The notes under the pieces were generated by a model, which saw nothing but the letters and a program-made list of their open reading frames with translations, searched no databases and was not told the DNA's origin. Shown here piece after piece: positions 1-64,000 of a DNA stretch of 64,000 bases. Position numbers and translations under genes: made by a program. This stretch comes from an uncultured Neglectibacter sp. (lineage in GTDB: Bacteria; Bacillota; Clostridia; Oscillospirales; Acutalibacteraceae). The stretch spans positions 1-64,000 of the forward strand of contig CAJFSY010000005.1 of the NCBI GenBank assembly GCA_904419785.1, in the 5' to 3' direction. Position 1 is the stretch's first letter. Each line of letters opens with the position of its first letter.

Positions 1-2
1 GC

Positions 3-53
3 CGGGAACAGGAAGTGGAAATCTTCTACCGCTTTATCGGCAAAATCGAATGA
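3..53 (+). CDS. C-terminal end of a probable large serine recombinase (partial)
   Basis: Only the last 16 codons and the TGA lie in the window. The visible residues (REQEVEIFYRFIGKIE) resemble the extreme C-terminus of conjugative-transposon serine recombinases with a DUF4368 tail. Such enzymes catalyse integration and excision and are usually the last gene of the element, pointing at the attachment site. That fits here, because a regulator gene missing its DNA-binding half begins about 35 bases downstream. The identity rests on a short tail and on context, so it is tentative. Confidence 0.45.
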   Translation, partial: REQEVEIFYRFIGKIE

Positions 54-90
54 CACATCTTGAGATACCCAACAATATCTTTAACTAAGG
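54..90. other. Putative attachment-site junction of an integrated element
   Basis: This lies between the recombinase stop and the first codons that match an XRE regulator (GAA ACG GGC from 91, reading ETGSSTPDIAL). The usual XRE motif has a Trp codon before ETGS; here the codon is AGG, preceded by CTA and a TAA stop. The homology break therefore falls at about 88-90. An imperfect dyad, AGATA (63-67) and TATCT (76-80), sits inside and could be a recombinase arm. The exact crossover cannot be fixed without the other end or an empty site. Confidence 0.4.
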
Positions 91-120
91 GAAACGGGCT
101 CGTCTACCCCGGACATTGCT

Positions 121-1059
121 TTGATTATGGAATTGGCGGAATTTTTTGAAGTAAGCGTGGACGTGCTTTTAGGCTTCTCTCAGCAAAGTCTCACGTTGAA
201 AGAAACGGTTCAGCACTTGCGGGACTTGCGCGTCCAAAAAGAGTATGACACAGCGTTGCGGGAGGGGGAGAAAGCGTTTCAGAAATATCCCAATAATTTT
301 TCTGTGGTATACGAATATGCGCAGCTTTGTCAACTGGTTGTGTTGGAAACGGGAGACTCTGCTATTCTTCAGCGTTGCCAGGCGTTGTGTCAACGAAGTT
401 TGGAATTGATCAGTCAGAACCGCGATCCCGAGATCAGCGAAGTGTCTATCCGCAACATGATTGCAGAAATTTACCACAGCCAGGGAAACTTAAAAAAAGC
501 TTTGGAACTTTTCAAGGAAAATAATATTAACGGCATCAACAACGGTTTGATTGGAAACATGCTGGCCCAGGAAAATCCGGAAGAAGCGCTGGTTTATTTG
601 ACAAAAGCACTCTTGGTCACGTTGAAAGAGTTGTTTCAATTTTGTGTGGGGTATAACAACGTTTGTGCGCAACTGGGGAAAGCAGAGGAAGCATTGTCAT
701 TTACAAGATTGCTTTTGCAATTTCAAGAAGGCTTGCAGCAGCCGGGCAAGCTTTCTTATTTGAACCGGATATCGGTAATGCTGCTGACGTTAAGCGCTTT
801 TTCTTCTTTGCAATTGGGGAACGAAGAAGATGCCAAGAGATATCTCCGGCAGGCAAGAAGAGAGGCGCTGCGCTTTGACGCGTGCCCTGATTATACTTTA
901 ACAAATATAAAGTTTGTTACCTTCCAGCGGGATGCAGCGGCTTATGATGATTTCGGAAGCACTTCCGTGGAAGGAATTGAAAAAATTTTAAAAGAGAATC
1001 GACAGGAGTATCCGACGATTTGGACTATATGGGAGGAACTTTGCCATGAAAAGCCATGA
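121..1059 (+). CDS. 5'-truncated XRE-family regulator with a TPR-like C-terminal domain
   Basis: The frame is open from 85 (stop TAA at 82-84). Its first residues, ETGSSTPDIALIMELAEFF, are the last helix of an XRE helix-turn-helix; the preceding 45 or so residues that would complete the DNA-binding domain are absent. The remaining 300 residues look like the helical TPR-type sensor domain of clostridial regulators that control adjacent ABC exporters. TTG (121) or ATG (127) could start it, but no convincing ribosome binding site is seen. It overlaps the exporter gene by 14 bases, which indicates an old operon. The missing part is probably on the far side of the mobile element that ends just upstream, so the protein is likely non-DNA-binding unless excision restores it. 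Confidence 0.75.
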   Translation: MIMELAEFFEVSVDVLLGFSQQSLTLKETVQHLRDLRVQKEYDTALREGEKAFQKYPNNFSVVYEYAQLCQLVVLETGDSAILQRCQALCQRSLELISQNRDPEISEVSIRNMIAEIYHSQGNLKKALELFKENNINGINNGLIGNMLAQENPEEALVYLTKALLVTLKELFQFCVGYNNVCAQLGKAEEALSFTRLLLQFQEGLQQPGKLSYLNRISVMLLTLSAFSSLQLGNEEDAKRYLRQARREALRFDACPDYTLTNIKFVTFQRDAAAYDDFGSTSVEGIEKILKENRQEYPTIWTIWEELCHEKP

Positions 1060-2761
1060 AGCTCGAAAGCCTTTAGTCAGCCAGTTTTATAAGCATAACC
1101 ATGGAAACTTCGTGCTGGCTCTGTTCGCAACGGTAATGATGTCGTTTGTCAATTTAGTCATCTCCTGGATGCTCCAGCAGCTGATGGATTTGATTGCAGG
1201 CACAGGAAACACCTTTTCATTATTCCAACTTCTATGGGTATTCCTGGTGGTGCTGGGTACGATCATTTTGATGGGAGCCATAAGAGCTTACGCAATGCCC
1301 AGATTTATTTCCCGGGCCATTGGGCAATATAAGGATTACGCGTATGGACAGCTTTTGAAAAAGAGCATCGCTTCTTTTTCTGAGGAAACCACTTCTACTT
1401 ATTTGTCGGCTTTTTCAAACGATACCAACAGCATAGAGACAAACTATTTGGAGAAACTCTTTGATCTGGTAATGGATTCGTTGCTCTGCCTGGGTGCCTT
1501 TGTGCTGATGTTTTGGTATAGTCCACTCCTGACGGTGATCACGTTGGCCTTGGCCTTTGTACCGCTTGCAGCCTCTTTGTTGACAGGGAAAAGGCTGGCC
1601 AAGATGGAAAAAGAGGTTTCACGAAAGAATGATGGGTTTCTTTCCATGTTGAAAGACGGGCTCTCCGGTTTCTCAGTAATAAAGGGGTTTAAGGCAGAAA
1701 AGGATATCCTGCGTTTGTTTTCTGAAAGCAACGCACAGGCACAAGAAGCAAAACGCCGCCGTATGACCTTGGCTGGAATTTTGCGGACCATTGGAAACAC
1801 AGCAGGCGTTTTGGCCCAGTTTGGGGTGTTCTTGGTAGCGGCAGCCATGGCTGTAGCAGGCTGGGGGATTACTCCTGGAGTGGCATGGGTGTTTTTGCAG
1901 CTCAGTGGTCTTGCTGTAATGTTTTTTCAGGAAGCGCCGGAACTGTTTTCAAACCGGATGGCGGCGTTGGGATTGGTGGATAAGCTTGCCGAGGCTCTCT
2001 CTCAAAATGTAAGGGAAGAAGGCACGCCAATCCCGAAACAGCTTCAAGACGCTATCGAAGTGCGTGATCTTTCCTTCGCGTACCAAGGCGGCGAGGAAGT
2101 GCTCCGCCAGGTAAATATCCGGTTTCAGGCGGGTAAGAGCTACGCGCTGGTAGGGGCTTCCGGGTCGGGAAAATCTACCTTGCTCAACCTTCTTATGGGA
2201 GGGCAGGCTGGATATTCTGGAAATATTTTCTACGACGGGCAAGAACTCAGAGGGATTCAGACGGCATCCCTTTATGAATTGGTCTCCCGGGTGGAGCAGG
2301 ATGTTTTTGTGTTCAACAGTACGCTCAGGGACAATATTACCATGTTCCGGCAGTTTCCAGAAAGCCAGGTGAAACGGGCGGAAAAACTCTCTGGTCTTTC
2401 ATCACTGGTGGAGACAAAAGGTGAAACATATCTTTGCGGCGAAAATGGTGTGGGGCTTTCCGGAGGAGAGCGGCAGCGGGTGTCTATCGCCCGGTGTTTG
2501 CTTCGCCAAACGCCTGTGCTTTTGGTAGATGAGGCCACAGCGGCATTAGACAAGGAAACAGCGTTTCGGGTGGCCAGTTCTATTTTGGATTTGACAGAGT
2601 TGACCCGAATTGTCGTTACCCATTCTTTAGAAGAGGCGCTTCTTCGCCGTTATGATGAGATTCTGGTGTTAAATCACGGGCGTGTGGTGGAAACAGGTAC
2701 ATTTGATGCGCTGATGGGGCAAAAGGGATTTTTCTATTCGCTCTATACAGTGGCCCAGTAA
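1046..2761 (+). CDS. ABC transporter, fused permease and ATPase (multidrug/lipid exporter type)
   Basis: A 571-residue half-transporter of the MsbA/LmrA-like exporter family. The N-terminal 300 or so residues carry about six membrane segments. The C-terminal ATPase has Walker A GASGSGKST near residues 369-377, signature LSGGERQR near 471, Walker B VLLVDEA near 491-497 and the H-loop THS. One subunit should dimerise, as a homodimer or with an unseen partner. A GGGAGGAA site precedes the ATG. The start overlaps the end of the truncated regulator, so the pair was co-transcribed. The substrate cannot be read from sequence. Confidence 0.9.
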   Translation: MKSHEARKPLVSQFYKHNHGNFVLALFATVMMSFVNLVISWMLQQLMDLIAGTGNTFSLFQLLWVFLVVLGTIILMGAIRAYAMPRFISRAIGQYKDYAYGQLLKKSIASFSEETTSTYLSAFSNDTNSIETNYLEKLFDLVMDSLLCLGAFVLMFWYSPLLTVITLALAFVPLAASLLTGKRLAKMEKEVSRKNDGFLSMLKDGLSGFSVIKGFKAEKDILRLFSESNAQAQEAKRRRMTLAGILRTIGNTAGVLAQFGVFLVAAAMAVAGWGITPGVAWVFLQLSGLAVMFFQEAPELFSNRMAALGLVDKLAEALSQNVREEGTPIPKQLQDAIEVRDLSFAYQGGEEVLRQVNIRFQAGKSYALVGASGSGKSTLLNLLMGGQAGYSGNIFYDGQELRGIQTASLYELVSRVEQDVFVFNSTLRDNITMFRQFPESQVKRAEKLSGLSSLVETKGETYLCGENGVGLSGGERQRVSIARCLLRQTPVLLVDEATAALDKETAFRVASSILDLTELTRIVVTHSLEEALLRRYDEILVLNHGRVVETGTFDALMGQKGFFYSLYTVAQ

Positions 2762-2796
2762 AAATTTTCAGAATACGGCAATGCTTTATGACAAAA

Positions 2797-2844
2797 TAAA
2801 AGAAAGCTATCCAGAGATTCACACCGGATGGCTTTCTTTTTATT
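2797..2844. terminator. Bidirectional intrinsic terminator between convergent genes
   Basis: Stem AAAGAAAGC-T-ATCC pairs with GGAT-G-GCTTTCTTT, with T runs on both strands. It separates the ABC exporter (+) from the MATE gene (-). Confidence 0.8.
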
Positions 2845-2855
2845 AAGAGTCATTA

Positions 2856-4226
2856 TCAGTTTTCGGTTTCCGCCAAAAGATGATGTTTCCGAATATAGAT
2901 GAAATACCAAGTTGTCAAAATAATGCCTTTGCAGATGGAGGAAATGGAGATAGCCCACCAGATGCCATCCAAACCAAGGCTGGTGCGGGAAAGGAGAAGA
3001 GCAAGAGGAATCCGCATCAAGTTAAAAACAATGCTGACCACGGAGGGGATTTTTGTTTCGCCAAGCCCATTGAAAGCGCCGGTAGAAGAAGCTTCGATGC
3101 ACATAAACAACTGAGAGATTCCTAAAATTTGCAGATAAGAAACGCCCATAGGAAGCACGGCGTCCTCCCGGATGAAAATTTGGAAGATAGGGGAGGGCAG
3201 CAAGGTCAGGGCCAATGTGCAAAGGGTGCCCCAGATCAACATGAGCACCGTAGCGGTCTGATAGGCGCTTTTCACGCGCTTGATCATTTTAGCGCCATAA
3301 TTCTGTCCGATGAAAGCGTTTACCGCCATGGAGAAACCGCCTGAGATCATCCAGGAAAGGCTCTCTACTTGCCCTCCAACTTTTTGGACAGCCACCGCAT
3401 TGGCGCCCCAGCTGGCCACGATACTGGCTATAATCAAGGAAAGCCCCGACATGAATACGTTTTGGATACCGATGGGAAGCCCCATTTTCCAAGTTTGTTT
3501 CAGATACGTTCTATCCAGCCTTTTAAAGAGCGGCAGGCTTCTGAAAAAGCCTTTTTGCAGGAATACCATCACTAAAAACAACAGGGTTACAATCCCCTGG
3601 GAACCAGCGGTGGCAATGGCGGCGCCCGCTACTCCCAAAGCGGGAATGGGGCCCAATCCAAAGATCAATACAGGGTCAAGCACAAGGTTTAGAATCAATC
3701 CGGCGGCTGTGACCCAGAAGGGGCTCTTGGAGTCTCCAATGCCGGTGTAAAGGCCGGTAAACACTTGATTGACCATGGAAAAGAATACGCCGGCTGTTCC
3801 GGTGATCAGCAAATAGGCAACCGCGTCATTGTGGGTTTTGGGGTCTGTCAGTTGGAACAGACTGACCATTAACTGATGGCCAAAAATAACCAGCAGGATG
3901 AAAAGCGCCGCAACAGCGCTGCCCAGACGAAAGGCGGACACAGCGAAGTAGCGGGCTTTCTCTTGGTCGCCTTCGCCAATGGCGTGGGCTACTTTGATCT
4001 GACCGCCCATTTTTGCCACCGAATAGCAGCTGTCGGCGATCCACAAGAAAATACCAGCGGCGCCCACAGACGCTACCGCCGCGCTTCCGAGTTTGCCGAC
4101 CCAGATCATGTCGACCAGATTGTAAGCCATTTGAATAAAGGAAGTGAGCATAATAGGAAGGGCCAGCTTGGCAAGCTTTCCCAGAATACTGCCTTCCAAA
4201 AGGTTGGTAGTGTTTTTCATGTTCAT
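2856..4226 (-). CDS. MATE-family multidrug/cation efflux transporter
   Basis: A 456-residue protein with about twelve membrane segments in two halves and the N-terminal pattern of the MATE family (GSILGKLAKLALPIMLTSF, then NLVDMIWVGKLG). MATE proteins export cationic drugs or metabolites in exchange for Na+ or H+. The start is the first of two close ATGs, with GAGGAGGTT just upstream; the second ATG is two codons later. It is monocistronic, with its own promoter and a leader that contains an intrinsic terminator, so its expression is probably controlled by attenuation. The substrate is unknown. Confidence 0.9.
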   Translation of the reverse strand: MNMKNTTNLLEGSILGKLAKLALPIMLTSFIQMAYNLVDMIWVGKLGSAAVASVGAAGIFLWIADSCYSVAKMGGQIKVAHAIGEGDQEKARYFAVSAFRLGSAVAALFILLVIFGHQLMVSLFQLTDPKTHNDAVAYLLITGTAGVFFSMVNQVFTGLYTGIGDSKSPFWVTAAGLILNLVLDPVLIFGLGPIPALGVAGAAIATAGSQGIVTLLFLVMVFLQKGFFRSLPLFKRLDRTYLKQTWKMGLPIGIQNVFMSGLSLIIASIVASWGANAVAVQKVGGQVESLSWMISGGFSMAVNAFIGQNYGAKMIKRVKSAYQTATVLMLIWGTLCTLALTLLPSPIFQIFIREDAVLPMGVSYLQILGISQLFMCIEASSTGAFNGLGETKIPSVVSIVFNLMRIPLALLLSRTSLGLDGIWWAISISSICKGIILTTWYFIYIRKHHLLAETEN

Positions 4227-4243
4227 AACCTCCTCGTTTTCGC

Positions 4244-4288
4244 AAAAAAAGGACCTGATGGCTACAGAGATACTATAGCTTCAAGTCC
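4244..4288 (-). terminator. Terminator hairpin in the 5' leader of the MATE gene (attenuator)
   Basis: On the minus strand GGACTTGA-A-GCTA pairs with TAGC-CA-TCAGGTCC and is followed at once by seven T residues. It lies between the promoter and the Shine-Dalgarno site of the MATE gene, so read-through is needed for expression. A direct repeat (GGTGGACGGTGGAC) begins just before the stem and could offer an alternative pairing. No known riboswitch consensus was recognised. Confidence 0.65.
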
Positions 4289-4317
4289 ACCGTCCACCCA
4301 CTGATTTAATTTATTAT

Positions 4318-4346
4318 ATACTACAAGATTCCGGAAAAGTTGTCAA
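4318..4346 (-). promoter_or_regulatory. Promoter of the MATE gene
   Basis: On the minus strand, -35 TTGACA (4341-4346) is followed after 17 bp by TAGTAT (4318-4323). A TATAAT also overlaps a few bases downstream but would need a 22-bp spacer. Confidence 0.55.
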
Positions 4347-4523
4347 GAAAATGTTTGTGGTTAGAAAGTTTGACCTTCTGTTACAATTCGTTGGGTTTGG
4401 GCGGTTGCCAATTATTTTTTGCTGGGCTGTCAGTAGAATTCTCAGTAAAAATAGCGATGCGCCCCAGTGCGGCCGCATCTTTGGAAGTTTTGCTGGATAA
4501 AGCAGGTATGCCCAATGCGTATG

Positions 4524-4552
4524 TTTACAACTTCTTTTTTGGGGTCTATAAT
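4524..4552 (+). promoter_or_regulatory. Promoter of the M29 aminopeptidase gene
   Basis: TTTACA (4524-4529), 17-bp spacer, TATAAT (4547-4552), about 40 bases before the start codon. Apart from this promoter and the MATE promoter and leader, nothing else was recognised in the 4227-4590 interval. Confidence 0.75.
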
Positions 4553-4590
4553 AAAAAGCATACTTTTTAATCAATAGGAGGAGTGGACAA

Positions 4591-5787
4591 ATGGATCTGG
4601 AAAAAATGAAGCGCAAATATGCTTATACGTTGGCCAGGGTAGGATTGAATGTCCAGAAAGGGCAAACCGTTCTAGTGGAGGCCGCTATTGAGGGCTGGCA
4701 GTTCACCAGTATTTTTGCCGAAGAGTGCTACAAGCTGGGCGCTGGCAATGTAGTAGTACATTATTTGGACTTGCCGAATATGAAGGTGGCTGCCCAATAC
4801 CGCAGCGATGAGGATGTCCGCCATGTGGAAGATTGGGAGTACGCCATGCACCAGGGGTATTTGGATAATGGTGCCTGTTATGTGCGGCTGGAGGGCGTTA
4901 ATCCGAAACTGATGGAAGGCGTGAGCGAAAAAAATTCCAACGCGATATTTGCCCATGTAGACGCAGTGCGCAATATCATGCGCAAGGCCAGCCGTGAAAA
5001 GCATTGTCAATGGCTCATCGCCATGGTGCCCACCGTAGAATGGGCGGAATATATCTTGCATGAGACAGGCCCGCAGGCAGAGGAAAAATTGTGGGAAATC
5101 CTTTTGAAGCTGTGCTATATCGACGAGACCAACGATGTAGTTCAAACCTGGGAAGAAAAAGGGCGCAAAAACGCTGCCCGCGGTCAGGCTGTAGATGATT
5201 TGAAGCTTACAAACCTCCATTATACAGCTTCCAACGGCACAGACTTGACGGTCGGCCTGACGCCATGGTCAAAATTCGGACATGAAGCAAGGAGCGGTAT
5301 TTCTTTCTGTCCCAACATTCCCACTGAGGAGATTTGCACCACCCCCAGCAAATTCGAGACCAATGGCGTAGTCTACGCTTCCCGTCCCCTTGTGCTGGGC
5401 GGAAAGAAGATCGAGCGGTTTGGTTTCCGCTTTGAAAATGGCAAAGTAACAGAGGTCTTAGCGGACGAAGGCAAAGAAATGCTGGAAGCTTTGGTGGCCA
5501 CAGACGAAAACGCCGGGTATTTGGGAGAAGTGGCTCTGGTGGAATATCATTCCCCCATCAGTATGAGCGGGTTGGTGTATTACACCACTTTGATCGACGA
5601 GAATGCCAGCTGCCATCTGGCGCTGGGGCGTGGGCTGAACACATCGCCCGAAGGCCACGAGGGACTCTTTAACGATTCCACCATCCATATCGATTTTATG
5701 ATCGGCACTTCGGATATGAAAATCGTGGGAACGACAGAGAATGGGGAAGAAGTGGAAATCTTCCGAAACGGTGATTTTGCCATCTGA
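4591..5787 (+). CDS. M29-family metallo-aminopeptidase (AmpS/PepS type)
   Basis: 398 residues, the normal length for the thermophilic aminopeptidase family M29, which removes N-terminal residues from peptides in the cytoplasm using two metal ions. Expected metal-binding segments are visible: NIPTEEICTTP with Glu, GEVALVE with Glu, ENASCHLALG with His, and STIHIDFMIG with His and Asp. The AGGAGG site is 10 bases upstream of ATG and a good promoter precedes it. The downstream phosphoesterase may be co-transcribed (56-base gap). Confidence 0.9.
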   Translation: MDLEKMKRKYAYTLARVGLNVQKGQTVLVEAAIEGWQFTSIFAEECYKLGAGNVVVHYLDLPNMKVAAQYRSDEDVRHVEDWEYAMHQGYLDNGACYVRLEGVNPKLMEGVSEKNSNAIFAHVDAVRNIMRKASREKHCQWLIAMVPTVEWAEYILHETGPQAEEKLWEILLKLCYIDETNDVVQTWEEKGRKNAARGQAVDDLKLTNLHYTASNGTDLTVGLTPWSKFGHEARSGISFCPNIPTEEICTTPSKFETNGVVYASRPLVLGGKKIERFGFRFENGKVTEVLADEGKEMLEALVATDENAGYLGEVALVEYHSPISMSGLVYYTTLIDENASCHLALGRGLNTSPEGHEGLFNDSTIHIDFMIGTSDMKIVGTTENGEEVEIFRNGDFAI

Positions 5788-5843
5788 CCTGTATCTATGT
5801 TGAAGATAGGTGTTCTAAAATGTGCTGAGAAAGGAAAACGAAA

Positions 5844-6803
5844 ATGCGCTTTGCGGTGATTGCGGATATCCATGGAAACTATGCCGCTTTGCAAGCTGTG
5901 CTGGACGACGCCTGCGCGGTCGGAGTGGAAGGGTATCTCTTTGTGGGAGATTACATCACGGATATGCCCTATGCTAAAGAGATCGTGCATACCCTTCAAG
6001 GTTTGAAAAATGCTGTGTTCGTTTCGGGAAATCGGGAATGGTACATGGATTCGCTGAACCCTTCCCGACGCCATTGGGAACAATTCGCAGGGCTGTTCCT
6101 TACCCGTGATATGCTGGAGGAAGAGGGACTGTCCTGGGTGCGTAGTTTGCCTAAATCAGTGTTGCTCAACACACCGGATGGCCAAAAGCGAATATTGATG
6201 GAGCACGTATGCGAGGAATTGTATGGGGCAGAGGAACACGGAAAGAAGAAGTTGGCGTCTGGCGCTTTGGATGAATCTTTCCGCTACCGGGATGCCACAC
6301 GCCAGGAAGTATGTGCTTTTGCGAAAGAAGGTTTCGAAGCAAATACAAGATTGCCGGAGTTAGCCCGGAGAGCGGCGGTAGATGTGGTGATTCATGGACA
6401 CAGCCATCTGCAATATGCGCTCACAATCGGAGACGTTCTATATCTGAATCCGGGTTCTTGCGGCCTTCCGTTAGATCATCAACTGGGCGCACCCTATACG
6501 CTGTTGTGTTATGAAAATGGGAGGTTTTCCACGGAGGAACGGCGTGTGGTTTATAACTTGGAAGAAACTTTGCGCTATTGCGAAAGTACGCCTTTTTATC
6601 AAGAAGCCAAAGGGTGGTGCCAATTGAATTTTTGGCAGCTGCGCACTGCCCGCGACCACAGTCGGGTATTTTTCCAATTCCTTCAAGAGCAGCAGGAAAT
6701 AGACCGTCCTCAAATAGATCAAGAACATAATCTGGCATTGCACCGGGCGTTGGCACGAACAAAGGAATATTATAAAGAGTTGGACAGCTCTCAAACCAAA
6801 TAG
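5844..6803 (+). CDS. Calcineurin-like metallophosphoesterase
   Basis: 319 residues with the full metallophosphoesterase signature: ADIHGN near residue 7, VGDYITD near 33, SGNREW near 60, and VIHGHSH near 181. The family (YfcE/MJ0936-like) hydrolyses phosphomonoesters or cyclic phosphodiesters with two bound metals. The C-terminal 80 residues extend beyond the core and contain helices rich in charged residues. GAAAGGAAAA precedes the ATG. The natural substrate is not predictable. Confidence 0.85.
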   Translation: MRFAVIADIHGNYAALQAVLDDACAVGVEGYLFVGDYITDMPYAKEIVHTLQGLKNAVFVSGNREWYMDSLNPSRRHWEQFAGLFLTRDMLEEEGLSWVRSLPKSVLLNTPDGQKRILMEHVCEELYGAEEHGKKKLASGALDESFRYRDATRQEVCAFAKEGFEANTRLPELARRAAVDVVIHGHSHLQYALTIGDVLYLNPGSCGLPLDHQLGAPYTLLCYENGRFSTEERRVVYNLEETLRYCESTPFYQEAKGWCQLNFWQLRTARDHSRVFFQFLQEQQEIDRPQIDQEHNLALHRALARTKEYYKELDSSQTK

Positions 6804-6838
6804 TTGTTTTTGCACGCAATATAGCTTGAGAAAAGAGA

Positions 6839-6886
6839 AAGGACCATCCTGTTTTCGTTTTTGAAAAAGGATGGTCCTGTTTTATG
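6839..6886. terminator. Bidirectional intrinsic terminator
   Basis: AGGACCATCCT (6840-6850) pairs with AGGATGGTCCT (6868-6878), then GTTTTAT. It closes both the phosphoesterase gene (+) and the TauE operon (-). Confidence 0.8.
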
Positions 6887-6920
6887 CAATTTGTAAGCCG
6901 AGCAAGCGGGTTGTGGTTGA

Positions 6921-7718
6921 TCAGTACGCATACTGCCAAAAATTGTACAGGCAGATTCCGATGATCAAAACCATCAATCCAAGAAATAATCGTTCTACAG
7001 TGGCGGTGCGCAGCAATCTGTTGGCGCTTCGGCCCACGATGCCGCCCAATATTCCGCCGAGGACCATCAGTGCCAAGGCGCCCCAGTGGAATTCCGGGAT
7101 GTTGCCGCTGAAAAGCGTGATGGTCAGGCTGGTGAACTGGCTGAACAGGATGATATACAAACTGTTTGCCGCGGCGGTTTTGGTGCTCATACTGAAAAAA
7201 TAGTAGAGAACCACCAAGTTGATAGGGCCTCCGCCGATGCCCAAAAAGCTTGAGCAGATTCCCAATACCAAACCGATTGCCAAACATGCTGCTATATTGG
7301 TGGTTTTATGTGTCCGTATCTGATCTTTGCGAAGTGTATAAAGCAACGTGCCCAAGGTCACCACCGCTAAGCAGCCGGCTTGTACGGCTCCTACTGTGTT
7401 AGGGTTTGCAAACGCGTTTTTGGCAGCGGTAAACAGATGGTTTCCGACCGCTCCTCCGATGGCGGCGCCCACGGCCAGAGGTGTGCCAGTTTTCAGCTTT
7501 ACCCGGCTGTCACCGGCTAATATGGAGTGTCCTACTGTATAGAAGCTCATGGAAAGCACGGTGCAGCTGGATAAAAAGCTGATAGTGGATACATTGGCCC
7601 ATCCTAATAAATCCAGCGTGGGTTTGATGATGATCCCGCCGCCAATGCCGCAGACGGCGCCAACGGTGGATGCCAGAAAGCTGACCAAGAAAGACAAACA
7701 AGATTGTCCGATTGTCAT
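6921..7718 (-). CDS. TauE/SafE-family anion exporter (sulfite/sulfoacetate exporter type)
   Basis: 265 residues with about eight membrane segments and the duplicated glycine-rich family motifs (GAVCGIGGGIIIKP near the N-terminus and SSFLGIGGGPINL in the middle). Members export sulfite, sulfoacetate or related organosulfonates. Here it is the last gene of the run sulfatase - sulfatase maturase - exporter, so disposal of the sulfate or sulfite released by glycan desulfation is a reasonable inference but is not shown. AGGAAGG lies upstream of the start. Confidence 0.8.
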   Translation of the reverse strand: MTIGQSCLSFLVSFLASTVGAVCGIGGGIIIKPTLDLLGWANVSTISFLSSCTVLSMSFYTVGHSILAGDSRVKLKTGTPLAVGAAIGGAVGNHLFTAAKNAFANPNTVGAVQAGCLAVVTLGTLLYTLRKDQIRTHKTTNIAACLAIGLVLGICSSFLGIGGGPINLVVLYYFFSMSTKTAAANSLYIILFSQFTSLTITLFSGNIPEFHWGALALMVLGGILGGIVGRSANRLLRTATVERLFLGLMVLIIGICLYNFWQYAY

Positions 7719-7767
7719 AGAGGTTTTTCCTTCCTGCGTAGGTGAGGTGTGTTTTGCGATAGTTTTA

Positions 7768-8910
7768 TCACAAGCGGTGGAACTGCCGGCGGGCGGCCCA
7801 CTCAGCTTTGGCCATAAGATTCAACCGTGGGGCGGCATAGGCGAAGAATGTTTGGAAAGCAGAACAAAAATAATTGGATTTTTGTCCGTTCGCCTCGGTG
7901 ATCCAATCGCGCTTACAGCCGCCAAAACAAAGACTTTTCCAGGGGCATCGGGAACAAGGCGCTGGGCGTTCCCATCCATCCTGAAGGAATCTCAGGGCCC
8001 GAGGGCTATGGGAAAGTTCTTCCAAAGTATGGCTGGTCAGATCACCAAGCTTCCACGTATCCAATACGTAAAAATCGCAGGGATAAACACTGCCGTCGGC
8101 CTCCACCACCAGATATGAGCCGCAACTTCCGCTGGCAGCGCAAGTGCTGGCCGGAAGCCCCATAGCAAGATGAACATAGTCGTCAAACAGGCGGATGCTG
8201 GTGTAATTCCCTTTTTGCCAGTCGCGGAACCACAGGTCGAACAAAGTGCGCAGGAACGAGCCGTAATCGTTGGGGGTAAGGGAGTAGGGCTGAGTGCCTC
8301 GCGGAACTTCCAGTGGGTCCAGACAGGGGATAAATTGGAAGTACTTCACACCGGTTTTCTTTAACGAGTTGTAGACCCGTTCGGGGCTTTTGGCGCAGCG
8401 TTTTGTCACAACACAAAGCAGATTGACCTCCACTTGCAGTTTCAACAGCAGATCGAGCGCGCTTTTGACCCGGTTCCAAGTGCCTTTGCCAGTGGTATCC
8501 AAGCGGAACTCATCGTGCAGGGATTTATCGCCGTCCAGGGAAACCCCCACGAGAAAGCCTTCCTGTTGAAAAAATTCTGCCCATTGCCGGTCAAGAGAAA
8601 GCCCGTTGGTCTGGATAGAGTAGCTTACATAGGCGTTTTTTTGGTTCTGCGCTTTTACCCTTTCCACAAAATGGCGGAAAAATTCCAGCCCGGCAACCGT
8701 GGGTTCTCCCCCCTGGAAAGCGAAGCTGATGCGCCCGTTTTTGTCCACTGCTTCCATGGCCCGTGATATCAGCAGTTCGCTGGTTTCATAGCTCATGACC
8801 CCCAGGTCAGGAGATTGCCTTTGGCTCACTTCATCTTGGTAGAAACAATATTGGCATCGCATATTGCACAAGCCGGAAGCTGGTTTTATCAGAAAGTTAA
8901 GGGTGCGCAT
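7768..8910 (-). CDS. Anaerobic sulfatase-maturating enzyme (radical SAM, SPASM)
   Basis: 380 residues. The radical SAM cluster motif CxxxCxxC is at C15, C19 and C22 (CNMRCQYC). The C-terminal SPASM-type cysteines are present (CAASGSC, YPCDFY, CSRCPWKSLCFGGC) and bind two further Fe-S clusters. The enzyme converts the active-site Cys or Ser of sulfatases to C-alpha-formylglycine without oxygen. Its partner is the sulfatase encoded immediately upstream (65-base gap), which has the Cys-type motif. This arrangement is diagnostic and supports an anaerobic host. Confidence 0.93.
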   Translation of the reverse strand: MRTLNFLIKPASGLCNMRCQYCFYQDEVSQRQSPDLGVMSYETSELLISRAMEAVDKNGRISFAFQGGEPTVAGLEFFRHFVERVKAQNQKNAYVSYSIQTNGLSLDRQWAEFFQQEGFLVGVSLDGDKSLHDEFRLDTTGKGTWNRVKSALDLLLKLQVEVNLLCVVTKRCAKSPERVYNSLKKTGVKYFQFIPCLDPLEVPRGTQPYSLTPNDYGSFLRTLFDLWFRDWQKGNYTSIRLFDDYVHLAMGLPASTCAASGSCGSYLVVEADGSVYPCDFYVLDTWKLGDLTSHTLEELSHSPRALRFLQDGWERPAPCSRCPWKSLCFGGCKRDWITEANGQKSNYFCSAFQTFFAYAAPRLNLMAKAEWAARRQFHRL

Positions 8911-8975
8911 AGTGGGCCTCCTTTAGAAAATGGTAGAGCTGCTGGTTGGGGATGGTATTCTGCTTTGCAGATGGT

Positions 8976-10433
8976 TTATTTTTGATATTTTGGATTATTG
9001 GCGTAGACTGGCTTGCCTTCCGAATAAATTCCCGGACGGCGCATCTGACCAAAGCCGGTTACGGCTTCACGGCTTCCGTCTACTGCGGGGTCGGCATAAG
9101 TATGATACCATTTTTGCAGCTCGTCGAGAAGCTTTTCCTGAATTTCAGCATATTGAGGGTTACCGGCTAGGTTTTCCGTTTCGCCGGGGTCGCTGGCTAA
9201 ATGATAGAGCTCCTGGGGGCCATAGGGATAGCGGTGGATGTATTTCCATTCCCGGTTTCGGATCATGCGGCTGTTGCCGTATTCATCCAGAATGACAACG
9301 TGGTTGTCTGTATCCTCACCGCCCAAAAGCACCGGCGCGAAGCTGCGTCCGGGCAGACCTTCGGGAAGGGGAGCGTCTAGCTTTAGCAACTCATGAAGGG
9401 TCTGGATAATGTCGTAATGGCTGCACATGCTGGAGGTCACCCGGCTCGGGGGAATATGGCCCGGCCACCTGGCGATAAATGGCACTTTAACGGCTGTGTC
9501 AAATAGATTAAAGGGGAAAGTACCGTTGCCCTTGCCCCAAATACCGTGATGCCCCATGTTCATGCCGTTGTCCGCAGTGAAGATGACCAAGGTGTTCTCT
9601 GATAACCCCAGTTCTTCCAGCCTGTCCAACAGCCGGCCCACACCGGCATCCATAGCGCTGACAGCGGCGTAATAGCCCCGCAGCAGCCGTTTGCGCTCTT
9701 CTCCTGTGCCCATGGGCGCGGTAGGAATTTGGTTGGGGTGTATGGGCTCGTTGGGAGTGGCGGTAAATTGGCAGTCACGATATAGGTCGATATATTCTGC
9801 TGGGTGCTGGTCCTCATCCCAAGGGTCGTGAGGGGCAGTGTAATGGACGCTCAAATAGAAGGGAGAATCTTCTTTGGCAAACCCGTCAAGATATCCTAAA
9901 GCGTGTTCGGTGATCAGGTCGGTGATATACCTGGTCTCAAAATGCAGTTGGCCATCCTCGATCACGTCGGCCTGCATGTATAAGCATCCGCCCCGTCCGA
10001 TGGTGTACCAGTGGGTAAATCCATGCTGGGGGCACATGCTGTCACCCAAATGCCATTTTCCTGCCAAGGCGCAGCTATAGCCCTGCTCTGCCAAAAGATC
10101 AGGATAGGTAGTCATCCCTTGCAGATACTGAATGGGCACATCTTCGCTGGCAAAATAGGGATGGTCCTTATGTTTGCCTAAAGCGTTTTTGTCCAGGCTG
10201 CCGCTGCGAATCCAATCGTGGACCCCGTGCTGGGAGGGAATGCGCCCGGTCAGGATAGAGGCCCGGGCGGGACTGCACACGGGTGATGCGCAAAAGAAGT
10301 TATCGAACCGGGTGCCTTGCTCCGCCAGCCGGTCCAGGTTGGGTGTTTGGATATCGCTGTTGCCAGCACATCTCATTGCCCAAGCCCCTTGGTCATCGGT
10401 CAGGATGAAGAGAAGATTTGGCTGCTTGCTCAT
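8976..10433 (-). CDS. Type I sulfatase (formylglycine-dependent, Cys type), glycan-active
   Basis: 485 residues from the ATG preceded by GAGGAT; an upstream in-frame start would add 13 residues without a site. The metal-binding DDQ is at residues 13-15 and the maturation motif CSPAR at residues 53-57, where Cys53 becomes formylglycine. The segment VIFTADNGMNMGHHGIWGKG carries the usual metal and sulfate-binding residues. No signal peptide is visible, so desulfation is probably cytoplasmic after import. It follows the sugar ABC importer genes and precedes its maturase. The substrate is probably a sulfated sugar such as a mucin or algal glycan fragment; the exact linkage is unknown. Confidence 0.92.
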   Translation of the reverse strand: MSKQPNLLFILTDDQGAWAMRCAGNSDIQTPNLDRLAEQGTRFDNFFCASPVCSPARASILTGRIPSQHGVHDWIRSGSLDKNALGKHKDHPYFASEDVPIQYLQGMTTYPDLLAEQGYSCALAGKWHLGDSMCPQHGFTHWYTIGRGGCLYMQADVIEDGQLHFETRYITDLITEHALGYLDGFAKEDSPFYLSVHYTAPHDPWDEDQHPAEYIDLYRDCQFTATPNEPIHPNQIPTAPMGTGEERKRLLRGYYAAVSAMDAGVGRLLDRLEELGLSENTLVIFTADNGMNMGHHGIWGKGNGTFPFNLFDTAVKVPFIARWPGHIPPSRVTSSMCSHYDIIQTLHELLKLDAPLPEGLPGRSFAPVLLGGEDTDNHVVILDEYGNSRMIRNREWKYIHRYPYGPQELYHLASDPGETENLAGNPQYAEIQEKLLDELQKWYHTYADPAVDGSREAVTGFGQMRRPGIYSEGKPVYANNPKYQK

Positions 10434-10452
10434 AGGTTTATCCTCGCTTTCC

Positions 10453-10493
10453 AAAAAAGAGGCTGACAACACCCGAACGGGCGCTGCCAGCCG
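10453..10493 (-). terminator. Intercistronic terminator between binding protein and sulfatase genes
   Basis: On the minus strand GGCTGGCAGCGCCCG folds back through TTCG onto GGGTGTTGTCAGCC, followed by TCTTTTTT. It would reduce transcription of the sulfatase part relative to the transporter part. Confidence 0.7.
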
Positions 10494-10547
10494 TGGATTT
10501 TCATCTTGCGGTACGGCTGTTATTAGCCGGCCTTTATTAGAGGGAAA

Positions 10548-12140
10548 TTATTTGCTGGATTGGAAGGCGGTCAGCTGGTTGTTTACTTCTTCGATAAGGG
10601 CTTCCGCGCCGTTGGCTTCCAAAGCCTCCAAGAATTTGGGGATGTACTCGGCAGGGTCAACCGATCCGCTTTCCAGACTGGGAGCGTACTCAGAGATTAC
10701 GTTGGTGAGGGCCGCTACCTGGGTCTCAACGGGCACAGCGTCAAAGGTGAAGCCGTTGTTGGGGGAGATAATGGCAGAATCGTTATACTCCTGGAACAGT
10801 TCTTCGATGTTGTCGGGATAGCTGATATCCCACTTCTGGTTAAAGGGAGTGCCGAACTGCCAGCCATAAGTGTAGTCGTAGCCATTTTCGGTCAAAGTGC
10901 CGCCCATGGTCTTGTCAACCTGGGTGTCGCCAACTGCAGTGTAGTGCTTGCCTTCGATGCCGTGACGAATGAGGGTGCCTACATATTCGTCGGTGTTCAG
11001 CAGATTGATGAATTCCAGAGCCTTTTCGGGATGCTCACTGGCGGAAGAGATAGCCAGAAGTCCGCCCATAGCGCTGCGGGTCTCGAACAAGGGATCCATC
11101 AGAGGAACAAAGTCTACGCCGTGACCACTGGAAGCGGTCATGGATTCGGCAGTGCCGGGAGCGTACTGAATGAAATAGGAGAACAAAGCGCCGTTGTTGA
11201 AGTCGTTGTCACGGTTAGCGGTGTCGCTGTCGTAGTTTACAGGGTCGCCGCCCAGGTAGCCTGCCTGGTTCCAGCCGCGTACGGTATTGCAGTAGTTCAT
11301 GTATTCTTCGCTGGCGTACTGGTTAAATACGTTCTTGTCCTTCATATCGCTGAAATTATTGAATTCAGGTACAGCAGCCGCGGCAGGCAGTTGGGGATTG
11401 CCCGTCAAAGATTCAAAGGGAACGGAGAGAGACCAGCCGTTGATCATGCCGGCCAGGCCGATAACGTCTTTGTTTTCCGCTTTGGATTTTTCCGCGACAG
11501 TTTCCAAAACAGCAGTGTAATCTTCGAACGTTTTTACAGTGCTCATATCGATGCCATAAGCTTCGGCCATATCGCTGTTATAAACGATACCGCCCTGCCA
11601 TCCCATCTCTTTGTAGGAAGGCACGCCATAAATTGAGCCGTTTACCTTAACAGCGTCCCACATGGCATCGGGGATGAACTCATAAGTCTCTTTGGCGTTT
11701 TCAGGAAGCATCTCTGTGATGTCCATGAAAGCGTCTTTGCCTACGAATTGCAGATAGTCTGTTGTCCAGTTGGAAGTGAAGCAAATGTCAAAGTATTCAC
11801 CTGCGTTGATCAGGTTGGGCATTTTCTCTTTGTAATCGGGGTTGGCGATGACTTTATAGTCGATCTCCACATTGATCTTCTCACGGGTGTACTCGTTCAG
11901 AGCGGCGATGACTTCCTCGGTATCCGCCGCTACCGGGTTGATGGACATGTACCAGGTCAAGGTGGTGACTTCCTGGTTTTCCTCGGCAGAACTGCTGGTG
12001 GAAGTGTTGCTGGCGGTAGAGTTGGCGCCGCTGGTTCCACCAGTGCTGGAATTGTTGCCGCCGCTGCATCCGGTCAGCAGACTGACCGCCATGGCGGTGG
12101 AGAGGGCTAGCGCACCCAAGCGCATCGTGAATTTTTTCAT
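10548..12140 (-). CDS. Sugar ABC transporter substrate-binding lipoprotein (LipO/YtcQ type, DUF3502-like C-terminus)
   Basis: 530 residues from an ATG with AAGGAGGAAACC upstream. The N-terminus is a lipoprotein signal (KKFTMRLGALAL, then a lipobox LLTGC), followed by a Ser/Thr/Asn-rich linker that tethers the domain at the outer membrane face of the cell. The rest is a family 1 solute-binding domain, with a C-terminal region like DUF3502. It sits third in the run permease - permease - binding protein. The family delivers oligosaccharides to LplB/LplC-like permeases; the ligand is likely a sulfated or fucosylated glycan, by context only. Confidence 0.9.
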   Translation of the reverse strand: MKKFTMRLGALALSTAMAVSLLTGCSGGNNSSTGGTSGANSTASNTSTSSSAEENQEVTTLTWYMSINPVAADTEEVIAALNEYTREKINVEIDYKVIANPDYKEKMPNLINAGEYFDICFTSNWTTDYLQFVGKDAFMDITEMLPENAKETYEFIPDAMWDAVKVNGSIYGVPSYKEMGWQGGIVYNSDMAEAYGIDMSTVKTFEDYTAVLETVAEKSKAENKDVIGLAGMINGWSLSVPFESLTGNPQLPAAAAVPEFNNFSDMKDKNVFNQYASEEYMNYCNTVRGWNQAGYLGGDPVNYDSDTANRDNDFNNGALFSYFIQYAPGTAESMTASSGHGVDFVPLMDPLFETRSAMGGLLAISSASEHPEKALEFINLLNTDEYVGTLIRHGIEGKHYTAVGDTQVDKTMGGTLTENGYDYTYGWQFGTPFNQKWDISYPDNIEELFQEYNDSAIISPNNGFTFDAVPVETQVAALTNVISEYAPSLESGSVDPAEYIPKFLEALEANGAEALIEEVNNQLTAFQSSK

Positions 12141-12210
12141 TTTTGGTTTCCTCCTTAATTTTTGGTCGATGTGTCTATGTGTCCCCAAATGAGGGGAATA
12201 GTTACCTTGA

Positions 12211-13146
12211 TCAGCCTTTTACGCCGCCTACGGTCAACCCCTTGACGAAATATTTCTGGAAGAAGGGGTAGGCCAGCAGGATGGGCAGCACTACCAGCAC
12301 GGTTAAAGCCATGCGGCCGCTGTCGGTGGGGGCGTTTGCGGCCATCTCCGCGTATTCCAAAGCGTTGGCCGAAGATTGTTTCATAAATTCCAGGCTGTTC
12401 TGCATGCTCCACAAAAGCGTTTGTACTGGGTATTTTTTCTGGTCAACGATGTAGAGCATTCCCAAGAACCAGTCGTTCCAATAGGCGATGGTGGTAAACA
12501 TGCCGATGGTGGCAAGGCCGGGCTTGGATAAAGGCAGTACGATGTTGAAGAAAGTCCGGAATTCGCCGGCGCCGTCAATCCGGGCGGCTTCAATGATCTC
12601 CAAAGGAATACCTTTATAGAAGGTGCGCAGCACGATGACATAAAAGACGTTCAGCGACATGGGGAAGACTAGAGCCAGGACATTGTCGCCCAAGTGCAGC
12701 AGCTGGGTGTTCACCATGTAAGTGGCCACGATGCCGCCGTTAAACAGCATGGTGAAGAGCATCAGCAAAGTAAATAGCCGATTATAGGCGTAATCGCTTC
12801 GGCTGAGCACATAAGCGAACATGGCTGTGATAGCCAAGCTGAACAGGGTTCCGAACACTGTTACGAAAATAGTGATGCCATAGGAACGCACCAGCTGGTC
12901 GCCCAGCTTGAAGAAGAACTCATAGGCTGCAAGGCTCCATTCCGACGGGATAAAACTGTAGCCGTTTTGGAAGATGCTTTGTTCACTGCTGAAAGAAACG
13001 ATGACCACCAACAGCAAAGGCAGCACACAAGCCAGCGCCCAAATCAAGAAAATTATGTTTAAAACAAAGTTGGATTTTTTCGAGATCCGATTGATCGCCA
13101 AATCGTCGGCGGGTTCATGGATCGGTTTTGTGGGACGTCTCATCAT
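12211..13146 (-). CDS. Carbohydrate ABC transporter permease (LplC/YtcP type)
   Basis: 311 residues starting at the ATG six bases after GGAGG; an in-frame GTG two codons earlier is also open. It has about six membrane segments and the EAA loop (EAARIDGAGEFRTFFNIVLP) that contacts the ATPase. The C-terminus KYFVKGLTVGGVKG is characteristic of YtcP/LplC. It lies between the second permease gene and the binding-protein gene. No ATPase gene is present in the locus, so a shared MsmX/UgpC-type ATPase encoded elsewhere is expected. Confidence 0.9.
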   Translation of the reverse strand: MMRRPTKPIHEPADDLAINRISKKSNFVLNIIFLIWALACVLPLLLVVIVSFSSEQSIFQNGYSFIPSEWSLAAYEFFFKLGDQLVRSYGITIFVTVFGTLFSLAITAMFAYVLSRSDYAYNRLFTLLMLFTMLFNGGIVATYMVNTQLLHLGDNVLALVFPMSLNVFYVIVLRTFYKGIPLEIIEAARIDGAGEFRTFFNIVLPLSKPGLATIGMFTTIAYWNDWFLGMLYIVDQKKYPVQTLLWSMQNSLEFMKQSSANALEYAEMAANAPTDSGRMALTVLVVLPILLAYPFFQKYFVKGLTVGGVKG

Positions 13147-13159
13147 TCTCACCCTCCTT

Positions 13160-14113
13160 TTAGAACAGCGCGCTGTCCGGTTCGATACGGCGGACTACCA
13201 GATTGGCTGCCACCACCAGAACAAAGCCCACGATGGACTGGTACAGACTGGCTGCCGCGGCCATGCCTACGTTGCCGGTTTCTTTCAGCGCCCGGTAGAC
13301 ATAGGTATCGATAACCTGGGTAACGTCATATAGTGGACCGGAGTCCCGTGGCAGCTGGAAGAACAATCCAAAGTCCGCGTAGAAGATGCGGCCGATCGCC
13401 AGGATGGTCAACACGATCATCATCGGTTTCAAACAGGGAAGGGTGATGCTCTTGATCTGCTGCCACTTGGTAGCGCCATCAATAAGAGCAGCCTCGTAAT
13501 AATCGTTGGAGATGCTTGTCAAGCTGCTGATGTACATAACCGTAGAATAGCCCAATGTTTTCCATAACTGGAACAAGGTGAGAATAACTGGCCATTTGCC
13601 CGGTTCAGAGTACCAGTTGACGCTTTCAAATCCAAAGTAAGCCAGCAGGTGGTTGAACAAACCGTCGTCTACGCTGAATAGTGAGAAAGCCATGAACGAG
13701 ACCACTACCCAAGACAAGAAATAAGGCGCCATGAAGATGGTCTGATAGAACTTGGCCCGGCGTTTGTTAAGCAACTCACTGAGACCGATAGCCATAGCCA
13801 CCGCTAAAATCAAGTCCAGCAGAATGAACAAGGCGTTGTACAGCAAGGTATTTCGGGTAATGACCCAAGCGTCTGAAGTGGTAAATAGAAATTCGAAATT
13901 TTTTAATCCCACCCAATCGCTGCCAAAGATACCTTTGCGCACGCTGAACCTTTTGAAAGATAACAGCAGGCCGACCATAGGCAGGTATCGGAACAGGAAC
14001 ATCACGATCAGCGCAGGAAGCGCCATCAAAGTTAAGGGCAGATTCTTTTTGAACGTTTTTACAAAACCGTCTTTTTTTCGCGCTTTAGGCGCGTGATTCG
14101 CGGCTTCATTCAT
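13160..14113 (-). CDS. Carbohydrate ABC transporter permease (LplB type)
   Basis: 317 residues, about six membrane segments, with the EAA loop EAALIDGATKWQQIKSITLP. The start ATG follows GGGAGGAGGAATCCC. It is the first gene of the minus-strand operon lplB-like, lplC-like, binding protein, sulfatase, maturase, TauE. It is divergent from the response-regulator gene, the usual arrangement where a YesN-type regulator activates an importer. Confidence 0.9.
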   Translation of the reverse strand: MNEAANHAPKARKKDGFVKTFKKNLPLTLMALPALIVMFLFRYLPMVGLLLSFKRFSVRKGIFGSDWVGLKNFEFLFTTSDAWVITRNTLLYNALFILLDLILAVAMAIGLSELLNKRRAKFYQTIFMAPYFLSWVVVSFMAFSLFSVDDGLFNHLLAYFGFESVNWYSEPGKWPVILTLFQLWKTLGYSTVMYISSLTSISNDYYEAALIDGATKWQQIKSITLPCLKPMMIVLTILAIGRIFYADFGLFFQLPRDSGPLYDVTQVIDTYVYRALKETGNVGMAAAASLYQSIVGFVLVVAANLVVRRIEPDSALF

Positions 14114-14164
14114 TTGGGATTCCTCCTCCCGTGCTTGTGTTGCCGTTTTTTTGTCTCTGGCTTT

Positions 14165-14193
14165 ATTATAAAGGGCCTTTTAGGTTGCCACAA
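14165..14193 (-). promoter_or_regulatory. Promoter of the glycan importer/sulfatase operon
   Basis: On the minus strand TTGTGG (14188-14193), 17-bp spacer, TATAAT (14165-14170), about 50 bases before the first permease start. The weak -35 fits a promoter that needs an activator, probably the divergent AraC-type regulator. Confidence 0.55.
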
Positions 14194-14333
14194 CGATACT
14201 TATTTCACATAAGGTGGAATTTTTTATGGAGTGGGATTTTTTTACGAGATTTTTAACGAACGACAACAATGGATAACATTTTTTCTAAAAATAAAAAATT
14301 TTTGATAAATACTACAACAAATTTGGCGGTTTA

Positions 14334-14342
14334 TGGTATAAT
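14334..14342 (+). promoter_or_regulatory. Extended -10 promoter of the two-component system genes
   Basis: TGG-TATAAT with no good -35, in the divergent intergenic region (14114-14491). The AT-rich stretch at about 14210-14320 between the two promoters is a plausible place for regulator binding; no clear repeated operator was found. Confidence 0.5.
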
Positions 14343-14491
14343 GACCGCAATGGCTAAGTTTTGGTAAGTGATAGATGTCAAAGTGGATTCATTCTGTAAA
14401 ACAGGGTGAGCTGGCCTGAGCGCGGCAGGCGATGGTAAAAGTTCAAACGCGCGGGGGCGTGTTCTGTCCTCTAGGGAAGGGGTTGTTCTGT

Positions 14492-15574
14492 TTGAAAGTT
14501 TTACTTGTAGACGATGACCGTTTGGCGCTGGACGGTATCCGACGGATGCTGCACTGGGACCGTTTTGACGGTGTCCTGGCTGGCTACGCTACCAGTGGTG
14601 AAGAAGCAATGGAAATGATCCAGGAGGAACGCCCAGACGTGGTGATATCCGATATCCGTATGCCCGGCATGGACGGTCTGGAATTGGCCCGCTATCTTTG
14701 GCAGAATTGCCCCGGCACCCGGATGATCTTGATCAGCGGCCATGGTGAGTTTGAATATGCCCAACAAGCTTTACAGTATCAAGTGACCGATTACATCTTA
14801 AAACCAATCACGCGCGCCAAACTTAACAGCCTGGAGGAACGTCTGGAAGCTATCCAGCAGGAGCTGGCTCAAGATATTCCCCCTTGGTATGCTTGCGATG
14901 ATGAACTGCACGACCGGGTGGACCAAGCCCTTCGTAAAGGGGATATGGCTGCCATGGCGGAACTTCTCATCAGCCCGGAGGTTTCTCAAACGTTGGGTGG
15001 GCGTCGGGACGTGCTGGGTATCCAGCTACTGAACTATCTCTTTTCATACCAGCAGGAACTGGGCAAGGATCGGGATACTCTGGAAGCGGTGCGGCAGCAA
15101 GCCATGACGGAATATTGGAAACTCACTACCCAGCAGGAGCGGTTGGCTTATCTTGCCACTCAATACTACGACTTGATGGAGTATGCCGAGGTTTGCAAAG
15201 GGGAGTACTCCAACCCCATTGTGTCGTATTGTTTGGAAGCCATCCAGAACAACTACAGCGATTCGAATTTCAATATTTCCAATTTGGCAGAAACCCTCCA
15301 TCTTTCTTTGCCTTATTTGAGCACGGTCTTTAAAAACACCACGGGGCAGACCATCAGCGGTTATTTGGCCGCTCAGCGGTTGCACCGGGCGAGGGAGCTG
15401 TTGAGGGATGCGTCAGTCTCCATTCGGGATGTTTGCTTTTCTTCCGGGTACGACGACCCCCGTTATTTTGCAAAGCTTTTCCGAAAGCACACGGGCATGA
15501 CCCCCAGTGAGTTCCGCAACTTGTATGCCGGCAGTACGGCTGGGGTGTTAGGACAGCGTGAGGCAGCGCCATGA
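14492..15574 (+). CDS. Response regulator with AraC-type DNA-binding domain (YesN type)
   Basis: 360 residues from a TTG preceded by AGGGAAGGGG; an upstream ATG at 14432 lacks such a site and precedes the conserved receiver start. The receiver domain starts MKVLLVDDD, with the phosphorylated Asp at about 54 (ISDIRMPGMDG). A helical linker follows, then two AraC helix-turn-helix motifs from about residue 250 (NISNLAETLHLSLPYLSTVF and VSIRDVCFSSGYDDPRYFAK). It overlaps the kinase gene by ATGA. It probably activates the divergent importer operon and perhaps the fucosidase. Confidence 0.92.
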   Translation: MKVLLVDDDRLALDGIRRMLHWDRFDGVLAGYATSGEEAMEMIQEERPDVVISDIRMPGMDGLELARYLWQNCPGTRMILISGHGEFEYAQQALQYQVTDYILKPITRAKLNSLEERLEAIQQELAQDIPPWYACDDELHDRVDQALRKGDMAAMAELLISPEVSQTLGGRRDVLGIQLLNYLFSYQQELGKDRDTLEAVRQQAMTEYWKLTTQQERLAYLATQYYDLMEYAEVCKGEYSNPIVSYCLEAIQNNYSDSNFNISNLAETLHLSLPYLSTVFKNTTGQTISGYLAAQRLHRARELLRDASVSIRDVCFSSGYDDPRYFAKLFRKHTGMTPSEFRNLYAGSTAGVLGQREAAP

Positions 15575-17364
15575 GCATTACGAAGCGAACGTTTCTCATT
15601 GTTTGTTCTATTATCAGCTTTATCTTGCTGACCTTGAACCTTGCCATTTATCTTCTGTTCCGTGTGGGAATCACCCAGCAGATCATCACTTCCCAAGAGG
15701 CGCTTATCCAGGCCAATGTTCAGCTGAGCCGTTATTTTACCCAAGCGGTAGACCAGCTTGTCTATCAGTATACCAGCGACGAGCAGTTAGGCCATTTGCT
15801 TTCGCGCCAGACCGGGCAAGATGAACTGGAGGATATGAATACCCGGTTTTCGTTAAACGATCGGTTGTTTTACCAGTTGATCACCCAGAGCCTGCTGTTA
15901 AACAACGATTTTTCCATCGAATTATATTTAAATCCGGACCTGGAAGTGGATGGGCTGTTTACTTCGGAGAACACCATTCCCAATGTGAGCCGGGTGTTCA
16001 GCGGTACGGAAGTGGAACAGCAGGACTGGTATCAAGCTGTGCTGAAACAGCGCAGCGGCCAATATATTTTTCTAAGCGAAGATCAAACAGAACTTTGCTT
16101 TGCCTGCAAGCTGCAAAACAGTTTTTTTACAGGACCCTATCAGAAAGCGGGTTTAGGCGTATTGCGAGGCAGCCTTCCCATGGACAGACTGCCCCAGCTT
16201 CTCTCGCTGGTACCGGTTACTGAAAACAGTGGGTTCCTTTTGCTGAGCAAAGAGGGAGAGATGGTTTTCCGTTCCCAAAAACTCCAAGAGCTCTCTATGG
16301 ATGGGACATTGTTTTTGCCCAACTCTGTCAGCAGCCAGCAAAACATAGGCGGCCAAGAATATCTGTGCAGTTCTCAGGAATTGCAGTGGGGGCTGCAGTT
16401 TGTTTTTTTAACGCCTTATCAGGATATCAACCGGCAAGTATTGGGGTTGGTGGCGCCCTATCTGATCTGCTCGGTGATCTTTTTAGCCGTGGGGGTTCTT
16501 GCGTCGCTGATTCTTTCCGCAGGGCTTTCCCGTCCGGTAGTACAGTTTACCCGGAAGATCGAGTCTATCCGGGGCACCCGGGACCTGCATTGGGACAGCA
16601 GCCAGATTAAAGGCCCCCGGGAGATCCAACAGCTGAACCACAGCTTTGGCGGGTTGGTGCAGCGCATCAACACGTTGATCGATGAGGTGGCCGCCAAGGA
16701 ACGGCTGTACCGCGAGACGGAACTTCGGGCCCTTCAGGCGCAGATCAATCCGCATTTTATGTTGAATGCCATGAACGCTGTGAACTATATGGCCTTGGAG
16801 CGGGACGAGGATGATATTGCCGCCACGGTGAATTCCATCGCCAACATGATGCGCTACAGTATCACAGAACCGGAACGGCTGGTGACCATGAGCACCGAAT
16901 TGGAGAATATTCAAGAGTATATCTCTGTTTATGTGCTGCGGTTCGGGCAGGATATCCGGCTGCAAATAGAGCCGGGAGTGCCTCCCGACCAGGTGGTGCT
17001 TCCAAAATTCACGCTGCAACCTTTGGTGGAAAATTCCATCCGTCATGGTATCACCCGCCAGGACCCTGGAATTACCATATATATCCGGGCCGCCATCCAA
17101 GAGGACCGGATGCTGGTAGAGGTCACCGATACCGGTATGGGGGCTGACGCTGCTTTGCTGAATGATTATCTGGACCATAAGCCTGTGCAGCTGAAAGTGA
17201 CCCATGGTTTTGGCATCCGCAATGTAAACGAACGATTGCAGTTGCAGTTCGGAGACAGTGCCAGTTTGCGTTATTTCAACTATGAGGGAAACAAGCTGTT
17301 GGCCAGGCTGACGCTGCCCTTGCAGCCTCCAGCTGCGAATTCTGTGCCTGGAACTTTGTGTTAA
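15571..17364 (+). CDS. Sensor histidine kinase (YesM type)
   Basis: 597 residues. An N-terminal membrane segment (about 7-30) and a second near 290-315 bracket a 260-residue extracellular sensor domain. A HAMP linker follows, then the His-kinase domain typical of YesM/LytS relatives (QINPHFMLNAMNAVNYM, phosphorylated His at about 395) and an ATPase domain with LVENSIRHGI. The start overlaps the regulator stop (ATGA), so translation is coupled. It likely senses an extracellular sugar or the loaded binding protein and phosphorylates the AraC-type regulator. Confidence 0.92.
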   Translation: MSITKRTFLIVCSIISFILLTLNLAIYLLFRVGITQQIITSQEALIQANVQLSRYFTQAVDQLVYQYTSDEQLGHLLSRQTGQDELEDMNTRFSLNDRLFYQLITQSLLLNNDFSIELYLNPDLEVDGLFTSENTIPNVSRVFSGTEVEQQDWYQAVLKQRSGQYIFLSEDQTELCFACKLQNSFFTGPYQKAGLGVLRGSLPMDRLPQLLSLVPVTENSGFLLLSKEGEMVFRSQKLQELSMDGTLFLPNSVSSQQNIGGQEYLCSSQELQWGLQFVFLTPYQDINRQVLGLVAPYLICSVIFLAVGVLASLILSAGLSRPVVQFTRKIESIRGTRDLHWDSSQIKGPREIQQLNHSFGGLVQRINTLIDEVAAKERLYRETELRALQAQINPHFMLNAMNAVNYMALERDEDDIAATVNSIANMMRYSITEPERLVTMSTELENIQEYISVYVLRFGQDIRLQIEPGVPPDQVVLPKFTLQPLVENSIRHGITRQDPGITIYIRAAIQEDRMLVEVTDTGMGADAALLNDYLDHKPVQLKVTHGFGIRNVNERLQLQFGDSASLRYFNYEGNKLLARLTLPLQPPAANSVPGTLC

Positions 17365-17387
17365 CGCGCAAATAATTACACTTCATC

Positions 17388-17430
17388 GAAAGAATTGCCA
17401 CTTTCACCTGCAGTATTCCCTGCTTATAAT
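17388..17430 (+). promoter_or_regulatory. Fucosidase promoter with overlapping inverted repeat
   Basis: TATAAT (17425-17430) with a poor -35 (TTTCAC, 17402-17407) 17 bp upstream. An inverted repeat GAAAG (17388-17392) / CTTTC (17401-17405) overlaps the -35, suggesting regulated initiation separate from the kinase gene. Confidence 0.45.
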
Positions 17431-17500
17431 AAGGGTGAAAATACATTGGAAGTGTGCCTTACAGCACAGCTTCTACCGTAATAGAAAGGACTTCTCTGTT

Positions 17501-18862
17501 ATGAAAAAAAAGATTGTTGCAAACGGTGTTCACAATTACACGGCTCCAGAAGAATATCAGCCCCCCCGTTCACGCCAGGTCCAGGAGCATCTGGAGTGGT
17601 TTATGGGATTGAAGCTGGGCTTTATGATGCACTGGGCTCCCGGCAGCCAGCTTGGTACTTATGAGAGCTGGCCTTTGAGCGATGGGGACGCCGCCTGGAG
17701 CCAGGAGGATTTTACCTGGGCGGACCCGGAAGTGTGCAAACAGCAGTATTGGGAAGCGAACAAGACTTTCAATCCGGTCAAGTTCGACGCGGCCTCTTGG
17801 GCTCAGCTGGCCAAAGATTGCGGTTTCAAGTATCTCTTGTTTACCACCAAACATCATGACGGCTTCTGCATGTTTGATACCGACACCACTGATTATAAGA
17901 TCACCGCTCCCGACTGTCCCTTCCACACCCATTCTGACGCGGATGTGGTGGGCGCCCTTTACCGTGAGTTCCGCAAACAGGGAATGGCCATTTCCACTTA
18001 TTTTTCCAAACCAGACTGGCACAGTCCTTACTATTGGGCACCCCAGTTCGGGACTGCTCCTACCCGGAATGTGAACTATGATATTTCCCAGCATCCAGAC
18101 TTATGGGAAAAATACGTGCAGTTTACCCACCAGCAGATTCGGGAGCTTTGCACCAACTATGGCAAAATCGATGTGTTGTGGCTGGACGGCGGTTGGGTGC
18201 GGCCCGATAATTTGGACCAGGACATCCGCTTGGGAGAGATCGTGGAGGAGATACGCTCCACTACCCAGCCCCATCTGATCGTTTGTGAACGTACTTGCGG
18301 CGGCGAATATGAGAACTTCATCACGCCGGAAAAGACTGTGCCCGATACAGCCCTTACCGTACCCTGGGAGACTTGTACTACCGTGGGGCAGAAATTTTCC
18401 TTCCATTATACCGATGTGTTCAAGACTGGTCGCCAGCTGGTCCACCTCTTGTTAGAGATCGTCAGCAAAGGCGGAAATCTGGCGCTGAATATCCCACCTC
18501 AGCCGGACGGCTTGTTGCCTGCTCCCGCGGTGCGTTCTCTGCGGGAAATGGGAGCTTGGCTCAAGATTTTTGGGGAAGGTATTTACGAGACCCACATTTG
18601 CGCCCCTTATTGGGAGGATTCTTTGTTCTATACCCGAAAAGAGGATTCCGTCTATGGGTTTTACGCTTATGATGAAATGCCGGAATTGCCCGATAAGCTG
18701 ACGCTTCACTTGCAGGAACAGGTTTTGGGGGCAGAATCCATGCGTACTGGACAAAAGATCAAGTTCCGCCAGGAAGGTGATGGTGTGACGCTGAACCTCT
18801 CCGAGATCGCTATGGGCGGAGCATTTTACGCCGAGGGATTCAAGCTTACAGTGGCTCGTTGA
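17501..18862 (+). CDS. Alpha-L-fucosidase, glycoside hydrolase family 29
   Basis: 453 residues from the ATG preceded by AGAAAGGA; an earlier in-frame ATG at 17435 would add 22 unrelated residues. Family GH29 motifs are visible: LGFMMHWAPGSQLGTYESW near residue 40, KYLLFTTKHHDGFCMFDT near 110, and VLWLDGGW, where the catalytic nucleophile is expected (about D229). The enzyme removes L-fucose from glycans with retention. There is no signal peptide, so it should act on imported fragments. It follows the two-component system and faces away from the importer-sulfatase operon. Confidence 0.92.
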   Translation: MKKKIVANGVHNYTAPEEYQPPRSRQVQEHLEWFMGLKLGFMMHWAPGSQLGTYESWPLSDGDAAWSQEDFTWADPEVCKQQYWEANKTFNPVKFDAASWAQLAKDCGFKYLLFTTKHHDGFCMFDTDTTDYKITAPDCPFHTHSDADVVGALYREFRKQGMAISTYFSKPDWHSPYYWAPQFGTAPTRNVNYDISQHPDLWEKYVQFTHQQIRELCTNYGKIDVLWLDGGWVRPDNLDQDIRLGEIVEEIRSTTQPHLIVCERTCGGEYENFITPEKTVPDTALTVPWETCTTVGQKFSFHYTDVFKTGRQLVHLLLEIVSKGGNLALNIPPQPDGLLPAPAVRSLREMGAWLKIFGEGIYETHICAPYWEDSLFYTRKEDSVYGFYAYDEMPELPDKLTLHLQEQVLGAESMRTGQKIKFRQEGDGVTLNLSEIAMGGAFYAEGFKLTVAR

Positions 18863-18897
18863 GAAAAATAGTTTTTTCAATAAAATGTAATATACGA

Positions 18898-18930
18898 GAA
18901 ACAGGACGAGTGTATGCCCGTCCTGTTTTT
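18898..18930 (+). terminator. Intrinsic terminator after the fucosidase
   Basis: GAAACAGGAC and GTCCTGTTTTT form a short stem around GAGTGTATGCCC, ending in a T run. Confidence 0.8.
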
Positions 18931-19030
18931 ACGTCAAGGTATCATCGTGAAATCTTCTAAAATGCAGGACGAGATATTCCACGAAAAAAAGGAGAGATAT
19001 CACTCCTTGTGAGCAAAGTGGAAAAAATGC

Positions 19031-19059
19031 TTTTCAATTTACCGCTTTCCTGCTATAAT
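19031..19059 (+). promoter_or_regulatory. Promoter of asnA
   Basis: TGC-TATAAT extended -10 (TATAAT 19054-19059) with a weak TTTTCA 17 bp upstream. Confidence 0.55.
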
Positions 19060-19099
19060 GTGGTAAATAGAATGGAATCTGTTGAAGGGGGAATCTTCC

Positions 19100-20101
19100 A
19101 TGACCATCCTGCCGGAACGTTACCAGCCTGCATTGGGGCTTTATGAGACTCAAAAAGCTATCGGGCTGATCAAGAATATTTTTCAAATAAAACTTTGCGC
19201 TGCCTTGCATTTGAAGCGTGTCACCGCGCCTTTGTTTGTGGACCCTGCCACGGGCCTGAACGACGACCTGAACGGGGTAGAGCGGCCTGTCAGCTTTGAT
19301 ATCCCCGCTGTGGGCGGCGAAGGCCAGGTGGTCCATTCTTTGGCCAAGTGGAAACGCCTGGCTCTCCATGATTATAACTTTTTCGTGGGCAATGGCCTGG
19401 TAGCGGACATGAACGCCATCCGCCGGGACGAGGAACTTGACAATCTCCACTCCATCTACGTGGATCAGTGGGACTGGGAAAAGGTCATCGACGAGAACAC
19501 CCGCAACGAGGGATATTTGAAGGAAACGGTCCGGCGGATCGTCAGTGCTATTTGCGGTACTTTGGACGAATTGAAGTGGCAGTTCTCCAATTTGAATACG
19601 GAGTTGTGCCGGGATGTGTTTTTCATTACCGCCCAGGAGTTGGAGGACCGTTGGCCTCAGCTGACTCCAAAAGAGCGGGAAGGGGCTATTGTAAAAGAAC
19701 ATAAGACGGTTTTCATCCAGCAGATCGGTGGGAAACTGAAAAGCGGCAAGCCTCACGATGGCCGGGCCCCAGACTATGATGACTGGTCTTTGAACGGCGA
19801 CTTGCTTTTCTGGCACGAACCGCTGGGTGTGGCGTTAGAGATCAGCAGTATGGGCATTCGGGTAGACCCGGAAAGTTTAGACCGGCAGCTTACCGAGTCG
19901 GGATGCGATGCCCGGCGCTCTCTGCCTTTCCACAAAATGCTTTTGAACGGGGAACTGCCTTTGACGATTGGCGGTGGTATCGGCCAAAGTCGGCTGTGTA
20001 TGCTCCTTCTGGGCAAAGCCCATATTGGCGAGGTGCAAGCTTCTTTGTGGGATGAGCAGACGAAACGGCTGTGCAAAGAAGCTGGCATCGTACTGCTGTG
20101 A
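19100..20101 (+). CDS. asnA: Aspartate--ammonia ligase (asparagine synthetase A)
   Basis: 333 residues, close to the 330 of E. coli AsnA. The enzyme makes asparagine from aspartate, ammonia and ATP and is related to class II aminoacyl-tRNA synthetases. Recognised segments include [22 protein letters not shown]-like [30 protein letters not shown], and the C-terminal class II motif [19 protein letters not shown] (19100) follows AAGGGGGAATC; an in-frame TTG six codons earlier overlaps the site itself. A small membrane-protein gene follows after 12 bases. Confidence 0.95.
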
Positions 20102-20113
20102 CGGGGTGGTTCT

Positions 20114-20530
20114 ATGAAAGCTTTTTTTCGCGCTTATTGGATAGAATGTGTGCTGTTCCTTTTGGGGCTGATTTCAGCGGTGATCGCCTTCCCGCTTTTG
20201 CCTGATTCCATCCCCATGCAGTGGCGCGACGGGGAAGTAGTCAGCACGGGCTCCAAAGGATTTGTGTTTTTATTTCCGGCGTTGTTGCTGGTACCTTTTG
20301 CGGTTCACGGTCTATTGGGGCTGCAAATGCGTAAGTTGCCCATTCTTCAGGGGTTCGACAGGCTGCTTGCAGTGTTGGTGGGGGCGGTATTGCTCTCCTG
20401 CCAGATATGCATCTTACTATTGGCCTGGGGCGTGAACGTTCCTATGGCATTGATATTGATGGCGGAATTAGTGATCGTGCCGGTTGTCTTAATGATTTTC
20501 GTGGCGCGAAAGCTTATGCGGAAAATCTGA
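20114..20530 (+). CDS. Small membrane protein with a DUF1648-like motif
   Basis: 138 residues with about four membrane segments. The sequence LPDSIPMQWRDGEVVSTGSKG matches the pattern of DUF1648 proteins (P-x-IP-x-HW-x-x-G), which are found in SdpI-like immunity or signalling membrane proteins. It is probably co-transcribed with asnA. No function is assigned. Confidence 0.65.
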   Translation: MKAFFRAYWIECVLFLLGLISAVIAFPLLPDSIPMQWRDGEVVSTGSKGFVFLFPALLLVPFAVHGLLGLQMRKLPILQGFDRLLAVLVGAVLLSCQICILLLAWGVNVPMALILMAELVIVPVVLMIFVARKLMRKI

Positions 20531-20540
20531 AATCATGAAG

Positions 20541-20569
20541 AAAGGGCTTCCCAAACGGGAAGCCCTTTG
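20541..20569. terminator. Bidirectional terminator between convergent genes
   Basis: AAAGGGCTTCCC, loop AAAC, GGGAAGCCCTTT: a perfect 12-bp stem. Confidence 0.85.
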
Positions 20570-20577
20570 TGCGTTTT

Positions 20578-21432
20578 CTATGCGTTTAAATAATCTTCCA
20601 GGTCTGTCAGATATTTTTGACCTACCTGCCGGCCTTGTGCATACAAAGCGCGAAGTTTTGTCACGTCTTTTTCGGTGCGGGAGACGGTGACAGGTTCCGG
20701 CGGACGCAGCACAAAGACTTTCCCTTGGGATTCCAGGAGGTCCAATTCGTCCAGTTCCCGGGAATAGCGCCGGGGCGTATCCAGTAATGCTCGGACCAGC
20801 TGGGGGTATTCTTTATAATGCTTGGCGTAAAGCCGGGCCAGAGGACGGGGGATTTGCGGCTTGCGGTAGCCGTGTTCCCGTGTTGTGACGACCACGACTT
20901 TTCCGTAGTTCTCTTCCAGCGGTTTTGCGTAGGGGATAGATACCGAGACGCCGCCGTCCACACAGGGAGCGCCGTCTACCATGACGATGGGAGCCAGCAA
21001 AGGCATACTGGCACTGGCGCGGATCGCCGCGTAAATATCCCCGCAGGAACCTTTCTCTTCATAGAGCGGTTGTCCTGTGCGGCAATCGGTGGCTACGGCT
21101 GTAAACTTCATCGGGGAATTGATAAAGGTCTTTCGGTCCAATGGGATCAGCGTATCAGATATTTCCCCAAACAGAAAATCAAAATTGAAAATACTTTTGC
21201 GGAAAATCAAATTTCCCAAGCCTAAATAGCGCTTGTCATTTACATAATCCAAATTGACCTGGGCGGTACGGCCGGCCTGCTTGGACACATAGTTTACTCC
21301 GGTTAAGGCTCCGGCGGAGACGCCGAACACTCCATCGGCCCAAAGCTGGTTTTCCATCAAGATGTCTACCACCCCAGCGGAAAACATGCACCGCAGAGAG
21401 CCGCCTTCCAGAGCTAACGCCCATTTCTCCAT
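20578..21432 (-). CDS. Patatin-like phospholipase
   Basis: 284 residues from the ATG following GGAAAGGGGG. The patatin core is complete: oxyanion loop EGGSLRCMFSAGV at residues 9-21, nucleophile elbow GVSAG with Ser39, and the catalytic Asp in VDGG. The family hydrolyses acyl esters of lipids in the cytoplasm. The protein resembles the YjjU/RssA-type bacterial patatins. No operon partner is adjacent; trmB is divergent. Confidence 0.88.
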   Translation of the reverse strand: MEKWALALEGGSLRCMFSAGVVDILMENQLWADGVFGVSAGALTGVNYVSKQAGRTAQVNLDYVNDKRYLGLGNLIFRKSIFNFDFLFGEISDTLIPLDRKTFINSPMKFTAVATDCRTGQPLYEEKGSCGDIYAAIRASASMPLLAPIVMVDGAPCVDGGVSVSIPYAKPLEENYGKVVVVTTREHGYRKPQIPRPLARLYAKHYKEYPQLVRALLDTPRRYSRELDELDLLESQGKVFVLRPPEPVTVSRTEKDVTKLRALYAQGRQVGQKYLTDLEDYLNA

Positions 21433-21562
21433 GATATCGTTGCCCCCTTTCCTTTTTTCTATTGTACACCAATTTTCTGCCAGATTCAATGTCCCCGCTT
21501 GATTTCCTTTTCATACCCAGGTATAATAAACCGTTAGTAAAACGTCGCGAGGAGAATATAGC

Positions 21563-22243
21563 ATGAGAATCCGTAAAAAAGCCTGGGCCCGGCCGGAACT
21601 TGCGGCCTGCTCTTATTATATTGCTGAACCTGAAAAACAAAAGGGACATTGGACGGAAGTTTTTGGGAAAAGGCGTCCGCTGCATTTAGATTTGGGCTGT
21701 GGCAAGTGCGTCTTTTTGGCACGGGCGGCCCATACACAGCGGGATGTGAATTTTTTGGGGATCGATATCAGTTTGGATATCCTTGGAGTGGCGAGAAGGA
21801 ATATTGCCGAGGAATTTGGCGAGGAACAGCCTGATAATGTAGCGCTGTGCGCTTATAATATTGAAAAGCTTTCCCAGCTTTTTGCCGATGGGGAACAGGT
21901 GGAGCGGATTTATATCAATTTCTGCAATCCATGGCCCACAGCCCGGCATCATAAGCGGCGTTTGACCTATACCCGCCAATTGCTGGCGTATAAGCCTTTA
22001 TTAGTGCCTGGCGGGGAGATCTGGTTCAAGACGGACAATGACGATCTGTATTTGGCTACCCGGCGGTATCTTACTGAAGCGGGATTTGAGATTTTTTTCG
22101 ATACAAAAGACCTGCATAAAGAAAATGATGGGGAAAATATTTTGACAGAACATGAAGTGCGCTTTACCCAGGAAGGTATCCCCACAAAAGCCTTGCGTGC
22201 GCGGTTGCCGATGCAGTCCGAAGCGGTGCAAAGTGAAAAATAA
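21563..22243 (+). CDS. trmB: tRNA (guanine-N7)-methyltransferase
   Basis: 226 residues. TrmB methylates G46 of tRNA using S-adenosylmethionine. The SAM-binding motif LDLGCGKCVFLA (near residue 36), the GIDIS motif, and the substrate segments NFCNPWPTARHHKRRLT and FKTDNDDLY are all as expected. A CGAGGAGAA site is upstream of ATG. It is monocistronic, followed by a hairpin terminator. Confidence 0.93.
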   Translation: MRIRKKAWARPELAACSYYIAEPEKQKGHWTEVFGKRRPLHLDLGCGKCVFLARAAHTQRDVNFLGIDISLDILGVARRNIAEEFGEEQPDNVALCAYNIEKLSQLFADGEQVERIYINFCNPWPTARHHKRRLTYTRQLLAYKPLLVPGGEIWFKTDNDDLYLATRRYLTEAGFEIFFDTKDLHKENDGENILTEHEVRFTQEGIPTKALRARLPMQSEAVQSEK

Positions 22244-22268
22244 TCCGAAGATTGCGAGAATTCTATTT

Positions 22269-22305
22269 TAAAGCGGATAAGCTTTTGGGGCTTTCCGCTT
22301 TTTTG
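22269..22305 (+). terminator. Intrinsic terminator after trmB
   Basis: AAAGCGGA pairs with TCCGCTTT and is followed by TTTT. Confidence 0.7.
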
Positions 22306-22358
22306 TTTGAAAAATAATGTTGATTTTAATAGGGCCCTTCAAGTGGGGAAGTCACCGC

Positions 22359-22417
22359 TTGACAACTTCTTAGAAATGAGGTATTCTCGATAAAAAGCTG
22401 GTTTAACGTTTGCGTTA
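22359..22417 (+). promoter_or_regulatory. Esterase promoter and putative LacI-family operator
   Basis: TTGACA (22359-22364), 17-bp spacer, TATTCT (22382-22387). A perfect dyad TAACG-TTTG-CGTTA (22404-22417) lies just downstream of the start region and contains AACGTT, a core like those of LacI-family operators. A related AAAACGTTACG sits at 23710-23720 before the LacI gene. Confidence 0.6.
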
Positions 22418-22507
22418 CATGAACGTATTTGGGAAACTTCCCCGGGCCGCGCCGAATAAATAAGCAGCGAACCCGTTGAAGAATATTTTTATAGGAGTTG
22501 TTTGGAA

Positions 22508-23695
22508 ATGATGAATCAAGAACGGTATCCATCTGCGGCGCGGAACGCGGCGGTGTGGGATACCTCTGCGAGTTTCGAGCCTCAGCTCCCCTTGGGGTAC
22601 CAGACGGGCACCGGCCCCTTCTCGACCAGCGAAGAGACTGTCCCTCCTGGAGTGGTGCTGCTGGAAGGCGGAAAATTCCAGCTGAACTTTTTTGCGCCTA
22701 CCGCTTCTAAAGTAGAAGCTTTTCTCCGCTATCGGGATACTGTAGCGCTGGAAAAACAGGAGAATGGTTTGTGGAGCGTTGTAGTGGATGGGGGTGACGG
22801 CGGTTTTTGCCCGATCATGTTCCGGGTAGATGGCGTTGAAGTGCTCAACCCCTTGGCCCCTGTGGGATATGGTTGTTCCCATCCGCTGAATTATGTGGAT
22901 ATTCCCCAGGAAGGTGTGGATTTCTATCTGTGCAAGGAAGTTCCTCATGGCTCGGTGGTGCAGGAATACTATTACTCCCAGGCTACAGGCATGATGAAAT
23001 CCTGCCTGGTTTACACGCCTCCCGGCTACATGGAGGACCCTGAGAAAACATATCCGGTGTTATATTTGCAGCATGGACACGGCGAGAACGAAAAGTGTTG
23101 GGTCCATCAGGGCCGGGCCAATTTTATCATGGATAACTTGATTGCCGAGGGTAAAGCGGTGCCCTGCATCGTTGTGATGAACAACGGCATGGTGCAAAAA
23201 GAGCAGGATGGCTTGCGGGTGCTGGATACATCGATGATCGAGCGCTTGCTGCTGGAGGACTGCATCCCCTTTATCGAATCGCGCTACAGGGTGCGCACTG
23301 ATAAATGGAGCCGGGCTATGGCTGGGCTGTCCATGGGCTCTATGCAGACAAGCCAAGTCACTCTGGGCAATCCGGACAAGTTCGGTTATGCCGGGGTGTT
23401 CAGCGGTTTTGTGGGCGCTTTCAAGATCGGACAAGCAGAACCCGACATGACTTATCTGAAAGAACTGGATGACAAAGCAAAGTTCGAGAAAGACTTCAAA
23501 GTGTTTTTCCGCGCCTGCGGCCATACGGACTATGTAGCCTTGGAACGTTTTGAGAAAGACCGCAAAATGTTTGCGGAAAAGGGGCTTTCTCCCGGCGAGT
23601 GCCCGGTCCATGTGGAAAAAATGTATCATGGCGAACATGAATGGAACGTATGGCGTATGTGTTTGCGTGATTTTGCGCAATATTTGTTTCGGTAA
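22508..23695 (+). CDS. Carbohydrate esterase of the esterase D/enterochelin esterase family
   Basis: 395 residues. An N-terminal beta-sandwich domain (residues about 30-125, like the E-set domain of xylan and feruloyl esterases) precedes an alpha/beta-hydrolase domain. The latter shows YPVLYLQHGHGENEKCW, the nucleophile elbow AGLSMGS and a C-terminal HGEHEW that supplies the catalytic His. Such proteins remove acyl groups from plant polysaccharide fragments or other esters. There is no signal peptide. The adjacent LacI regulator and shared operator-like sites suggest induction by a sugar. The start chosen follows AGGAG; an ATG one codon later is also possible. Confidence 0.85.
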   Translation: MMNQERYPSAARNAAVWDTSASFEPQLPLGYQTGTGPFSTSEETVPPGVVLLEGGKFQLNFFAPTASKVEAFLRYRDTVALEKQENGLWSVVVDGGDGGFCPIMFRVDGVEVLNPLAPVGYGCSHPLNYVDIPQEGVDFYLCKEVPHGSVVQEYYYSQATGMMKSCLVYTPPGYMEDPEKTYPVLYLQHGHGENEKCWVHQGRANFIMDNLIAEGKAVPCIVVMNNGMVQKEQDGLRVLDTSMIERLLLEDCIPFIESRYRVRTDKWSRAMAGLSMGSMQTSQVTLGNPDKFGYAGVFSGFVGAFKIGQAEPDMTYLKELDDKAKFEKDFKVFFRACGHTDYVALERFEKDRKMFAEKGLSPGECPVHVEKMYHGEHEWNVWRMCLRDFAQYLFR

Positions 23696-23717
23696 AACTT
23701 TGGATTGAGAAAACGTT

Positions 23718-23760
23718 ACGCCTGGAGAGCTGGATAAAAGCCCTCTGGGCGTTATTGCTT
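23718..23760 (+). terminator. Terminator after the esterase gene
   Basis: ACGCCTGGAGAGC pairs (with two wobbles and one mismatch) with GCCCTCTGGGCGT, followed by TATTGCTTTT. It is imperfect and may allow some read-through into lacI. Confidence 0.5.
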
Positions 23761-23826
23761 TTGGGTATGAAAGGGCAGTTTCTTGATTTTATACAGAGGT
23801 TGCTCCAACAAGCAGGAGGAATATAC

Positions 23827-24801
23827 ATGGCAACGCTGAAGGACATCGCGCAGCGGGTAGGGGTATCCGTCACAACAGTTTCGCGGGTGTTAAATGGAAA
23901 AGGCTCCATTAGCTGGGAGACGAAAGACAAGGTATTTGAAGCGATAGAAGAACTGGATTATCATCCCAATGAAATGGCCAGGTCTTTGGTAAACAGGAAT
24001 AGCCATCTCATTGGGCTGATAGTTCCTTACATTGACCATGCGTTTTTCAGCACCCTTACAGCGGCGGTGGAAGATGCCTGTTATAACGCAGGGTATAAAC
24101 TGCTGCTTTGCGCTTCTGGCGGCCAGGGGGACAGGGAACGAGAACAGCTTACTACGTTGCGCTCTAACAATGTGGCAGGTGTGTTGGTGTGCAGCCGCCA
24201 AGAGTCTGCGCCTTTGGAAACGGTGGATATGCCGAAAGTAAGCATTGAACGCACGATAGAAGGGGTACCTTCTGTTTCGTGCGATAATTACCAAGGGGGC
24301 GTTTTAGCTGCTCAAGAACTTTTGGCCAGTGGGTGCAAAGCGCCCCTGCTTCTTGGAAACAGGATCATTTCCATGTATTTGCCGGCTTATTTGCGGTATC
24401 AGGGTTTTTTAGAAACTTGCCAAAAAGCCGGGGTGGCGTGCGGTGAGTATTATATCGATGCAGAAGACCTGTTTGGTAAAGATTTGGAAAATGATTTGCA
24501 GCGGGCCAAAGAGCGTTTCCCGGAGACAGATGGCATTTTTGCCACGAGTGATATTTTAGCTGCCCGTATCCAAAGCGCCTCGCAGGATTTATTTCCGGAA
24601 TGGGGTGTGCCGCTGATTGGCTTTGATGGTGTGGATGTTTCGGAATATTGCAATATTAGCACAGTAGCCCAGCCTGTTTGTGAAATGGGCCAACTAGCTG
24701 TCAAGCTTCTCATTGACAGGATTAACGGGGAAGAAGTGCCGGAAAGTTCTATTTTGCCTGTGTCTTTCATCCGGCGGGGCAGTTCTGGTTATATGGAATA
24801 G
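23827..24801 (+). CDS. LacI-family transcriptional regulator
   Basis: 324 residues. The N-terminal helix-turn-helix is canonical (TLKDIAQRVGVSVTTVSRVL at residues 3-22), followed by the hinge helix (HPNEMARSL) and a periplasmic-binding-protein-like effector domain. ATG follows AGGAGGAATATAC; an upstream in-frame start adds 24 residues before the conserved motif and is rejected. It probably represses the upstream esterase and itself through the AACGTT-containing sites, releasing them when a sugar binds. Confidence 0.93.
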   Translation: MATLKDIAQRVGVSVTTVSRVLNGKGSISWETKDKVFEAIEELDYHPNEMARSLVNRNSHLIGLIVPYIDHAFFSTLTAAVEDACYNAGYKLLLCASGGQGDREREQLTTLRSNNVAGVLVCSRQESAPLETVDMPKVSIERTIEGVPSVSCDNYQGGVLAAQELLASGCKAPLLLGNRIISMYLPAYLRYQGFLETCQKAGVACGEYYIDAEDLFGKDLENDLQRAKERFPETDGIFATSDILAARIQSASQDLFPEWGVPLIGFDGVDVSEYCNISTVAQPVCEMGQLAVKLLIDRINGEEVPESSILPVSFIRRGSSGYME

Positions 24802-24855
24802 AAGCGCTAACCTGTAATAAATGCTTTCAAGTGTTTTGGGCAAGCGGGGAAAAGT

Positions 24856-24896
24856 AAAAAAGGAGCATCCTGAAAAGCCAGGCTGCTCCTTTTTTG
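24856..24896. terminator. Bidirectional intrinsic terminator
   Basis: AAAAAGGAGCA-TC-CTG pairs with CAG-GC-TGCTCCTTTTTT, between convergent lacI and yjbQ. Confidence 0.85.
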
Positions 24897-24915
24897 ATTA
24901 TCCCATATGTTTTGA

Positions 24916-25413
24916 TTATTCACCCATGATTTGCACTTGCACTTCACGAGTTCTGGCGCAAGTTTGATCAAAGTCTACAAAATAGATATGCCCAAAACTT
25001 CCCAGGTCCAAATGGCCATCCATTACAATAATGGTTTCGCTCCGGCCCAAAAACACAGAACGCAGATGACCATCTGTGTTTAAGGTTTGCGGTTTATCTT
25101 CGCCATGTTGAGCGGAGAATTCTGTCAGCTGGGGGCCGGGATGCATGTATTGGCCCTCTTTTCGACAGGTGGGGATGATGTTTTCAAAAATATCCACTAA
25201 GTCTTGCTGAAGATATTCCAAACCTGTGTAGGTGGTATCGAAGGAGCATTCTTGCGTCATAACAGAGCAAGTGGTGTGATGGGAATATACAACGCAAATT
25301 CCATTTTGAACTTGGGATTTTTTTAGAATTTCTTGAACTTGTTCAGTGATGAGATGAAAGGATGGGCGCATCCCGGTAGATTGAAGCTGGATGGTTTCGC
25401 GATAAATTTTCAT
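24916..25413 (-). CDS. YjbQ-family (UPF0047) protein
   Basis: 165 residues with the family signature: VYSHHTTCSVMTQE near residue 45, the metal-binding HGEDKPQTLNTDGHLRS, and the C-terminal ETIIVMDGHLDLGSFGHIYFVDFD. Relatives show weak thiamine-phosphate synthase activity; the natural role is uncertain. The start follows AAGGAGG. Its first 70 bases overlap the end of the TIM-like remnant on the same strand in another frame. It was probably the second gene of a TIM-like/YjbQ operon. Confidence 0.85.
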   Translation of the reverse strand: MKIYRETIQLQSTGMRPSFHLITEQVQEILKKSQVQNGICVVYSHHTTCSVMTQECSFDTTYTGLEYLQQDLVDIFENIIPTCRKEGQYMHPGPQLTEFSAQHGEDKPQTLNTDGHLRSVFLGRSETIIVMDGHLDLGSFGHIYFVDFDQTCARTREVQVQIMGE

Positions 25414-25972
25414 ATTTAGTGCCTCCTTCGGCTTCTTGTGCCAAACGAACTGCGCGAATCATTTTTTTGGCGATAGCACAGGGGTCAGCCGCGGCGGCAA
25501 TGCCGGAAGCCACGCCAACTCCTTGCGCGCCGGTTCGAATCATTTGAAACACTTGTTCTTCTGTGGTGATTCCGGCAGCTTGTTCGACTAAAATATGGGG
25601 GTTTATTTGGTGAATTTGTTGTGTCGACTGCCGGATATAGTCCTCACTGCATATGTTTCCAGAGCCAATCAATTCTGTGGGCTCCGGGTTGATGATTTCA
25701 GGGCCAAGGCAGGCGATAGCCCGGGCTTCTTCCAAAGAATCTGCACAAGCGAATACAAACATGTCCAGTTCGCGAGCTCTTTTGAGAGTCGCTTTGATTT
25801 GGGGGAGGGACATGGGCTTCTCGCAGTGGTTTACCACAACGCCTTTGGCACCAGCATCTTTAAGGGCTTCAGGCAAAACATCTGCCAATCCTCTGCCCGG
25901 ATAAAGCAAATCCATATAAGGCGCTACAACAACCAGCCGTTTAGTGTTTTCAGCCACACTTCTAATTTCGGT
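25343..25972 (-). pseudogene. 5'-truncated triose-phosphate-isomerase-like gene
   Basis: The homology begins abruptly at TEIRSVAENTKRLVV. It continues through the TIM-like segments VVVNHCEKPM (electrophile His), INPEPTELIGSG (catalytic Glu) and GVGVASGIAAA. About 45 N-terminal residues, including the strand-1 Asn-x-Lys active-site segment, are missing. Upstream of 25972 the frame runs antisense to an ABC permease remnant, giving an unrelated N-terminus (open to 26107). The C-terminus also extends past the usual end and overlaps yjbQ by 71 bases. Catalysis is not expected. Confidence 0.8.
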
Positions 25973-26263
25973 GCCCTGTTTGCAATTGTAGGACAGTGGA
26001 ACACCTACATGGATACGATGTTGTATAATGCGGAAGATTCTTCTTTGCATACAATTTCTTATGTCTTGATGCAGTTTGTGCAGAATACAGTGAACTTGTT
26101 TGAGCAAACGAAAAACCAGTCGGGAGATTTGGAGCGTCAGGTGAACACCAATTCCTTAAAAATGGCGATTACTACAATCAGCATTTTGCCCATTGCTTTC
26201 GTATATCCCTTCTTGCAAAAATATTTTGTAAAGGGTATTATGATTGGGGCGATCAAGGGATGA
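25973..26263 (+). pseudogene. 3' remnant of an LplC/YtcP-type ABC sugar permease
   Basis: The last 96 codons of a carbohydrate permease: ALFAIVGQWNTYMDTMLY, then a membrane segment and the diagnostic C-terminus KYFVKGIMIGAIKG. The homology starts at 25973, exactly where the TIM-like homology on the other strand stops, so about two thirds of the gene (including the EAA loop) is lost. The stop overlaps the HAD gene start (ATGA), showing that the HAD and EEP genes were once part of a sugar-transport operon. Confidence 0.85.
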
Positions 26264-27030
26264 GAAACAATCTTCTGATCGACTTGGACGGAACATTGTA
26301 TCGGGGCGACGAACCAATTCCCGAAGCCAAAGAATTTGTGGGAAAGTTGCAGAGGGGCAGTGTGCCTTTCTTGCTGTTGACAAATTGTCCGTTAAATTCT
26401 CCGAGGCTGCTTTCTGAAAAGCTTAGCAAAATGGAAATTTTTGTGCCGCCAGAGCGCATCCTGACTTCTGGAAGTGCTTGTGTTCAGTATTTGGCGGAGA
26501 AGTTTCCGGAAGAAACTGTGTTGGTGATAGGGTCGGAAAGTTTTTTGGATTTAGCCGTGACCCACGGGCTTCGTCTTTGGAAAAATGAAACCGAAATCCC
26601 CAAAGCTGTGGCTGTGGGATACGCTCCTGAATTGGATTATGAGCAATTAAGTTTGGCGTCTCATTATCTGCGGAATGGGGCGGTGTTTTTAGCTACCAAT
26701 GGGGACGCCGCCATTCCTTCCGGAGAGCGGCTGGTTCCGCATACAGGAGCTGTGGTGGAATATTTAAAAACCGCTTCGGGAAAAACGCCGTTAATTATAG
26801 GAAAGCCCTATGCTTATATGTTGAACAGTGCGTTGAAACAGCTGGGGTGTAAAAAAGAGGAATGCCTTGTGCTGGGTGATGGATTGAGCACCGATTACGC
26901 GTTCGCGGTACGCAATGGGTTGGGTTATAGGATTGTACTAACTGGCGTAACAACGCGGGAAGAGGCATATAGCTATGGAGTGCCTCCCGATAAATTGCTG
27001 GAATCCTTGTCGGCGTTCACATTTTCATAA
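26260..27030 (+). CDS. HAD-superfamily phosphatase, NagD/HAD-IIA type
   Basis: 256 residues. HAD motifs in order: motif I DLDGTLYRGD (residues 8-17), motif II LLTNCP, motif III Lys in GKPY, and motif IV LVLGDGLSTDY. A type IIA cap lies between motifs II and III. Members dephosphorylate sugar phosphates or nucleotides. The start overlaps the stop of the truncated permease (ATGA), so it has lost its original promoter; whatever drives it now lies in or across the scar. The EEP gene follows after 15 bases. Confidence 0.87.
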   Translation: MRNNLLIDLDGTLYRGDEPIPEAKEFVGKLQRGSVPFLLLTNCPLNSPRLLSEKLSKMEIFVPPERILTSGSACVQYLAEKFPEETVLVIGSESFLDLAVTHGLRLWKNETEIPKAVAVGYAPELDYEQLSLASHYLRNGAVFLATNGDAAIPSGERLVPHTGAVVEYLKTASGKTPLIIGKPYAYMLNSALKQLGCKKEECLVLGDGLSTDYAFAVRNGLGYRIVLTGVTTREEAYSYGVPPDKLLESLSAFTFS

Positions 27031-27045
27031 AGAGGGGTAAATGCT

Positions 27046-27798
27046 ATGAAAGTGGTAACTTTTAATATTCGGCGGGATTGCGATGGAGGGACACTTCATT
27101 CGTTTGAAAACCGCAAGCCTTTGATTCGGGAGAAAATTTTGAGTGAGCAGGCGGATATTATCGGCTTTCAAGAGGTGCTGCCCCATGTGGGTAATTGGTT
27201 AGAAGAAGCCCTGGATGGATATTGCGTGCTTAATTGTGGCCGTGGCGCCGGCTTCGATGATGAATCTGAAAGTATCGCTTTTTTAAAAGAAAAATATCGT
27301 TTGCTGAAATATGATACTTTCTGGCTTTCGCCCACGGAAGATATTCCCGGCAGCCGGTATGAAGACCAGAGTGAGTTTCCCCGCGTATGTAGCATGGCGG
27401 TTCTTCAACAGAAAGGGACGGGGATGTGCCTGGCGGTGTTTAATACGCATTTGGATCACGAATCGGAAAGCGCCCGAAGAAAAGGAATTCTTAAAATTCT
27501 CAACGCCATGGCAAAGTGTCCTTTTCCCGCAATCCTTACCGGAGATTTAAATACGTTTTCAGGCAGTAAAGTAGAAAGGTTAATTGCCCTTAGCGGATTG
27601 GAACTGACGGATGCTACGGCTGAAGTTGGCGTCACTTTTCACAATTATGGGGATGCATCTGAGCAACTGGATCATATTTATGTGGGCAAGGAGTGGGCTT
27701 GCATTTCTGCTCAGAAATGGGTGGATTGCCAAGACGGGATTTATCTATCAGATCATTATCCTGTTTGCGTTGAGTTAAAGTTCAATACGGAACAATAG
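27046..27798 (+). CDS. Endonuclease/exonuclease/phosphatase-family hydrolase
   Basis: 250 residues with the family signature: TFNIRRD (residues 5-11), the metal-binding Glu in IIGFQEVLP, LTGDLNTF, LDHIYVG and the C-terminal catalytic LSDHYPV. Small EEP proteins like this hydrolyse phosphodiesters of sugars or lipids and are often found in sugar-transport operons. AGAGGGG precedes ATG. It is co-transcribed with the HAD gene and ends at a strong terminator. Confidence 0.85.
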   Translation: MKVVTFNIRRDCDGGTLHSFENRKPLIREKILSEQADIIGFQEVLPHVGNWLEEALDGYCVLNCGRGAGFDDESESIAFLKEKYRLLKYDTFWLSPTEDIPGSRYEDQSEFPRVCSMAVLQQKGTGMCLAVFNTHLDHESESARRKGILKILNAMAKCPFPAILTGDLNTFSGSKVERLIALSGLELTDATAEVGVTFHNYGDASEQLDHIYVGKEWACISAQKWVDCQDGIYLSDHYPVCVELKFNTEQ

Positions 27799-27810
27799 CA
27801 TATTCAGAAA

Positions 27811-27856
27811 ACAAGAACCCAGGACGGGAAGAGTTGTCCTGGGTTCTTGTTTTTTA
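27811..27856. terminator. Strong bidirectional terminator
   Basis: ACAAGAACCCAGGAC (27811-27825) pairs with GTCCTGGGTTCTTGT (27836-27850), followed by TTTTTT. Confidence 0.88.
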
Positions 27857-28879
27857 TGGAATGGATTGGTGGTCTGTATCGCGGATGCGGTAGACGTTCA
27901 GCAAAGATCCTTTATCGGGAACAGGCTTGGGAAGCGGTGACGCCTCATCTAAATAGTAGTAAGCGGCAGAGGAATAACGGAATGGTTTTAAGCGGTCCTT
28001 TTCCCAAGGGTTACGGAAACACACCCGCAAATGATTTTGAAAGACAATCGCGTCCTGCTCGTGGAAACGATACATGGAAATCATGGAACGAAGGGTGTCT
28101 TTTAGGGGGACGCCGTGATATGGCCCGCAGAACTCATTGTCACGGAAGTACCAGCCGCCATTAAAATAATCTTCCAAGCCGGTACCTACGATTTGAGGAT
28201 GGTCTATATCGTCTTGGTCGATGCATATATACTCAGGGGCTTCCAGATATGCCAAATAATTGTATTCCTGTCCCTGCATGGAAATCGCGCAGCCCACGTA
28301 GTGGCCGGTTCCGTCAACGCACAATATGTCCATGGGTTCCGAGCCAGTATTTTCTCCGCATTGAAATTGGCAGTGGAACCTGCCGGTGTGGCTTTCTAAA
28401 TGGTCCAACACCTGGTAATTGGCATTGAGAAAAATATCGGCAGGAATAGAATCGTGGAGGTTTTCTGCCTCAATGCGGATTCCTTTTTCAAAGGGCATGG
28501 GGAAATAGCTGTAAAATCCACCGCTGCTCATACCAAGAAATTTAGAAAGGTAAGGGCGGTATTCACAGTGACCTACACCGAAAAAGTCTCCTATAGGCGC
28601 TTCGACACTGGGGAAAGCGTTTCCGTCGAAATAGATTCTCAAAATCACGCTGCGGAGCAATTTGGAATCGATTTCGGCGTTGGGGTTCCAATGCTGCCAG
28701 AACCATCCGGGGAAAGTGAGCCATAGACGGGTAATCACGCCGGTTTCTTCTGTTTGCGCCAGAGTCAATGTTTGATGGGGTTCAACGCGAAGTGTTTTCT
28801 GGCGTGTTTCGGGACAAAAAGTGGTTAATTGCCGGGAGGTTCCCGGGCGTAGCTGGTAAATGGGCGTATCCCATTGCAT
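27854..28879 (-). CDS. DUF2961/GH172-family glycoside hydrolase-like protein
   Basis: 341 residues covering the DUF2961 core: VITRLWLTFPG near residue 48, the conserved APIGDFFGVGHCEYRPYLS near 95, SYFPMPFEKGIRIE, and GLEDYFNGGWYF. The DUF2961 family includes GH172 enzymes that act on difructose anhydrides and arabinofuranosides and work as oligomers. No signal peptide is seen. GGGAGGATTTTT precedes the ATG. It stands alone with its own promoter, next to the remnants of a sugar-transport operon. Confidence 0.85.
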   Translation of the reverse strand: MQWDTPIYQLRPGTSRQLTTFCPETRQKTLRVEPHQTLTLAQTEETGVITRLWLTFPGWFWQHWNPNAEIDSKLLRSVILRIYFDGNAFPSVEAPIGDFFGVGHCEYRPYLSKFLGMSSGGFYSYFPMPFEKGIRIEAENLHDSIPADIFLNANYQVLDHLESHTGRFHCQFQCGENTGSEPMDILCVDGTGHYVGCAISMQGQEYNYLAYLEAPEYICIDQDDIDHPQIVGTGLEDYFNGGWYFRDNEFCGPYHGVPLKDTLRSMISMYRFHEQDAIVFQNHLRVCFRNPWEKDRLKPFRYSSAAYYYLDEASPLPKPVPDKGSLLNVYRIRDTDHQSIP

Positions 28880-28940
28880 AATAAAAATCCTCCCAAATTG
28901 GTTTTTAAAACGGGAATTTTCTCTCGTTTTTTCTATGGGT

Positions 28941-28949
28941 ATTATAGCA
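28941..28949 (-). promoter_or_regulatory. Promoter of the GH172-like gene
   Basis: On the minus strand an extended -10, TGC-TATAAT, with no clear -35 element, about 60 bases upstream of the start codon. Confidence 0.5.
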
Positions 28950-29081
28950 TAGGCTGTCTATCAAAAACAGTGATTTTCCTAATGTTTGGATAGCGCACTT
29001 CTCACAAAAATGAAGGGGCTTTTTTGCTGTTTTCGCAAGGCGTGAATTTGAAGATTGCGCAATGATAAAAAGAATTTCGTG

Positions 29082-29110
29082 TTGACAGTACATGCGGTTT
29101 TGGGTATAAT
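29082..29110 (+). promoter_or_regulatory. Consensus promoter of the riboswitch-antiporter unit
   Basis: TTGACA (29082-29087), 17-bp spacer, TATAAT (29105-29110): fully consensus, so output is set by the RNA downstream. Confidence 0.88.
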
Positions 29111-29137
29111 CAAACTATAAATAAAATAGAATGTAGT

Positions 29138-29218
29138 AAGGGAATGAAGTTCTCCCTCGGCATGCCGAAACCGCTGTATAGAGCTGATGACTTCTGCGTT
29201 ATGCAGAGGTCTTTTTTT
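29138..29218 (+). ncRNA. Fluoride (crcB-type) riboswitch with terminator
   Basis: The aptamer shows GGGAATGAAGTTCTCCC, a CGGCATGCCG side hairpin, AAACCGC, and AGCTGATGACTTC, in the order of fluoride aptamers. GAAGT near 29145 can pair with ACTTC near 29190, as the pairing model requires. The 3' part GACTTCTGC (29189-29197) alternatively pairs with GCAGAGGTC (29203-29211) before seven T residues. Bound fluoride should block this terminator and turn the antiporter on. The match is by eye to published examples. Confidence 0.85.
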
Positions 29219-29221
29219 ATT

Positions 29222-29264
29222 AAGCCGGACATTTCTGCGTAACAACAGAGATGTCCGGCTTTTT
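29222..29264 (+). terminator. Second hairpin terminator between the riboswitch and the antiporter gene
   Basis: AAGCCGGACAT (29222-29232) pairs with ATGTCCGGCTT (29251-29261), then TTT: an 11-bp GC-rich stem. Its loop region, TTTCTGCGTAACAACAGAG, resembles the riboswitch terminator (CTTCTGCGTTATGCAGAG), suggesting a duplicated and diverged hairpin. Confidence 0.7.
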
Positions 29265-29303
29265 CGGTGATAAGATATGATTTTATCTTTAGGAGGAAGT
29301 TTT

Positions 29304-30548
29304 ATGTTAACATCGTTGGCGCTCATTTTCTTGGTGGGACTTTCCATGGCCGCGATTTGCCAAAAATTGAAACTGCCACGGATTATTGGTATGTTGGTTA
29401 CGGGTGTTGTTTTGGGGCCATATGTTCTTGATCTGCTGGATTCTTCTATTCTGGGGATTTCTTCTGAGCTGCGCCAAATGGCCTTGATTATTATTTTGCT
29501 AAAGGCCGGACTCTCGCTGAATCTTGCGGATTTGAAAAGAGTAGGCCGTCCCGCTGTAATGATGTCTTGCGTGCCGGCAAGCTTTGAGATTTTAGCGGTC
29601 GTTCTTTTCGCGGCTTATTTGCTTGGTGTCTCAAGAATAGAAGCCGCTGTAATGGGAGCAGTTTTAGGGGCGGTTTCGCCAGCTGTGGTTGTGCCGAGAA
29701 TGGTCCAACTGATAGATGCCCGGTATGGGACGGGGAAAAGCGTTCCCCAGTTGATTATGGCTGGCGCTTCCTGCGATGATATCTTCGTGATAGTTTTGTT
29801 CACCACTTTTGTGAGTATGGCCCAGGGCGGGCAGGTTCATATTTTGGATTTTCTCAATATCCCGGTCTCCATAGTGTTGGGTATTGCCTTGGGTATATTG
29901 GCGGGGTGTGGTCTTTCCATGTTTTTTGAAACTGCCTATGCTCATAAGCACTGTGTCAGGAACAGTATGAAAGTAATTGTTGTGTTGGGAGTTTCGTTTC
30001 TGCTGATGGCGATCGAAACGTGGTTGAAAAATATAGTAGCAGTTTCGGGGTTATTGGCGGTTATGAGTATGGCATGCGCTTTGAAAATCAAGAGTGTAGA
30101 TTTTGTTTCCAAAAGATTGTCAGAAAAATTTGGGAAGTTGTGGTTGGCCGCCGAAGTGATTCTTTTTGTTCTGGTAGGCGCCGCGGTGGATATCCGGTAT
30201 ACGTTGGAAGCCGGATTGGCGGCTGTTGCTCTGATTGTTCTTGCATTGGCTTTTCGGGCGATGGGCGTGTTGGTTTGCCTGATCAAAACAAAGTTAACGT
30301 GGAAAGAACGGCTTTTTTGCGTGATTGCCTATTGGCCTAAAGCAACTGTGCAAGCGGCTATAGGTTCTGTGCCGCTAGCGATGGGGCTTTCGTGCGGCCC
30401 GATTGTTTTATCTGTGGCAGTGCTGGCAATTCTTATTACAGCGCCATTGGGCGCTATGGGAATAGACTTGACGTATAAAAAGCTGCTTGTGAGAGAATCG
30501 GTAAATGAAGCAGATGTGATAACGAGCGGTAAGTGTGTTTCTCAATAA
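29304..30548 (+). CDS. Cation/proton antiporter (CPA family), fluoride-riboswitch controlled
   Basis: 414 residues, about twelve to thirteen membrane segments, with the Na+/H+ exchanger fold features MLVTGVVLGPYVL near residue 32 and GASCDDIF in the middle, where the paired Asp residues are expected. The ATG after AGGAGGAAG is chosen; an upstream in-frame ATG adds nine residues. Antiporters are among the genes known to follow fluoride riboswitches, so a role in fluoride resistance (extrusion or compensating ion balance) is inferred. Canonical crcB/fluc is not adjacent. Confidence 0.85.
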   Translation: MLTSLALIFLVGLSMAAICQKLKLPRIIGMLVTGVVLGPYVLDLLDSSILGISSELRQMALIIILLKAGLSLNLADLKRVGRPAVMMSCVPASFEILAVVLFAAYLLGVSRIEAAVMGAVLGAVSPAVVVPRMVQLIDARYGTGKSVPQLIMAGASCDDIFVIVLFTTFVSMAQGGQVHILDFLNIPVSIVLGIALGILAGCGLSMFFETAYAHKHCVRNSMKVIVVLGVSFLLMAIETWLKNIVAVSGLLAVMSMACALKIKSVDFVSKRLSEKFGKLWLAAEVILFVLVGAAVDIRYTLEAGLAAVALIVLALAFRAMGVLVCLIKTKLTWKERLFCVIAYWPKATVQAAIGSVPLAMGLSCGPIVLSVAVLAILITAPLGAMGIDLTYKKLLVRESVNEADVITSGKCVSQ

Positions 30549-30625
30549 GAAATTGTTGATGTACGGTTAAACGAGGTGCGATGCTTTTCTGGTTAAAAAT
30601 TATTGCCAAATAATACTGCTCCGGT

Positions 30626-31900
30626 TTAGTGGCTTTCTTCCTCTACATTGGGTTCCTGGATACGGCCAATGATCACCATTGCCAAAACGAACAGGAGGAA
30701 GGTAAAAACAAAAGGCAAACGGCGGTCCAGGCTGGAAAGCCAGCCGGCCAGGTAGCCGAAGGGTGAAGAAAGAGCTATGGTAGAAGCTCGGATCAAAGCG
30801 TTTAAGCGCGCCCGTTCTTGAGCGTTGATGTTCAGCTGCAGCAGCGCGTCCATGCGAGGATTCACCAAAGCGGCAGCTACGGCGGCTACAAACACGTAGA
30901 CCAGCACAAATCCCAAGCCGCCGGCCGGTGAGAAAATCAATACCAGGGCCGCTACGCAATACAGTACCAGGCCGGTCCACAGGGGAGCGCGGAATTTTGT
31001 GGCGCTCGTGCGGTGCTGAATACCCACCATAAAGACCAACATGACGGCTGCGTTCAAAATAGGAAACAGTGCCAGATAGTTTTCCGAAAGCCCTAAACGC
31101 TGGGTTACGTATAAGCTGAAAAAGTTGGTGCTTACCATGTTAGTGATATACAGGATCACCGACACAGATACTGCTTTCAACACGGCTTTTTCTTTCAGCA
31201 GGCGGGGGATTAGATGACGGTATTCACCCAGCATGTGCAAAAAGGATACGCCTTTCGTTTCTGCCCGGCGGATCTTTCCTTGCTTGGTTTCGTGGCAGAA
31301 TTTAAAGGTGATAAGGGTTTTGGTGATCATCGTCAGAGCAAAGAGGAAATAGAGCACCCGTACTACAGGTACCACCGAATAGGCGTTGACGAACAGGCCG
31401 GAAAGGGGCGCGAAGAAAATGGCTGCCAGCCCGCCTATATTTACCCAGGTATAGATGCTCACCAGATCTTTGGGGCGGGCATCCTCGATAAGCAAACAAA
31501 ACCAAGCTGTTTGGTTGATCTGCTCGAAGCAGTTGAGGATGGCGGCGGCTAAAAACAGCCAGAAGTTATTGGACACGGACCAAACTAGGCAGGCCATGGC
31601 CCAGCCGAAGAAGTCACCCATCATGGTGGTGAATTTTCGGCCTACTTTGTCAGTTAAGATTCCGCCAAAGAAAGAGAAGAATACCTGAATTACCATAGCG
31701 ATGGAAAGAATCAGGCCGATTTGCACGTCTGTGATGCCCTGGGTATACATGTAAAGGGTGGCGAACGGTGCGATCAGGTTGTATGGAATGCCCCACAGGG
31801 GTTCGATCAGCACCAAAGTCCGAGGGTTTCCTTGGTTGTCAGCCAATACTTGAATTAAGGGATGCTCCCCTAGTTTTTTAAATTTTGCTTTTAGATTCAT
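30626..31900 (-). CDS. Major facilitator superfamily transporter
   Basis: 424 residues with about twelve membrane segments and the loop 2-3 motif GILTDKVGRKFTTMMG (near residue 85), diagnostic of the superfamily. The substrate cannot be predicted. Of the clustered start codons, the ATG giving MNLKAKF lies eight bases after GGGGAG; the upstream ones are too close or lack a site. The gene is alone, divergent from the TVP38 gene, and ends shortly before the antiporter's 3' end. The 77-base convergent gap shows no clear hairpin. Confidence 0.88.
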   Translation of the reverse strand: MNLKAKFKKLGEHPLIQVLADNQGNPRTLVLIEPLWGIPYNLIAPFATLYMYTQGITDVQIGLILSIAMVIQVFFSFFGGILTDKVGRKFTTMMGDFFGWAMACLVWSVSNNFWLFLAAAILNCFEQINQTAWFCLLIEDARPKDLVSIYTWVNIGGLAAIFFAPLSGLFVNAYSVVPVVRVLYFLFALTMITKTLITFKFCHETKQGKIRRAETKGVSFLHMLGEYRHLIPRLLKEKAVLKAVSVSVILYITNMVSTNFFSLYVTQRLGLSENYLALFPILNAAVMLVFMVGIQHRTSATKFRAPLWTGLVLYCVAALVLIFSPAGGLGFVLVYVFVAAVAAALVNPRMDALLQLNINAQERARLNALIRASTIALSSPFGYLAGWLSSLDRRLPFVFTFLLFVLAMVIIGRIQEPNVEEESH

Positions 31901-32106
31901 ACACATTCTCCCCACTCCATCTCGATTTCCCACCCATTCTATCATACTCTCAGGAGATGGGAAAGGGGATTTTGAGGGATTTTTGTTTTCGGTAAGTATG
32001 AGGATATCTTAAAAGAAAATTCAGAAATTTTTGAAGATTTTTTGAGGTATTTCCTCTATACTAACTTAAGCAGACAAGCTGAAAGGAAAAGGGGTGGCGT
32101 TCGTTT

Positions 32107-32856
32107 ATGGACAAGCAGGAACAAAAACGAAAGCGCATAATAGCGTTGATGGGCGTGGGTTTGTTTATAGTTTTTACCATTGTAGTGTGTTGGTTTGTAG
32201 GGCGGCCCATGATCCAATTTGTATCCCAGCCGGAACAATTCCGGGAATGGGTGAATACCCATGGGGTTTGGGGACGGCTGGCGTTTATGGGGATGATGGC
32301 GTTTCAAGTAATTATTGCTGTTGTACCCGGGGAACCGCTGGAAATTGGAGCTGGTTATGCCTTTGGTGTTTTTGAGGGGACTTGCCTCTGCTTGTTGGGC
32401 ACTTTAATAGGCAGCGTTGTCATTTTCCTTTTTGTAAAACGATTTGGCATGAAGTTTGTGACGTTGTTTGTCTCTGAGGAGAAGATTCTTTCTTTAAAGT
32501 TTTTGCAGAATACACGCAGACTTCACTTGGTAGCGTTCATTCTCTTTTTTATTCCCGGAACGCCAAAGGACGTGTTGACCTATATTGTGGGGCTTACACC
32601 GATGCGGCTGCCGGCCTGGATATTCATCACTACGGTGGCGCGTATCCCTTCGGTGATTACCTCTACTATAGGTGGGGACGCTTTGGGGACCCAAGAGTAC
32701 CTTTTTGCAGTGATCGTCTTTGTGGCGACGGCGGTCATCAGCGGGCTGGGAGTGCTCGTTTACCGGCAGATCACCAAACATCATGCGGAGAAGGAAGCGC
32801 AGAGGGAAGCGGTACCGGAAGCTGCAGGAACGAACTTAGATGAGCGGGCTGTATAA
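32107..32856 (+). CDS. TVP38/TMEM64 (DedA-like) membrane protein
   Basis: 249 residues with about six membrane segments and the SNARE-associated/VTT-domain pattern: VVPGEPLEIGAGYAFG near residue 77 and the re-entrant FIPGTPKDVLTYIVGLTPM near 145. Family members are implicated in lipid scrambling or membrane homeostasis. The C-terminal 25 residues are charged and probably cytoplasmic. It is monocistronic, with a short terminator hairpin after it. Confidence 0.87.
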   Translation: MDKQEQKRKRIIALMGVGLFIVFTIVVCWFVGRPMIQFVSQPEQFREWVNTHGVWGRLAFMGMMAFQVIIAVVPGEPLEIGAGYAFGVFEGTCLCLLGTLIGSVVIFLFVKRFGMKFVTLFVSEEKILSLKFLQNTRRLHLVAFILFFIPGTPKDVLTYIVGLTPMRLPAWIFITTVARIPSVITSTIGGDALGTQEYLFAVIVFVATAVISGLGVLVYRQITKHHAEKEAQREAVPEAAGTNLDERAV

Positions 32857-32891
32857 AGCAGTGGATACATTGCATAAAAATCAGTGAAACG

Positions 32892-32922
32892 GAGGAGAGG
32901 TTCTTACCTCTCTTTCTTTATT
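32892..32922 (+). terminator. Terminator after the TVP38 gene
   Basis: GAGAGGT, loop TCTT, ACCTCTC, followed by TTTCTTTATTT. Confidence 0.7.
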
Positions 32923-32984
32923 TCCAAGAAATTTCGGGGGATTCCTTTGAAAATGAAGGGGGGAGAAGAAAGATTTGCAAAAAT

Positions 32985-33002
32985 TATGAATAAATATTCA
33001 TT
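32985..33002 (+). promoter_or_regulatory. ARG box (ArgR operator) of the arginine operon
   Basis: TGAATA-AA-TATTCA at 32987-33000 is a perfect inverted repeat that matches the ArgR/AhrC operator consensus. It sits just before the -35 element of argG, so arginine-loaded ArgR should repress the operon. The argR gene is not in the window. Confidence 0.85.
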
Positions 33003-33008
33003 AAGGGG

Positions 33009-33036
33009 TTGATTTTTCCAGCGAGGGGTGTATAAT
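33009..33036 (+). promoter_or_regulatory. Promoter of argG
   Basis: TTGATT (33009-33014), 16-bp spacer, TATAAT (33031-33036), about 60 bases before the start codon and immediately downstream of the ARG box. Confidence 0.75.
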
Positions 33037-33096
33037 AGCAACTACAGAGAAACGATATGGGAATCTTTGAAATCGAAATAAAGGAAGGGACCTTTC

Positions 33097-34323
33097 ATGG
33101 CAAACGAGATCAAAAAGGTAGTTCTGGCTTATTCCGGCGGCCTGGATACTTCTATTATCATCCCTTGGCTGAAGGAAAATTATAACAACTGCGAAGTGAT
33201 CGCGGTTTCTGGCGACGTAGGCCAGGGCACGGAACTGGACGGTTTGGAAGAGAAAGCGAAAAAGACAGGCGCTTCTAAATTGTATGTGCTGGACCTGAAA
33301 GAGGAATTTGTTACCGACTATGTTTACCCCACCGTAAAGGCCGGCGCTGTTTACGAGAATAAATATTTGCTGGGCACTTCCTTTGCACGTCCTATCATCG
33401 CCAAAGGCATTGTGGAGATCGCCAAAAAAGAAGGCGCCGATGCCATCTGCCACGGCTGCACCGGCAAGGGTAACGACCAGGTGCGTTTCGAGTTGGCCAT
33501 CAAGGCGTTCGCTCCTGATATGAAGATCATCGCTCCTTGGCGTATTTGGGATATCAAGTCCCGTGAAGAGGAGATCGAGTACGCCGAGGCCCACAATATT
33601 CCTTTGAAGATCAACCGCGAAACCAACTATTCTAAGGATAAAAACTTGTGGCATCTGTCCCACGAGGGTCTGGATTTGGAAAACCCCGCCAACGAGCCCC
33701 AGTACAACAAGCCCGGGTTCCTGGAACTGGGCGTTTCCCCGGAGCAGGCTCCCGATGAGCCCACTTACATCACCTTGCATTTTGAGAAGGGCGTTCCCAC
33801 TCAGCTGGACGGCCAGACCCTTTCCGGCAAAGAGATGGTGGAGAAACTGAATGAGCTGGGCGGCAAAAACGGCATCGGCTTGGCAGATATCGTGGAAAAC
33901 CGTTTGGTGGGCATGAAGTCCCGGGGCGTTTATGAAACTCCCGGCGGCACCATTTTGTATCACGCTCACAACAAGCTGGAAGAACTTTGCCTGGATCGTG
34001 ACACCTATCATTACAAGCAGCAGGTGGCTTTGAAATTTGCCGAGCTGGTCTACTACGGCCAGTGGTACACTCCTTTGCGCCAGGCGTTGTCTGCCTTTGT
34101 GGATTCTACCCAGGAAACCGTTACTGGCGATGTGAAACTGAAACTGTATAAGGGCAATATCATCGACGCCGGCGTCACCTCGCCTTATTCCCTCTACGAT
34201 GAGGAGATCGCTACATTCGACGAGGATGAAGTCTATAACCAGGCGGATTCTGCCGGGTTCATCAACCTGTTTGGCCTGCCTATCAAGGTGCAAGCGAAAA
34301 AAGGTTTGACTTACGACAAGTAA
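33097..34323 (+). CDS. argG: Argininosuccinate synthase
   Basis: 408 residues, family length. It joins citrulline and aspartate with ATP to give argininosuccinate, the penultimate arginine step. The P-loop-like AYSGGLDTS is at residues 10-18, with further conserved segments [15 protein letters not shown] near 125 and [19 protein letters not shown] near 265. AAGGAAGGG precedes the ATG. It is first in the arg cluster, behind an ARG box, and is followed by a small hairpin with TTTT that may set its ratio to the rest. Confidence 0.97.
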
Positions 34324-34366
34324 GCCGTTTGGCTTAGCCAGAGGATCATTTAAAAATTGCAGGGTT

Positions 34367-34392
34367 AGGGCGGACGGGCGTCTGCCCTTTTC
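34367..34392 (+). terminator. Partial terminator or attenuator between argG and the NUDIX gene
   Basis: AGGGC-G-GACG pairs with CGTC-T-GCCCT, followed by TTT CC. The short T run suggests incomplete termination, so argH and the rest are probably transcribed by read-through. Confidence 0.55.
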
Positions 34393-34416
34393 CTGCTTCC
34401 CAGGGAGGAAAGCGGT

Positions 34417-34965
34417 TTGGAGCTTGTGGATATTTATGACGCTCATGGCAGGCTCACCGGCATAGTCCGGGACAGGGCAGAGCCCTTGGGAGAAGGGGAG
34501 TATCTGCTGGCGGTGGGCATGTGGATCGTGGATAGGGAAAACAATATCCTCCTTACTAAGCGCAGCTTGGAGAAACGCTGGGCTCCCGGCAAGTGGGAAA
34601 ACACCGCCGGTCATGTCCAAGCGGGTGAGGACTGCGTGGCGGCCATTCTTCGAGAGCTCAAGGAAGAGACGGGACTTTCTGTCTCTGAAAACCAGCTGGT
34701 TTATTTGGGAAGCGCCCACTCAGGCCACTACTTTGGTGAAAACTATGGTGTGCGTTTGGGAGAGCGTCCTGAAAAGTTTACCTTCCAAAAGGGAGAGACC
34801 TGCGGAGCCAAGTGGGTCACTCCGGAGGAACTGGCGGAAATGGAGGAGCAAGGCGAACTTTCCCCTTCGGTGCTCTCTCATCTTACAGGCGGTTATCTGG
34901 CCGCGTTTTTAAAGTTCATCGGCCGTGAAGGCGTCAATTTGTTTGGAAAGGACGAAGCCTCATGA
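34417..34965 (+). CDS. NUDIX hydrolase
   Basis: 182 residues from a TTG seven bases after GGGAGGAA. The NUDIX box is complete: GHVQAGEDCVAAILRELKEE near residue 66, with the REL-x-EE metal ligands. The fold resembles the IPP-isomerase-like/YfcD branch (N-terminal ELVDIYDAHGRLTG). Members hydrolyse nucleoside diphosphate derivatives. Its stop overlaps argH by ATGA, so it is translationally coupled to arginine biosynthesis; why is unclear. Confidence 0.88.
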   Translation: MELVDIYDAHGRLTGIVRDRAEPLGEGEYLLAVGMWIVDRENNILLTKRSLEKRWAPGKWENTAGHVQAGEDCVAAILRELKEETGLSVSENQLVYLGSAHSGHYFGENYGVRLGERPEKFTFQKGETCGAKWVTPEELAEMEEQGELSPSVLSHLTGGYLAAFLKFIGREGVNLFGKDEAS

Positions 34966-36347
34966 AACTGTGGAAAGGCCGCTTCCAAAAGGAAGCCGAT
35001 CCCAAGACCAACGATTTTAATTCCAGCATTTCCATCGACAGCAGAATGTACCGGGAAGATATCCAGGGGAGTATGGCGCACGCCACCATGCTGGGGGAGT
35101 GCGGGATCATCGATAAAAGCGAAAGCCAGAAAATCATAGAAGGCTTGCAGGGCATTTTAGACGATTTGGATTCCGGCGCACTGGCTATCGATCCGGACGC
35201 GGAGGATATTCACACCTTTGTAGAAGGGGAACTCACCGCCCGCATCGGCGACGCGGGGAAACGGCTCCACACCGCCCGCAGCCGCAACGACCAGGTAGCT
35301 CTTGATGTGCGCCTGACTCTGCGGAAGGACTGCGCCGGGGTAAAGTCCCAGCTGAAAGAATTTGTGAAAGTCCTTTGCCAAAAGGCGGAGCAGTACAGCG
35401 GTACCGTGATGCCGGGCTACACCCATATGCAGCGGGCCCAGCCCATTACATTTGGTCATCATCTGATGGCCTATGCCGAGATGCTTTTGCGGGATATCTC
35501 CCGGCTGGAGGACGCTTTGAAGCGTATGGACGTGATGCCTTTGGGAAGCGGCGCGCTGGCTGGAACGACCTATCCCTTAGACCGGCAGCTGACTGCTAAG
35601 CTGCTGGGATTTTCCCAGGTGAGCCAGAACAGTCTGGATGGCGTTTCCGACCGGGATTTCTGCGCGGAGATTGCCTTTGCCGCGTCTCTTGTGATGGTGC
35701 ATCTTTCCCGGTTCTGCGAGGAATTGGTGTTGTGGTGTTCCTGGGAGTTCCAGTTTATTGAGCTGGACGATGCCTTTTCCACTGGTTCCAGCATTATGCC
35801 CCAAAAGAAGAACCCGGATATCGCGGAATTGATTCGGGGCAAAAGCGGCCGCGTGTTTGGGGATTTGATGGCGCTGCTTTCTATGATGAAGGGGCTTCCG
35901 TTGGCCTACAACAAGGATATGCAGGAAGATAAAGAAGCGGTGTTCGATGCAGTAGACACATTAAAGCTGTGTTTGACTCCCTTGATTCCCATGGTGGAGA
36001 CTATGACCGTTAAGGAAGATAAGATGCGTGCCGCGGCGGCGGGAGGTTTCATCAACGCCACTGACTGCGCCGATTATCTGGTGGCGGAAAAGGGCCTGCC
36101 TTTCCGTGACGCGTATAAGATCACAGGAGAGCTGGTGGCTATGTGCATCGCAAAGGGGCTGACCCTTGAGACCCTGCCCCTGGAAGCCTATCAAACCGTT
36201 TGCGCCAGTTTCGACGAGGGAGTATATAAGGCTATTTCCCTGGAAAAGTGCGTGGGCGGAAGGAAGGTCTTGGGCGGACCTGCTCCGGAAAATGTGAAAG
36301 CCCAGGCCCAGCGGGTCTTAAAGCTGCTGGAAGAGGAGGACAACTGA
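34962..36347 (+). CDS. argH: Argininosuccinate lyase
   Basis: 461 residues. It splits argininosuccinate to arginine and fumarate. The fumarase/lyase-superfamily signature GSSIMPQKKNPD (near residue 280), with the catalytic Ser loop, is intact, as are the N-terminal LWKGRFQKEADP, HTARSRNDQVALD and GYTHMQRAQP. The start overlaps the NUDIX stop and argC begins one base after its stop, indicating tight operon coupling. Confidence 0.97.
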   Translation: MKLWKGRFQKEADPKTNDFNSSISIDSRMYREDIQGSMAHATMLGECGIIDKSESQKIIEGLQGILDDLDSGALAIDPDAEDIHTFVEGELTARIGDAGKRLHTARSRNDQVALDVRLTLRKDCAGVKSQLKEFVKVLCQKAEQYSGTVMPGYTHMQRAQPITFGHHLMAYAEMLLRDISRLEDALKRMDVMPLGSGALAGTTYPLDRQLTAKLLGFSQVSQNSLDGVSDRDFCAEIAFAASLVMVHLSRFCEELVLWCSWEFQFIELDDAFSTGSSIMPQKKNPDIAELIRGKSGRVFGDLMALLSMMKGLPLAYNKDMQEDKEAVFDAVDTLKLCLTPLIPMVETMTVKEDKMRAAAAGGFINATDCADYLVAEKGLPFRDAYKITGELVAMCIAKGLTLETLPLEAYQTVCASFDEGVYKAISLEKCVGGRKVLGGPAPENVKAQAQRVLKLLEEEDN

Positions 36348-36348
36348 C

Positions 36349-37389
36349 ATGGAAAAGATCAAGGTTGGCGTAGTAGGGGCCACTGGTTACGCGGGCAGCG
36401 AGATTTGCCGCCTGATTTTGGGGCATCCTCAAGCGGAACTTGCGGCTATCAGTTCCGTGAGCTTTGAAGGCATGGAGCTTTCCCAGATATACCCCGCGTA
36501 TTATCAGATTTGTGACATGGTATGCGGCACTCAGGAAGAAGTGGTGGAAAAAAGCGACGTGATCTTCGCCGCACTGCCCCATGGGCTCTCCCAAGAGCTG
36601 GGAGCCCAGTGCTACTCTTTGGGAAAGACGTTTATCGATATGGGCGCGGATTTCCGCCTGGAAAGCGAAGAGGAATATAAAGAATGGTACGGCGGTACAT
36701 ATCAGGACAAGGCCCTTCATCAGGAAGCGGTTTACGGTCTGCCGGAATTTTTCCGGGATAAGATCAAAGGGAAGCGTCTGATCGCCAATCCCGGCTGCTA
36801 CACTACTGCGGTGCCGTTGGCGTTGGTGCCTGCCTTGGAGGCCGGTTTGATCGAGGCGGAAGGCATCATCGCCGATTGCAAATCCGGCGTTACCGGCGCG
36901 GGCCGCAAACCTACCCAGTCTAACCATTATCCTGAACTGAACGAAAGTTTTACCGCTTACAAAGTGGCCAACCACCGTCACACTCCCGAGATCGAGCAGA
37001 CTCTTTCCAAAATCGCGGGCGAAAAGCTGAAACTTACCTTTGTGCCCCATCTGCTCCCCATCAACCGGGGGATTCTGGCCACCTGCTATGCCAAGCTAAA
37101 GCCCGGTGTTACTGAGGAGCAGCTTTGGGACGTGTATCATGCCCGGTATGACGGGGAGTTCTTTGTGCGCTTGCTGCCGAAAGGCCAGGTAGCCAATGCG
37201 AAAAATGTCCGCTATACCAATTATTGCGATGTATCCCTGTTTGTGGATAGCCGCACCGGTACGTTTATCGCTGTTTCGGCCATTGACAACATGGTAAAAG
37301 GCGCCGCTGGCCAGGCTATTCAAAATATGAACCTGAGCTTTGGGTTGGAAGAAACTACGGGCCTTAAGCTGGTTCCTCCGGCGTTTTAA
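36349..37389 (+). CDS. argC: N-acetyl-gamma-glutamyl-phosphate reductase
   Basis: 346 residues. It reduces N-acetylglutamyl phosphate with NADPH. The NADP-binding VGVVGATGYAGSEICR is at residues 7-22 and the catalytic Cys lies in IANPGCYTTA, near residue 148. A His in HRHTPEIEQ is the expected catalytic base. Gene order argH-argC leaves one base between them. It belongs to the acetylated branch of the arginine pathway. Confidence 0.97.
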   Translation: MEKIKVGVVGATGYAGSEICRLILGHPQAELAAISSVSFEGMELSQIYPAYYQICDMVCGTQEEVVEKSDVIFAALPHGLSQELGAQCYSLGKTFIDMGADFRLESEEEYKEWYGGTYQDKALHQEAVYGLPEFFRDKIKGKRLIANPGCYTTAVPLALVPALEAGLIEAEGIIADCKSGVTGAGRKPTQSNHYPELNESFTAYKVANHRHTPEIEQTLSKIAGEKLKLTFVPHLLPINRGILATCYAKLKPGVTEEQLWDVYHARYDGEFFVRLLPKGQVANAKNVRYTNYCDVSLFVDSRTGTFIAVSAIDNMVKGAAGQAIQNMNLSFGLEETTGLKLVPPAF

Positions 37390-37394
37390 AAGCG

Positions 37395-37802
37395 ATGCGA
37401 AGGTTAAATGAAAAGGAGTGTTTTTGGCAGAGCAAATCTAGAAAGGCCTTTTCTGTAGAGAATATCAGGCGCTGGTCGGGAAAGTTTTTCGACTGGATTT
37501 CAAAGTGTAAAGAATGGCAGCGTTATTTGGTGCTTTTGGCTGTTTTGGCGCTGGCAGCAGTGATGTGTTTTCTTTTTGTGAATATTGGGAATCCTGTTGT
37601 GCTATGGCGCATGTGGCTAATCTACGGTGTTTTTGTGGTAAATATTTTAGTTCACGTGCTCGCTGCGTGGTTTGATCGATGGGACCAGAACGCGAGAAAA
37701 GAATTTCTTCAAAAATTCAGTACGACAAGTTTTTATTTGCTATTTGTGATTGTGTTTGTCAGTTTTATTGTGCATTATTTGATTTCGTATAGAGAAGGGT
37801 GA
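37395..37802 (+). CDS. Small membrane protein embedded in the arg operon (unknown function)
   Basis: 135 residues. A basic, polar N-terminus of about 40 residues precedes three predicted membrane segments (roughly 42-64, 70-92 and 110-130). The first ATG has no clear ribosome binding site; an AAAAGGAGT is inside the frame but not before an in-frame start, so the true start is uncertain. Base composition is visibly more AT-rich than argC and argJ on either side. The gene lies five bases after argC and four before argJ. No family was recognised. Confidence 0.6.
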   Translation: MRRLNEKECFWQSKSRKAFSVENIRRWSGKFFDWISKCKEWQRYLVLLAVLALAAVMCFLFVNIGNPVVLWRMWLIYGVFVVNILVHVLAAWFDRWDQNARKEFLQKFSTTSFYLLFVIVFVSFIVHYLISYREG

Positions 37803-37806
37803 TCTT

Positions 37807-39021
37807 GTGAATTACATTGAAGGCGGCGTTACTGCGGCGCAAGGCTTCCAGGCCGGGGGCATCCACTGCGGTATCCGTAAAAATAAATCCAAGCCCGACT
37901 TGGCTATGATCTATAGTGAAATTCCCTGCGCCACGGCGGCCGTGTATACCCAAAACCTGGTAAAAGGCGCGCCCATCCTGGTGACCCAAAAGAACATCTC
38001 CAATGGCTATGCCAAAGCGGTGATCTGCAATTCCGGCAATGCCAACACCTGCAACGCCGACGGCGTGGAGAAAGCGGAAGCCATGTGCGAGCTTACTGCC
38101 AAAGCTTTGGGTATCGACGCCCAGGACGTGGTGGTGGCTTCCACGGGAGTCATTGGACAGGTGCTGCCTTTGGAGCCTATCGCGGCAGGTATCCCGGAAC
38201 TTGTGAAGGTCTTGAGCCCAGAGGGCTCTTTGGGGGCCGCCACTGCCATCATGACCACTGATACCGTGGCGAAAGAAGCTGCGGCAGAGTTGGAGCTGGA
38301 CGGCAAAACCGTGCGAGTAGGGGGAATCTCCAAAGGAAGCGGAATGATCCATCCAAATATGGCCACTATGCTGTGCTTTGTTACCACCGATTGCGCGATT
38401 ACTCCGGAAATGCTGGATAAAGCCATTCATCAGGTGACGGAAAAGACGTTTAACATGATCAGCGTGGACGGTGATACTTCTACCAATGACACATTCGCTG
38501 TCTTGGCTAACGGAGCCGCGGGGAATTCGATGATCACGGCTCCCGGCCAGGATTATGACAAGTTTGTGGAAGCATTGGAGGCGGTATGCCGCAAGCTTTC
38601 CAAGCTGATGGCGGGAGATGGGGAAGGCGCTACCAAACTGCTGGTGTGCAAAGTAGATGGAGCCGCTGACTTGGATATGGCGAAAACAGTGGCTAAAAGC
38701 GTGATCTGCTCTACCCTGTTTAAAGCGGCCATGTTCGGCGCAGATGCCAACTGGGGTCGGGTGCTGTGCGCTATTGGGTACTCCGGAGCCGCTGTAGACG
38801 TAAACAAGATCGATGTGTCCTTCCGTTCTGCCAAAGGTCAGGTGGATGTATGCAGCAACGGCGCGGGCATTCCCTTTTCAGAAGAACAGGCTTCTCAGGT
38901 GCTGGGAGAACATGAGATCGAGATATTGATCCATTTGCACATGGGCGATGTGGATGCTGAAGCTTACGGCTGCGACTTGACTTACGATTATGTGAAGATC
39001 AACGGTGATTACCGCACTTGA
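37807..39021 (+). CDS. argJ: Bifunctional ornithine acetyltransferase / N-acetylglutamate synthase
   Basis: 404 residues from a GTG after AGAAGGGTGATC. The protein transfers the acetyl group from acetylornithine back to glutamate, and in bifunctional forms also makes acetylglutamate from acetyl-CoA. Self-cleavage is expected within NMATML, between Ala186 and the nucleophile Thr187. The segments KGSGMIHPNM and VDGDTSTNDTF are typical. Its presence explains the absence of argE and argA in the cluster. Confidence 0.96.
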   Translation: MNYIEGGVTAAQGFQAGGIHCGIRKNKSKPDLAMIYSEIPCATAAVYTQNLVKGAPILVTQKNISNGYAKAVICNSGNANTCNADGVEKAEAMCELTAKALGIDAQDVVVASTGVIGQVLPLEPIAAGIPELVKVLSPEGSLGAATAIMTTDTVAKEAAAELELDGKTVRVGGISKGSGMIHPNMATMLCFVTTDCAITPEMLDKAIHQVTEKTFNMISVDGDTSTNDTFAVLANGAAGNSMITAPGQDYDKFVEALEAVCRKLSKLMAGDGEGATKLLVCKVDGAADLDMAKTVAKSVICSTLFKAAMFGADANWGRVLCAIGYSGAAVDVNKIDVSFRSAKGQVDVCSNGAGIPFSEEQASQVLGEHEIEILIHLHMGDVDAEAYGCDLTYDYVKINGDYRT

Positions 39022-39047
39022 TTTTTTCGGCGAAAGGGGAATTCCTG

Positions 39048-39383
39048 ATGCAGATCAAACGAAAAGACGGTGCGGCTCTGGGACTGTGGGATGTAAGCGC
39101 CATCGTGATAGCCGGGCTGCTTTTTCTGGATTTCCTCGGCTTTTTGGTTCTGCTGGTGGTAGGGATCGGCTTGCTGCTGGTTTACGCCTTAGAGATCGGT
39201 GTGGTCACGTCTGGGCTGCTGCTTTTGGGCTGCGCCGTTTATTTTGCGGGAAAAAATCGCGGCCTTCAAAAGCGGTGGAGGCGGTTTTTGCTGGGAGCGG
39301 TTTTTGCCGGCGGGATCATGATTTTGTTTTTCTGTGTTGTGACTGTGGCAATGATCGTTTACACAGTTTCGGTTCTCGGTTAA
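39048..39383 (+). CDS. Second small membrane protein in the arg operon (unknown function)
   Basis: 111 residues with three predicted membrane segments (about 15-45, 48-68 and 85-110) and a short basic loop (GKNRGLQKRWRR). The ATG preceded by GAAAGGGGAATTCC is chosen; an earlier in-frame start adds ten residues. It sits 26 bases after argJ and 14 before argB. No recognised domain. It may be a transport accessory or simply a hitchhiking gene. Confidence 0.65.
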   Translation: MQIKRKDGAALGLWDVSAIVIAGLLFLDFLGFLVLLVVGIGLLLVYALEIGVVTSGLLLLGCAVYFAGKNRGLQKRWRRFLLGAVFAGGIMILFFCVVTVAMIVYTVSVLG

Positions 39384-39397
39384 TATAGGGGGAAGAA

Positions 39398-40252
39398 ATG
39401 ATGGAGATTCCAAATAGTGAGCGGGCGAAAGTCCTGGTGCAGGCTTTGCCTTATATCAAAAAATACGCTGGCAAGACCGTGGTAGTGAAATATGGCGGCA
39501 ACGCCATGATCGACGAGGGTCTGAAAAATGACGTGATGAACGATATCGTATTGATGCAGCTTGTGGGCATCAACGTGGTATTGGTCCACGGCGGCGGGCC
39601 GGAGATCAACGCCATGTTGAAAAAGACCGGCAAGGAAAGCAAATTCCTCAATGGGATGCGTGTCACAGACCAGGAAACCATGGATATCGTCCAGCAGGTA
39701 TTGGCGGGCAAGGTGAATAAAGACCTGGTCCAGCGTCTGGAGGATGCCGGAGGCAAAGCGGTGGGGCTCTGCGGTTTAGACGGCTCTCTGCTGAAAGCCG
39801 ACCAGATGGACACGGAACTTGGCTATGTGGGAGAGATTCGGGAGGTAAACACGGAGATCCTCCAAAACGCCGCGGATAACGGCTATGTGCCTATTGTTTC
39901 CACGGTGGCGGCGGGATATCATGGGGAAGTGTTCAATATCAACGCCGATGTAGCCGCCGCCCGTATCGCAGCTTCGCTGTCCGCCATGAAGCTGATCCTC
40001 ATGACTGACGTACGTGGGCTGCTGCGGGACAAAGACGATGAGGACACATTGATTCCCGTAGTGAACGTCAGCGATGTGAGCCGGCTGAAAAAAGAGGGGA
40101 TCATTTCCGGGGGGATGATCCCTAAGATCGATTGCTGTGTGGACGCGGTGCGCCGCGGCGTGGGCAGGGCCCATATCATCGACGGCAGAACGCCCCACTC
40201 TATTCTGGTGGAGCTGTTCACCGACGAAGGCATCGGCACGATGTTTTATTGA
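39398..40252 (+). CDS. argB: Acetylglutamate kinase
   Basis: 284 residues. The enzyme phosphorylates N-acetylglutamate. It belongs to the amino-acid kinase fold, with KTVVVKYGGNAM near residue 25, VLVHGGGPEIN near 65 and VNKDLVQRL near 108. GGGGGAAG precedes two adjacent ATG codons. In many bacteria with argJ this kinase is the arginine-inhibited step; a long N-terminal helix (SERAKVLVQALPYIKKY), which often marks arginine-sensitive forms, is present. Confidence 0.97.
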   Translation: MMEIPNSERAKVLVQALPYIKKYAGKTVVVKYGGNAMIDEGLKNDVMNDIVLMQLVGINVVLVHGGGPEINAMLKKTGKESKFLNGMRVTDQETMDIVQQVLAGKVNKDLVQRLEDAGGKAVGLCGLDGSLLKADQMDTELGYVGEIREVNTEILQNAADNGYVPIVSTVAAGYHGEVFNINADVAAARIAASLSAMKLILMTDVRGLLRDKDDEDTLIPVVNVSDVSRLKKEGIISGGMIPKIDCCVDAVRRGVGRAHIIDGRTPHSILVELFTDEGIGTMFY

Positions 40253-40315
40253 CCAGGCCGCGCCTGGACGCAGGCTGATTTGCGGTTCCCACTTTTTGCT
40301 TGGAGGAATATTTTT

Positions 40316-41482
40316 ATGAATTTTCAGGAGATCAAAGACCAGGATCAATCCTATATCCTTCATACCTATGGCCGGGTAGACGCCGCTTTAGTAAAAGGCA
40401 AAAACGCTCGTGCCTGGGATGTGGAGGGGAAAGAATACATCGATTTCACCGCCGGCATCGGGGTGAACGCCCTGGGCTACAGCGATCCGGAATGGGTTGC
40501 CGCTGTGGCGGAGCAGGCGGGGGAAATTCAACATATGTGCAATTATTATTACTGCCCCCAGAACACAGCTCTGGCGGAAGAACTGAGCAAGGCTTCCGGT
40601 ATGGCGAAAGCGTTTTTTTGCAATTCCGGAGCGGAAGCCAATGAATGCGCTGTGAAGGTGGCCCGGAAGTATGGGGAAAAGCGGAACGCCTACAAGATCA
40701 TAACCTTGGTGAATTCCTTCCATGGGCGCACCTTGACAACACTGGCCGCCACTGGCCAAGAGGGATTCCACAAGGACTTTTTGCCCTTGACGGAAGGCTT
40801 CTTGTACGCTCAGGCCGGAGACCTGGCGGGAATCGAAAAGCTGATGGACGGTTCCGTGTGCGCCGTGCTGCTGGAAATGGTCCAAGGCGAAGGCGGCGTC
40901 ATCCCTATGGGAGAGGACTTTGTAAAGGGCTTGGCAGAGCTGTGTCAAGAGCGGGATGTACTGTTGATGGTGGACGAAGTGCAGACAGGCGTGGGCCGTA
41001 CTGGCACGTTCTACGCTTATCAAGGGTATGATATCCAGCCGGATGTGGTGACCTCTGCCAAAGCGCTGGCAGGCGGGCTGCCCATCGGCGCCTGCCTGGT
41101 GGGTGAAAAACTGGGAGATATTTTGAAGCCCGGTATGCAGGGCTCCACATTTGGCGGCAACCCCATCGCTTGTGCCGGGGCCAGGGTAGTGCTCCGCCGG
41201 GTAAACGATCCCGGGTTTTTGCAGAGCGTTTTGGAAAAGGGCGCGTATCTCAAAGAAAAGCTGGAAGCTATGCCCCAGGTGGAATATGTCCGGGGCCGTG
41301 GGCTGATGCTGGGCGTGAAGCTGAAAGTGAAAGACGCCCACGATGTGCTGGTGGAATGCGCCAAACAGGGGCTGCTGATCCTTACCGCCAAAGAGTTGGT
41401 ACGGTTTCTGCCGCCTTTGACCATCACAAAAGAAGATATAGACCAGGGCTTGGCTGTTTTTCAGAAAGTTTTGGAAGGATAA
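40316..41482 (+). CDS. argD: Acetylornithine aminotransferase
   Basis: 388 residues from the ATG after GGAGGAATA; an upstream in-frame start is rejected. A class III PLP-dependent transaminase that makes N-acetylornithine. Recognised segments are FFCNSGAEANECAVK near residue 98, MVDEVQTGVGRTG near 218, and the Schiff-base Lys at about 249 in TSAKALAGGLPIGA. It precedes argF by 44 bases. Confidence 0.95.
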   Translation: MNFQEIKDQDQSYILHTYGRVDAALVKGKNARAWDVEGKEYIDFTAGIGVNALGYSDPEWVAAVAEQAGEIQHMCNYYYCPQNTALAEELSKASGMAKAFFCNSGAEANECAVKVARKYGEKRNAYKIITLVNSFHGRTLTTLAATGQEGFHKDFLPLTEGFLYAQAGDLAGIEKLMDGSVCAVLLEMVQGEGGVIPMGEDFVKGLAELCQERDVLLMVDEVQTGVGRTGTFYAYQGYDIQPDVVTSAKALAGGLPIGACLVGEKLGDILKPGMQGSTFGGNPIACAGARVVLRRVNDPGFLQSVLEKGAYLKEKLEAMPQVEYVRGRGLMLGVKLKVKDAHDVLVECAKQGLLILTAKELVRFLPPLTITKEDIDQGLAVFQKVLEG

Positions 41483-41526
41483 AGAACGCGCCGGATTCCG
41501 GCGGGAGCGCAGAAAGGATGAAACCC

Positions 41527-42447
41527 ATGAAACATCTGTTAAAGTTGCTGGATTTGACCGGCGAGGAGATCTTGGAGATTTTGAACCTGGCCGACCAGTT
41601 GAAATATGAAACGAAGCACGGCATCGCCCACCCTGTTTTGAAGGGGAAATGCTTGGGGATGATCTTTGAGAAATCCTCTACCCGCACCAGGGTGTCTTTT
41701 GAAGTAGGCATCAACCAGCTGGGCGGCTATGCGGTGGTGCTGGGATCGGAAGGGTCCCAGATCGGCCGGGGCGAGCCTGTTCAGGATACCGCCCGGGTGC
41801 TGTCCCGGTATGTGGATGGCATCATGATCCGCACGTTCGGCCAGGACGAAGTGGAAGCTTTGGCACAATACGGCAGCGTGCCTGTGATTAACGGCCTTAC
41901 TGATTTCTGCCATCCTTGCCAGGTCTTAGCTGACCTTATGACCATTCGGGAATACAAAGGTTCTTTGGCCGGGCTGAAACTTTGCTTTATCGGAGACGGC
42001 AACAACATGATGAACAGCCTGATCGTCGGCGGGTTAAAAGTTGGCATGAATGTTTCTGTGGCTTGTCCGGAAGGCTACCGTCCGCCCCAGGAGATTTTGG
42101 AATTCGCTGCTGGATATGGGGAGCGGTTTGAACTGACCGATTCTCCTATGCAGGCCGCGAAGGACGCCGATGTTGTGATCACTGATGTGTGGACCTCTAT
42201 GGGCCAGGAAGAAGAGCGGCAGAAGCGTGAAGCGTCATTCAAGGGGTATTGCGTGGACGCACAGTTGATGTCCCAGGCCAAACCCGACGCCATGGTGCAG
42301 CATTGCCTGCCCGCTCACCGTGGTGAGGAAATCACGGAAGAGGTGTTCGAGGCCAACGCCAAGTATATCTTCGAGGAAGCGGAAAACCGTCTCCACGCTC
42401 AGAAAGCTGTCATGGTAAAAACCATGGGAGAGGCACAGAATTTATAA
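41527..42447 (+). CDS. argF: Ornithine carbamoyltransferase
   Basis: 306 residues from the second ATG, which is well spaced from AGAAAGG; the first ATG (41518) abuts that site. It makes citrulline from ornithine and carbamoyl phosphate. The phosphate-binding SSTRTRVSFE is near residue 46, with the carbamoyl-phosphate loop HPCQVLADL and the ornithine-binding HCLPAHRGEEI near 263. It is last in the arg cluster and is followed by two hairpins. Confidence 0.96.
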   Translation: MKHLLKLLDLTGEEILEILNLADQLKYETKHGIAHPVLKGKCLGMIFEKSSTRTRVSFEVGINQLGGYAVVLGSEGSQIGRGEPVQDTARVLSRYVDGIMIRTFGQDEVEALAQYGSVPVINGLTDFCHPCQVLADLMTIREYKGSLAGLKLCFIGDGNNMMNSLIVGGLKVGMNVSVACPEGYRPPQEILEFAAGYGERFELTDSPMQAAKDADVVITDVWTSMGQEEERQKREASFKGYCVDAQLMSQAKPDAMVQHCLPAHRGEEITEEVFEANAKYIFEEAENRLHAQKAVMVKTMGEAQNL

Positions 42448-42451
42448 GGTA

Positions 42452-42520
42452 AAACCATTCCCCTGGGGAATGGTTTGTAAAAAAGAAAGCGGAAGGTGGC
42501 TGATGCCTTTCGCTTTCTTT
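42452..42520 (+). terminator. Two hairpins closing the arginine operon
   Basis: First: AAACCATTCCCC (42452-42463) with GGGGAATGGTTT (42465-42476), no T run and a one-base loop that would open a few pairs. Second: AAAGAAAGCG (42482-42491) with CGCTTTCTTT (42511-42520), then GTGCTTTG. Confidence 0.6.
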
Positions 42521-42593
42521 GTGCTTTGTGGAGCTGGTTTATGGTGGGATAAAAGCATTGGGAAAAGTTTTTCTTTCGTTTTTTTTCGCCTTG

Positions 42594-42602
42594 TGCTATC
42601 AT
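42594..42602 (+). promoter_or_regulatory. Promoter of the histidine-phosphatase gene
   Basis: Extended -10 TGC-TATCAT, in a T-rich region with no clear -35. Confidence 0.45.
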
Positions 42603-42640
42603 AAATGTGTTTCTTACATTCTTTTAAATTAGGTGATTCC

Positions 42641-43204
42641 ATGAAATTTTACGTGACCCGCCATGGGCAGACTGCTTGGAACCAGCAGAATATTGTCTGT
42701 GGGATAACAGATATCAGTTTGGACGAGACCGGTATGCAACAAGCCCGGGAAACCGCTGAAAGACTGCGGGATATCCATTTGGACCGGGTGATTTGTTCCC
42801 CGTTGCTGCGTGCCCGGCAGACCGCTGAGTTGATCTGCCAGGGGAGAGAGATTCCTTTTTCCGTTGATAAACGGGTGAGGGAGCAAAATTACGGCATTTA
42901 CGAAGGGGCTTCCCGTTTTGACTCGGGGTTTTTAGAAAACAAAAAAATGTTTGCCGTCCGCTATCCGGGAGGCGAGTCTCAAATGTCCACCGCCCGCCGG
43001 GTGTATGAGTTCTTAGAGGATACAGCCCGAAAATACCCGGGAGAGAGCGTGCTGGTAGTTTGCCACGGAGGTGTCTGCCGGGTGATCGAGAGCTATTTCC
43101 ACGATATGACCAACGAAGAGTTTTTCCAGTTCAGCATGGGCAACTGCGAGGTGCGGGAATATGACCTGGACTTGCCCCAAGGAGAGGAGGCGGAGACATG
43201 GTAA
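42641..43204 (+). CDS. Histidine phosphatase family protein (phosphoglycerate mutase-like)
   Basis: 187 residues from the ATG at 42641. The catalytic motif TRHGQTAWN is at residues 6-14, with SPLLRARQTAE near 49, an acid/base Glu in REQNYGIYEG and the second His in VVCHGGVCRV. Such enzymes dephosphorylate sugar phosphates or cofactors (CobC/GpmB-like). It overlaps the next gene by seven bases, so the two are translated together. Confidence 0.9.
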   Translation: MKFYVTRHGQTAWNQQNIVCGITDISLDETGMQQARETAERLRDIHLDRVICSPLLRARQTAELICQGREIPFSVDKRVREQNYGIYEGASRFDSGFLENKKMFAVRYPGGESQMSTARRVYEFLEDTARKYPGESVLVVCHGGVCRVIESYFHDMTNEEFFQFSMGNCEVREYDLDLPQGEEAETW

Positions 43205-43467
43205 CGTTTTATGGTTCTCACATTTGCAGTGGCTGCCGGGAGGCGAAAGCGCTTTTTGAGGAAAAAGGCTTTCATGGATATGAGTTTATTGAGATCACAG
43301 AGACCACTGACAATCTGCGGGCGTTTCTGAAATTGCGGGATACCCGTGAGGAGCTGAAAGAGGCCAAAGAAGCAGGCCGCATCGGCATTCCCTGCTTTGT
43401 GCGGGAAGATGGTTCCATCACCCTGGAGGCCCAGGACGTGTTGAAAGAGGCAGGGATTGCCTGTTAA
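43198..43467 (+). CDS. Glutaredoxin-like protein
   Basis: 89 residues with a thioredoxin-like fold: the N-terminal YGSHICSGCREAKALFEEKG holds a CxxC motif (CSGC), and GIPCFVREDG supplies the cis-Pro loop. A second Cys precedes FV in that loop and a Cys ends the protein, so more than one disulfide is possible. Likely a redox carrier for low-molecular-weight thiols or a partner of an unknown enzyme. Translation is coupled to the upstream phosphatase gene. Confidence 0.82.
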   Translation: MVTFYGSHICSGCREAKALFEEKGFHGYEFIEITETTDNLRAFLKLRDTREELKEAKEAGRIGIPCFVREDGSITLEAQDVLKEAGIAC

Positions 43468-43483
43468 AATTTCGGCAAAGCTC

Positions 43484-43512
43484 TTGAATAACGACCTTTT
43501 TCCGATTATAAT
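43484..43512 (+). promoter_or_regulatory. Strong promoter of the NifU-like/GGGtGRT pair
   Basis: TTGAAT (43484-43489), 17-bp spacer, TATAAT (43507-43512), about 70 bases before the first start codon. Confidence 0.8.
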
Positions 43513-43583
43513 GGACACAGATTGGTATTTCGGCCGGCATAACGCCAGACCGAAAGAAATACGAAACCGAAAGGAGTACCAAT

Positions 43584-44276
43584 ATGAACTATTCCCATGA
43601 AGTGGAAAATATGTGCACGGTGAAGAAGGGCCCCCATCATGGTCCCGCTCCCATCCCCGAAGAGGGCAAGTGGGTCAAGTCCTATGAGATTAAGGACATC
43701 TCCGGCCTTTCCCACGGTGTAGGCTGGTGCGCTCCCCAGCAGGGCGCTTGCAAGCTCACTCTGAACGTGAAGGAAGGCATTGTGCAGGAAGCCCTGGTAG
43801 AGACCCTGGGATGTTCCGGCATGACCCATTCCGCCGCTATGGCCGCTGAGATCCTCCCCGGCAAAACCCTGTTGGAGTGCTTGAACACCGACTTGGTGTG
43901 CGACGCTATCAACGTGGCAATGCGTGAGATCTTCAAGCAGCTGGCTTACGGCCGCAGCCAGACCGCTTTCTCTGAAGATGGTCTGCCCATCGGCGCCAGC
44001 TTGGAAGACCTGGGCAAGGGCCTGCGCTCTCAGGTGGGCACCATGTTCTCCACCGGGCTTAAGGGCGTTCGCTACATGGAAATGGCCGAAGGCTATGTCA
44101 TCAAGATGGCTCTCGATGAAGAGGGCGAAGTCATTGGCTATCAGTTCGTCAAGGTGGGCAAGATGCTGGAGGACATTCGTCACGGCGTTTCTCCTGATGA
44201 GGCCTATAAGAACAACATTGGCCAGTATGGCCGGTTCGACGGCGCTGCCAAGTACATCGACCCCAGAGAAGAATAA
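43584..44276 (+). CDS. NifU-N-like iron-sulfur scaffold-type protein (partner of GGGtGRT protein)
   Basis: 230 residues. Cysteines at about 11, 49, 56, 77, 99 and 106 include LGCSGMTHSAAMAAEIL, a pattern like the second Cys region of NifU-N/IscU scaffolds (GCGxAxASSS). C49-C56 (WCAPQQGAC) and C106 could complete a cluster site. The last 80 residues, with VRYMEMAEGYVIKMALDEEG, look like a separate small beta domain not found in IscU. Codons are strongly biased, suggesting high expression. AAAGGAG precedes ATG. The partner gene follows after 30 bases. Family assignment is by motif only; no cysteine desulfurase is nearby. Confidence 0.7.
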   Translation: MNYSHEVENMCTVKKGPHHGPAPIPEEGKWVKSYEIKDISGLSHGVGWCAPQQGACKLTLNVKEGIVQEALVETLGCSGMTHSAAMAAEILPGKTLLECLNTDLVCDAINVAMREIFKQLAYGRSQTAFSEDGLPIGASLEDLGKGLRSQVGTMFSTGLKGVRYMEMAEGYVIKMALDEEGEVIGYQFVKVGKMLEDIRHGVSPDEAYKNNIGQYGRFDGAAKYIDPREE

Positions 44277-44306
44277 TTTTCCCATCGCGATAAGGAGGAC
44301 AAGCAA

Positions 44307-45314
44307 ATGGCTAATGACGTCATGTTTGAAGGCAAAGAAAGAAGAATGCCGAAGATCGAGAAATGCCTGGCCGAATACGGCATCGGCAGCCTGGAAGAGG
44401 CCCGGGAGCTTTGCAACAGCAAAGGTTTCGATCCTTATGATATCGTCAAGGGCGTGCAGCCCATCGCTTTTGAGAACGCCGGCTGGGCTTATACCCTGGG
44501 CTGCGCTGTGGCTATCAAAAAGGGCGTAAAGACTGCTGCTGAGGCTGCTGAAGCCATTGGTATCGGCCTGGAAGCTTTCTGCGTGCCCGGTTCTGTGGCT
44601 GAGCAGCGCAACGTGGGCTTGGGCCATGGCAATCTGGGCGCTATGCTGCTTCGGGACGAGACCAAGTGCTTCGCGTTCTTGGCTGGTCACGAGTCTTTCG
44701 CTGCCGCTGAAGGCGCTATCGGCATTGCCAAGACCGCTAACCGCGCCCGCAAAGAGCCCCTGCGCATCATTCTGAACGGCTTGGGCAAGGACGCTGCTTA
44801 TATTATCTCTCGTATCAACGGCTTTACCTATGTAAAGACTGATTATGATTTCTTCACCGGTGAGCTGAAGGTTGTGGAGACCAAGGCTTTCTCCGACGGC
44901 GAGCGCGCTGCTGTTAAGTGCTATGGCGCCAACGACGTTCTGGAAGGCGTGGCTATCATGCGTGCTGAGGGTGTGGACGTTTCCATCACCGGTAACTCCA
45001 CCAACCCCACTCGTTTCCAGCACCTGGTTGCCGGCACCTACAAGAAGTGGGCTCTGGAGAATGGCAAGAAGTACTTCTCCGTGGCTTCCGGCGGCGGCAC
45101 CGGCCGTACCCTGCATCCCGACAACATGGCTGCCGGCCCCGCTTCCTATGGCTTGACCGACTCCATGGGCCGTATGCATGGCGACGCTCAGTTCGCTGGC
45201 TCTTCTTCCGTGCCTGCTCACGTGGAGATGATGGGCTTGATGGGCATGGGCAACAACCCCATGGTAGGCGCTACTGTGGCTTGCGCTGTTGCTGTGTATG
45301 AAGGCACCAAATAA
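44307..45314 (+). CDS. GGGtGRT protein, conserved protein of unknown function
   Basis: 335 residues, recognised by its motif GGGTGRTLHPDNMAAG, with GGGTGRT at residues 262-268. Other conserved-looking segments are GWAYTLGCAVAIKKG near residue 50, the His-rich GLGHGNLGAML near 108, and a glycine/methionine-rich C-terminus (EMMGLMGMGNNPMVGAT). No catalytic family is evident, and no function is assigned here. It is preceded by AAGGAGGAC. Codon use is extremely biased (GCT, GGC, CTG), as for ribosomal-protein genes, so the product is probably abundant. It appears to be an obligate pair with the NifU-like protein. Confidence 0.85.
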   Translation: MANDVMFEGKERRMPKIEKCLAEYGIGSLEEARELCNSKGFDPYDIVKGVQPIAFENAGWAYTLGCAVAIKKGVKTAAEAAEAIGIGLEAFCVPGSVAEQRNVGLGHGNLGAMLLRDETKCFAFLAGHESFAAAEGAIGIAKTANRARKEPLRIILNGLGKDAAYIISRINGFTYVKTDYDFFTGELKVVETKAFSDGERAAVKCYGANDVLEGVAIMRAEGVDVSITGNSTNPTRFQHLVAGTYKKWALENGKKYFSVASGGGTGRTLHPDNMAAGPASYGLTDSMGRMHGDAQFAGSSSVPAHVEMMGLMGMGNNPMVGATVACAVAVYEGTK

Positions 45315-45344
45315 AAAATCCTTTTGGTTTCATAATTAAACAGG

Positions 45345-45373
45345 AAAGCGGCTCCTACGGGGGCCGCTTTTTG
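45345..45373 (+). terminator. Terminator after the GGGtGRT gene
   Basis: AAAGCGGC-TCC pairs with GG-GCCGCTTT, followed by TTGTGTT. Confidence 0.8.
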
Positions 45374-45461
45374 TGTTGACTTTAAGTTTTTGTGCTGGTA
45401 TTCTTAAGATTAGGGAATATGGAGTGGATGTTTTGGACTGTTGGGGAAAGGGGGATGCCCG

Positions 45462-45962
45462 TTGGAGCGTGAAAAGAACTGTTGCTTTACCGGTCATCGA
45501 CGCATTCCCGAGTCAGATGGGCTTTGGATACGTCGCAGACTCCGGGAAGAAATCTTGTCTTTGGCGGAAAAAGGGGTGACCGGCTTCTTGACTGGTGGGG
45601 CGCTGGGGTTCGATACTATGGCAGCGCAAGAGGTAGTGCGTATCCGGGCCATGGGGCTTCCAACTCTGCGGCTGACATTGGTGCTTCCTTATGTGGGGCA
45701 GGAGTCCCAGTGGAGTGAACGGGACGCTTCTGTGTACCGTGGGCTGCTGCGTCAAGCGGACCAGGTGGTTTATATGGGGCAGGAGTATCGAAAAGGGTGC
45801 ATGTTCCAGCGCAACCGCTATCTGGTGGATCACAGCGCGTATTGTATCTGTTATCAAGTCAAGGACCGGGGTGGTACTGCTTATACTTCGCGGTATGCTC
45901 AAGAGCAAGGGTTGTGTGTGCGGAATTTGGCAGAAGTTACTTTTCGGAAGGAGCAAGATTGA
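45462..45962 (+). CDS. SLOG-family protein (DUF1273/YpsA-like)
   Basis: 166 residues from a TTG eight bases after GGGGGA, placing the start just before the conserved CCFTGHRRIP. The SLOG nucleotide-binding pattern is visible as FTGHR near the start and GFLTGGALGFDTMAA near residue 41. YpsA relatives influence cell division in Firmicutes, and SLOG domains bind nucleotide-derived ligands. Longer upstream starts were rejected because the extra residues are not conserved. Monocistronic. Confidence 0.82.
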   Translation: MEREKNCCFTGHRRIPESDGLWIRRRLREEILSLAEKGVTGFLTGGALGFDTMAAQEVVRIRAMGLPTLRLTLVLPYVGQESQWSERDASVYRGLLRQADQVVYMGQEYRKGCMFQRNRYLVDHSAYCICYQVKDRGGTAYTSRYAQEQGLCVRNLAEVTFRKEQD

Positions 45963-46037
45963 CAGAGTATCCGTAAAGATGTTTTACGCGCCGCTGTCCA
46001 ATGGAGTGCCAAACTTTTTTGAGGTTTTAACCATTTA

Positions 46038-46091
46038 GAAAACAGGTTTTGTGGAACGGAAAAGATCGCTCGTTCTGCAAAGCCTGTTTTT
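46038..46091 (+). terminator. Long imperfect hairpin terminator
   Basis: A 19-bp stem with wobbles pairs AAACAGGTTTTG-TG-GAACG with CGTTC-TG-CAAAGCCTGTTT, ending in TTTTT. It ends the SLOG transcript. The rest of 45963-46383 holds an AT-rich stretch, the next promoter and a leader. Confidence 0.72.
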
Positions 46092-46251
46092 GCATGTGAA
46101 GCTTTAATGTGATGGTGTGCTAGAGGAAATGCAACTTTTTTTCGCTTGCAGTGCAAAAAACAAAGTGTTTACCGGTGGGAAACGGTTGAAATGAAGAAAA
46201 AATGAAATTTTTCATTTTGGAAAAATATTTTGTAAAAATCGCATAAATATG

Positions 46252-46280
46252 TTGAAAATAAAGCAAAGATGTGATAATAT
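46252..46280 (+). promoter_or_regulatory. Promoter of the 63-residue orphan gene
   Basis: TTGAAA (46252-46257), 17-bp spacer, TAATAT (46275-46280). It gives a leader of about 95 bases before the start codon. Confidence 0.65.
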
Positions 46281-46383
46281 ATATATGGTCGAGAGAGGTC
46301 GGAGGGTGACTCTGGTAGAAGAGTGTCTCTCACTGGAAAACAAATTTAACCATTCTTGCTTTGCGGAAGAAAGGAAGATTTAT

Positions 46384-46575
46384 ATGTTCAATTTTGTCGA
46401 GCAGCCTGTTGCAGTCCGGGATTATGATTACGCTTTGTTGAATAAGCGGCCTACTCCCATGATGGTACAAGGTGGTATCCAACCTGTGGAATTGTTCCAA
46501 GAGGATATCCGTACTTTGGAGCGTCCCCAGTCTTTGCTGGGCTCTGTGTTTAGCTTTCGTAAGCGCAAGGGCTGA
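46384..46575 (+). CDS. 63-residue protein of unknown function
   Basis: Small protein starting MFNFVEQPVAVRDYDYALL after GGAAGAAAGGAAGATTTAT. It has no membrane segment or Cys; an acidic and aromatic N-terminal half (YDYALLNKRPTPMM) is followed by a basic end (FSFRKRKG). The frame is open further upstream to 46249, but no start there has a site. Support: good promoter, clear Shine-Dalgarno, and a terminator right after. The 100-base leader carries a small hairpin (ACTCT-GGTAGA-AGAGT). It faces sigE, and no homologue is recognised. Confidence 0.65.
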   Translation: MFNFVEQPVAVRDYDYALLNKRPTPMMVQGGIQPVELFQEDIRTLERPQSLLGSVFSFRKRKG

Positions 46576-46615
46576 TTAACTCCCTCCTCCAGTCCTTGAA
46601 AATTCTCCTTCTGAA

Positions 46616-46653
46616 GAAGCCTCTTCCTTGGTGTGATGGAAGAGGCTCCTTTT
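46616..46653 (+). terminator. Terminator after the orphan gene
   Basis: AGCCTCTTCC pairs with GGAAGAGGCT, then CCTTTT. Confidence 0.75.
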
Positions 46654-46656
46654 ATG

Positions 46657-46700
46657 CCAACAGCCCTGCCTGATATGCTGAAACCAGGCAGGGCTGTTGG
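46657..46700. repeat. Perfect 16-bp inverted repeat between convergent genes
   Basis: CCAACAGCCCTGCCTG (46657-46672) and CAGGCAGGGCTGTTGG (46685-46700) with a 12-base loop and no T run on either side. It is a transcription barrier, RNA processing hairpin, or small repeat element at the 3' end of sigE. Confidence 0.75.
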
Positions 46701-46742
46701 TATAGATGTGAGATCAGAATGAGGGGCTGCTGAGGGGAAAGC

Positions 46743-47456
46743 TTATCCTGCTTTTTCCAAATCACGCCGCAGCCGGTGTATGATACGTTTTTCTAAACGG
46801 GAAATGTATGATTGGGAGATGCCCAACTGGTCGGCCACTTCTTTTTGCGTGTGCTCTTTGGAAGAACCCAGCCCAAAGCGCAGGACCATGATCTTTTTTT
46901 CTCGGGGAGAAAGCCGGTCTACTGCTTTGCGCAGCATGGTCTTTTCCGCTTCTTGTTCAATATCCTGATTGACAGTGTCCGGGTCACTTCCTAACAGGTC
47001 AGATAGAAGCAGCTCGTTGCCGTCCCAGTCTACATTCAAAGGGTCGTCAATGGAGACCTCGTGGCGCAGCTGGGAGCTTTTTCGCAGGTGCATCAGAATC
47101 TCGTTTTCAATACACCGGGAAGCGTAGGTGGCCAGCTTGATGTTGCGTTCTACTTGGAACGTGTTGACTGCTTTGATGAGCCCAATGGTGCCGATGGAGA
47201 TCAAGTCCTCTACATTGGCCCCAGGGCTTTCAAACTTTTTGGCGATGTAAACTACCAGCCGCAGATTGTGTGTGATCAAGGGTTCTCTAGCGCCCGGTAC
47301 ACCGTTGCGGATGTTTTCCAGAACTTGGGCTTCCTGTTCTTTGGTGAGAGGCGGAGGAAGGGTTTCGGGGCCGTTGATGTAGTGACATTCCCGCACCTCT
47401 TGCGGGATAAGGCGGGCGAAAAGCTGGGAGAAAAATCGGCGGATGGAATGGAACAT
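46743..47456 (-). CDS. sigE: RNA polymerase sporulation sigma factor SigE (pro-form)
   Basis: 237 residues. All sigma-70 regions are present: region 2 with [12 protein letters not shown] and [14 protein letters not shown], and region 4 with [15 protein letters not shown] and [16 protein letters not shown]. The first 27 or so residues ([21 protein letters not shown]) are an amphipathic pro-sequence, and the segment [14 protein letters not shown] follows where cleavage is expected, as in Bacillus pro-sigma-E. The mature factor drives early mother-cell gene expression during spore formation. It lies 30 bases downstream of its protease gene. sigG, often third in this cluster, is not adjacent. Confidence 0.97.
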
Positions 47457-47486
47457 GAAAAGACCTCCTTCGTTAAAAAGTGTAGT

Positions 47487-48338
47487 TTAGTGCATGGGGG
47501 AAAGCTCTGGGAATTGGTCGGGCCCATACAGGGCTTGAAACTCCCCAGAGGGGAATTGATGATCCCAAAGAGCGACGTAACAGCGCAGAGGAGTGCCTTC
47601 CGGCAAACGGCAGACTTTTTGGGGACGGAAAGCAGGGAGGACCCCTGCGCCCCCCACGCTTTCAAAGGGGACTAAGCGCAGTCCTTCCAGCGAGGCGGTG
47701 TCTTTCTGACGCAAGGATTCTTCTATGCCGGGAGGCGCCAAGTCCTTTAAAGCGGATGCTTGGCAGACGATCACCGGTAGTCCGGAAAAAGGTTCCCGCA
47801 GGACACAGCCAGTGTCCGCTTTTGCCCAAAGAGTAACAGTTTTCCCATCCTGCAAGATGGACAGCCGGCATACCCTTTGCGCCAGATCTTCCCGGTGAAA
47901 TAGTTTTTGAAACAGCCAAAAGACCAGATACGCTCCTCCGGTGAAGAGGAACAGCAACAAAGGGGAGAGCCCGAAATAAACTGCGTGGCCTACCACGGCT
48001 ACCTGATATGGCGTAGCCCAGCGGATGAGAAACAGGAAAAATCCTGCCAAAAGCAGTGAGAACGCCCAGAAGCACAAGGATGCTTTTATAAATCCCCGGG
48101 GAGTGAGAGGGCAAAAAGCGGCAGCGGTAGTCAGCATAGCGGAAACAGCTCCCCATACCATGGAGACCCACCAAGGCTGGGGCAGCAAGCAGACCAAAGC
48201 GCAAAGGGCTCCCACCAGGGCTCCTAAAATCAAACGCCAGTTTTTTCCACGAAGATGTAGGGTGCGGTTGGTGCACCACAAAAGAAAGAAGTCAACATAC
48301 AGGTTGACGATTACCAATACGTCCCCATAGATCGTCAT
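47487..48338 (-). CDS. spoIIGA: Sigma-E processing peptidase SpoIIGA
   Basis: 283 residues from the second of two close ATGs, six bases after GGGGG. Five membrane segments occupy the first 150 residues; the soluble C-terminal half has the aspartic-protease motif AKADTGC with Asp at about 175. The protein is activated by a forespore signal (SpoIIR) and cleaves pro-sigma-E in the mother cell. Adjacency to sigE confirms the identity despite the low conservation of the family. Confidence 0.94.
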   Translation of the reverse strand: MTIYGDVLVIVNLYVDFFLLWCTNRTLHLRGKNWRLILGALVGALCALVCLLPQPWWVSMVWGAVSAMLTTAAAFCPLTPRGFIKASLCFWAFSLLLAGFFLFLIRWATPYQVAVVGHAVYFGLSPLLLFLFTGGAYLVFWLFQKLFHREDLAQRVCRLSILQDGKTVTLWAKADTGCVLREPFSGLPVIVCQASALKDLAPPGIEESLRQKDTASLEGLRLVPFESVGGAGVLPAFRPQKVCRLPEGTPLRCYVALWDHQFPSGEFQALYGPDQFPELSPMH

Positions 48339-48361
48339 AACCATCCCCCGTTTCTTTGCTT

Positions 48362-48395
48362 ATTATAAAATTGCCTGCCGGAATGTCCTGTCGCT
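48362..48395 (-). promoter_or_regulatory. Possible spoIIG promoter with a weak Spo0A-like box
   Basis: A TATAAT on the minus strand (48362-48367) lies about 25 bases before spoIIGA. TGTCGCT (48389-48395, plus strand) matches part of the Spo0A box TGTCGAA. No sigma-A -35 is obvious at 17 bp, consistent with but not proof of a Spo0A-activated promoter. Confidence 0.35.
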
Positions 48396-48473
48396 TTGTG
48401 GCAAGCTTTAAGAAAAGAATTTTTCCTCAGGTGCAAGAAAATTATTTAAAATAATAGAAGTTATCGTTTTGTG

Positions 48474-48502
48474 TTGCGTTTCTGAGAGAAAAGGGGTAAA
48501 AT
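48474..48502 (+). promoter_or_regulatory. Promoter of ldh
   Basis: TTGCGT (48474-48479), 17-bp spacer, TAAAAT (48497-48502), giving a leader of about 90 bases. Confidence 0.6.
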
Positions 48503-48599
48503 AGAATTGCTTTCAAAAGAGAACCTTTGGAAGAGAAAAATTGGGTTCAGCCGGGCAAAGCCCGTGTTTGTGAGTATATATAAAGGAGTGTGAACGAAA

Positions 48600-49550
48600 A
48601 TGATCTTGAATAAGCGGAAAATCGTCTTGGTAGGTACCGGCATGGTAGGCATGAGTTTTGCGTATTCCGTCTTGAACCAGGCGGTCTGCGACGAACTGGT
48701 GCTGGTGGATATCGACAAGCGCCGGGCGGAAGGTGAGGCTATGGATTTGAACCATGGCGTGGCCTTTGCCAGCTCCAGCATGAAGATTTACGCTGGGGAA
48801 TACAGCGACTGCGCAGACGCGGATATTGTTGTGATCTGCGCCGGAGTCAGCCAGAAGCCGGGAGAATCCAGGCTGGATTTGCTTAAGCGGAACGCTTCGG
48901 TGTTCCAGTCTATTATTGGGCCTATCACCCATTCAGGTTTTTCGGGCATCTTCCTGGTAGCTACTAACCCCGTGGATATCATGACCCGGGTGACATATGA
49001 GCTTTCAGGATTCAACTCCAACCGTGTGTTTGGCACAGGCACCACGCTGGACACAGCCCGTCTGCGGTATCTGCTGGGCGAATATTTCTCGGTAGACCCC
49101 AGAAATATGCACGCTTATGTTATCGGCGAGCATGGCGACAGCGAGTTTGTACCTTGGAGCCAGGCGATGCTGGCTACCAAATCGGTGATTGAGATTTGCG
49201 AGCAGTCCGGCGGGAAGTTCTGCCTGGAAGAAATGCAGAAGATCAGCACCGAAGTGCGGGACGCTGCCCAGAAGATCATTGAGGCCAAGAAAGCCACGTA
49301 TTATGGAATCGGCATGTCCCTGGTGCGGATTGTCCGCGCAGTGCTCTCCAACGAAAACAGTGTTTTGACGGTGTCCGCCCGGCTTCGTGGAGAATATGGC
49401 CAGCGGGATATATACGCCGGTGTGCCTTGCATTGTGAACCGCAATGGCGTGGACCGTGTGCTGGAACTCTCCTTGACAGATGAGGAAAAGGAAAAGTTCC
49501 AAAATTCCTGCGCTATCCTTCAAGAAAGCTATCAAGGCTTGGAACTGTAA
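48600..49550 (+). CDS. ldh: L-lactate dehydrogenase
   Basis: 316 residues. NADH-dependent reduction of pyruvate to L-lactate, a fermentation end step. The Rossmann motif VLVGTGMVGMSFAYS is at residues 9-23, the substrate Arg lies in GTTLDTARLRYLLGE, and the catalytic His in GEHGDSEFVPWS (near residue 178). AAAGGAGTG precedes ATG. It is monocistronic and followed by two hairpins. Confidence 0.95.
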   Translation: MILNKRKIVLVGTGMVGMSFAYSVLNQAVCDELVLVDIDKRRAEGEAMDLNHGVAFASSSMKIYAGEYSDCADADIVVICAGVSQKPGESRLDLLKRNASVFQSIIGPITHSGFSGIFLVATNPVDIMTRVTYELSGFNSNRVFGTGTTLDTARLRYLLGEYFSVDPRNMHAYVIGEHGDSEFVPWSQAMLATKSVIEICEQSGGKFCLEEMQKISTEVRDAAQKIIEAKKATYYGIGMSLVRIVRAVLSNENSVLTVSARLRGEYGQRDIYAGVPCIVNRNGVDRVLELSLTDEEKEKFQNSCAILQESYQGLEL

Positions 49551-49551
49551 C

Positions 49552-49634
49552 CTTGCTATTTGGAAAAATAGCAAGGTACGAAAATCGATTTTAAGTTAAA
49601 AAAACCAGGGCCGGAATTTCCAGTCCTGGTTTTA
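49552..49634 (+). terminator. Two hairpins after ldh
   Basis: First CCTTGCTATTT / AAAATAGCAAGG (49552-49577), lacking a T run. Second AAAACCAGG / CCTGGTTTT (49601-49633), an intrinsic terminator usable from both strands (convergent with the aldolase gene). Confidence 0.75.
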
Positions 49635-49736
49635 AATTATTTTAAACAAAAAATGCCATGTTCTAGTTTTAGAGAGAAATACAACGTTTTCCGTCTTGTT
49701 ACTCCAAAGGAGATTTCAGGTTCTTATAGGGATATT

Positions 49737-50789
49737 TTAGAGATTGTTTTCTCCCAGTTTCTGGATAGTTTGGATGAGCTGTTTCGCGGCTTCTTCACGG
49801 GTAGCCCAGCTGGTACACAGGCGGATGGCAGTGTGGTCTTGGTCTACTTTGGCCCAAGTGGAATACGTAAAATCTTTTCCCAGCTCTTTCAGCAAGCTGT
49901 TAGGGAAGATGGGGAATTGCTGGTTGGTGGAGGACTCGGCAAAAAAGCGGAACCCGGCCGTTTTGCAGGCTTCGGCAATGCGGTAAGCCAATTCGTTGGC
50001 GGCGCGGCAGATATCATAGTAGAGGCCGTCCTCAAATAAAGTGAGGAACTGGATGCCCAATAACCGTCCTTTTGCCAGCATGCCTCCGTTTTGTTTGATG
50101 GAATAGCGAAAATCGGGTTTCAGCTCTGGGTTGGCGATCACTACAGCTTCGCCAAACAAAGCGCCGCATTTGGTGCCGCCAATGTAAAACACATCGCAAA
50201 GGCGGGCCAAGTCGGACATGGATACATCGCTGCCCCGGGCGGTCAAAGCGTATCCCAGCCGGGCGCCGTCCAGAAATAGATATAAACCGTTGGCTTTGCA
50301 GGCGCGGCTTATAGATTCCAGTTCGGGAAGGGTGTAAAGGGCGCCGTTTTCTGTGGGATGGGAAATGTACACCATCTTGGGCTGGACTTGATGCTCGTGG
50401 GTTTCATCTTCCCAGTGCGCTTTAACGGTTTCTTCGATCTGCGCGGCGGTCAGTTTGCCTTCCGGGCCGCAGGGCAGTGCCAGAACTTTATGGCCGGTGG
50501 CTTCTACCGCGCCGGTCTCATGGGCGTTGATGTGGCCGGTCATAGCGGAGATCACTCCCTGGTGGGGCCGCAGAGCGGAACGGATCACCGTGAAGTTGGC
50601 TTGGGTGCCGCCAACCAAAAAGTGAACGTCCACATCTTCCCGCTCGCATTCCTGCCGGATCAGGGCACGGGCCTGTTCACAGTAGGCATCCTCGCCGTAA
50701 CCCACGGTTTGTTCCAGGTTTGTTTCCATCATTCGTTCTAAAATGTGGGGATGAGCGCCTTCAGTGTAATCACAGTTGAAATAAAACAT
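49737..50789 (-). CDS. Low-specificity L-threonine aldolase-type PLP enzyme
   Basis: 350 residues. Fold-type I PLP enzyme of the beta-eliminating lyase group: HFLVGGTQANFTVI near residue 60, HINAHETGAVEATG, FLDGARLGYAL, and the PLP Lys in FYIGGTKCGALFGEA. It splits threonine or allo-threonine to glycine and acetaldehyde. The ATG preceded by TTGGAGGGACACC is chosen; an upstream in-frame start adds seven residues. Confidence 0.9.
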   Translation of the reverse strand: MFYFNCDYTEGAHPHILERMMETNLEQTVGYGEDAYCEQARALIRQECEREDVDVHFLVGGTQANFTVIRSALRPHQGVISAMTGHINAHETGAVEATGHKVLALPCGPEGKLTAAQIEETVKAHWEDETHEHQVQPKMVYISHPTENGALYTLPELESISRACKANGLYLFLDGARLGYALTARGSDVSMSDLARLCDVFYIGGTKCGALFGEAVVIANPELKPDFRYSIKQNGGMLAKGRLLGIQFLTLFEDGLYYDICRAANELAYRIAEACKTAGFRFFAESSTNQQFPIFPNSLLKELGKDFTYSTWAKVDQDHTAIRLCTSWATREEAAKQLIQTIQKLGENNL

Positions 50790-51006
50790 GGTGTCCCTCC
50801 AAAATTCCAAATAGCATGGGCTGCATTCTATACTCTCGAGCCTTTGTTGCTTCAGGGTGTTCTGTGCCGCGCAGACAGCTTTGCTGTAAACCAGAAAAAC
50901 GCCCTGCTGATCGGCGGTTCAAGCCGGTTGTTATTATAACATCCTTAAGGGAAAATGTAAATTGGTGGAAAAGCGCAGAACAGGGCAGATTTTTTCCCTG
51001 GGACCG

Positions 51007-51035
51007 TTGACAAACTGCCGGAAATCGTGTATAAT
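51007..51035 (+). promoter_or_regulatory. Consensus promoter of the ylxM-ffh operon
   Basis: TTGACA (51007-51012), 17-bp spacer, TATAAT (51030-51035). The leader then forms a small hairpin, CTGTAAAG / CTTTACAG. In the rest of the 50790-51141 interval nothing else was recognised. Confidence 0.85.
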
Positions 51036-51141
51036 CCTAAATGCTGTAAAGAAAACCGCTTTACAGATTTGGTCAGAACGAAGGCTTCTCCGGCTGGCCC
51101 AAGTGAAAATGTGTGGGAAAGCACTAAGGAGGGATGCGGCG

Positions 51142-51510
51142 ATGGCGAAAGATTTGCGGATTAGTTTTCTGCTGGATTTTTACGGGGATATGCTTACCGA
51201 AACTCAGCGGGAAGTAGTGGATGCTTATTATAATGAGGACTTGTCTTTGGCGGAGATCGCCGCGGACCGTGACATTACCCGCCAAGGTGTGCGGGATGCC
51301 ATCAAGCGGGCGGAGCAACAGCTTTTGGATATGGAGGAGCGTTTGGGCCTTGCTCGTCGTTTTCAGGATATCCAAAACATCCTCACGCTGATCTGCGACT
51401 GCGCTTTGACCATACAGGATTTAAACGAGCAGAACGGCGGAATACAGGGCATTGACGAAAATGTTTCCAAGATTTTAAAGTGTGCCCAAGAAATCGCCGT
51501 GGAAGCGTGA
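51142..51510 (+). CDS. ylxM: YlxM-family helix-turn-helix protein (UPF0122)
   Basis: 122 residues. A sigma-region-4-like helix-turn-helix is visible: LTETQREVVDAYYNEDLSLAEIA, then DITRQGVRDAIKRAEQQL. The protein is encoded just before ffh across Firmicutes and is thought to modulate the SRP pathway. The ATG after AAGGAGGGATGC is used. Confidence 0.9.
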   Translation: MAKDLRISFLLDFYGDMLTETQREVVDAYYNEDLSLAEIAADRDITRQGVRDAIKRAEQQLLDMEERLGLARRFQDIQNILTLICDCALTIQDLNEQNGGIQGIDENVSKILKCAQEIAVEA

Positions 51511-51587
51511 AGCGGCAGCGAACAGACAGGAAAAACGCCCGTGGCGGGCGGATCGAGATATTCCATTGATTTCAGGAGGGGAAGCCG

Positions 51588-52916
51588 GTGGCGTTTGAGG
51601 GTTTGGCGGAAAAGCTCAGCAATTCGTTTAAGAAGCTGCGGAGCAAGGGCAAGCTCACCGAAGCGGATGTAAAGGAAGCCATGCGGGAAGTGCGTTTGGC
51701 TTTGCTGGAAGCGGACGTCAACTATAAAGTGGCGAAAGAGTTCACCAAAAAGGTGACAGAGCGTGCGGTGGGATCGGAAGTGATGGAAAGCCTGACTCCC
51801 GCCCAGATGGTCATCAAGATCGTCAATGAAGAATTGACCAGCTTGATGGGCGGTACGGAAGAACGGCTGAAAATGCCTGCGCATCCTCCGGCGATCATCA
51901 TGATGTGCGGCCTGCAAGGCGCCGGTAAAACCACCCATGCCGCAAAGCTTGCTTACCAGTTGAAATCCCAGGGGCACCGGCCTTTGCTGGTGGCTGGCGA
52001 CATCTACCGTCCTGCGGCTATAAAACAGCTGCAGGTAGTGGGCGAAAAGGCGGGCGCGCCTGTTTTTGAAAGAGGCACCCAAGACCCGGTGGTCACTGCC
52101 CAGGAAGCGGTACGCCACGCCAAAGATTATGGCCACGACTACGTGATCATCGATACGGCCGGCCGGTTGCAGATCGACGAGCAGCTGATGGAAGAATTGC
52201 GCCGGGTGAAAGAGGCGGTTCAGCCCACGGATATTCTGCTGGTGGTGGACGCCATGACCGGCCAGGAAGCTGTAAACGTGGCCAAGTCTTTTGATGATCT
52301 TCTGGATATAACCGGTGTGATACTGACTAAGCTTGACGGCGATACTCGAGGCGGCGCGGCGCTTTCTGTAAAAGCGGTTACCGGCAAACCCATCAAGTAT
52401 GCTGGTACGGGTGAAAAACTTTCTGATTTGGAAGTGTTCCATCCCGACCGAATGGCCAGCCGTATTCTGGGCATGGGCGACGTTCTTACATTGATCGAGG
52501 ACGCCCAAATGAAGCTGGATGAGAAGGCCGCGGCCAAAACTGCCCAACGCCTGATGCAGAATAAGATGGACCTCAACGACTTGTTGGAACAGTTCCAGCA
52601 GGTGAAAAAGATGGGCCCGCTCAAGGGGATACTTTCCAAACTGCCGGGTGTGGGGAACAAGCTGGATGATGTGGACATTGACGACCGCGTGATGGACCGC
52701 AGTGCCGCCATCATCCTTTCCATGACGCCTTATGAGCGTTCCCATCCCGATTGTTTGAACGCTTCCCGCAAAAAGCGGATCGCTGCCGGATGTGGGATGA
52801 AGGTGGAAGATGTGAACCGCCTGCTGACCCAGTTCCGTCAGACGCAGAAACTGATGAAGCATTTCGGCGGTATGAGCAAAGGCAAACGCCGCCGAATACC
52901 CAACGTTCCCCACTGA
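51588..52916 (+). CDS. ffh: Signal recognition particle protein Ffh
   Basis: 442 residues from GTG after AGGAGGGGAAG. The N-domain helices lead to the GTPase (G1 MCGLQGAGKTTHAAKLA near residue 105, G3 DTAGRL, G4 TKLDGDTRGG) and a methionine-rich M domain (LRRVKEAVQ..., MKHFGGMSKG). It binds signal peptides of nascent proteins and the SRP RNA, whose gene was not found in the window. The C-terminal tail after GKRRR is short. It is followed by ribosomal-protein and RNA-processing genes. Confidence 0.97.
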   Translation: MAFEGLAEKLSNSFKKLRSKGKLTEADVKEAMREVRLALLEADVNYKVAKEFTKKVTERAVGSEVMESLTPAQMVIKIVNEELTSLMGGTEERLKMPAHPPAIIMMCGLQGAGKTTHAAKLAYQLKSQGHRPLLVAGDIYRPAAIKQLQVVGEKAGAPVFERGTQDPVVTAQEAVRHAKDYGHDYVIIDTAGRLQIDEQLMEELRRVKEAVQPTDILLVVDAMTGQEAVNVAKSFDDLLDITGVILTKLDGDTRGGAALSVKAVTGKPIKYAGTGEKLSDLEVFHPDRMASRILGMGDVLTLIEDAQMKLDEKAAAKTAQRLMQNKMDLNDLLEQFQQVKKMGPLKGILSKLPGVGNKLDDVDIDDRVMDRSAAIILSMTPYERSHPDCLNASRKKRIAAGCGMKVEDVNRLLTQFRQTQKLMKHFGGMSKGKRRRIPNVPH

Positions 52917-52951
52917 GAACGGCAGGCGCTGGCCTGTGAAGAATTTGTTTG

Positions 52952-52985
52952 GATATTGCCGGGGCTTGCCCCGTGAACAATATTG
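52952..52985 (+). promoter_or_regulatory. Hairpin in the ffh-rpsP intergenic region
   Basis: ATATTG-CCGGGGC-TTG-CCCCG-TGAA-CAATAT: GC core inside an AT outer stem, without T run. Possibly an RNA processing or translational control element ahead of rpsP. Confidence 0.5.
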
Positions 52986-53049
52986 CCTGGTCAGCCGGGC
53001 GCGAGAGTTTTTTAATATTATTTTTATCAATATTTTGGAGGAATGAATC

Positions 53050-53292
53050 ATGGCAGTTAAGATCAGACTGAGAAGAATGGGCGCTAAGAAATCTCCTTTC
53101 TACCGCATCGTTGTGGCAGATTCCCGTTTCCCCCGTGACGGCCGTTTCATCGAGGAGATCGGCTATTACAACCCCATGGAAGAGCCCAGCGTAGTGAAGG
53201 TAGATCCTGAGAAGGCTAAGAAGTGGCTGGCAAACGGCGCTCAGCCCACCGATACTGTGAAAGCACTGTTCAAGAAGCACGGCGTGATCTAA
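53050..53292 (+). CDS. rpsP: 30S ribosomal protein S16
   Basis: 80 residues, typical for S16 ([26 protein letters not shown]... pattern). It is an early assembly protein of the small subunit. TTTGGAGGAATGAATC precedes ATG. The order ffh-rpsP-khpA-rimM-trmD is conserved across Firmicutes. Confidence 0.97.
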
Positions 53293-53325
53293 ATTCTCGC
53301 CAGCCTTTTGAAAGGAGCAAGCAGT

Positions 53326-53556
53326 ATGGAGGCGTTACTGAAAGCCATTGCTTCCGGTTTGGTAGAGAAGCCGGAGGAGATCGTCGTGACCAGCGAGGAG
53401 CAGGAAAACGGTACTACCGTGTATCATCTCCATGTGGCTGAAGACGATATGGGCCGTGTTATCGGCAAGCAGGGCCGCATCGCAAAAGCGATCCGAGTGG
53501 TCATGCGCGCGGCGGCTACCCGCAACGAACAAAAGATCATGGTCGAAATCGACTGA
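53326..53556 (+). CDS. khpA: KH-domain RNA-binding protein KhpA
   Basis: 76 residues from ATG after AAAGGAGCAAGC. A single KH domain with the GxxG loop (DDMGRVIGKQGRIAKAIR). The protein partners with KhpB (Jag) to bind RNAs and influences cell elongation in streptococci. Neighbour order supports the name. An in-frame ATG six codons earlier is less well placed. Confidence 0.93.
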   Translation: MEALLKAIASGLVEKPEEIVVTSEEQENGTTVYHLHVAEDDMGRVIGKQGRIAKAIRVVMRAAATRNEQKIMVEID

Positions 53557-53610
53557 GCAGAGAAGGGCGCAAGCCCTTTTTTGTTTATCCGGGAACGGGA
53601 GGGACTATCG

Positions 53611-54135
53611 ATGAAAAAACAATTTTTGGAAGCCGGAAAGATCGTGCGCACCCATGGCATCCGTGGAGAACTGGTTTTGGAACCTTGGGCGGATTCCCCA
53701 GAATTCTTGGCGGAGATAAAGCGTCTGTATTTCGACGGCGGGAAAACAGATGCCGGCTTGCTGGCCAGCAGGGTCCATAAAGGCCGGCTGCTCATCACTC
53801 TGCGGGGGGTCACCACCGTAGAGCAGGGGGATGCCCTGCGTGGAAAGGTGCTCTACCTGGACCGGGCGGATGTACAGCTGGAAGAAGGCCAGGTGTTCCT
53901 TCAGGATATGATCGGTTTGAAAGCGGTGGATGGTACCACGGGCCGGGAATATGGCGAGCTGAAAGAAGTGCTCCCCACAGGGGCCAATGATGTATACCGC
54001 ATTGTGGACCGGGACGGGAAAGAGTATTTATTCCCTGCGGTGAAGCATATGGTAAAGCGGATCAGCGTGGAAGATGGCGTTATTGAACTGCTGCCGATTC
54101 CAGGCATTTTTGATGAGGAAGGGGAGGAAGCTTGA
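53611..54135 (+). CDS. rimM: Ribosome maturation factor RimM
   Basis: 174 residues. The N-terminal AGKIVRTHGIRGELVLEPW and the C-terminal PRC-barrel segment (LLPTGANDVYRIV..., ELLPIPGIF) are diagnostic. RimM assists maturation of the 16S 3' domain. The ATG after GGGAGGGAC is chosen over an upstream in-frame start. trmD starts directly after its stop codon. Confidence 0.96.
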   Translation: MKKQFLEAGKIVRTHGIRGELVLEPWADSPEFLAEIKRLYFDGGKTDAGLLASRVHKGRLLITLRGVTTVEQGDALRGKVLYLDRADVQLEEGQVFLQDMIGLKAVDGTTGREYGELKEVLPTGANDVYRIVDRDGKEYLFPAVKHMVKRISVEDGVIELLPIPGIFDEEGEEA

Positions 54136-54876
54136 ATGCGCGTGGACATTCTGAGCCTCTTTCCTGAGATGTTCCCCCCTGTCTTGGGCCACAGCATTGT
54201 GGGACGTGCCCGGAAAAAGGGTATTTTGCAAGTCTGCTGTCACCAGCTCCGGGATTTTTCACCAGATTTTCGAGGCCGGGTGGATGACACTGTGTTCGGT
54301 GGGGGAAAAGGAATGCTTCTGGCGGCAGAGCCCTTTGCCAGAGGGATCGACGAGATCAGCGCACATCTGGGATGGCGGCCGCATATCCTGTATATGTCCC
54401 CAAGAGGAAAAGTTCTTTCCCAACAAGACGCCAAACGTCTGGCCAGAGAGCCGGGCCTGCTTATTCTCTGCGGCCATTACGAGGGCGTAGATGAAAGGCT
54501 TTTGGAGGAATATGGCGTGGAGGAGATCTCCGTGGGGGATTACGTGCTGACTGGCGGAGAGCTGCCGGCTATGATTTTGACGGATGCCGTCAGCAGGATG
54601 CTGCCAGGGGTGCTTTCTGAGGAAGTGTGTTTTACCGAAGAAAGCCATTATTCCGGCTTGCTGGAATATCCCCAGTATACCAGACCGGAAGTGTGGCGGG
54701 GCCGTCCTGTGCCGGAGGTGCTTCTTTCGGGTCATCACGAGAACATACGAAAGTGGCGGCGGGGGCAGGCGCTGGCCATTACCCGGCAGAACCGCCCAGA
54801 TTTATGGGAGCGGTTAGAGTTGACAAAGGAAGATCGGAAACTTTTGGAAACATTGGATGAAACGCCGGAATTTTAA
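54136..54876 (+). CDS. trmD: tRNA (guanine37-N1)-methyltransferase
   Basis: 246 residues. The trefoil-knot methyltransferase signature is complete: LSLFPEMF at the start, ILCGHYEGVDERL near residue 113 and ISVGDYVLTGGELPAM near 133. It methylates G37 next to the anticodon to prevent frameshifting. No bases separate it from rimM, indicating translational coupling. Confidence 0.97.
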   Translation: MRVDILSLFPEMFPPVLGHSIVGRARKKGILQVCCHQLRDFSPDFRGRVDDTVFGGGKGMLLAAEPFARGIDEISAHLGWRPHILYMSPRGKVLSQQDAKRLAREPGLLILCGHYEGVDERLLEEYGVEEISVGDYVLTGGELPAMILTDAVSRMLPGVLSEEVCFTEESHYSGLLEYPQYTRPEVWRGRPVPEVLLSGHHENIRKWRRGQALAITRQNRPDLWERLELTKEDRKLLETLDETPEF

Positions 54877-54906
54877 TTTTTCGTATAGAAAAGGGAAAAA
54901 GTTCCT

Positions 54907-54954
54907 ATGCTGATAGTGTCCTCCACACACAGCATATGGTGGTGGAGTGTTTTT
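54907..54954 (+). terminator. Terminator after trmD with an overlapping alternative hairpin
   Basis: CTCCAC (54921-54926) pairs with GTGGAG (54942-54947), followed by TGTTTTT. An alternative TATGCTG (54908-54914) / CAGCATA (54930-54936) pairing overlaps it, so the two hairpins are mutually exclusive. Confidence 0.6.
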
Positions 54955-55065
54955 CACAGCGGCACAATGGGCAAAAAGTTTTCCACATCGCCAACAAGAT
55001 GCACAAATGAAGCGTGAAAAAGATCGCGTTGCGCTGTTCAGGAATCCAAAAATCGGGAATGTGTG

Positions 55066-55093
55066 TTGACGGCGGCAGGAAATATGCTATAAT
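55066..55093 (+). promoter_or_regulatory. Promoter of the HPr gene
   Basis: TTGACG (55066-55071), 16-bp spacer, TGC-TATAAT (55088-55093). In the remaining 54877-55186 interval only the hairpins above were seen. Confidence 0.7.
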
Positions 55094-55186
55094 GGATTTA
55101 AATTCCAAATACTTTGCGCCCGTTAGACCTATTTTTTGCGGTGGCAGAAAAACCCTTTTATAAATTTTGTAGGAGAGTGAATTTGC

Positions 55187-55450
55187 ATGTGTGCTAAAGA
55201 AGTATTGGTCCAGAATCAGGTTGGCCTTCATGCCCGTCCGGCTACGTTCTTTATCCAGAAGGCTAACGAGTTCAAGTCTTCCATCTGGGTTGAGAAGGAA
55301 GAGAGAAGGGTCAATGCAAAGAGCCTTCTCGGTGTTTTGAGCCTTGGCATTGTTGGCGGTGTTTCTATCCGTATTATCGCTGATGGCGCCGATGAAGAGC
55401 AGGCTGTGGACGCCCTGGTGGAACTGGTCAATTCTGGTTTTGCCGAATAA
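55187..55450 (+). CDS. ptsH: HPr-family phosphocarrier protein
   Basis: 87 residues. The phosphorylated His15 (NQVGLHARPATFF) and the regulatory Ser46 (NAKSLLGVLSLG) are both present. HPr relays phosphate in the sugar phosphotransferase system, and Ser46-phospho-HPr is the corepressor of CcpA in Firmicutes. Because His15 is intact it is not Crh, which has a Gln there. No ptsI is adjacent; it is a single-gene transcript with its own promoter and terminator. AGGAGAGTG precedes ATG. Confidence 0.9.
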   Translation: MCAKEVLVQNQVGLHARPATFFIQKANEFKSSIWVEKEERRVNAKSLLGVLSLGIVGGVSIRIIADGADEEQAVDALVELVNSGFAE

Positions 55451-55481
55451 GAGTCCATTTCATACAGGCAGATTAAAGCTG

Positions 55482-55512
55482 AAAAGCACCGCTTAAAAGC
55501 GGTGCTTTTTTC
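55482..55512 (+). terminator. Terminator after the HPr gene
   Basis: AAAAGCACCGCTT, short AA loop, AAGCGGTGCTTTTTT. Confidence 0.88.
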
Positions 55513-55538
55513 GTAAGGACAAGTTGGGTGGTGATTAC

Positions 55539-57425
55539 ATGGACCAAGCTGAAAAAAAGAAAGAGTTGCGCCGTAAGGCTATGAAGCTTCCCTTGAGCCC
55601 GGGCGTGTATCTGATGCATGACAAAAGCGGCCAGATCATCTATATTGGAAAAGCCAAAGCTTTAAAAAACCGAGTAAGTCAGTATTTCGGCTCGGAAAAA
55701 AACCATGATAATAAAGTGCGCCGCATGGTGGCCAATGTGGATTGGTTCGAGTATATCGTTACCGACAGCGAGTTTGAGGCTTTGGTGCTGGAAAGCAGCC
55801 TGATCAAGCAAAACCAGCCCAAATATAATATTCTCTTGAAGGATGACAAGGGCTACAGCTATATCCGTGTCAGCGGAGGCCCTTGGCCCCGGATTACTGA
55901 GGTGAAAAAGGTGGAGGACGATGGCGCTAAATATATCGGCCCGTATATGAGTTCCTGGTCCATTAAGCAGACCATCGATTCCGCCCGCAAAATCTTCAAG
56001 CTCCCCGACTGTAACCGGAAGTTCCCTCAGGATTTTGGGAAAGGCCGTCCCTGCCTCAATTATTATATCAAGCAGTGCTGCGCTCCTTGCCGCGGGAAAG
56101 TCAGCGAGGAGGAATATAACGAGGCGTTCCAGGAAGCCTTGGATTTTATTAAAGGCGGGAGTTCCACCTCGGTAAAATCTCTGACGGAAAAAATGGAACA
56201 AGCTGCCGAAAATCTGGAATTTGAGCTGGCGGCCCGGCTTCGGGACAGGATCAACGCCATCAGCATGATGCGGGCCCGGCAAAAAGTAGTGGCCAGCCGT
56301 GTGGAGGAACAGGACGTGTTCGCCTTGGCCCAGGGAGAATCTCATACAGCCTTTGAGGTGTTTCGGTTTACAGGGAACAAACTCAGCGACCGGGAAAGCT
56401 TTCTTACCGAGGGTTTAGAACCTGACCCGGAAGCGCGCTCGGAATTTTTGCGGCAGTATTACGCTATCCGTGACAGGATACCGCCATTGATTGTGTTGGA
56501 CGGCGCCATTGAGGATGAAGAACTGCTGACGCGGTGGCTGTCGGAACGGCGGGGGAAAACGGTGAAACTGCTGGTACCTCAGCGGGGAGACCAGGCGCAG
56601 CTGGTGCAGATGTGCCGCCAAAACGCCGCGGAGCATATTGCCAGGCAAGCCGGCACTTCCGGGCGGGATGCTTCGGCGCTGGATGAGCTGCGCCGGCTGC
56701 TTGGGCTGGAAAAGGTCCCGGCGTATATCGAGTCTTACGATATCTCCAACTTGGCTGGAGGGGAGAACGTGGCGGGCATGGTGGTGTTTGAGAACGGCCG
56801 GCCGCTGAAATCCGCTTATCGGAAATTTAAGATCAAAACCGTAGTGGGGCAAGACGACTATGGCTCTATGCGGGAAGTGATCCGGCGCAGGTTTGAAGAG
56901 TATAAAGCTTGCCAGCGCAAAGGTGAACAGGATGGCTTTGGCCGTATGCCCGACCTAATTCTTTTGGACGGCGGCAAAGGCCATGTGGCGGCGGTCCAAC
57001 CCTTATTGGAAGAGATGGGGATACAGGTGCCTTTGTTCGGTATGGTGAAGGATGACCATCACCGCACCAGGGCCATTGCCCTTACCGGGGGAGAGATCGC
57101 CATCAGTTCTTACCGCCGGGCCTTTACTTTGGTCAGTTCCATCCAGGACGAAGTTCACCGGTTCGCCATTGGATATCACAGGCAGCAGCGAAAAAAGACA
57201 GCGGTGTCCTCTACGCTGACCTCTATTGAAGGCATCGGGGAGACGCGAGCGAAGGCCTTGCTGCGTCATTTCAAAACAGTTACGGCTATCAGCGAGGCGG
57301 ATTTGGCCGAACTGGAAGGCGCCCCAGGCATGACAAAACCCGCTGCCCGCCGCGTGTGGGAATATTTTCACTCGAAAGAGGGGGAAAATAGCGGAAATTC
57401 CGGGGAAATTCCGCTAAACGGTTGA
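55539..57425 (+). CDS. uvrC: Excinuclease ABC subunit C
   Basis: 628 residues. The N-terminal GIY-YIG nuclease (GVYLMHDKSG, IIYIGKAKALKNRVSQYF near residue 28) makes the 3' incision. A UVR motif (EKMEQAAENLEFELAARLRD near 210), the RNase H-like C-terminal nuclease and a terminal helix-hairpin-helix pair (IEGIGETRAKALLRHFKTV) follow. It is recruited by UvrB to damaged DNA. Ahead of rsmD and coaD. Confidence 0.96.
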   Translation: MDQAEKKKELRRKAMKLPLSPGVYLMHDKSGQIIYIGKAKALKNRVSQYFGSEKNHDNKVRRMVANVDWFEYIVTDSEFEALVLESSLIKQNQPKYNILLKDDKGYSYIRVSGGPWPRITEVKKVEDDGAKYIGPYMSSWSIKQTIDSARKIFKLPDCNRKFPQDFGKGRPCLNYYIKQCCAPCRGKVSEEEYNEAFQEALDFIKGGSSTSVKSLTEKMEQAAENLEFELAARLRDRINAISMMRARQKVVASRVEEQDVFALAQGESHTAFEVFRFTGNKLSDRESFLTEGLEPDPEARSEFLRQYYAIRDRIPPLIVLDGAIEDEELLTRWLSERRGKTVKLLVPQRGDQAQLVQMCRQNAAEHIARQAGTSGRDASALDELRRLLGLEKVPAYIESYDISNLAGGENVAGMVVFENGRPLKSAYRKFKIKTVVGQDDYGSMREVIRRRFEEYKACQRKGEQDGFGRMPDLILLDGGKGHVAAVQPLLEEMGIQVPLFGMVKDDHHRTRAIALTGGEIAISSYRRAFTLVSSIQDEVHRFAIGYHRQQRKKTAVSSTLTSIEGIGETRAKALLRHFKTVTAISEADLAELEGAPGMTKPAARRVWEYFHSKEGENSGNSGEIPLNG

Positions 57426-57492
57426 CAGATTGGCTGTTTGATGGGATAATAAAGCGGATATACCATAATTAGCTTTTTGCTGGGAGAATGCC

Positions 57493-58059
57493 ATGCGGAT
57501 TATCACCGGTTCCAAAAGAGGAAAAAAACTGGTCACTTTAGAGGGCGAACAAGTGCGCCCTACCACTGACCGGGTGAAAGAGTCTTTGTTCAATATCTTG
57601 CAGTTCCAGTTGGAAGGCCGGCGTTTTTTGGATTTGTTCGCAGGCTCCGGCCAGATCGGCTTGGAGGCTTTGAGCCGGGGCGCCGCGTTTGCGGTGTTTG
57701 TGGATTCCTCAAAGGAATCTATCCGGGTAGTAGAGAAGAATCTCCAGTCTACAGGCTTTGAAAGCCAGGCGAAAGTGGTTATGGCAGATTATGCTTCCTA
57801 TCTGCGGGGCTGCCGGGAACGGTTCGATATCGCGTTCTTAGACCCGCCTTACCATACAGGGCTTTTGGAAAAGGCGCTGCCTGAGGTGGCGGAGCGGATG
57901 AATCCGGGCGGGGTAATCCTTTGTGAGCATCCCAAAGATGAGACTTTACCTGAAACAGCTGGAATGTTTGTGCGGCAGAAGTGTTACCGCTATGGAAAAA
58001 TTATGCTTACCGCCTATCGCCAGCCGGTAGCGGATGAAGAAGGGGAAACAGAGGAATGA
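57493..58059 (+). CDS. rsmD: 16S rRNA (guanine966-N2)-methyltransferase
   Basis: 188 residues, starting MRIITGSKRGKKL, with the SAM-binding FLDLFAGSGQIGLEALSRGA near residue 41 and the N-methyltransferase motif FLDPPYH near 115. The neighbour coaD, 33 bases downstream, is its normal partner in Firmicutes. RBS GGGAGAATGCC. Confidence 0.95.
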   Translation: MRIITGSKRGKKLVTLEGEQVRPTTDRVKESLFNILQFQLEGRRFLDLFAGSGQIGLEALSRGAAFAVFVDSSKESIRVVEKNLQSTGFESQAKVVMADYASYLRGCRERFDIAFLDPPYHTGLLEKALPEVAERMNPGGVILCEHPKDETLPETAGMFVRQKCYRYGKIMLTAYRQPVADEEGETEE

Positions 58060-58092
58060 CTTTGTTGTCACTTCGTTAAGGAGAGAAATACC

Positions 58093-58587
58093 ATGAAACT
58101 TGCGGTTTATCCTGGCAGTTTTGATCCTGTTACTTTAGGGCATCTTGATATTATTGTGCGGGCCAGCAGAATTTTTGACAAGCTCATTGTGGGGGTACCC
58201 ACCAATCCGGAAAAGCACGCCAGCTTTACAGTGGAAGAGCGCATGGAACTTTTGCGCCAGGCCACCCAGGCGGAACATTTACAGAATGTGGAGATCGACC
58301 GGGTGGACGGCTTGCTGGCGGATTACGCCAGGCGCCAAGGCGCTATGGTTGTCATTAAGGGATTGCGGGCACTGTCTGATTTTGAATATGAGTTTCAGCA
58401 GGCTTTGACGAATAAAAAGCTGAATCCTGAGCTGGAGACCATGTTTTTGGCCACCAGCGCGGAGAATATGTTTTTAAGTTCCAGCATGGTCAAACAGGTG
58501 GCGGGCTTTGGCGGGGATATCTCCCCCTTTGTGCCGGCGTGCATTTTGAGCACGATCGAAGAAAGGCTGTGCGGCCAGCTAAGATAA
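58093..58587 (+). CDS. coaD: Phosphopantetheine adenylyltransferase
   Basis: 164 residues. The nucleotidyltransferase motif AVYPGSFDPVTLGHLDI is at residues 4-20 and the ISSTKxR-like motif is represented by LSSSMVKQV. It converts 4'-phosphopantetheine to dephospho-CoA. It is followed by a GC-rich hairpin (58596-58618) without T run, then a coiled-coil gene. Confidence 0.96.
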   Translation: MKLAVYPGSFDPVTLGHLDIIVRASRIFDKLIVGVPTNPEKHASFTVEERMELLRQATQAEHLQNVEIDRVDGLLADYARRQGAMVVIKGLRALSDFEYEFQQALTNKKLNPELETMFLATSAENMFLSSSMVKQVAGFGGDISPFVPACILSTIEERLCGQLR

Positions 58588-58595
58588 GCTTTTCT

Positions 58596-58618
58596 GGGAC
58601 ACGGTTTTTGCCGTGCCC
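58596..58618 (+). other. Intergenic hairpin without T run
   Basis: GGG-A-CACGG, loop TTTTTG, CCGTG-CCC. Lies between coaD and the coiled-coil gene; it could protect or process the mRNA. Confidence 0.55.
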
Positions 58619-58693
58619 ATAGAATAGAGCGCTTTCTCCACCCAAAGGAAATACACTTTGGGGAAGAGCGGAAAAGAAAGGAATGGGTTCACC

Positions 58694-59173
58694 ATGAGCA
58701 ACAATCAGGCTACCATTGAGGATTTGATCGACGAGATGTATGACGTTCTGGACAAGGGCTGGAAAATGCCCCTCTCTGCCGGCAAGATGTTTGTAGACGG
58801 GGAAGAGGTGCGTCAGATCTTGGATGAGATCAAGGAAGAGATCCCCTCGGAGGTGCGCAAAGCGAAGGCGATCGTGGCGGACCGTGCCCAGATTATCAGC
58901 GAAGCTCAGCGGGAAGCTGAGACGATCATTCGGGTAGCGGAAGAAAAAGCTAAGGCACTTGTAAACCAAGAGGAGATCGTCCGGCAGGCCCAGGCAAAAG
59001 CAAACGAGCTGATTGCCCAGGCGCAGGCAAAATTTAAGGAGATGCGTAAGGCCAGCAATGATTATGTGGATGATTTGATGCGCCGTACAGATGAGTCGCT
59101 TTCTGAAAATCTGGCCGAGTTGCGCAAAACTCGCCAGAACATTAAGACTTCTCAGCGAAACTCACAAATCTGA
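58694..59173 (+). CDS. Coiled-coil protein of unknown function
   Basis: 159 residues, all helical. After a short head (IEDLIDEMYDVLDKGWKMPL) there is a long charged coiled coil rich in Ala, Glu, Lys and Gln (about residues 50-125), similar in character to V-ATPase subunit H or ATP-synthase subunit b stalks, though no membrane segment is present. The ATG after a well-spaced AAAGGAATGGG is used. Its position after coaD has been seen in related clostridia, by recollection only. It may help cell division or be a DivIVA-like scaffold; this is inference. Confidence 0.7.
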   Translation: MSNNQATIEDLIDEMYDVLDKGWKMPLSAGKMFVDGEEVRQILDEIKEEIPSEVRKAKAIVADRAQIISEAQREAETIIRVAEEKAKALVNQEEIVRQAQAKANELIAQAQAKFKEMRKASNDYVDDLMRRTDESLSENLAELRKTRQNIKTSQRNSQI

Positions 59174-59216
59174 GAAAAACTGTTTGTAGAGATACAATAA
59201 AAATTGATAATTTTTA

Positions 59217-59254
59217 AAATTCCCCTCACTAGATATAGTGAGGGGAATTTTTGT
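59217..59254 (+). terminator. Terminator after the coiled-coil gene
   Basis: AAAATTCCCCTCACT (59217-59231) pairs with AGTGAGGGGAATTTTT (59237-59252). In the remainder of 59174-59473 are the mraZ promoter and MraZ boxes. Confidence 0.88.
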
Positions 59255-59321
59255 TCCCACACCATAAGTTCAAACATAGCTTCGAGTCTAGGAAATTCCT
59301 GGGTTTTCCAGGATTTCTGGG

Positions 59322-59350
59322 TTGCTTTTAAAGGGGAGATGCTTTATAAT
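59322..59350 (+). promoter_or_regulatory. mraZ: Promoter of the mraZ division cluster
   Basis: TTGCTT (59322-59327), 17-bp spacer, TATAAT (59345-59350). Confidence 0.7.
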
Positions 59351-59362
59351 AAATGGCATCAG

Positions 59363-59419
59363 GTGGGTGAAAGTGGGTGAAAGTTCCACGTTGTGGGTGA
59401 AAAAGTGGTTGAAAGTGCC
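59363..59419 (+). promoter_or_regulatory. MraZ-binding repeats
   Basis: GTGGG repeats at 59363, 59373 and 59393 are each followed by TGAAA, in 10-bp register, with an imperfect copy (GTTCC) at 59383. Two further degenerate copies (GTGGT 59405, GTGCC 59415) are shifted by two bases. This matches the array of five-base boxes with five-base spacers to which MraZ rings bind for self-repression. Confidence 0.85.
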
Positions 59420-59473
59420 ACGAAATCCCCGAAAAGCAATTCGTCCCCCTGAAAGTGGAAAGGGAAAGCGCTT

Positions 59474-59893
59474 ATGTTGACGGGTGAGTATCAACATAAT
59501 ATGGACTTAAAGGGCCGGGTGACGGTACCTTCCAAGTTCCGTGAAGACCTGGGCGACACGTTTTATGTGTGCAAAGGTCTTGACGGCTGTCTTTTTCTGC
59601 TCTCCCGCGCCCAATGGGACAAGCTGGTGGAAAAGGTTTCCGCTATTCCTTTGGCCCAGGGCAAGGGTATCCAGCGCTATTTCTTTTCCGGCGCCGCCGA
59701 AGTGGAACCGGATAAGCAGGGGCGCATCTTGATTCCCCAGAACCTGCGGGAGCACGCCGGTTTGGAAAAAGACGTGACTGTGATCGGCGCGGCGGTGCGG
59801 GCGGAGATATGGGATACGGCTCGTTGGAACGCTTATAACGAGAGCCAGACCGATGAAGCCATCGAGGCTTCCATGAACCTCCTGGACTTCTAA
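59474..59893 (+). CDS. mraZ: Transcriptional regulator MraZ
   Basis: 139 residues with two MraZ/SpoVT-type beta domains: LTGEYQHNMDLKGRVTVPSK at the start and SGAAEVEPDKQGRILIPQ near residue 72. It forms rings that bind the GTGGG boxes upstream and represses the division and cell-wall cluster. GGAAAGGG precedes ATG; rsmH follows after 16 bases. Confidence 0.96.
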   Translation: MLTGEYQHNMDLKGRVTVPSKFREDLGDTFYVCKGLDGCLFLLSRAQWDKLVEKVSAIPLAQGKGIQRYFFSGAAEVEPDKQGRILIPQNLREHAGLEKDVTVIGAAVRAEIWDTARWNAYNESQTDEAIEASMNLLDF

Positions 59894-59909
59894 AATTAAG
59901 AGGTGGCGT

Positions 59910-60845
59910 ATGGAGTTTCACCACAAACCGGTATTATTTGAGGAAACCATAAGCTCTCTGGCTATTCGGCCGGAGGGGATATATATTGACGGCACGATGG
60001 GGGGCGGAGGCCATTCAGAGGCCATTCTGCAAAAGCTGACCACTGGAAAGCTGCTTTCTATCGACCAAGACCCGGACGCGATCGCGGCCGCTGGGGAACG
60101 TTTGCGGAAATATCCCCAGTCCATCCGCGTGAAGGGCAATTTCGCCCAGATGGGAGAACTTGCCAAAGCCCAGGGAATAGACGCAGTGGACGGAGTACTT
60201 TTGGATATCGGTGTATCTTCCTATCAGCTGGATACGCCGGAACGCGGTTTTTCTTATCACCACGACGCTCCACTGGACATGCGCATGAGCCAGGAAGGCC
60301 CCTCTGCCAAGGATTTGGTAAATACCTTGGGAGAACAAGAATTGGCTGAGATCATTTTCCGCTATGGCGAGGACCGGAGCGCCCGCAGGATTGCTCAAGG
60401 GATCTGCCAGGCTCGTGAAAGCGCCCCTATTGAGACGACAGCCCAGCTGGCGGAGATCATCAAAGCTTCTGTTCCAGCGGCGGTGCGCAGGGCGGAAGGG
60501 CATCCGGCCAGAAAGACGTTTCAAGCGTTGCGGATCGCGGTGAACGGAGAATTGGACCGTTTGCAGGAAGGCCTGGAGGCCGGGTTTGGCTTGTTGAAGC
60601 CTGGCGGACGCTTTGCGGTGATCACGTTTCATTCGTTGGAGGACCGGATCGTCAAGCAGAAAATGAACGATTGGTGCCAGGGGTGTATTTGCCCCAAGGA
60701 TTTTCCTGTATGTGTTTGCGGAAGGAAACCCAAAGGAAAGCTTGTGTATAAAAAAGGATTGGCTCCCTCTGAAAGGGAGATTGAGGAGAACCCACGCGCT
60801 CGCAGCGCCCGGCTGCGGGTGATCGAGAAACTTCCGGAAGCGTGA
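59910..60845 (+). CDS. rsmH: 16S rRNA (cytosine1402-N4)-methyltransferase
   Basis: 311 residues. Signature segments: FHHKPVLFEE at the start, IDGTMGGGGHSEAIL near residue 28, GVLLDIGVSSYQLD near 92 and the C-terminal FHSLEDRIVK. It methylates C1402 in the P site with SAM. A cysteine-rich insert near the C-terminus (WCQGCICPKDFPVCVCG) can bind metal, as in other Gram-positive RsmH proteins. Confidence 0.96.
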   Translation: MEFHHKPVLFEETISSLAIRPEGIYIDGTMGGGGHSEAILQKLTTGKLLSIDQDPDAIAAAGERLRKYPQSIRVKGNFAQMGELAKAQGIDAVDGVLLDIGVSSYQLDTPERGFSYHHDAPLDMRMSQEGPSAKDLVNTLGEQELAEIIFRYGEDRSARRIAQGICQARESAPIETTAQLAEIIKASVPAAVRRAEGHPARKTFQALRIAVNGELDRLQEGLEAGFGLLKPGGRFAVITFHSLEDRIVKQKMNDWCQGCICPKDFPVCVCGRKPKGKLVYKKGLAPSEREIEENPRARSARLRVIEKLPEA

Positions 60846-60893
60846 ACACAGTTTTCGGGAAGGATTTGTGATATATAGAAAGGGAACAGAATT

Positions 60894-61457
60894 ATGTCGA
60901 GATTTTCTTCAGAAGCCTACGATTTTTCCTTGTTTGAGGAGCGTCACACCGTTGAGGAACAAGCTCCTGCCGAGGATGCTCCTCGTTGGGATAATACCCA
61001 GCCCCAGGAAGAACCCCGCAAGGAACAGCGTGAGGATTCCCGGGAAAATGTGGTGGAGCTTCCCAAAAAGGAGCTGGAAAAAAACGCCCGTCCCCGGCGG
61101 CGTCCTCTGCGGAAAATCGCGGCTGTATTGTGTTTTGGCATAGTGTTTGCCACGGTTATCACAGTCGTGTATAACCAGGTGCAGCTTACAGAGCTTACTG
61201 AACAGATCAATACTACCACGAAGCAGCTGGAAGAGGCTCAAAGCTTAGAAATACAGTTGAATATGGAAGCTTCCCAAAAGATGAACGGCGCAGCCGTAGA
61301 GGAATACGCCAAGAAAGAATTGGGTATGGGCAAAGTATCCAGCGGTCAGGTTACCTATGTGGATTCGGCACAGGAAGACCAGGGTACTGTGGTGCGGGAA
61401 ACAGCGGACAGTTCTTGGTGGGAGCAGCTGTGGGATACAGTTCGCTCATGGTTTTAA
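60894..61457 (+). CDS. ftsL: FtsL-like cell-division protein
   Basis: 187 residues. A long disordered, charged cytoplasmic part (residues 1-75) is followed by one membrane segment (about 80-100) and a periplasmic-side coiled coil (about 101-140; LTEQINTTTKQLEEAQSLEI). This is the architecture of FtsL, which joins DivIC and DivIB in the septal PBP activation complex. Position after rsmH supports the name; primary-sequence conservation is always low. The cytoplasmic tail is longer than in Bacillus. Confidence 0.82.
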   Translation: MSRFSSEAYDFSLFEERHTVEEQAPAEDAPRWDNTQPQEEPRKEQREDSRENVVELPKKELEKNARPRRRPLRKIAAVLCFGIVFATVITVVYNQVQLTELTEQINTTTKQLEEAQSLEIQLNMEASQKMNGAAVEEYAKKELGMGKVSSGQVTYVDSAQEDQGTVVRETADSSWWEQLWDTVRSWF

Positions 61458-61576
61458 TGAGGAATAAAAGGAGCTTTTGATGAAGCTTTATTTTTATAAA
61501 ATATGGGGTTTTGAATAAAGATTTTGGATGGGCGGCGGGGCTTTTGGATTGGAGCGAGCCATGAACGCTTATCCCT

Positions 61577-61646
61577 GCGGGAGCACGCTGCTCCCGAAAC
61601 GCAAAGGGATGCGGCCCACGGTAGCGCGGGCCGCGTTTGTTTGCGA
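61577..61646 (+). terminator. Two strong hairpins closing the mraZ-rsmH-ftsL unit
   Basis: CGGGAGCA-CGC-TGCTCCCG, then GCGGCCC-ACGGTAGCGC-GGGCCGC followed by GTTTGTTTG. Both are GC-rich and end before a new promoter, so the PBP gene is a separate transcript. Confidence 0.65.
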
Positions 61647-61669
61647 AAAAGTTGTTTGTATGATATAAT
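61641..61669 (+). promoter_or_regulatory. Promoter of the PBP gene
   Basis: TTGCGA (61641-61646), 17-bp spacer, TATAAT (61664-61669). The -35 overlaps the tail of the upstream terminator. Confidence 0.75.
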
Positions 61670-61675
61670 AATCCG

Positions 61676-61845
61676 ATAAGAGAAACGTCTGGAGGGTAGG
61701 TGCGGATGTTTGATCCCTCCAAGCGCGGCTGTGGAAAGCTACCGCATAACAGGGCGGCTTGAGGAATAAAGATAGTGCGGGAAGTATTACTTGAGAATGG
61801 GGGAGGAGAGCCAAGAGGGATCTTGACTCTCATTTTGCTGCTGGG
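61676..61845 (+). ncRNA. Structured 5' leader of the PBP gene (unknown class)
   Basis: About 200 bases between the promoter and the start codon hold several possible stems: GGAGGG / CCCTCC, CCGC / GCGG, a possible TGCGG-CCGCA pairing across them, and finally GAGAG-C-CAAG / CTTG-A-CTCTC followed by ATTTT, which resembles a weak terminator. Together with the unusual length this suggests an attenuator or riboswitch-like element. No known family was recognised. Confidence 0.4.
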
Positions 61846-61875
61846 TAGAACGGAGCTTTAACAGACAGGCGGTGG

Positions 61876-64000
61876 ATGCATTTGGCAAAAGGAATGAAAG
61901 AAAAAATGTGGCATAAGGCTATGGGCCTTGCGGCGGTGGTAGTGTTCGTGGGATTTGGTCTGGTGGTGATAAATCTGTTCCGGTGGCAGATTGTCCGAGG
62001 TGAGGAACTGAGTAACGCCGCCCTGGACCAAAGCTTGCAGAGTACTACTCTCAGCGCTATGCGGGGTACAATTTATGACAGCACAGGGAAAATACTGGCC
62101 CAAAGTGCCAGTGTGTGGACTGTGGTTTTGGAACCTGCCTATTTCTCGTATTATGACGATCCCGACGCCACAAGAAGAAAAGTAGCGTCTGGTCTGGCTC
62201 CTATTTTGGAATTGGACGAAGAAGAAATCTATGAAAAGACCCAGGGGAATTCCTATTTCGTTTATTTGAAGCGCCGGGTGGAAACCAGTGTCCGGGATGA
62301 AATAAACAAATTTTTGGAAGACAATGGTATCTCTGCCGGCGTGCGACTGATCGAAGACTATAAACGCTATTATCCCTATGGCCAAGTGGCTTCTACCGTG
62401 TTGGGATTTACCGGTACGGATGGCCAGGGCCTGGAAGGCTTGGAACTTCAGTATGACACGGAACTGCGAGGGACAGCAGGCCGTCTCATTTCTGCCCAAA
62501 ACGCTTTGGGGACGGATATGCCTTTTGAATATGAGCAATATATTGAAGCGGAAGACGGATATAATTTAGTGCTCACCATTGATGAGACAGTTCAAAGCAT
62601 TTTGGAGAAATATCTGGCCGAGGGCGTAGAGCAGTTTAAAGTAAAAAATGGCGCTGTGGCCATTTTGATGGATGTGGACACCGGCGGTATTTTGGGCATG
62701 GCAACTACTCCCAGTTACGATCCCAACGACCCGTTCACCATTCAGGATAAGAACCTGCTGGCTCAGATCGATGAACTGCCCAAGGATGAACGGGATGAAG
62801 CCTTTAATCAGGCTCAGCTCAAACAGTGGCGCAACAAGGCTGTAACGGATACCTATTATCCAGGTTCTGTGTTTAAGATGGTCACTTATGCCATGGGACT
62901 GGAAGAAGGTGTGGTTACTGAGGACAGCACCTTCACATGTACGGGCAGTATTACGGTTCCGGGATGGAATGACCCGATAGGATGTTGGTATCATGCCGGC
63001 CACGGTACGGAAACACTCCGGCAGGGATTGTACAACTCATGTAACCCGTGGGCTATCCATGTTGGCCAGCTGGTGGGGGGAAAGACCTTCGCGAAGTACC
63101 GGGAAGCTTTTGGCTTTACAGAAAGCACCGGCATTGATCTGCCGGGCGAAGCGTTGACGTTGTACCACAGCGAACAGGAACTGGAACTGGTTGCCTCCAA
63201 CCTGGCGGTGGAATCTTTCGGACAAAACTTTAGTATTACGCCTGTCCATATGATTACGGCGGCGGCGACCATTGCCAATGGTGGATATTTGGTGACGCCT
63301 CACGTGATGGACCGGATTGTGGATCAGGAAGGAAACATCGTTAAAACAGCCGACACCAGTTATCGGCGCCAGGTCGTTTCACAAGAGACCTGCGACGTGA
63401 TCATCGACGTTCTCCGGCAGAATGTGGAAGAGGGCACTGCTACTGGTGGTTATGTAGCGGGTTACCGTGTTTGTGGAAAGACAGGTACTTCTGAAAAAGT
63501 GGCTCAGCACAACGAGGACCCTTCCAAACCCATGGAGTATATCGCTTCTTATTGCGGTTTCGCCCCGGCGGAGGACCCCCAGTATGCTTTGCTGGTATTC
63601 TTCGATGAACCGGATGATGACACTAACGGTGGTTATAATGGCGGCAATGCGGTGGCAGGGCCTTATTTCGCCAAAATGATGGGGGAAATCCTGCCATACT
63701 TGGGTGTGGAAGCCCAATACAGCGATGAGGAATACGCGGTGCTGGATACTGTGGCGCCCAATGTGACAGGTATGACTTTGGATGAAGCGTATGCGGCACT
63801 GGAAGAAGCCGGGTTGTCTTATTCTGTAGTGGGTGATGAGAGCGATGGTTCTATCCAGGTTACGGCTCAAGTACCTGCCAGCGGCGGGGCTGCGCCGAAA
63901 GAAGGTAAAGTAGTTCTCTACACCAACGGCTATGATGAGGACGCCACTTACGTGACGGTGCCTGACTTTAGCGGCTATGACGTGACCAATGCCAGTTACG
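61876..64000 (+). CDS. PASTA-domain penicillin-binding protein, SpoVD/FtsI class (3' end outside window)
   Basis: 708 residues are visible with no stop. A cytoplasmic N-terminus and one membrane segment (about 15-37) precede the dimerisation domain (MRGTIYDSTGKILA near residue 64) and the transpeptidase with all three motifs: SVFK with nucleophile Ser331, SCN at 388-390 and KTGT at 535-538. A first PASTA domain (VAPNVTGMTLDEAYAALEE) begins near 625 and a second starts at the window edge. It cross-links septal peptidoglycan (FtsI role) or spore cortex (SpoVD role); two PASTA domains fit either. ATG 61876 has only a GGCGGTGG site, so an alternative start (ATG 61894) is possible. Confidence 0.92.
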   Translation, partial: MHLAKGMKEKMWHKAMGLAAVVVFVGFGLVVINLFRWQIVRGEELSNAALDQSLQSTTLSAMRGTIYDSTGKILAQSASVWTVVLEPAYFSYYDDPDATRRKVASGLAPILELDEEEIYEKTQGNSYFVYLKRRVETSVRDEINKFLEDNGISAGVRLIEDYKRYYPYGQVASTVLGFTGTDGQGLEGLELQYDTELRGTAGRLISAQNALGTDMPFEYEQYIEAEDGYNLVLTIDETVQSILEKYLAEGVEQFKVKNGAVAILMDVDTGGILGMATTPSYDPNDPFTIQDKNLLAQIDELPKDERDEAFNQAQLKQWRNKAVTDTYYPGSVFKMVTYAMGLEEGVVTEDSTFTCTGSITVPGWNDPIGCWYHAGHGTETLRQGLYNSCNPWAIHVGQLVGGKTFAKYREAFGFTESTGIDLPGEALTLYHSEQELELVASNLAVESFGQNFSITPVHMITAAATIANGGYLVTPHVMDRIVDQEGNIVKTADTSYRRQVVSQETCDVIIDVLRQNVEEGTATGGYVAGYRVCGKTGTSEKVAQHNEDPSKPMEYIASYCGFAPAEDPQYALLVFFDEPDDDTNGGYNGGNAVAGPYFAKMMGEILPYLGVEAQYSDEEYAVLDTVAPNVTGMTLDEAYAALEEAGLSYSVVGDESDGSIQVTAQVPASGGAAPKEGKVVLYTNGYDEDATYVTVPDFSGYDVTNASY

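What the first reader, a model, noticed from the sequence alone, without database searches (positions are those of the whole stretch)
43484..45314. Highly expressed NifU-like / GGGtGRT pair of unknown function
A near-consensus promoter, strong Shine-Dalgarno sites and ribosomal-protein-like codon bias indicate abundant products, yet neither protein has an established function I can name. One has a NifU/IscU-like Cys pattern plus an extra domain; the other has invariant GGGTGRT. No desulfurase is nearby, so an unusual Fe-S or metal-handling role in anaerobes is a reasonable candidate. This is the window's best candidate for an undescribed system.
Basis: partly seen in the sequence, partly recalled or inferred. 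Interest (0 to 1): 0.75.

Follow-up and report, generated by a model that had tools for sequence, protein, structure and literature searches.

The report
Abundant iron-linked protein pair, function unknown
Two neighbouring genes that travel together in many gut anaerobes make an iron-sulfur-scaffold-like protein and a very strongly conserved partner with no known fold match; they look highly expressed and respond to iron, yet no function was found in print.

Summary
Window 43584-44276 (+) encodes a 230-aa IscU/NifU-fold protein and 44307-45314 (+) a 335-aa GGGtGRT protein (PF14057). They have the two highest codon-adaptation values of 61 window ORFs, at ribosomal-protein level, behind a promoter conserved in relatives. 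The pair is a catalogued, uncharacterised family, not a discovery. Of 391 class genomes 187 have both genes and 197 neither; the 7 exceptions are contig ends, short fragments or a disrupted copy. Order and strand agree in 197 of 197 loci; no other neighbour is conserved. The IscU-like protein keeps three invariant Cys (49, 77, 106), but Cys37-Gly-Asp39 and LPPVK are gone; GGGtGRT matches no solved structure at E <= 0.001. The genome has an ordinary IscS-IscU pair elsewhere. Published data show both proteins higher with iron in a Clostridium and a Bacteroides, opposite to the isc-locus proteins of C. difficile. Best reading (0.37): an obligate two-subunit Fe-S complex, probably an enzyme, with the cluster on the IscU-like subunit and GGGtGRT closing the active site. 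Rivals: iron-replete cluster assembly or carrier; iron/Fe-S reservoir (a ferritin trade-off vanished after family stratification). Side finding: the GGGtGRT 3' end is an integration site for tyrosine-recombinase elements.

The parts
43484..43512 (+). Promoter TTGAAT-17-TATAAT of the two-gene unit
   Evidence: 10 of 12 consensus matches; -10 conserved in relatives, 69 of 78 exact TATAAT
43521..43583 (+). Leader with a 5' stem-loop and a stem that can pair with the bases just before the start codon; Shine-Dalgarno AAAGGAG
   Evidence: RNA fold of 43519-43600 -18.7 kcal/mol, z -2.45; leaders of 67 relatives fold better than mononucleotide shuffles, mean z -1.48, with differing sequences; no Rfam match reaches its gathering score. 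Function not tested
43584..44276 (+). NifU/IscU-fold protein, 230 aa, C49/C77/C106, with its own C-terminal part (about 123-230)
   Evidence: weak NifU_N, 18.6 bits against a cut-off of 22; fold match to IscU, E 9.3e-5; three Cys in 136 of 136 sequences
44307..45314 (+). GGGtGRT protein (PF14057), 335 aa
   Evidence: PF14057 E 1.7e-194, 645.6 bits; model pLDDT 81.7, pTM 0.83
45346..45372 (+). Probable intrinsic terminator: 10-pair stem with TACG loop followed by a T-rich tail
   Evidence: read by eye from the sequence; the automatic scan did not list it
45141..45314 (+). Last 58 codons of the GGGtGRT gene incl. stop: the part that is duplicated where integrative elements have inserted in other genomes
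   Evidence: fragments starting at residues 279-283 in five viral-collection loci and at 270 in one more; tyrosine integrases beside the gene's 3' end or fragment in L126, L131, L135 and L035. No insertion in this window

Best explanation
The pair is an obligate two-subunit iron-sulfur complex, most likely an abundant enzyme of iron-replete fermentative metabolism rather than a cluster-building system. The IscU-fold subunit holds a cluster with Cys49, Cys77 and Cys106, which leaves one iron site without a Cys ligand. The partner GGGtGRT binds over this site; its extremely conserved stretches (GHESFAAAEGA 127-137, ITGNSTNPTRFQH 227-239, GGGTGRTLHPDN 262-273, GRMHxDAQFAG 288-298, PAH 303-305), rich in His, Arg, Asp and Gly and free of invariant Cys, form the substrate pocket, and the 263-300 part becomes ordered only in the complex. 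Shown: pairing, order, fold of the first subunit, Cys conservation, strong expression signals. Taken from papers: higher levels with iron. Inferred: cluster type, physical complex, catalysis.
For: Obligate pairing: 187 of 391 class genomes have both and 197 neither, the 7 exceptions being assembly ends, fragments or a disrupted copy; 8 of 8 in 149 phylum genomes; the same 10 plasmid records; 197 of 197 loci in the same order and strand, median gap 20 bases. IscU fold for the first subunit. Three Cys invariant in 136 of 136. GGGtGRT: 147 of 335 positions at least 99% conserved in 149 rows, and the segments that AlphaFold leaves at pLDDT below 50 are the most conserved (0.96 against 0.83), as expected of loops that fold on a partner or cofactor (inference). 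Codon bias above that of the genome's own IscU and IscS (0.705 and 0.732 against 0.556 and 0.538). Iron response like that of Fe-S enzymes: in C. pasteurianum GGGtGRT 7.1-fold and the NifU-related protein 2.4- and 3.7-fold higher with iron in early phase, as spots of PFOR, hydrogenase and aconitase also are (PMC5395762, section 11 read); in B. thetaiotaomicron the pair is 11- to 12.8-fold lower in iron depletion (PMC10434189, passages).
Against: No reaction, substrate or cofactor is known, and no other neighbouring gene is conserved to point to a pathway. GGGtGRT has no fold match at E <= 0.001, so catalysis rests on conservation alone. The IscU-like model is weak (pLDDT 64.9, pTM 0.46, the other four models 38.9-50.6), and its unordered parts are only slightly more conserved than the rest (0.87 against 0.83). 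No complex prediction could be run. Absence of an invariant Cys in GGGtGRT and an IscU fold also fit a scaffold or carrier. Iron-replete expression does not separate enzyme from store.
Confidence: 0.37

Rival explanations
1. A housekeeping cluster-assembly or carrier system for iron-replete growth: the IscU-like protein is a scaffold that takes sulfur from the IscS encoded elsewhere, and GGGtGRT is a dedicated helper (iron donor, docking factor or transfer chaperone) that passes clusters to the abundant ferredoxin-dependent enzymes of fermenters.
For: IscU fold and Cys63/Cys106 equivalents; the genome has IscS and canonical IscU on contig C3 plus one SUFBD-type gene; in Collinsella the pair lies downstream of sufB-sufD-sufS-sufU, with a transposase between.
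Against: Cys37-Gly-Asp39 and the LPPVK segment, both present in the genome's own IscU, are missing; no desulfurase, chaperone or carrier is a conserved neighbour; codon bias as strong as in ribosomal protein genes; in C. difficile the IscS2 and NifU-family proteins of the isc locus rise in low iron (protein log2 2.69 and 3.83, PMC6311696 passages), the opposite direction to this pair in C. pasteurianum and B. thetaiotaomicron (a comparison across species).
Confidence: 0.3
2. An iron or Fe-S reservoir: the complex stores iron-sulfur units when iron is plentiful and releases them on starvation, in place of ferritin.
For: Strong expression signals; higher with iron; the window's genome has no clear ferritin (best E 5.6e-5); in the class sample a clear ferritin (E below about 1e-17) is in 72 of 194 genomes with either gene and in 113 of 197 without.
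Against: The ferritin trade-off disappears when compared within 17 families (175 of the 391 genomes; Mantel-Haenszel odds ratio 1.2, P 0.84). Such strict conservation over 147 positions is more typical of an active site than of a store (general knowledge). B. thetaiotaomicron has the pair and a ferritin gene, both lower in iron depletion (PMC10434189 passages).
Confidence: 0.17
3. A non-Fe-S metalloprotein pair: the IscU-like subunit binds zinc or another metal, as SufU does with zinc, and GGGtGRT uses its invariant His/Asp/Glu residues for a second metal.
For: SufU is named a zinc-dependent sulfurtransferase in the PDB; many invariant His/Asp/Glu in GGGtGRT.
Against: The iron dependence of the protein levels; fold and profile matches are better for IscU than for SufU; no Cys-Gly-Asp motif.
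Confidence: 0.1

Closest known systems
IscU / NifU N-terminal domain (PF01592, TIGR01999, TIGR03419)
   Same: Fold of the N-terminal half, weak profile matches, Cys77 and Cys106 in register with IscU Cys63 and Cys106 (the second by eye)
   Different: Below the curated cut-offs; Cys37 position is an invariant Gln, Asp39 lost, LPPVK segment lost, extra C-terminal part, followed by GGGtGRT, no desulfurase beside it
GGGtGRT protein family (Pfam PF14057)
   Same: Full-length member, 645.6 bits
   Different: Nothing; no solved structure by sequence and no function found in the papers seen
SufU
   Same: Related fold
   Different: Lacks the Cys-Gly-Asp motif seen in the Collinsella SufU aligned to it; weaker match
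Three-Cys [4Fe-4S] hydro-lyases (aconitase type; recalled, no call)
   Same: Proposed working analogy only: cluster with one open iron site beside a polar pocket
   Different: No such relative appeared in the sequence or fold searches

Membership tests
GGGtGRT protein, PF14057 | Full-length profile match above the gathering score | tested here: met
   645.6 bits against 27, residues 7-332
IscU/NifU scaffold | Curated profile score | tested here: not met
   NifU_N 18.6 of 22 bits; TIGR03419 22.3 of 187.9; TIGR01999 18 of 192.4; SufU model TIGR01994 15.9 of 92.5
IscU/NifU scaffold | IscU fold | tested here: met
   All 13 Foldseek rows at E <= 0.001 are IscU/ISCU or complexes containing it, best E 9.3e-5, TM (target) about 0.5, on a model of modest quality
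IscU/NifU scaffold | Cys37-Gly-Asp39 | tested here: not met
   Cys37 position is Gln53 in 136 of 136; a Cys (C49) lies four residues before
IscU/NifU scaffold | Cys63 and Cys106 | tested here: met
   C77 and C106 in 136 of 136; C106 was matched by eye, the program aligned that segment differently
IscU/NifU scaffold | LPPVK segment (recalled as the HscA recognition site) | tested here: not met
   Present in the genome's own IscU, absent here
ISC/SUF/NIF operon | Cysteine desulfurase gene beside the scaffold | tested here: not met
   No conserved neighbour besides the pair in 40 loci
IscU/NifU scaffold | Assembles and transfers an Fe-S cluster | not testable with these tools
   Needs anoxic biochemistry
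Ferritin-like iron store | Ferritin profile or fold, or replacement of ferritin in genomes | tested here: not met
   No ferritin profile match and none in the 50 best fold rows shown; no within-family trade-off
Obligate gene pair | Neither gene without the other | tested here: met
   187 both, 197 neither, 7 exceptions of 391, all at contig ends, fragments or a disrupted copy

The most novel reading that the evidence does not exclude
The pair is a new class of iron-sulfur enzyme in which an IscU-type scaffold was turned into the permanent cluster-bearing subunit and a protein of unseen fold supplies the rest of the active site, carrying out an unrecognised high-flux step of iron-replete gut fermenters.
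Probability: 0.27. Interest if true: 0.87.

Novelty: new variant of a known kind. Interest (0 to 1): 0.6.

Why it matters
Metaproteome papers keep listing GGGtGRT, several also NifU, in rumen, chicken and human gut (passages); one calls GGGtGRT poorly characterised and highly expressed in vivo (PMC11204068). In the passages seen from all nine held papers that contain the name none gives it a function. An obligate, apparently abundant, iron-responsive pair found in Clostridia, Bacteroidota, Actinomycetota and Vibrio is a tractable open question: one double deletion and one anoxic purification would tell which of three quite different roles it has.

Tried and rejected
Ferritin replacement: the raw association in 391 genomes (odds ratio 0.44, P 7.5e-5; at a stricter ferritin limit 0.48, P 5e-4) vanished within families, so it is not used as support. 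The handle lists behind searches were typed by hand; only 17 families (175 genomes) were entered. Families in which the pair is always present or always absent, and a few small mixed families without any ferritin, were left out.

A solved or viral structural relative of GGGtGRT: none at E <= 0.001 by phmmer, by profile (best E 0.4) or by fold. The Foldseek top rows (phosphofructokinase, later rows CODH) have TM near 0.25 and were not followed. A resemblance of GGGTGRT to phosphate-binding loops of PLP enzymes was considered from memory and dropped: nothing supports it.

A regulatory RNA in the leader: no Rfam family reaches its threshold; stems are present but the sequences differ too much to call a motif.

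Gene neighbourhood: 46 loci were entered; my simple ORF caller kept GGGtGRT in 40. In the other 6, the window included, it did not (in the window a longer opposite-strand ORF took its place; the other 5 were not looked into). Besides the pair no family recurs in more than 5 of the 40.

Integration site: no integrase was seen near the C-terminal fragments of G313, G451 and G506, so these may have another origin.

Papers: searches in the held library found no functional study of either protein. PF14057 as a term gave only unrelated papers. Preprints and papers not held were not searched.

Full report
What is there. The window carries two genes in tandem on the + strand: a 230-aa protein (43584-44276) and a 335-aa protein (44307-45314). 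The second is a full-length member of PF14057, GGGtGRT. The first scores below the curated cut-offs of the four NifU, IscU and SufU models that match it, but a profile of 16 relatives finds a NifU/IscU structure at E 6.1e-5 and its model finds IscU structures by fold at E 9.3e-5.

Expression. The promoter is 10 of 12 and conserved: 69 of 78 relatives' leaders contain TATAAT against 10.6 expected from shuffles, and 48 of 78 a promoter of at least 10 of 12 against 3.25. Measured against seven ribosomal protein genes of the same genome (fetched), the pair has the two best codon-adaptation values of 61 window ORFs, 0.732 and 0.705, level with or above the ribosomal genes. The window's leader folds better than its shuffles (z -2.45); 67 relatives' leaders have a mean z of -1.48 and carry stems of differing sequence, possibly protecting the mRNA (inference).

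Pairing. In 88 loci fetched with GGGtGRT, 87 also hold the NifU-like gene; the one without (L009) begins at GGGtGRT. In a phylum sample of 149 genomes 8 have GGGtGRT and the same 8 have the long NifU-like protein; 14 further genomes give only weak matches (E 6.7e-5 or worse, about 50-75 residues), which I take for ordinary NifU or SufU. In a class sample of 391 genomes GGGtGRT is in 191 and the NifU-like protein in 190: 187 have both, 4 GGGtGRT only, 3 NifU-like only, 197 neither. The exceptions: G479, G298, G155 and G400 are cut by contig ends; G381 and G506 hold only short C-terminal GGGtGRT fragments close to contig ends; in G404 the NifU-like gene breaks off after residue 130 and runs into foreign sequence that I read as a transposase. 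The same ten plasmid-collection records hold both. In 197 loci with both, which include repeats of the same place, strand and order agree in 197, with a median gap of 20 bases; three loci have gaps of 371-430 bases. Patristic distances of the two trees correlate (r 0.88, 149 pairs), as expected of linked genes.

Distribution. The class sample is split almost in half. Elsewhere the pair is on records of Collinsella, Bacteroides, Parabacteroides, Phocaeicola, Persicobacter and Vibrio, so it seems not confined to strict anaerobes (physiology recalled). Of 14 control genomes only Bacteroides ihuae has GGGtGRT.

No genomic context. Around 40 copies nothing but the pair recurs in more than 5. Collinsella has SUF genes upstream beyond a transposase, Parabacteroides a TlpA-like and an OsmC gene upstream and a nitroreductase downstream; neither is general. 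The window's genome has IscS and canonical IscU side by side on contig C3 and one SUFBD-type gene, so the pair is additional to ordinary cluster assembly.

The IscU-like subunit. Among 136 distinct sequences Cys49, Cys77 and Cys106, Gln53, Asp103 and Asp107 are in all, His44 in 135. Cys77 matches IscU Cys63. Cys106 precedes the last long helix as IscU Cys106 does; the alignment program placed that segment otherwise, so this match is by eye. Of the canonical Cys37-Gly-Asp39 the Cys is an invariant Gln and the Asp is lost, and the segment with LPPVK is missing. The extra part is residues about 123-230, poorly modelled between 123 and 169; the whole model is of modest quality.

GGGtGRT. In 149 rows 147 of 335 positions are at least 99% conserved. 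No Cys is invariant in the 16-row alignment; Cys121, 99% in the larger set, is Thr in L006 and L007. The model is good (pLDDT 81.7, pTM 0.83) except 231-235, 263-270 and 272-300, the segments of highest conservation (0.96 against 0.83). The model shows a helical N-terminal part, an alpha/beta part and two C-terminal helices; no solved structure matches at E <= 0.001, nor any viral model, nor any PDB sequence.

Iron. In C. pasteurianum GGGtGRT is 7.1-fold (early) and 2.2-fold (late) higher with iron, the NifU-related protein 2.4- and 3.7-fold early and 1.6- and 2.9-fold late (two spots; PMC5395762, section 11 read). In B. thetaiotaomicron the pair is 11- to 12.8-fold lower in iron depletion (PMC10434189, passages); the name GGGtGRT occurs once in that paper, so nothing is said of its other two species. 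In C. difficile IscS2 and the NifU-family protein of the isc locus are higher in low iron, log2 2.69 and 3.83 for protein and 0.55 and 0.83 for RNA (PMC6311696, passages). Comparing species this way is suggestive, not proof. In another C. pasteurianum study the NifU-related protein is listed at -2.1 in one of two comparisons, with hydrogenase lower in the same column, PFOR in the other and a ferritin in both (PMC4916542, one passage, column headings not seen).

Abundance in communities. Passages in PMC7035244, PMC11204068, PMC12643325, PMC13041051, PMC12101220 and PMC12014591 name GGGtGRT, several also NifU, among detected or differing proteins of gut communities; PMC6043501 lists a 'nitrogen-fixing protein NifU' at 0.28, 1.72 and 1.47 in its table of rumen proteins (passage), but which NifU is not stated. 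PMC12118408 names the B. thetaiotaomicron protein BT_RS00855, a NifU homologue, as the most significantly changed protein among those without RNA change on phage infection (passage).

How it most likely works. An Fe-S store, an assembly system and an enzyme all predict some of this. Against assembly: lost scaffold motifs, codon bias above the genome's own IscS-IscU, an iron response that runs with Fe-S client enzymes, no assembly neighbours. Against storage: enzyme-like conservation and no ferritin trade-off within families (the raw trade-off is explained by lineage). For an enzyme: a three-Cys site on one subunit, a partner with conserved polar loops that are unordered alone. I therefore favour a two-subunit Fe-S enzyme at 0.37, with assembly or carrier at 0.30. 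The cluster, the complex and the reaction remain inferred.

Verdict. It is a catalogued family and the window's copy is an ordinary member, but its function is open, and the non-canonical IscU-like subunit with an obligate partner of unmatched fold makes it a variant worth a direct test.

Noticed in passing
window 45141-45314; L126:3-2145, L130:4672, L131:5001-6763, L132, L133, L134:5001, L135:2977-4695, L035:3217-9066, L118:9143-9295: The 3' end of the GGGtGRT gene is an integration site. Six viral-collection loci have mid-contig C-terminal fragments, five starting at residues 279-283 and one (L130) at 270. Tyrosine integrases lie just downstream of the gene's 3' end or fragment in L126, L131 and L135; one contig (L126/L134) has two copies of the 3' end as a direct repeat; a Ruminococcus (L035) has a roughly 4.8-kb insert with a split integrase, a Fic-type gene and a resolvase. 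C-terminal fragments also occur in Clostridia genomes G313, G381, G451 and G506, where no integrase was seen in the stretches read for G313, G451 and G506.
   Followed up: partly
phage collection (H11-H16): Six of 50,697 phage records, all unannotated human fecal 'Bacteriophage sp.', hold GGGtGRT or a part of it, 2 over at least 80%; stray bacterial contigs or flanks of inserted elements are likely.
   Followed up: no
window 43506-45221, strand -: A 571-aa open frame runs antisense to both genes; most likely a by-product of the strong codon bias of the + strand.
   Followed up: no
window 43198-43467: Small glutaredoxin/Spx-like protein with a CSGC motif just upstream of the pair; its matches are below the curated cut-offs.
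   Followed up: no
window 43521-43583: In close relatives the leader keeps ATTGGTATTT...TACCAAT, so the 5' end can pair with the bases before the start codon; a translation control is possible.
   Followed up: partly
G000:C5:139692-140351 (outside the window): The genome has one SUFBD-type protein (315-aa open frame), perhaps a minimal SUF system beside IscS-IscU.
   Followed up: no
PMC9942572: A software-based list of putative virulence factors in Clostridium innocuum includes GGGtGRT (passage); given its distribution this looks like an annotation artefact.
   Followed up: no
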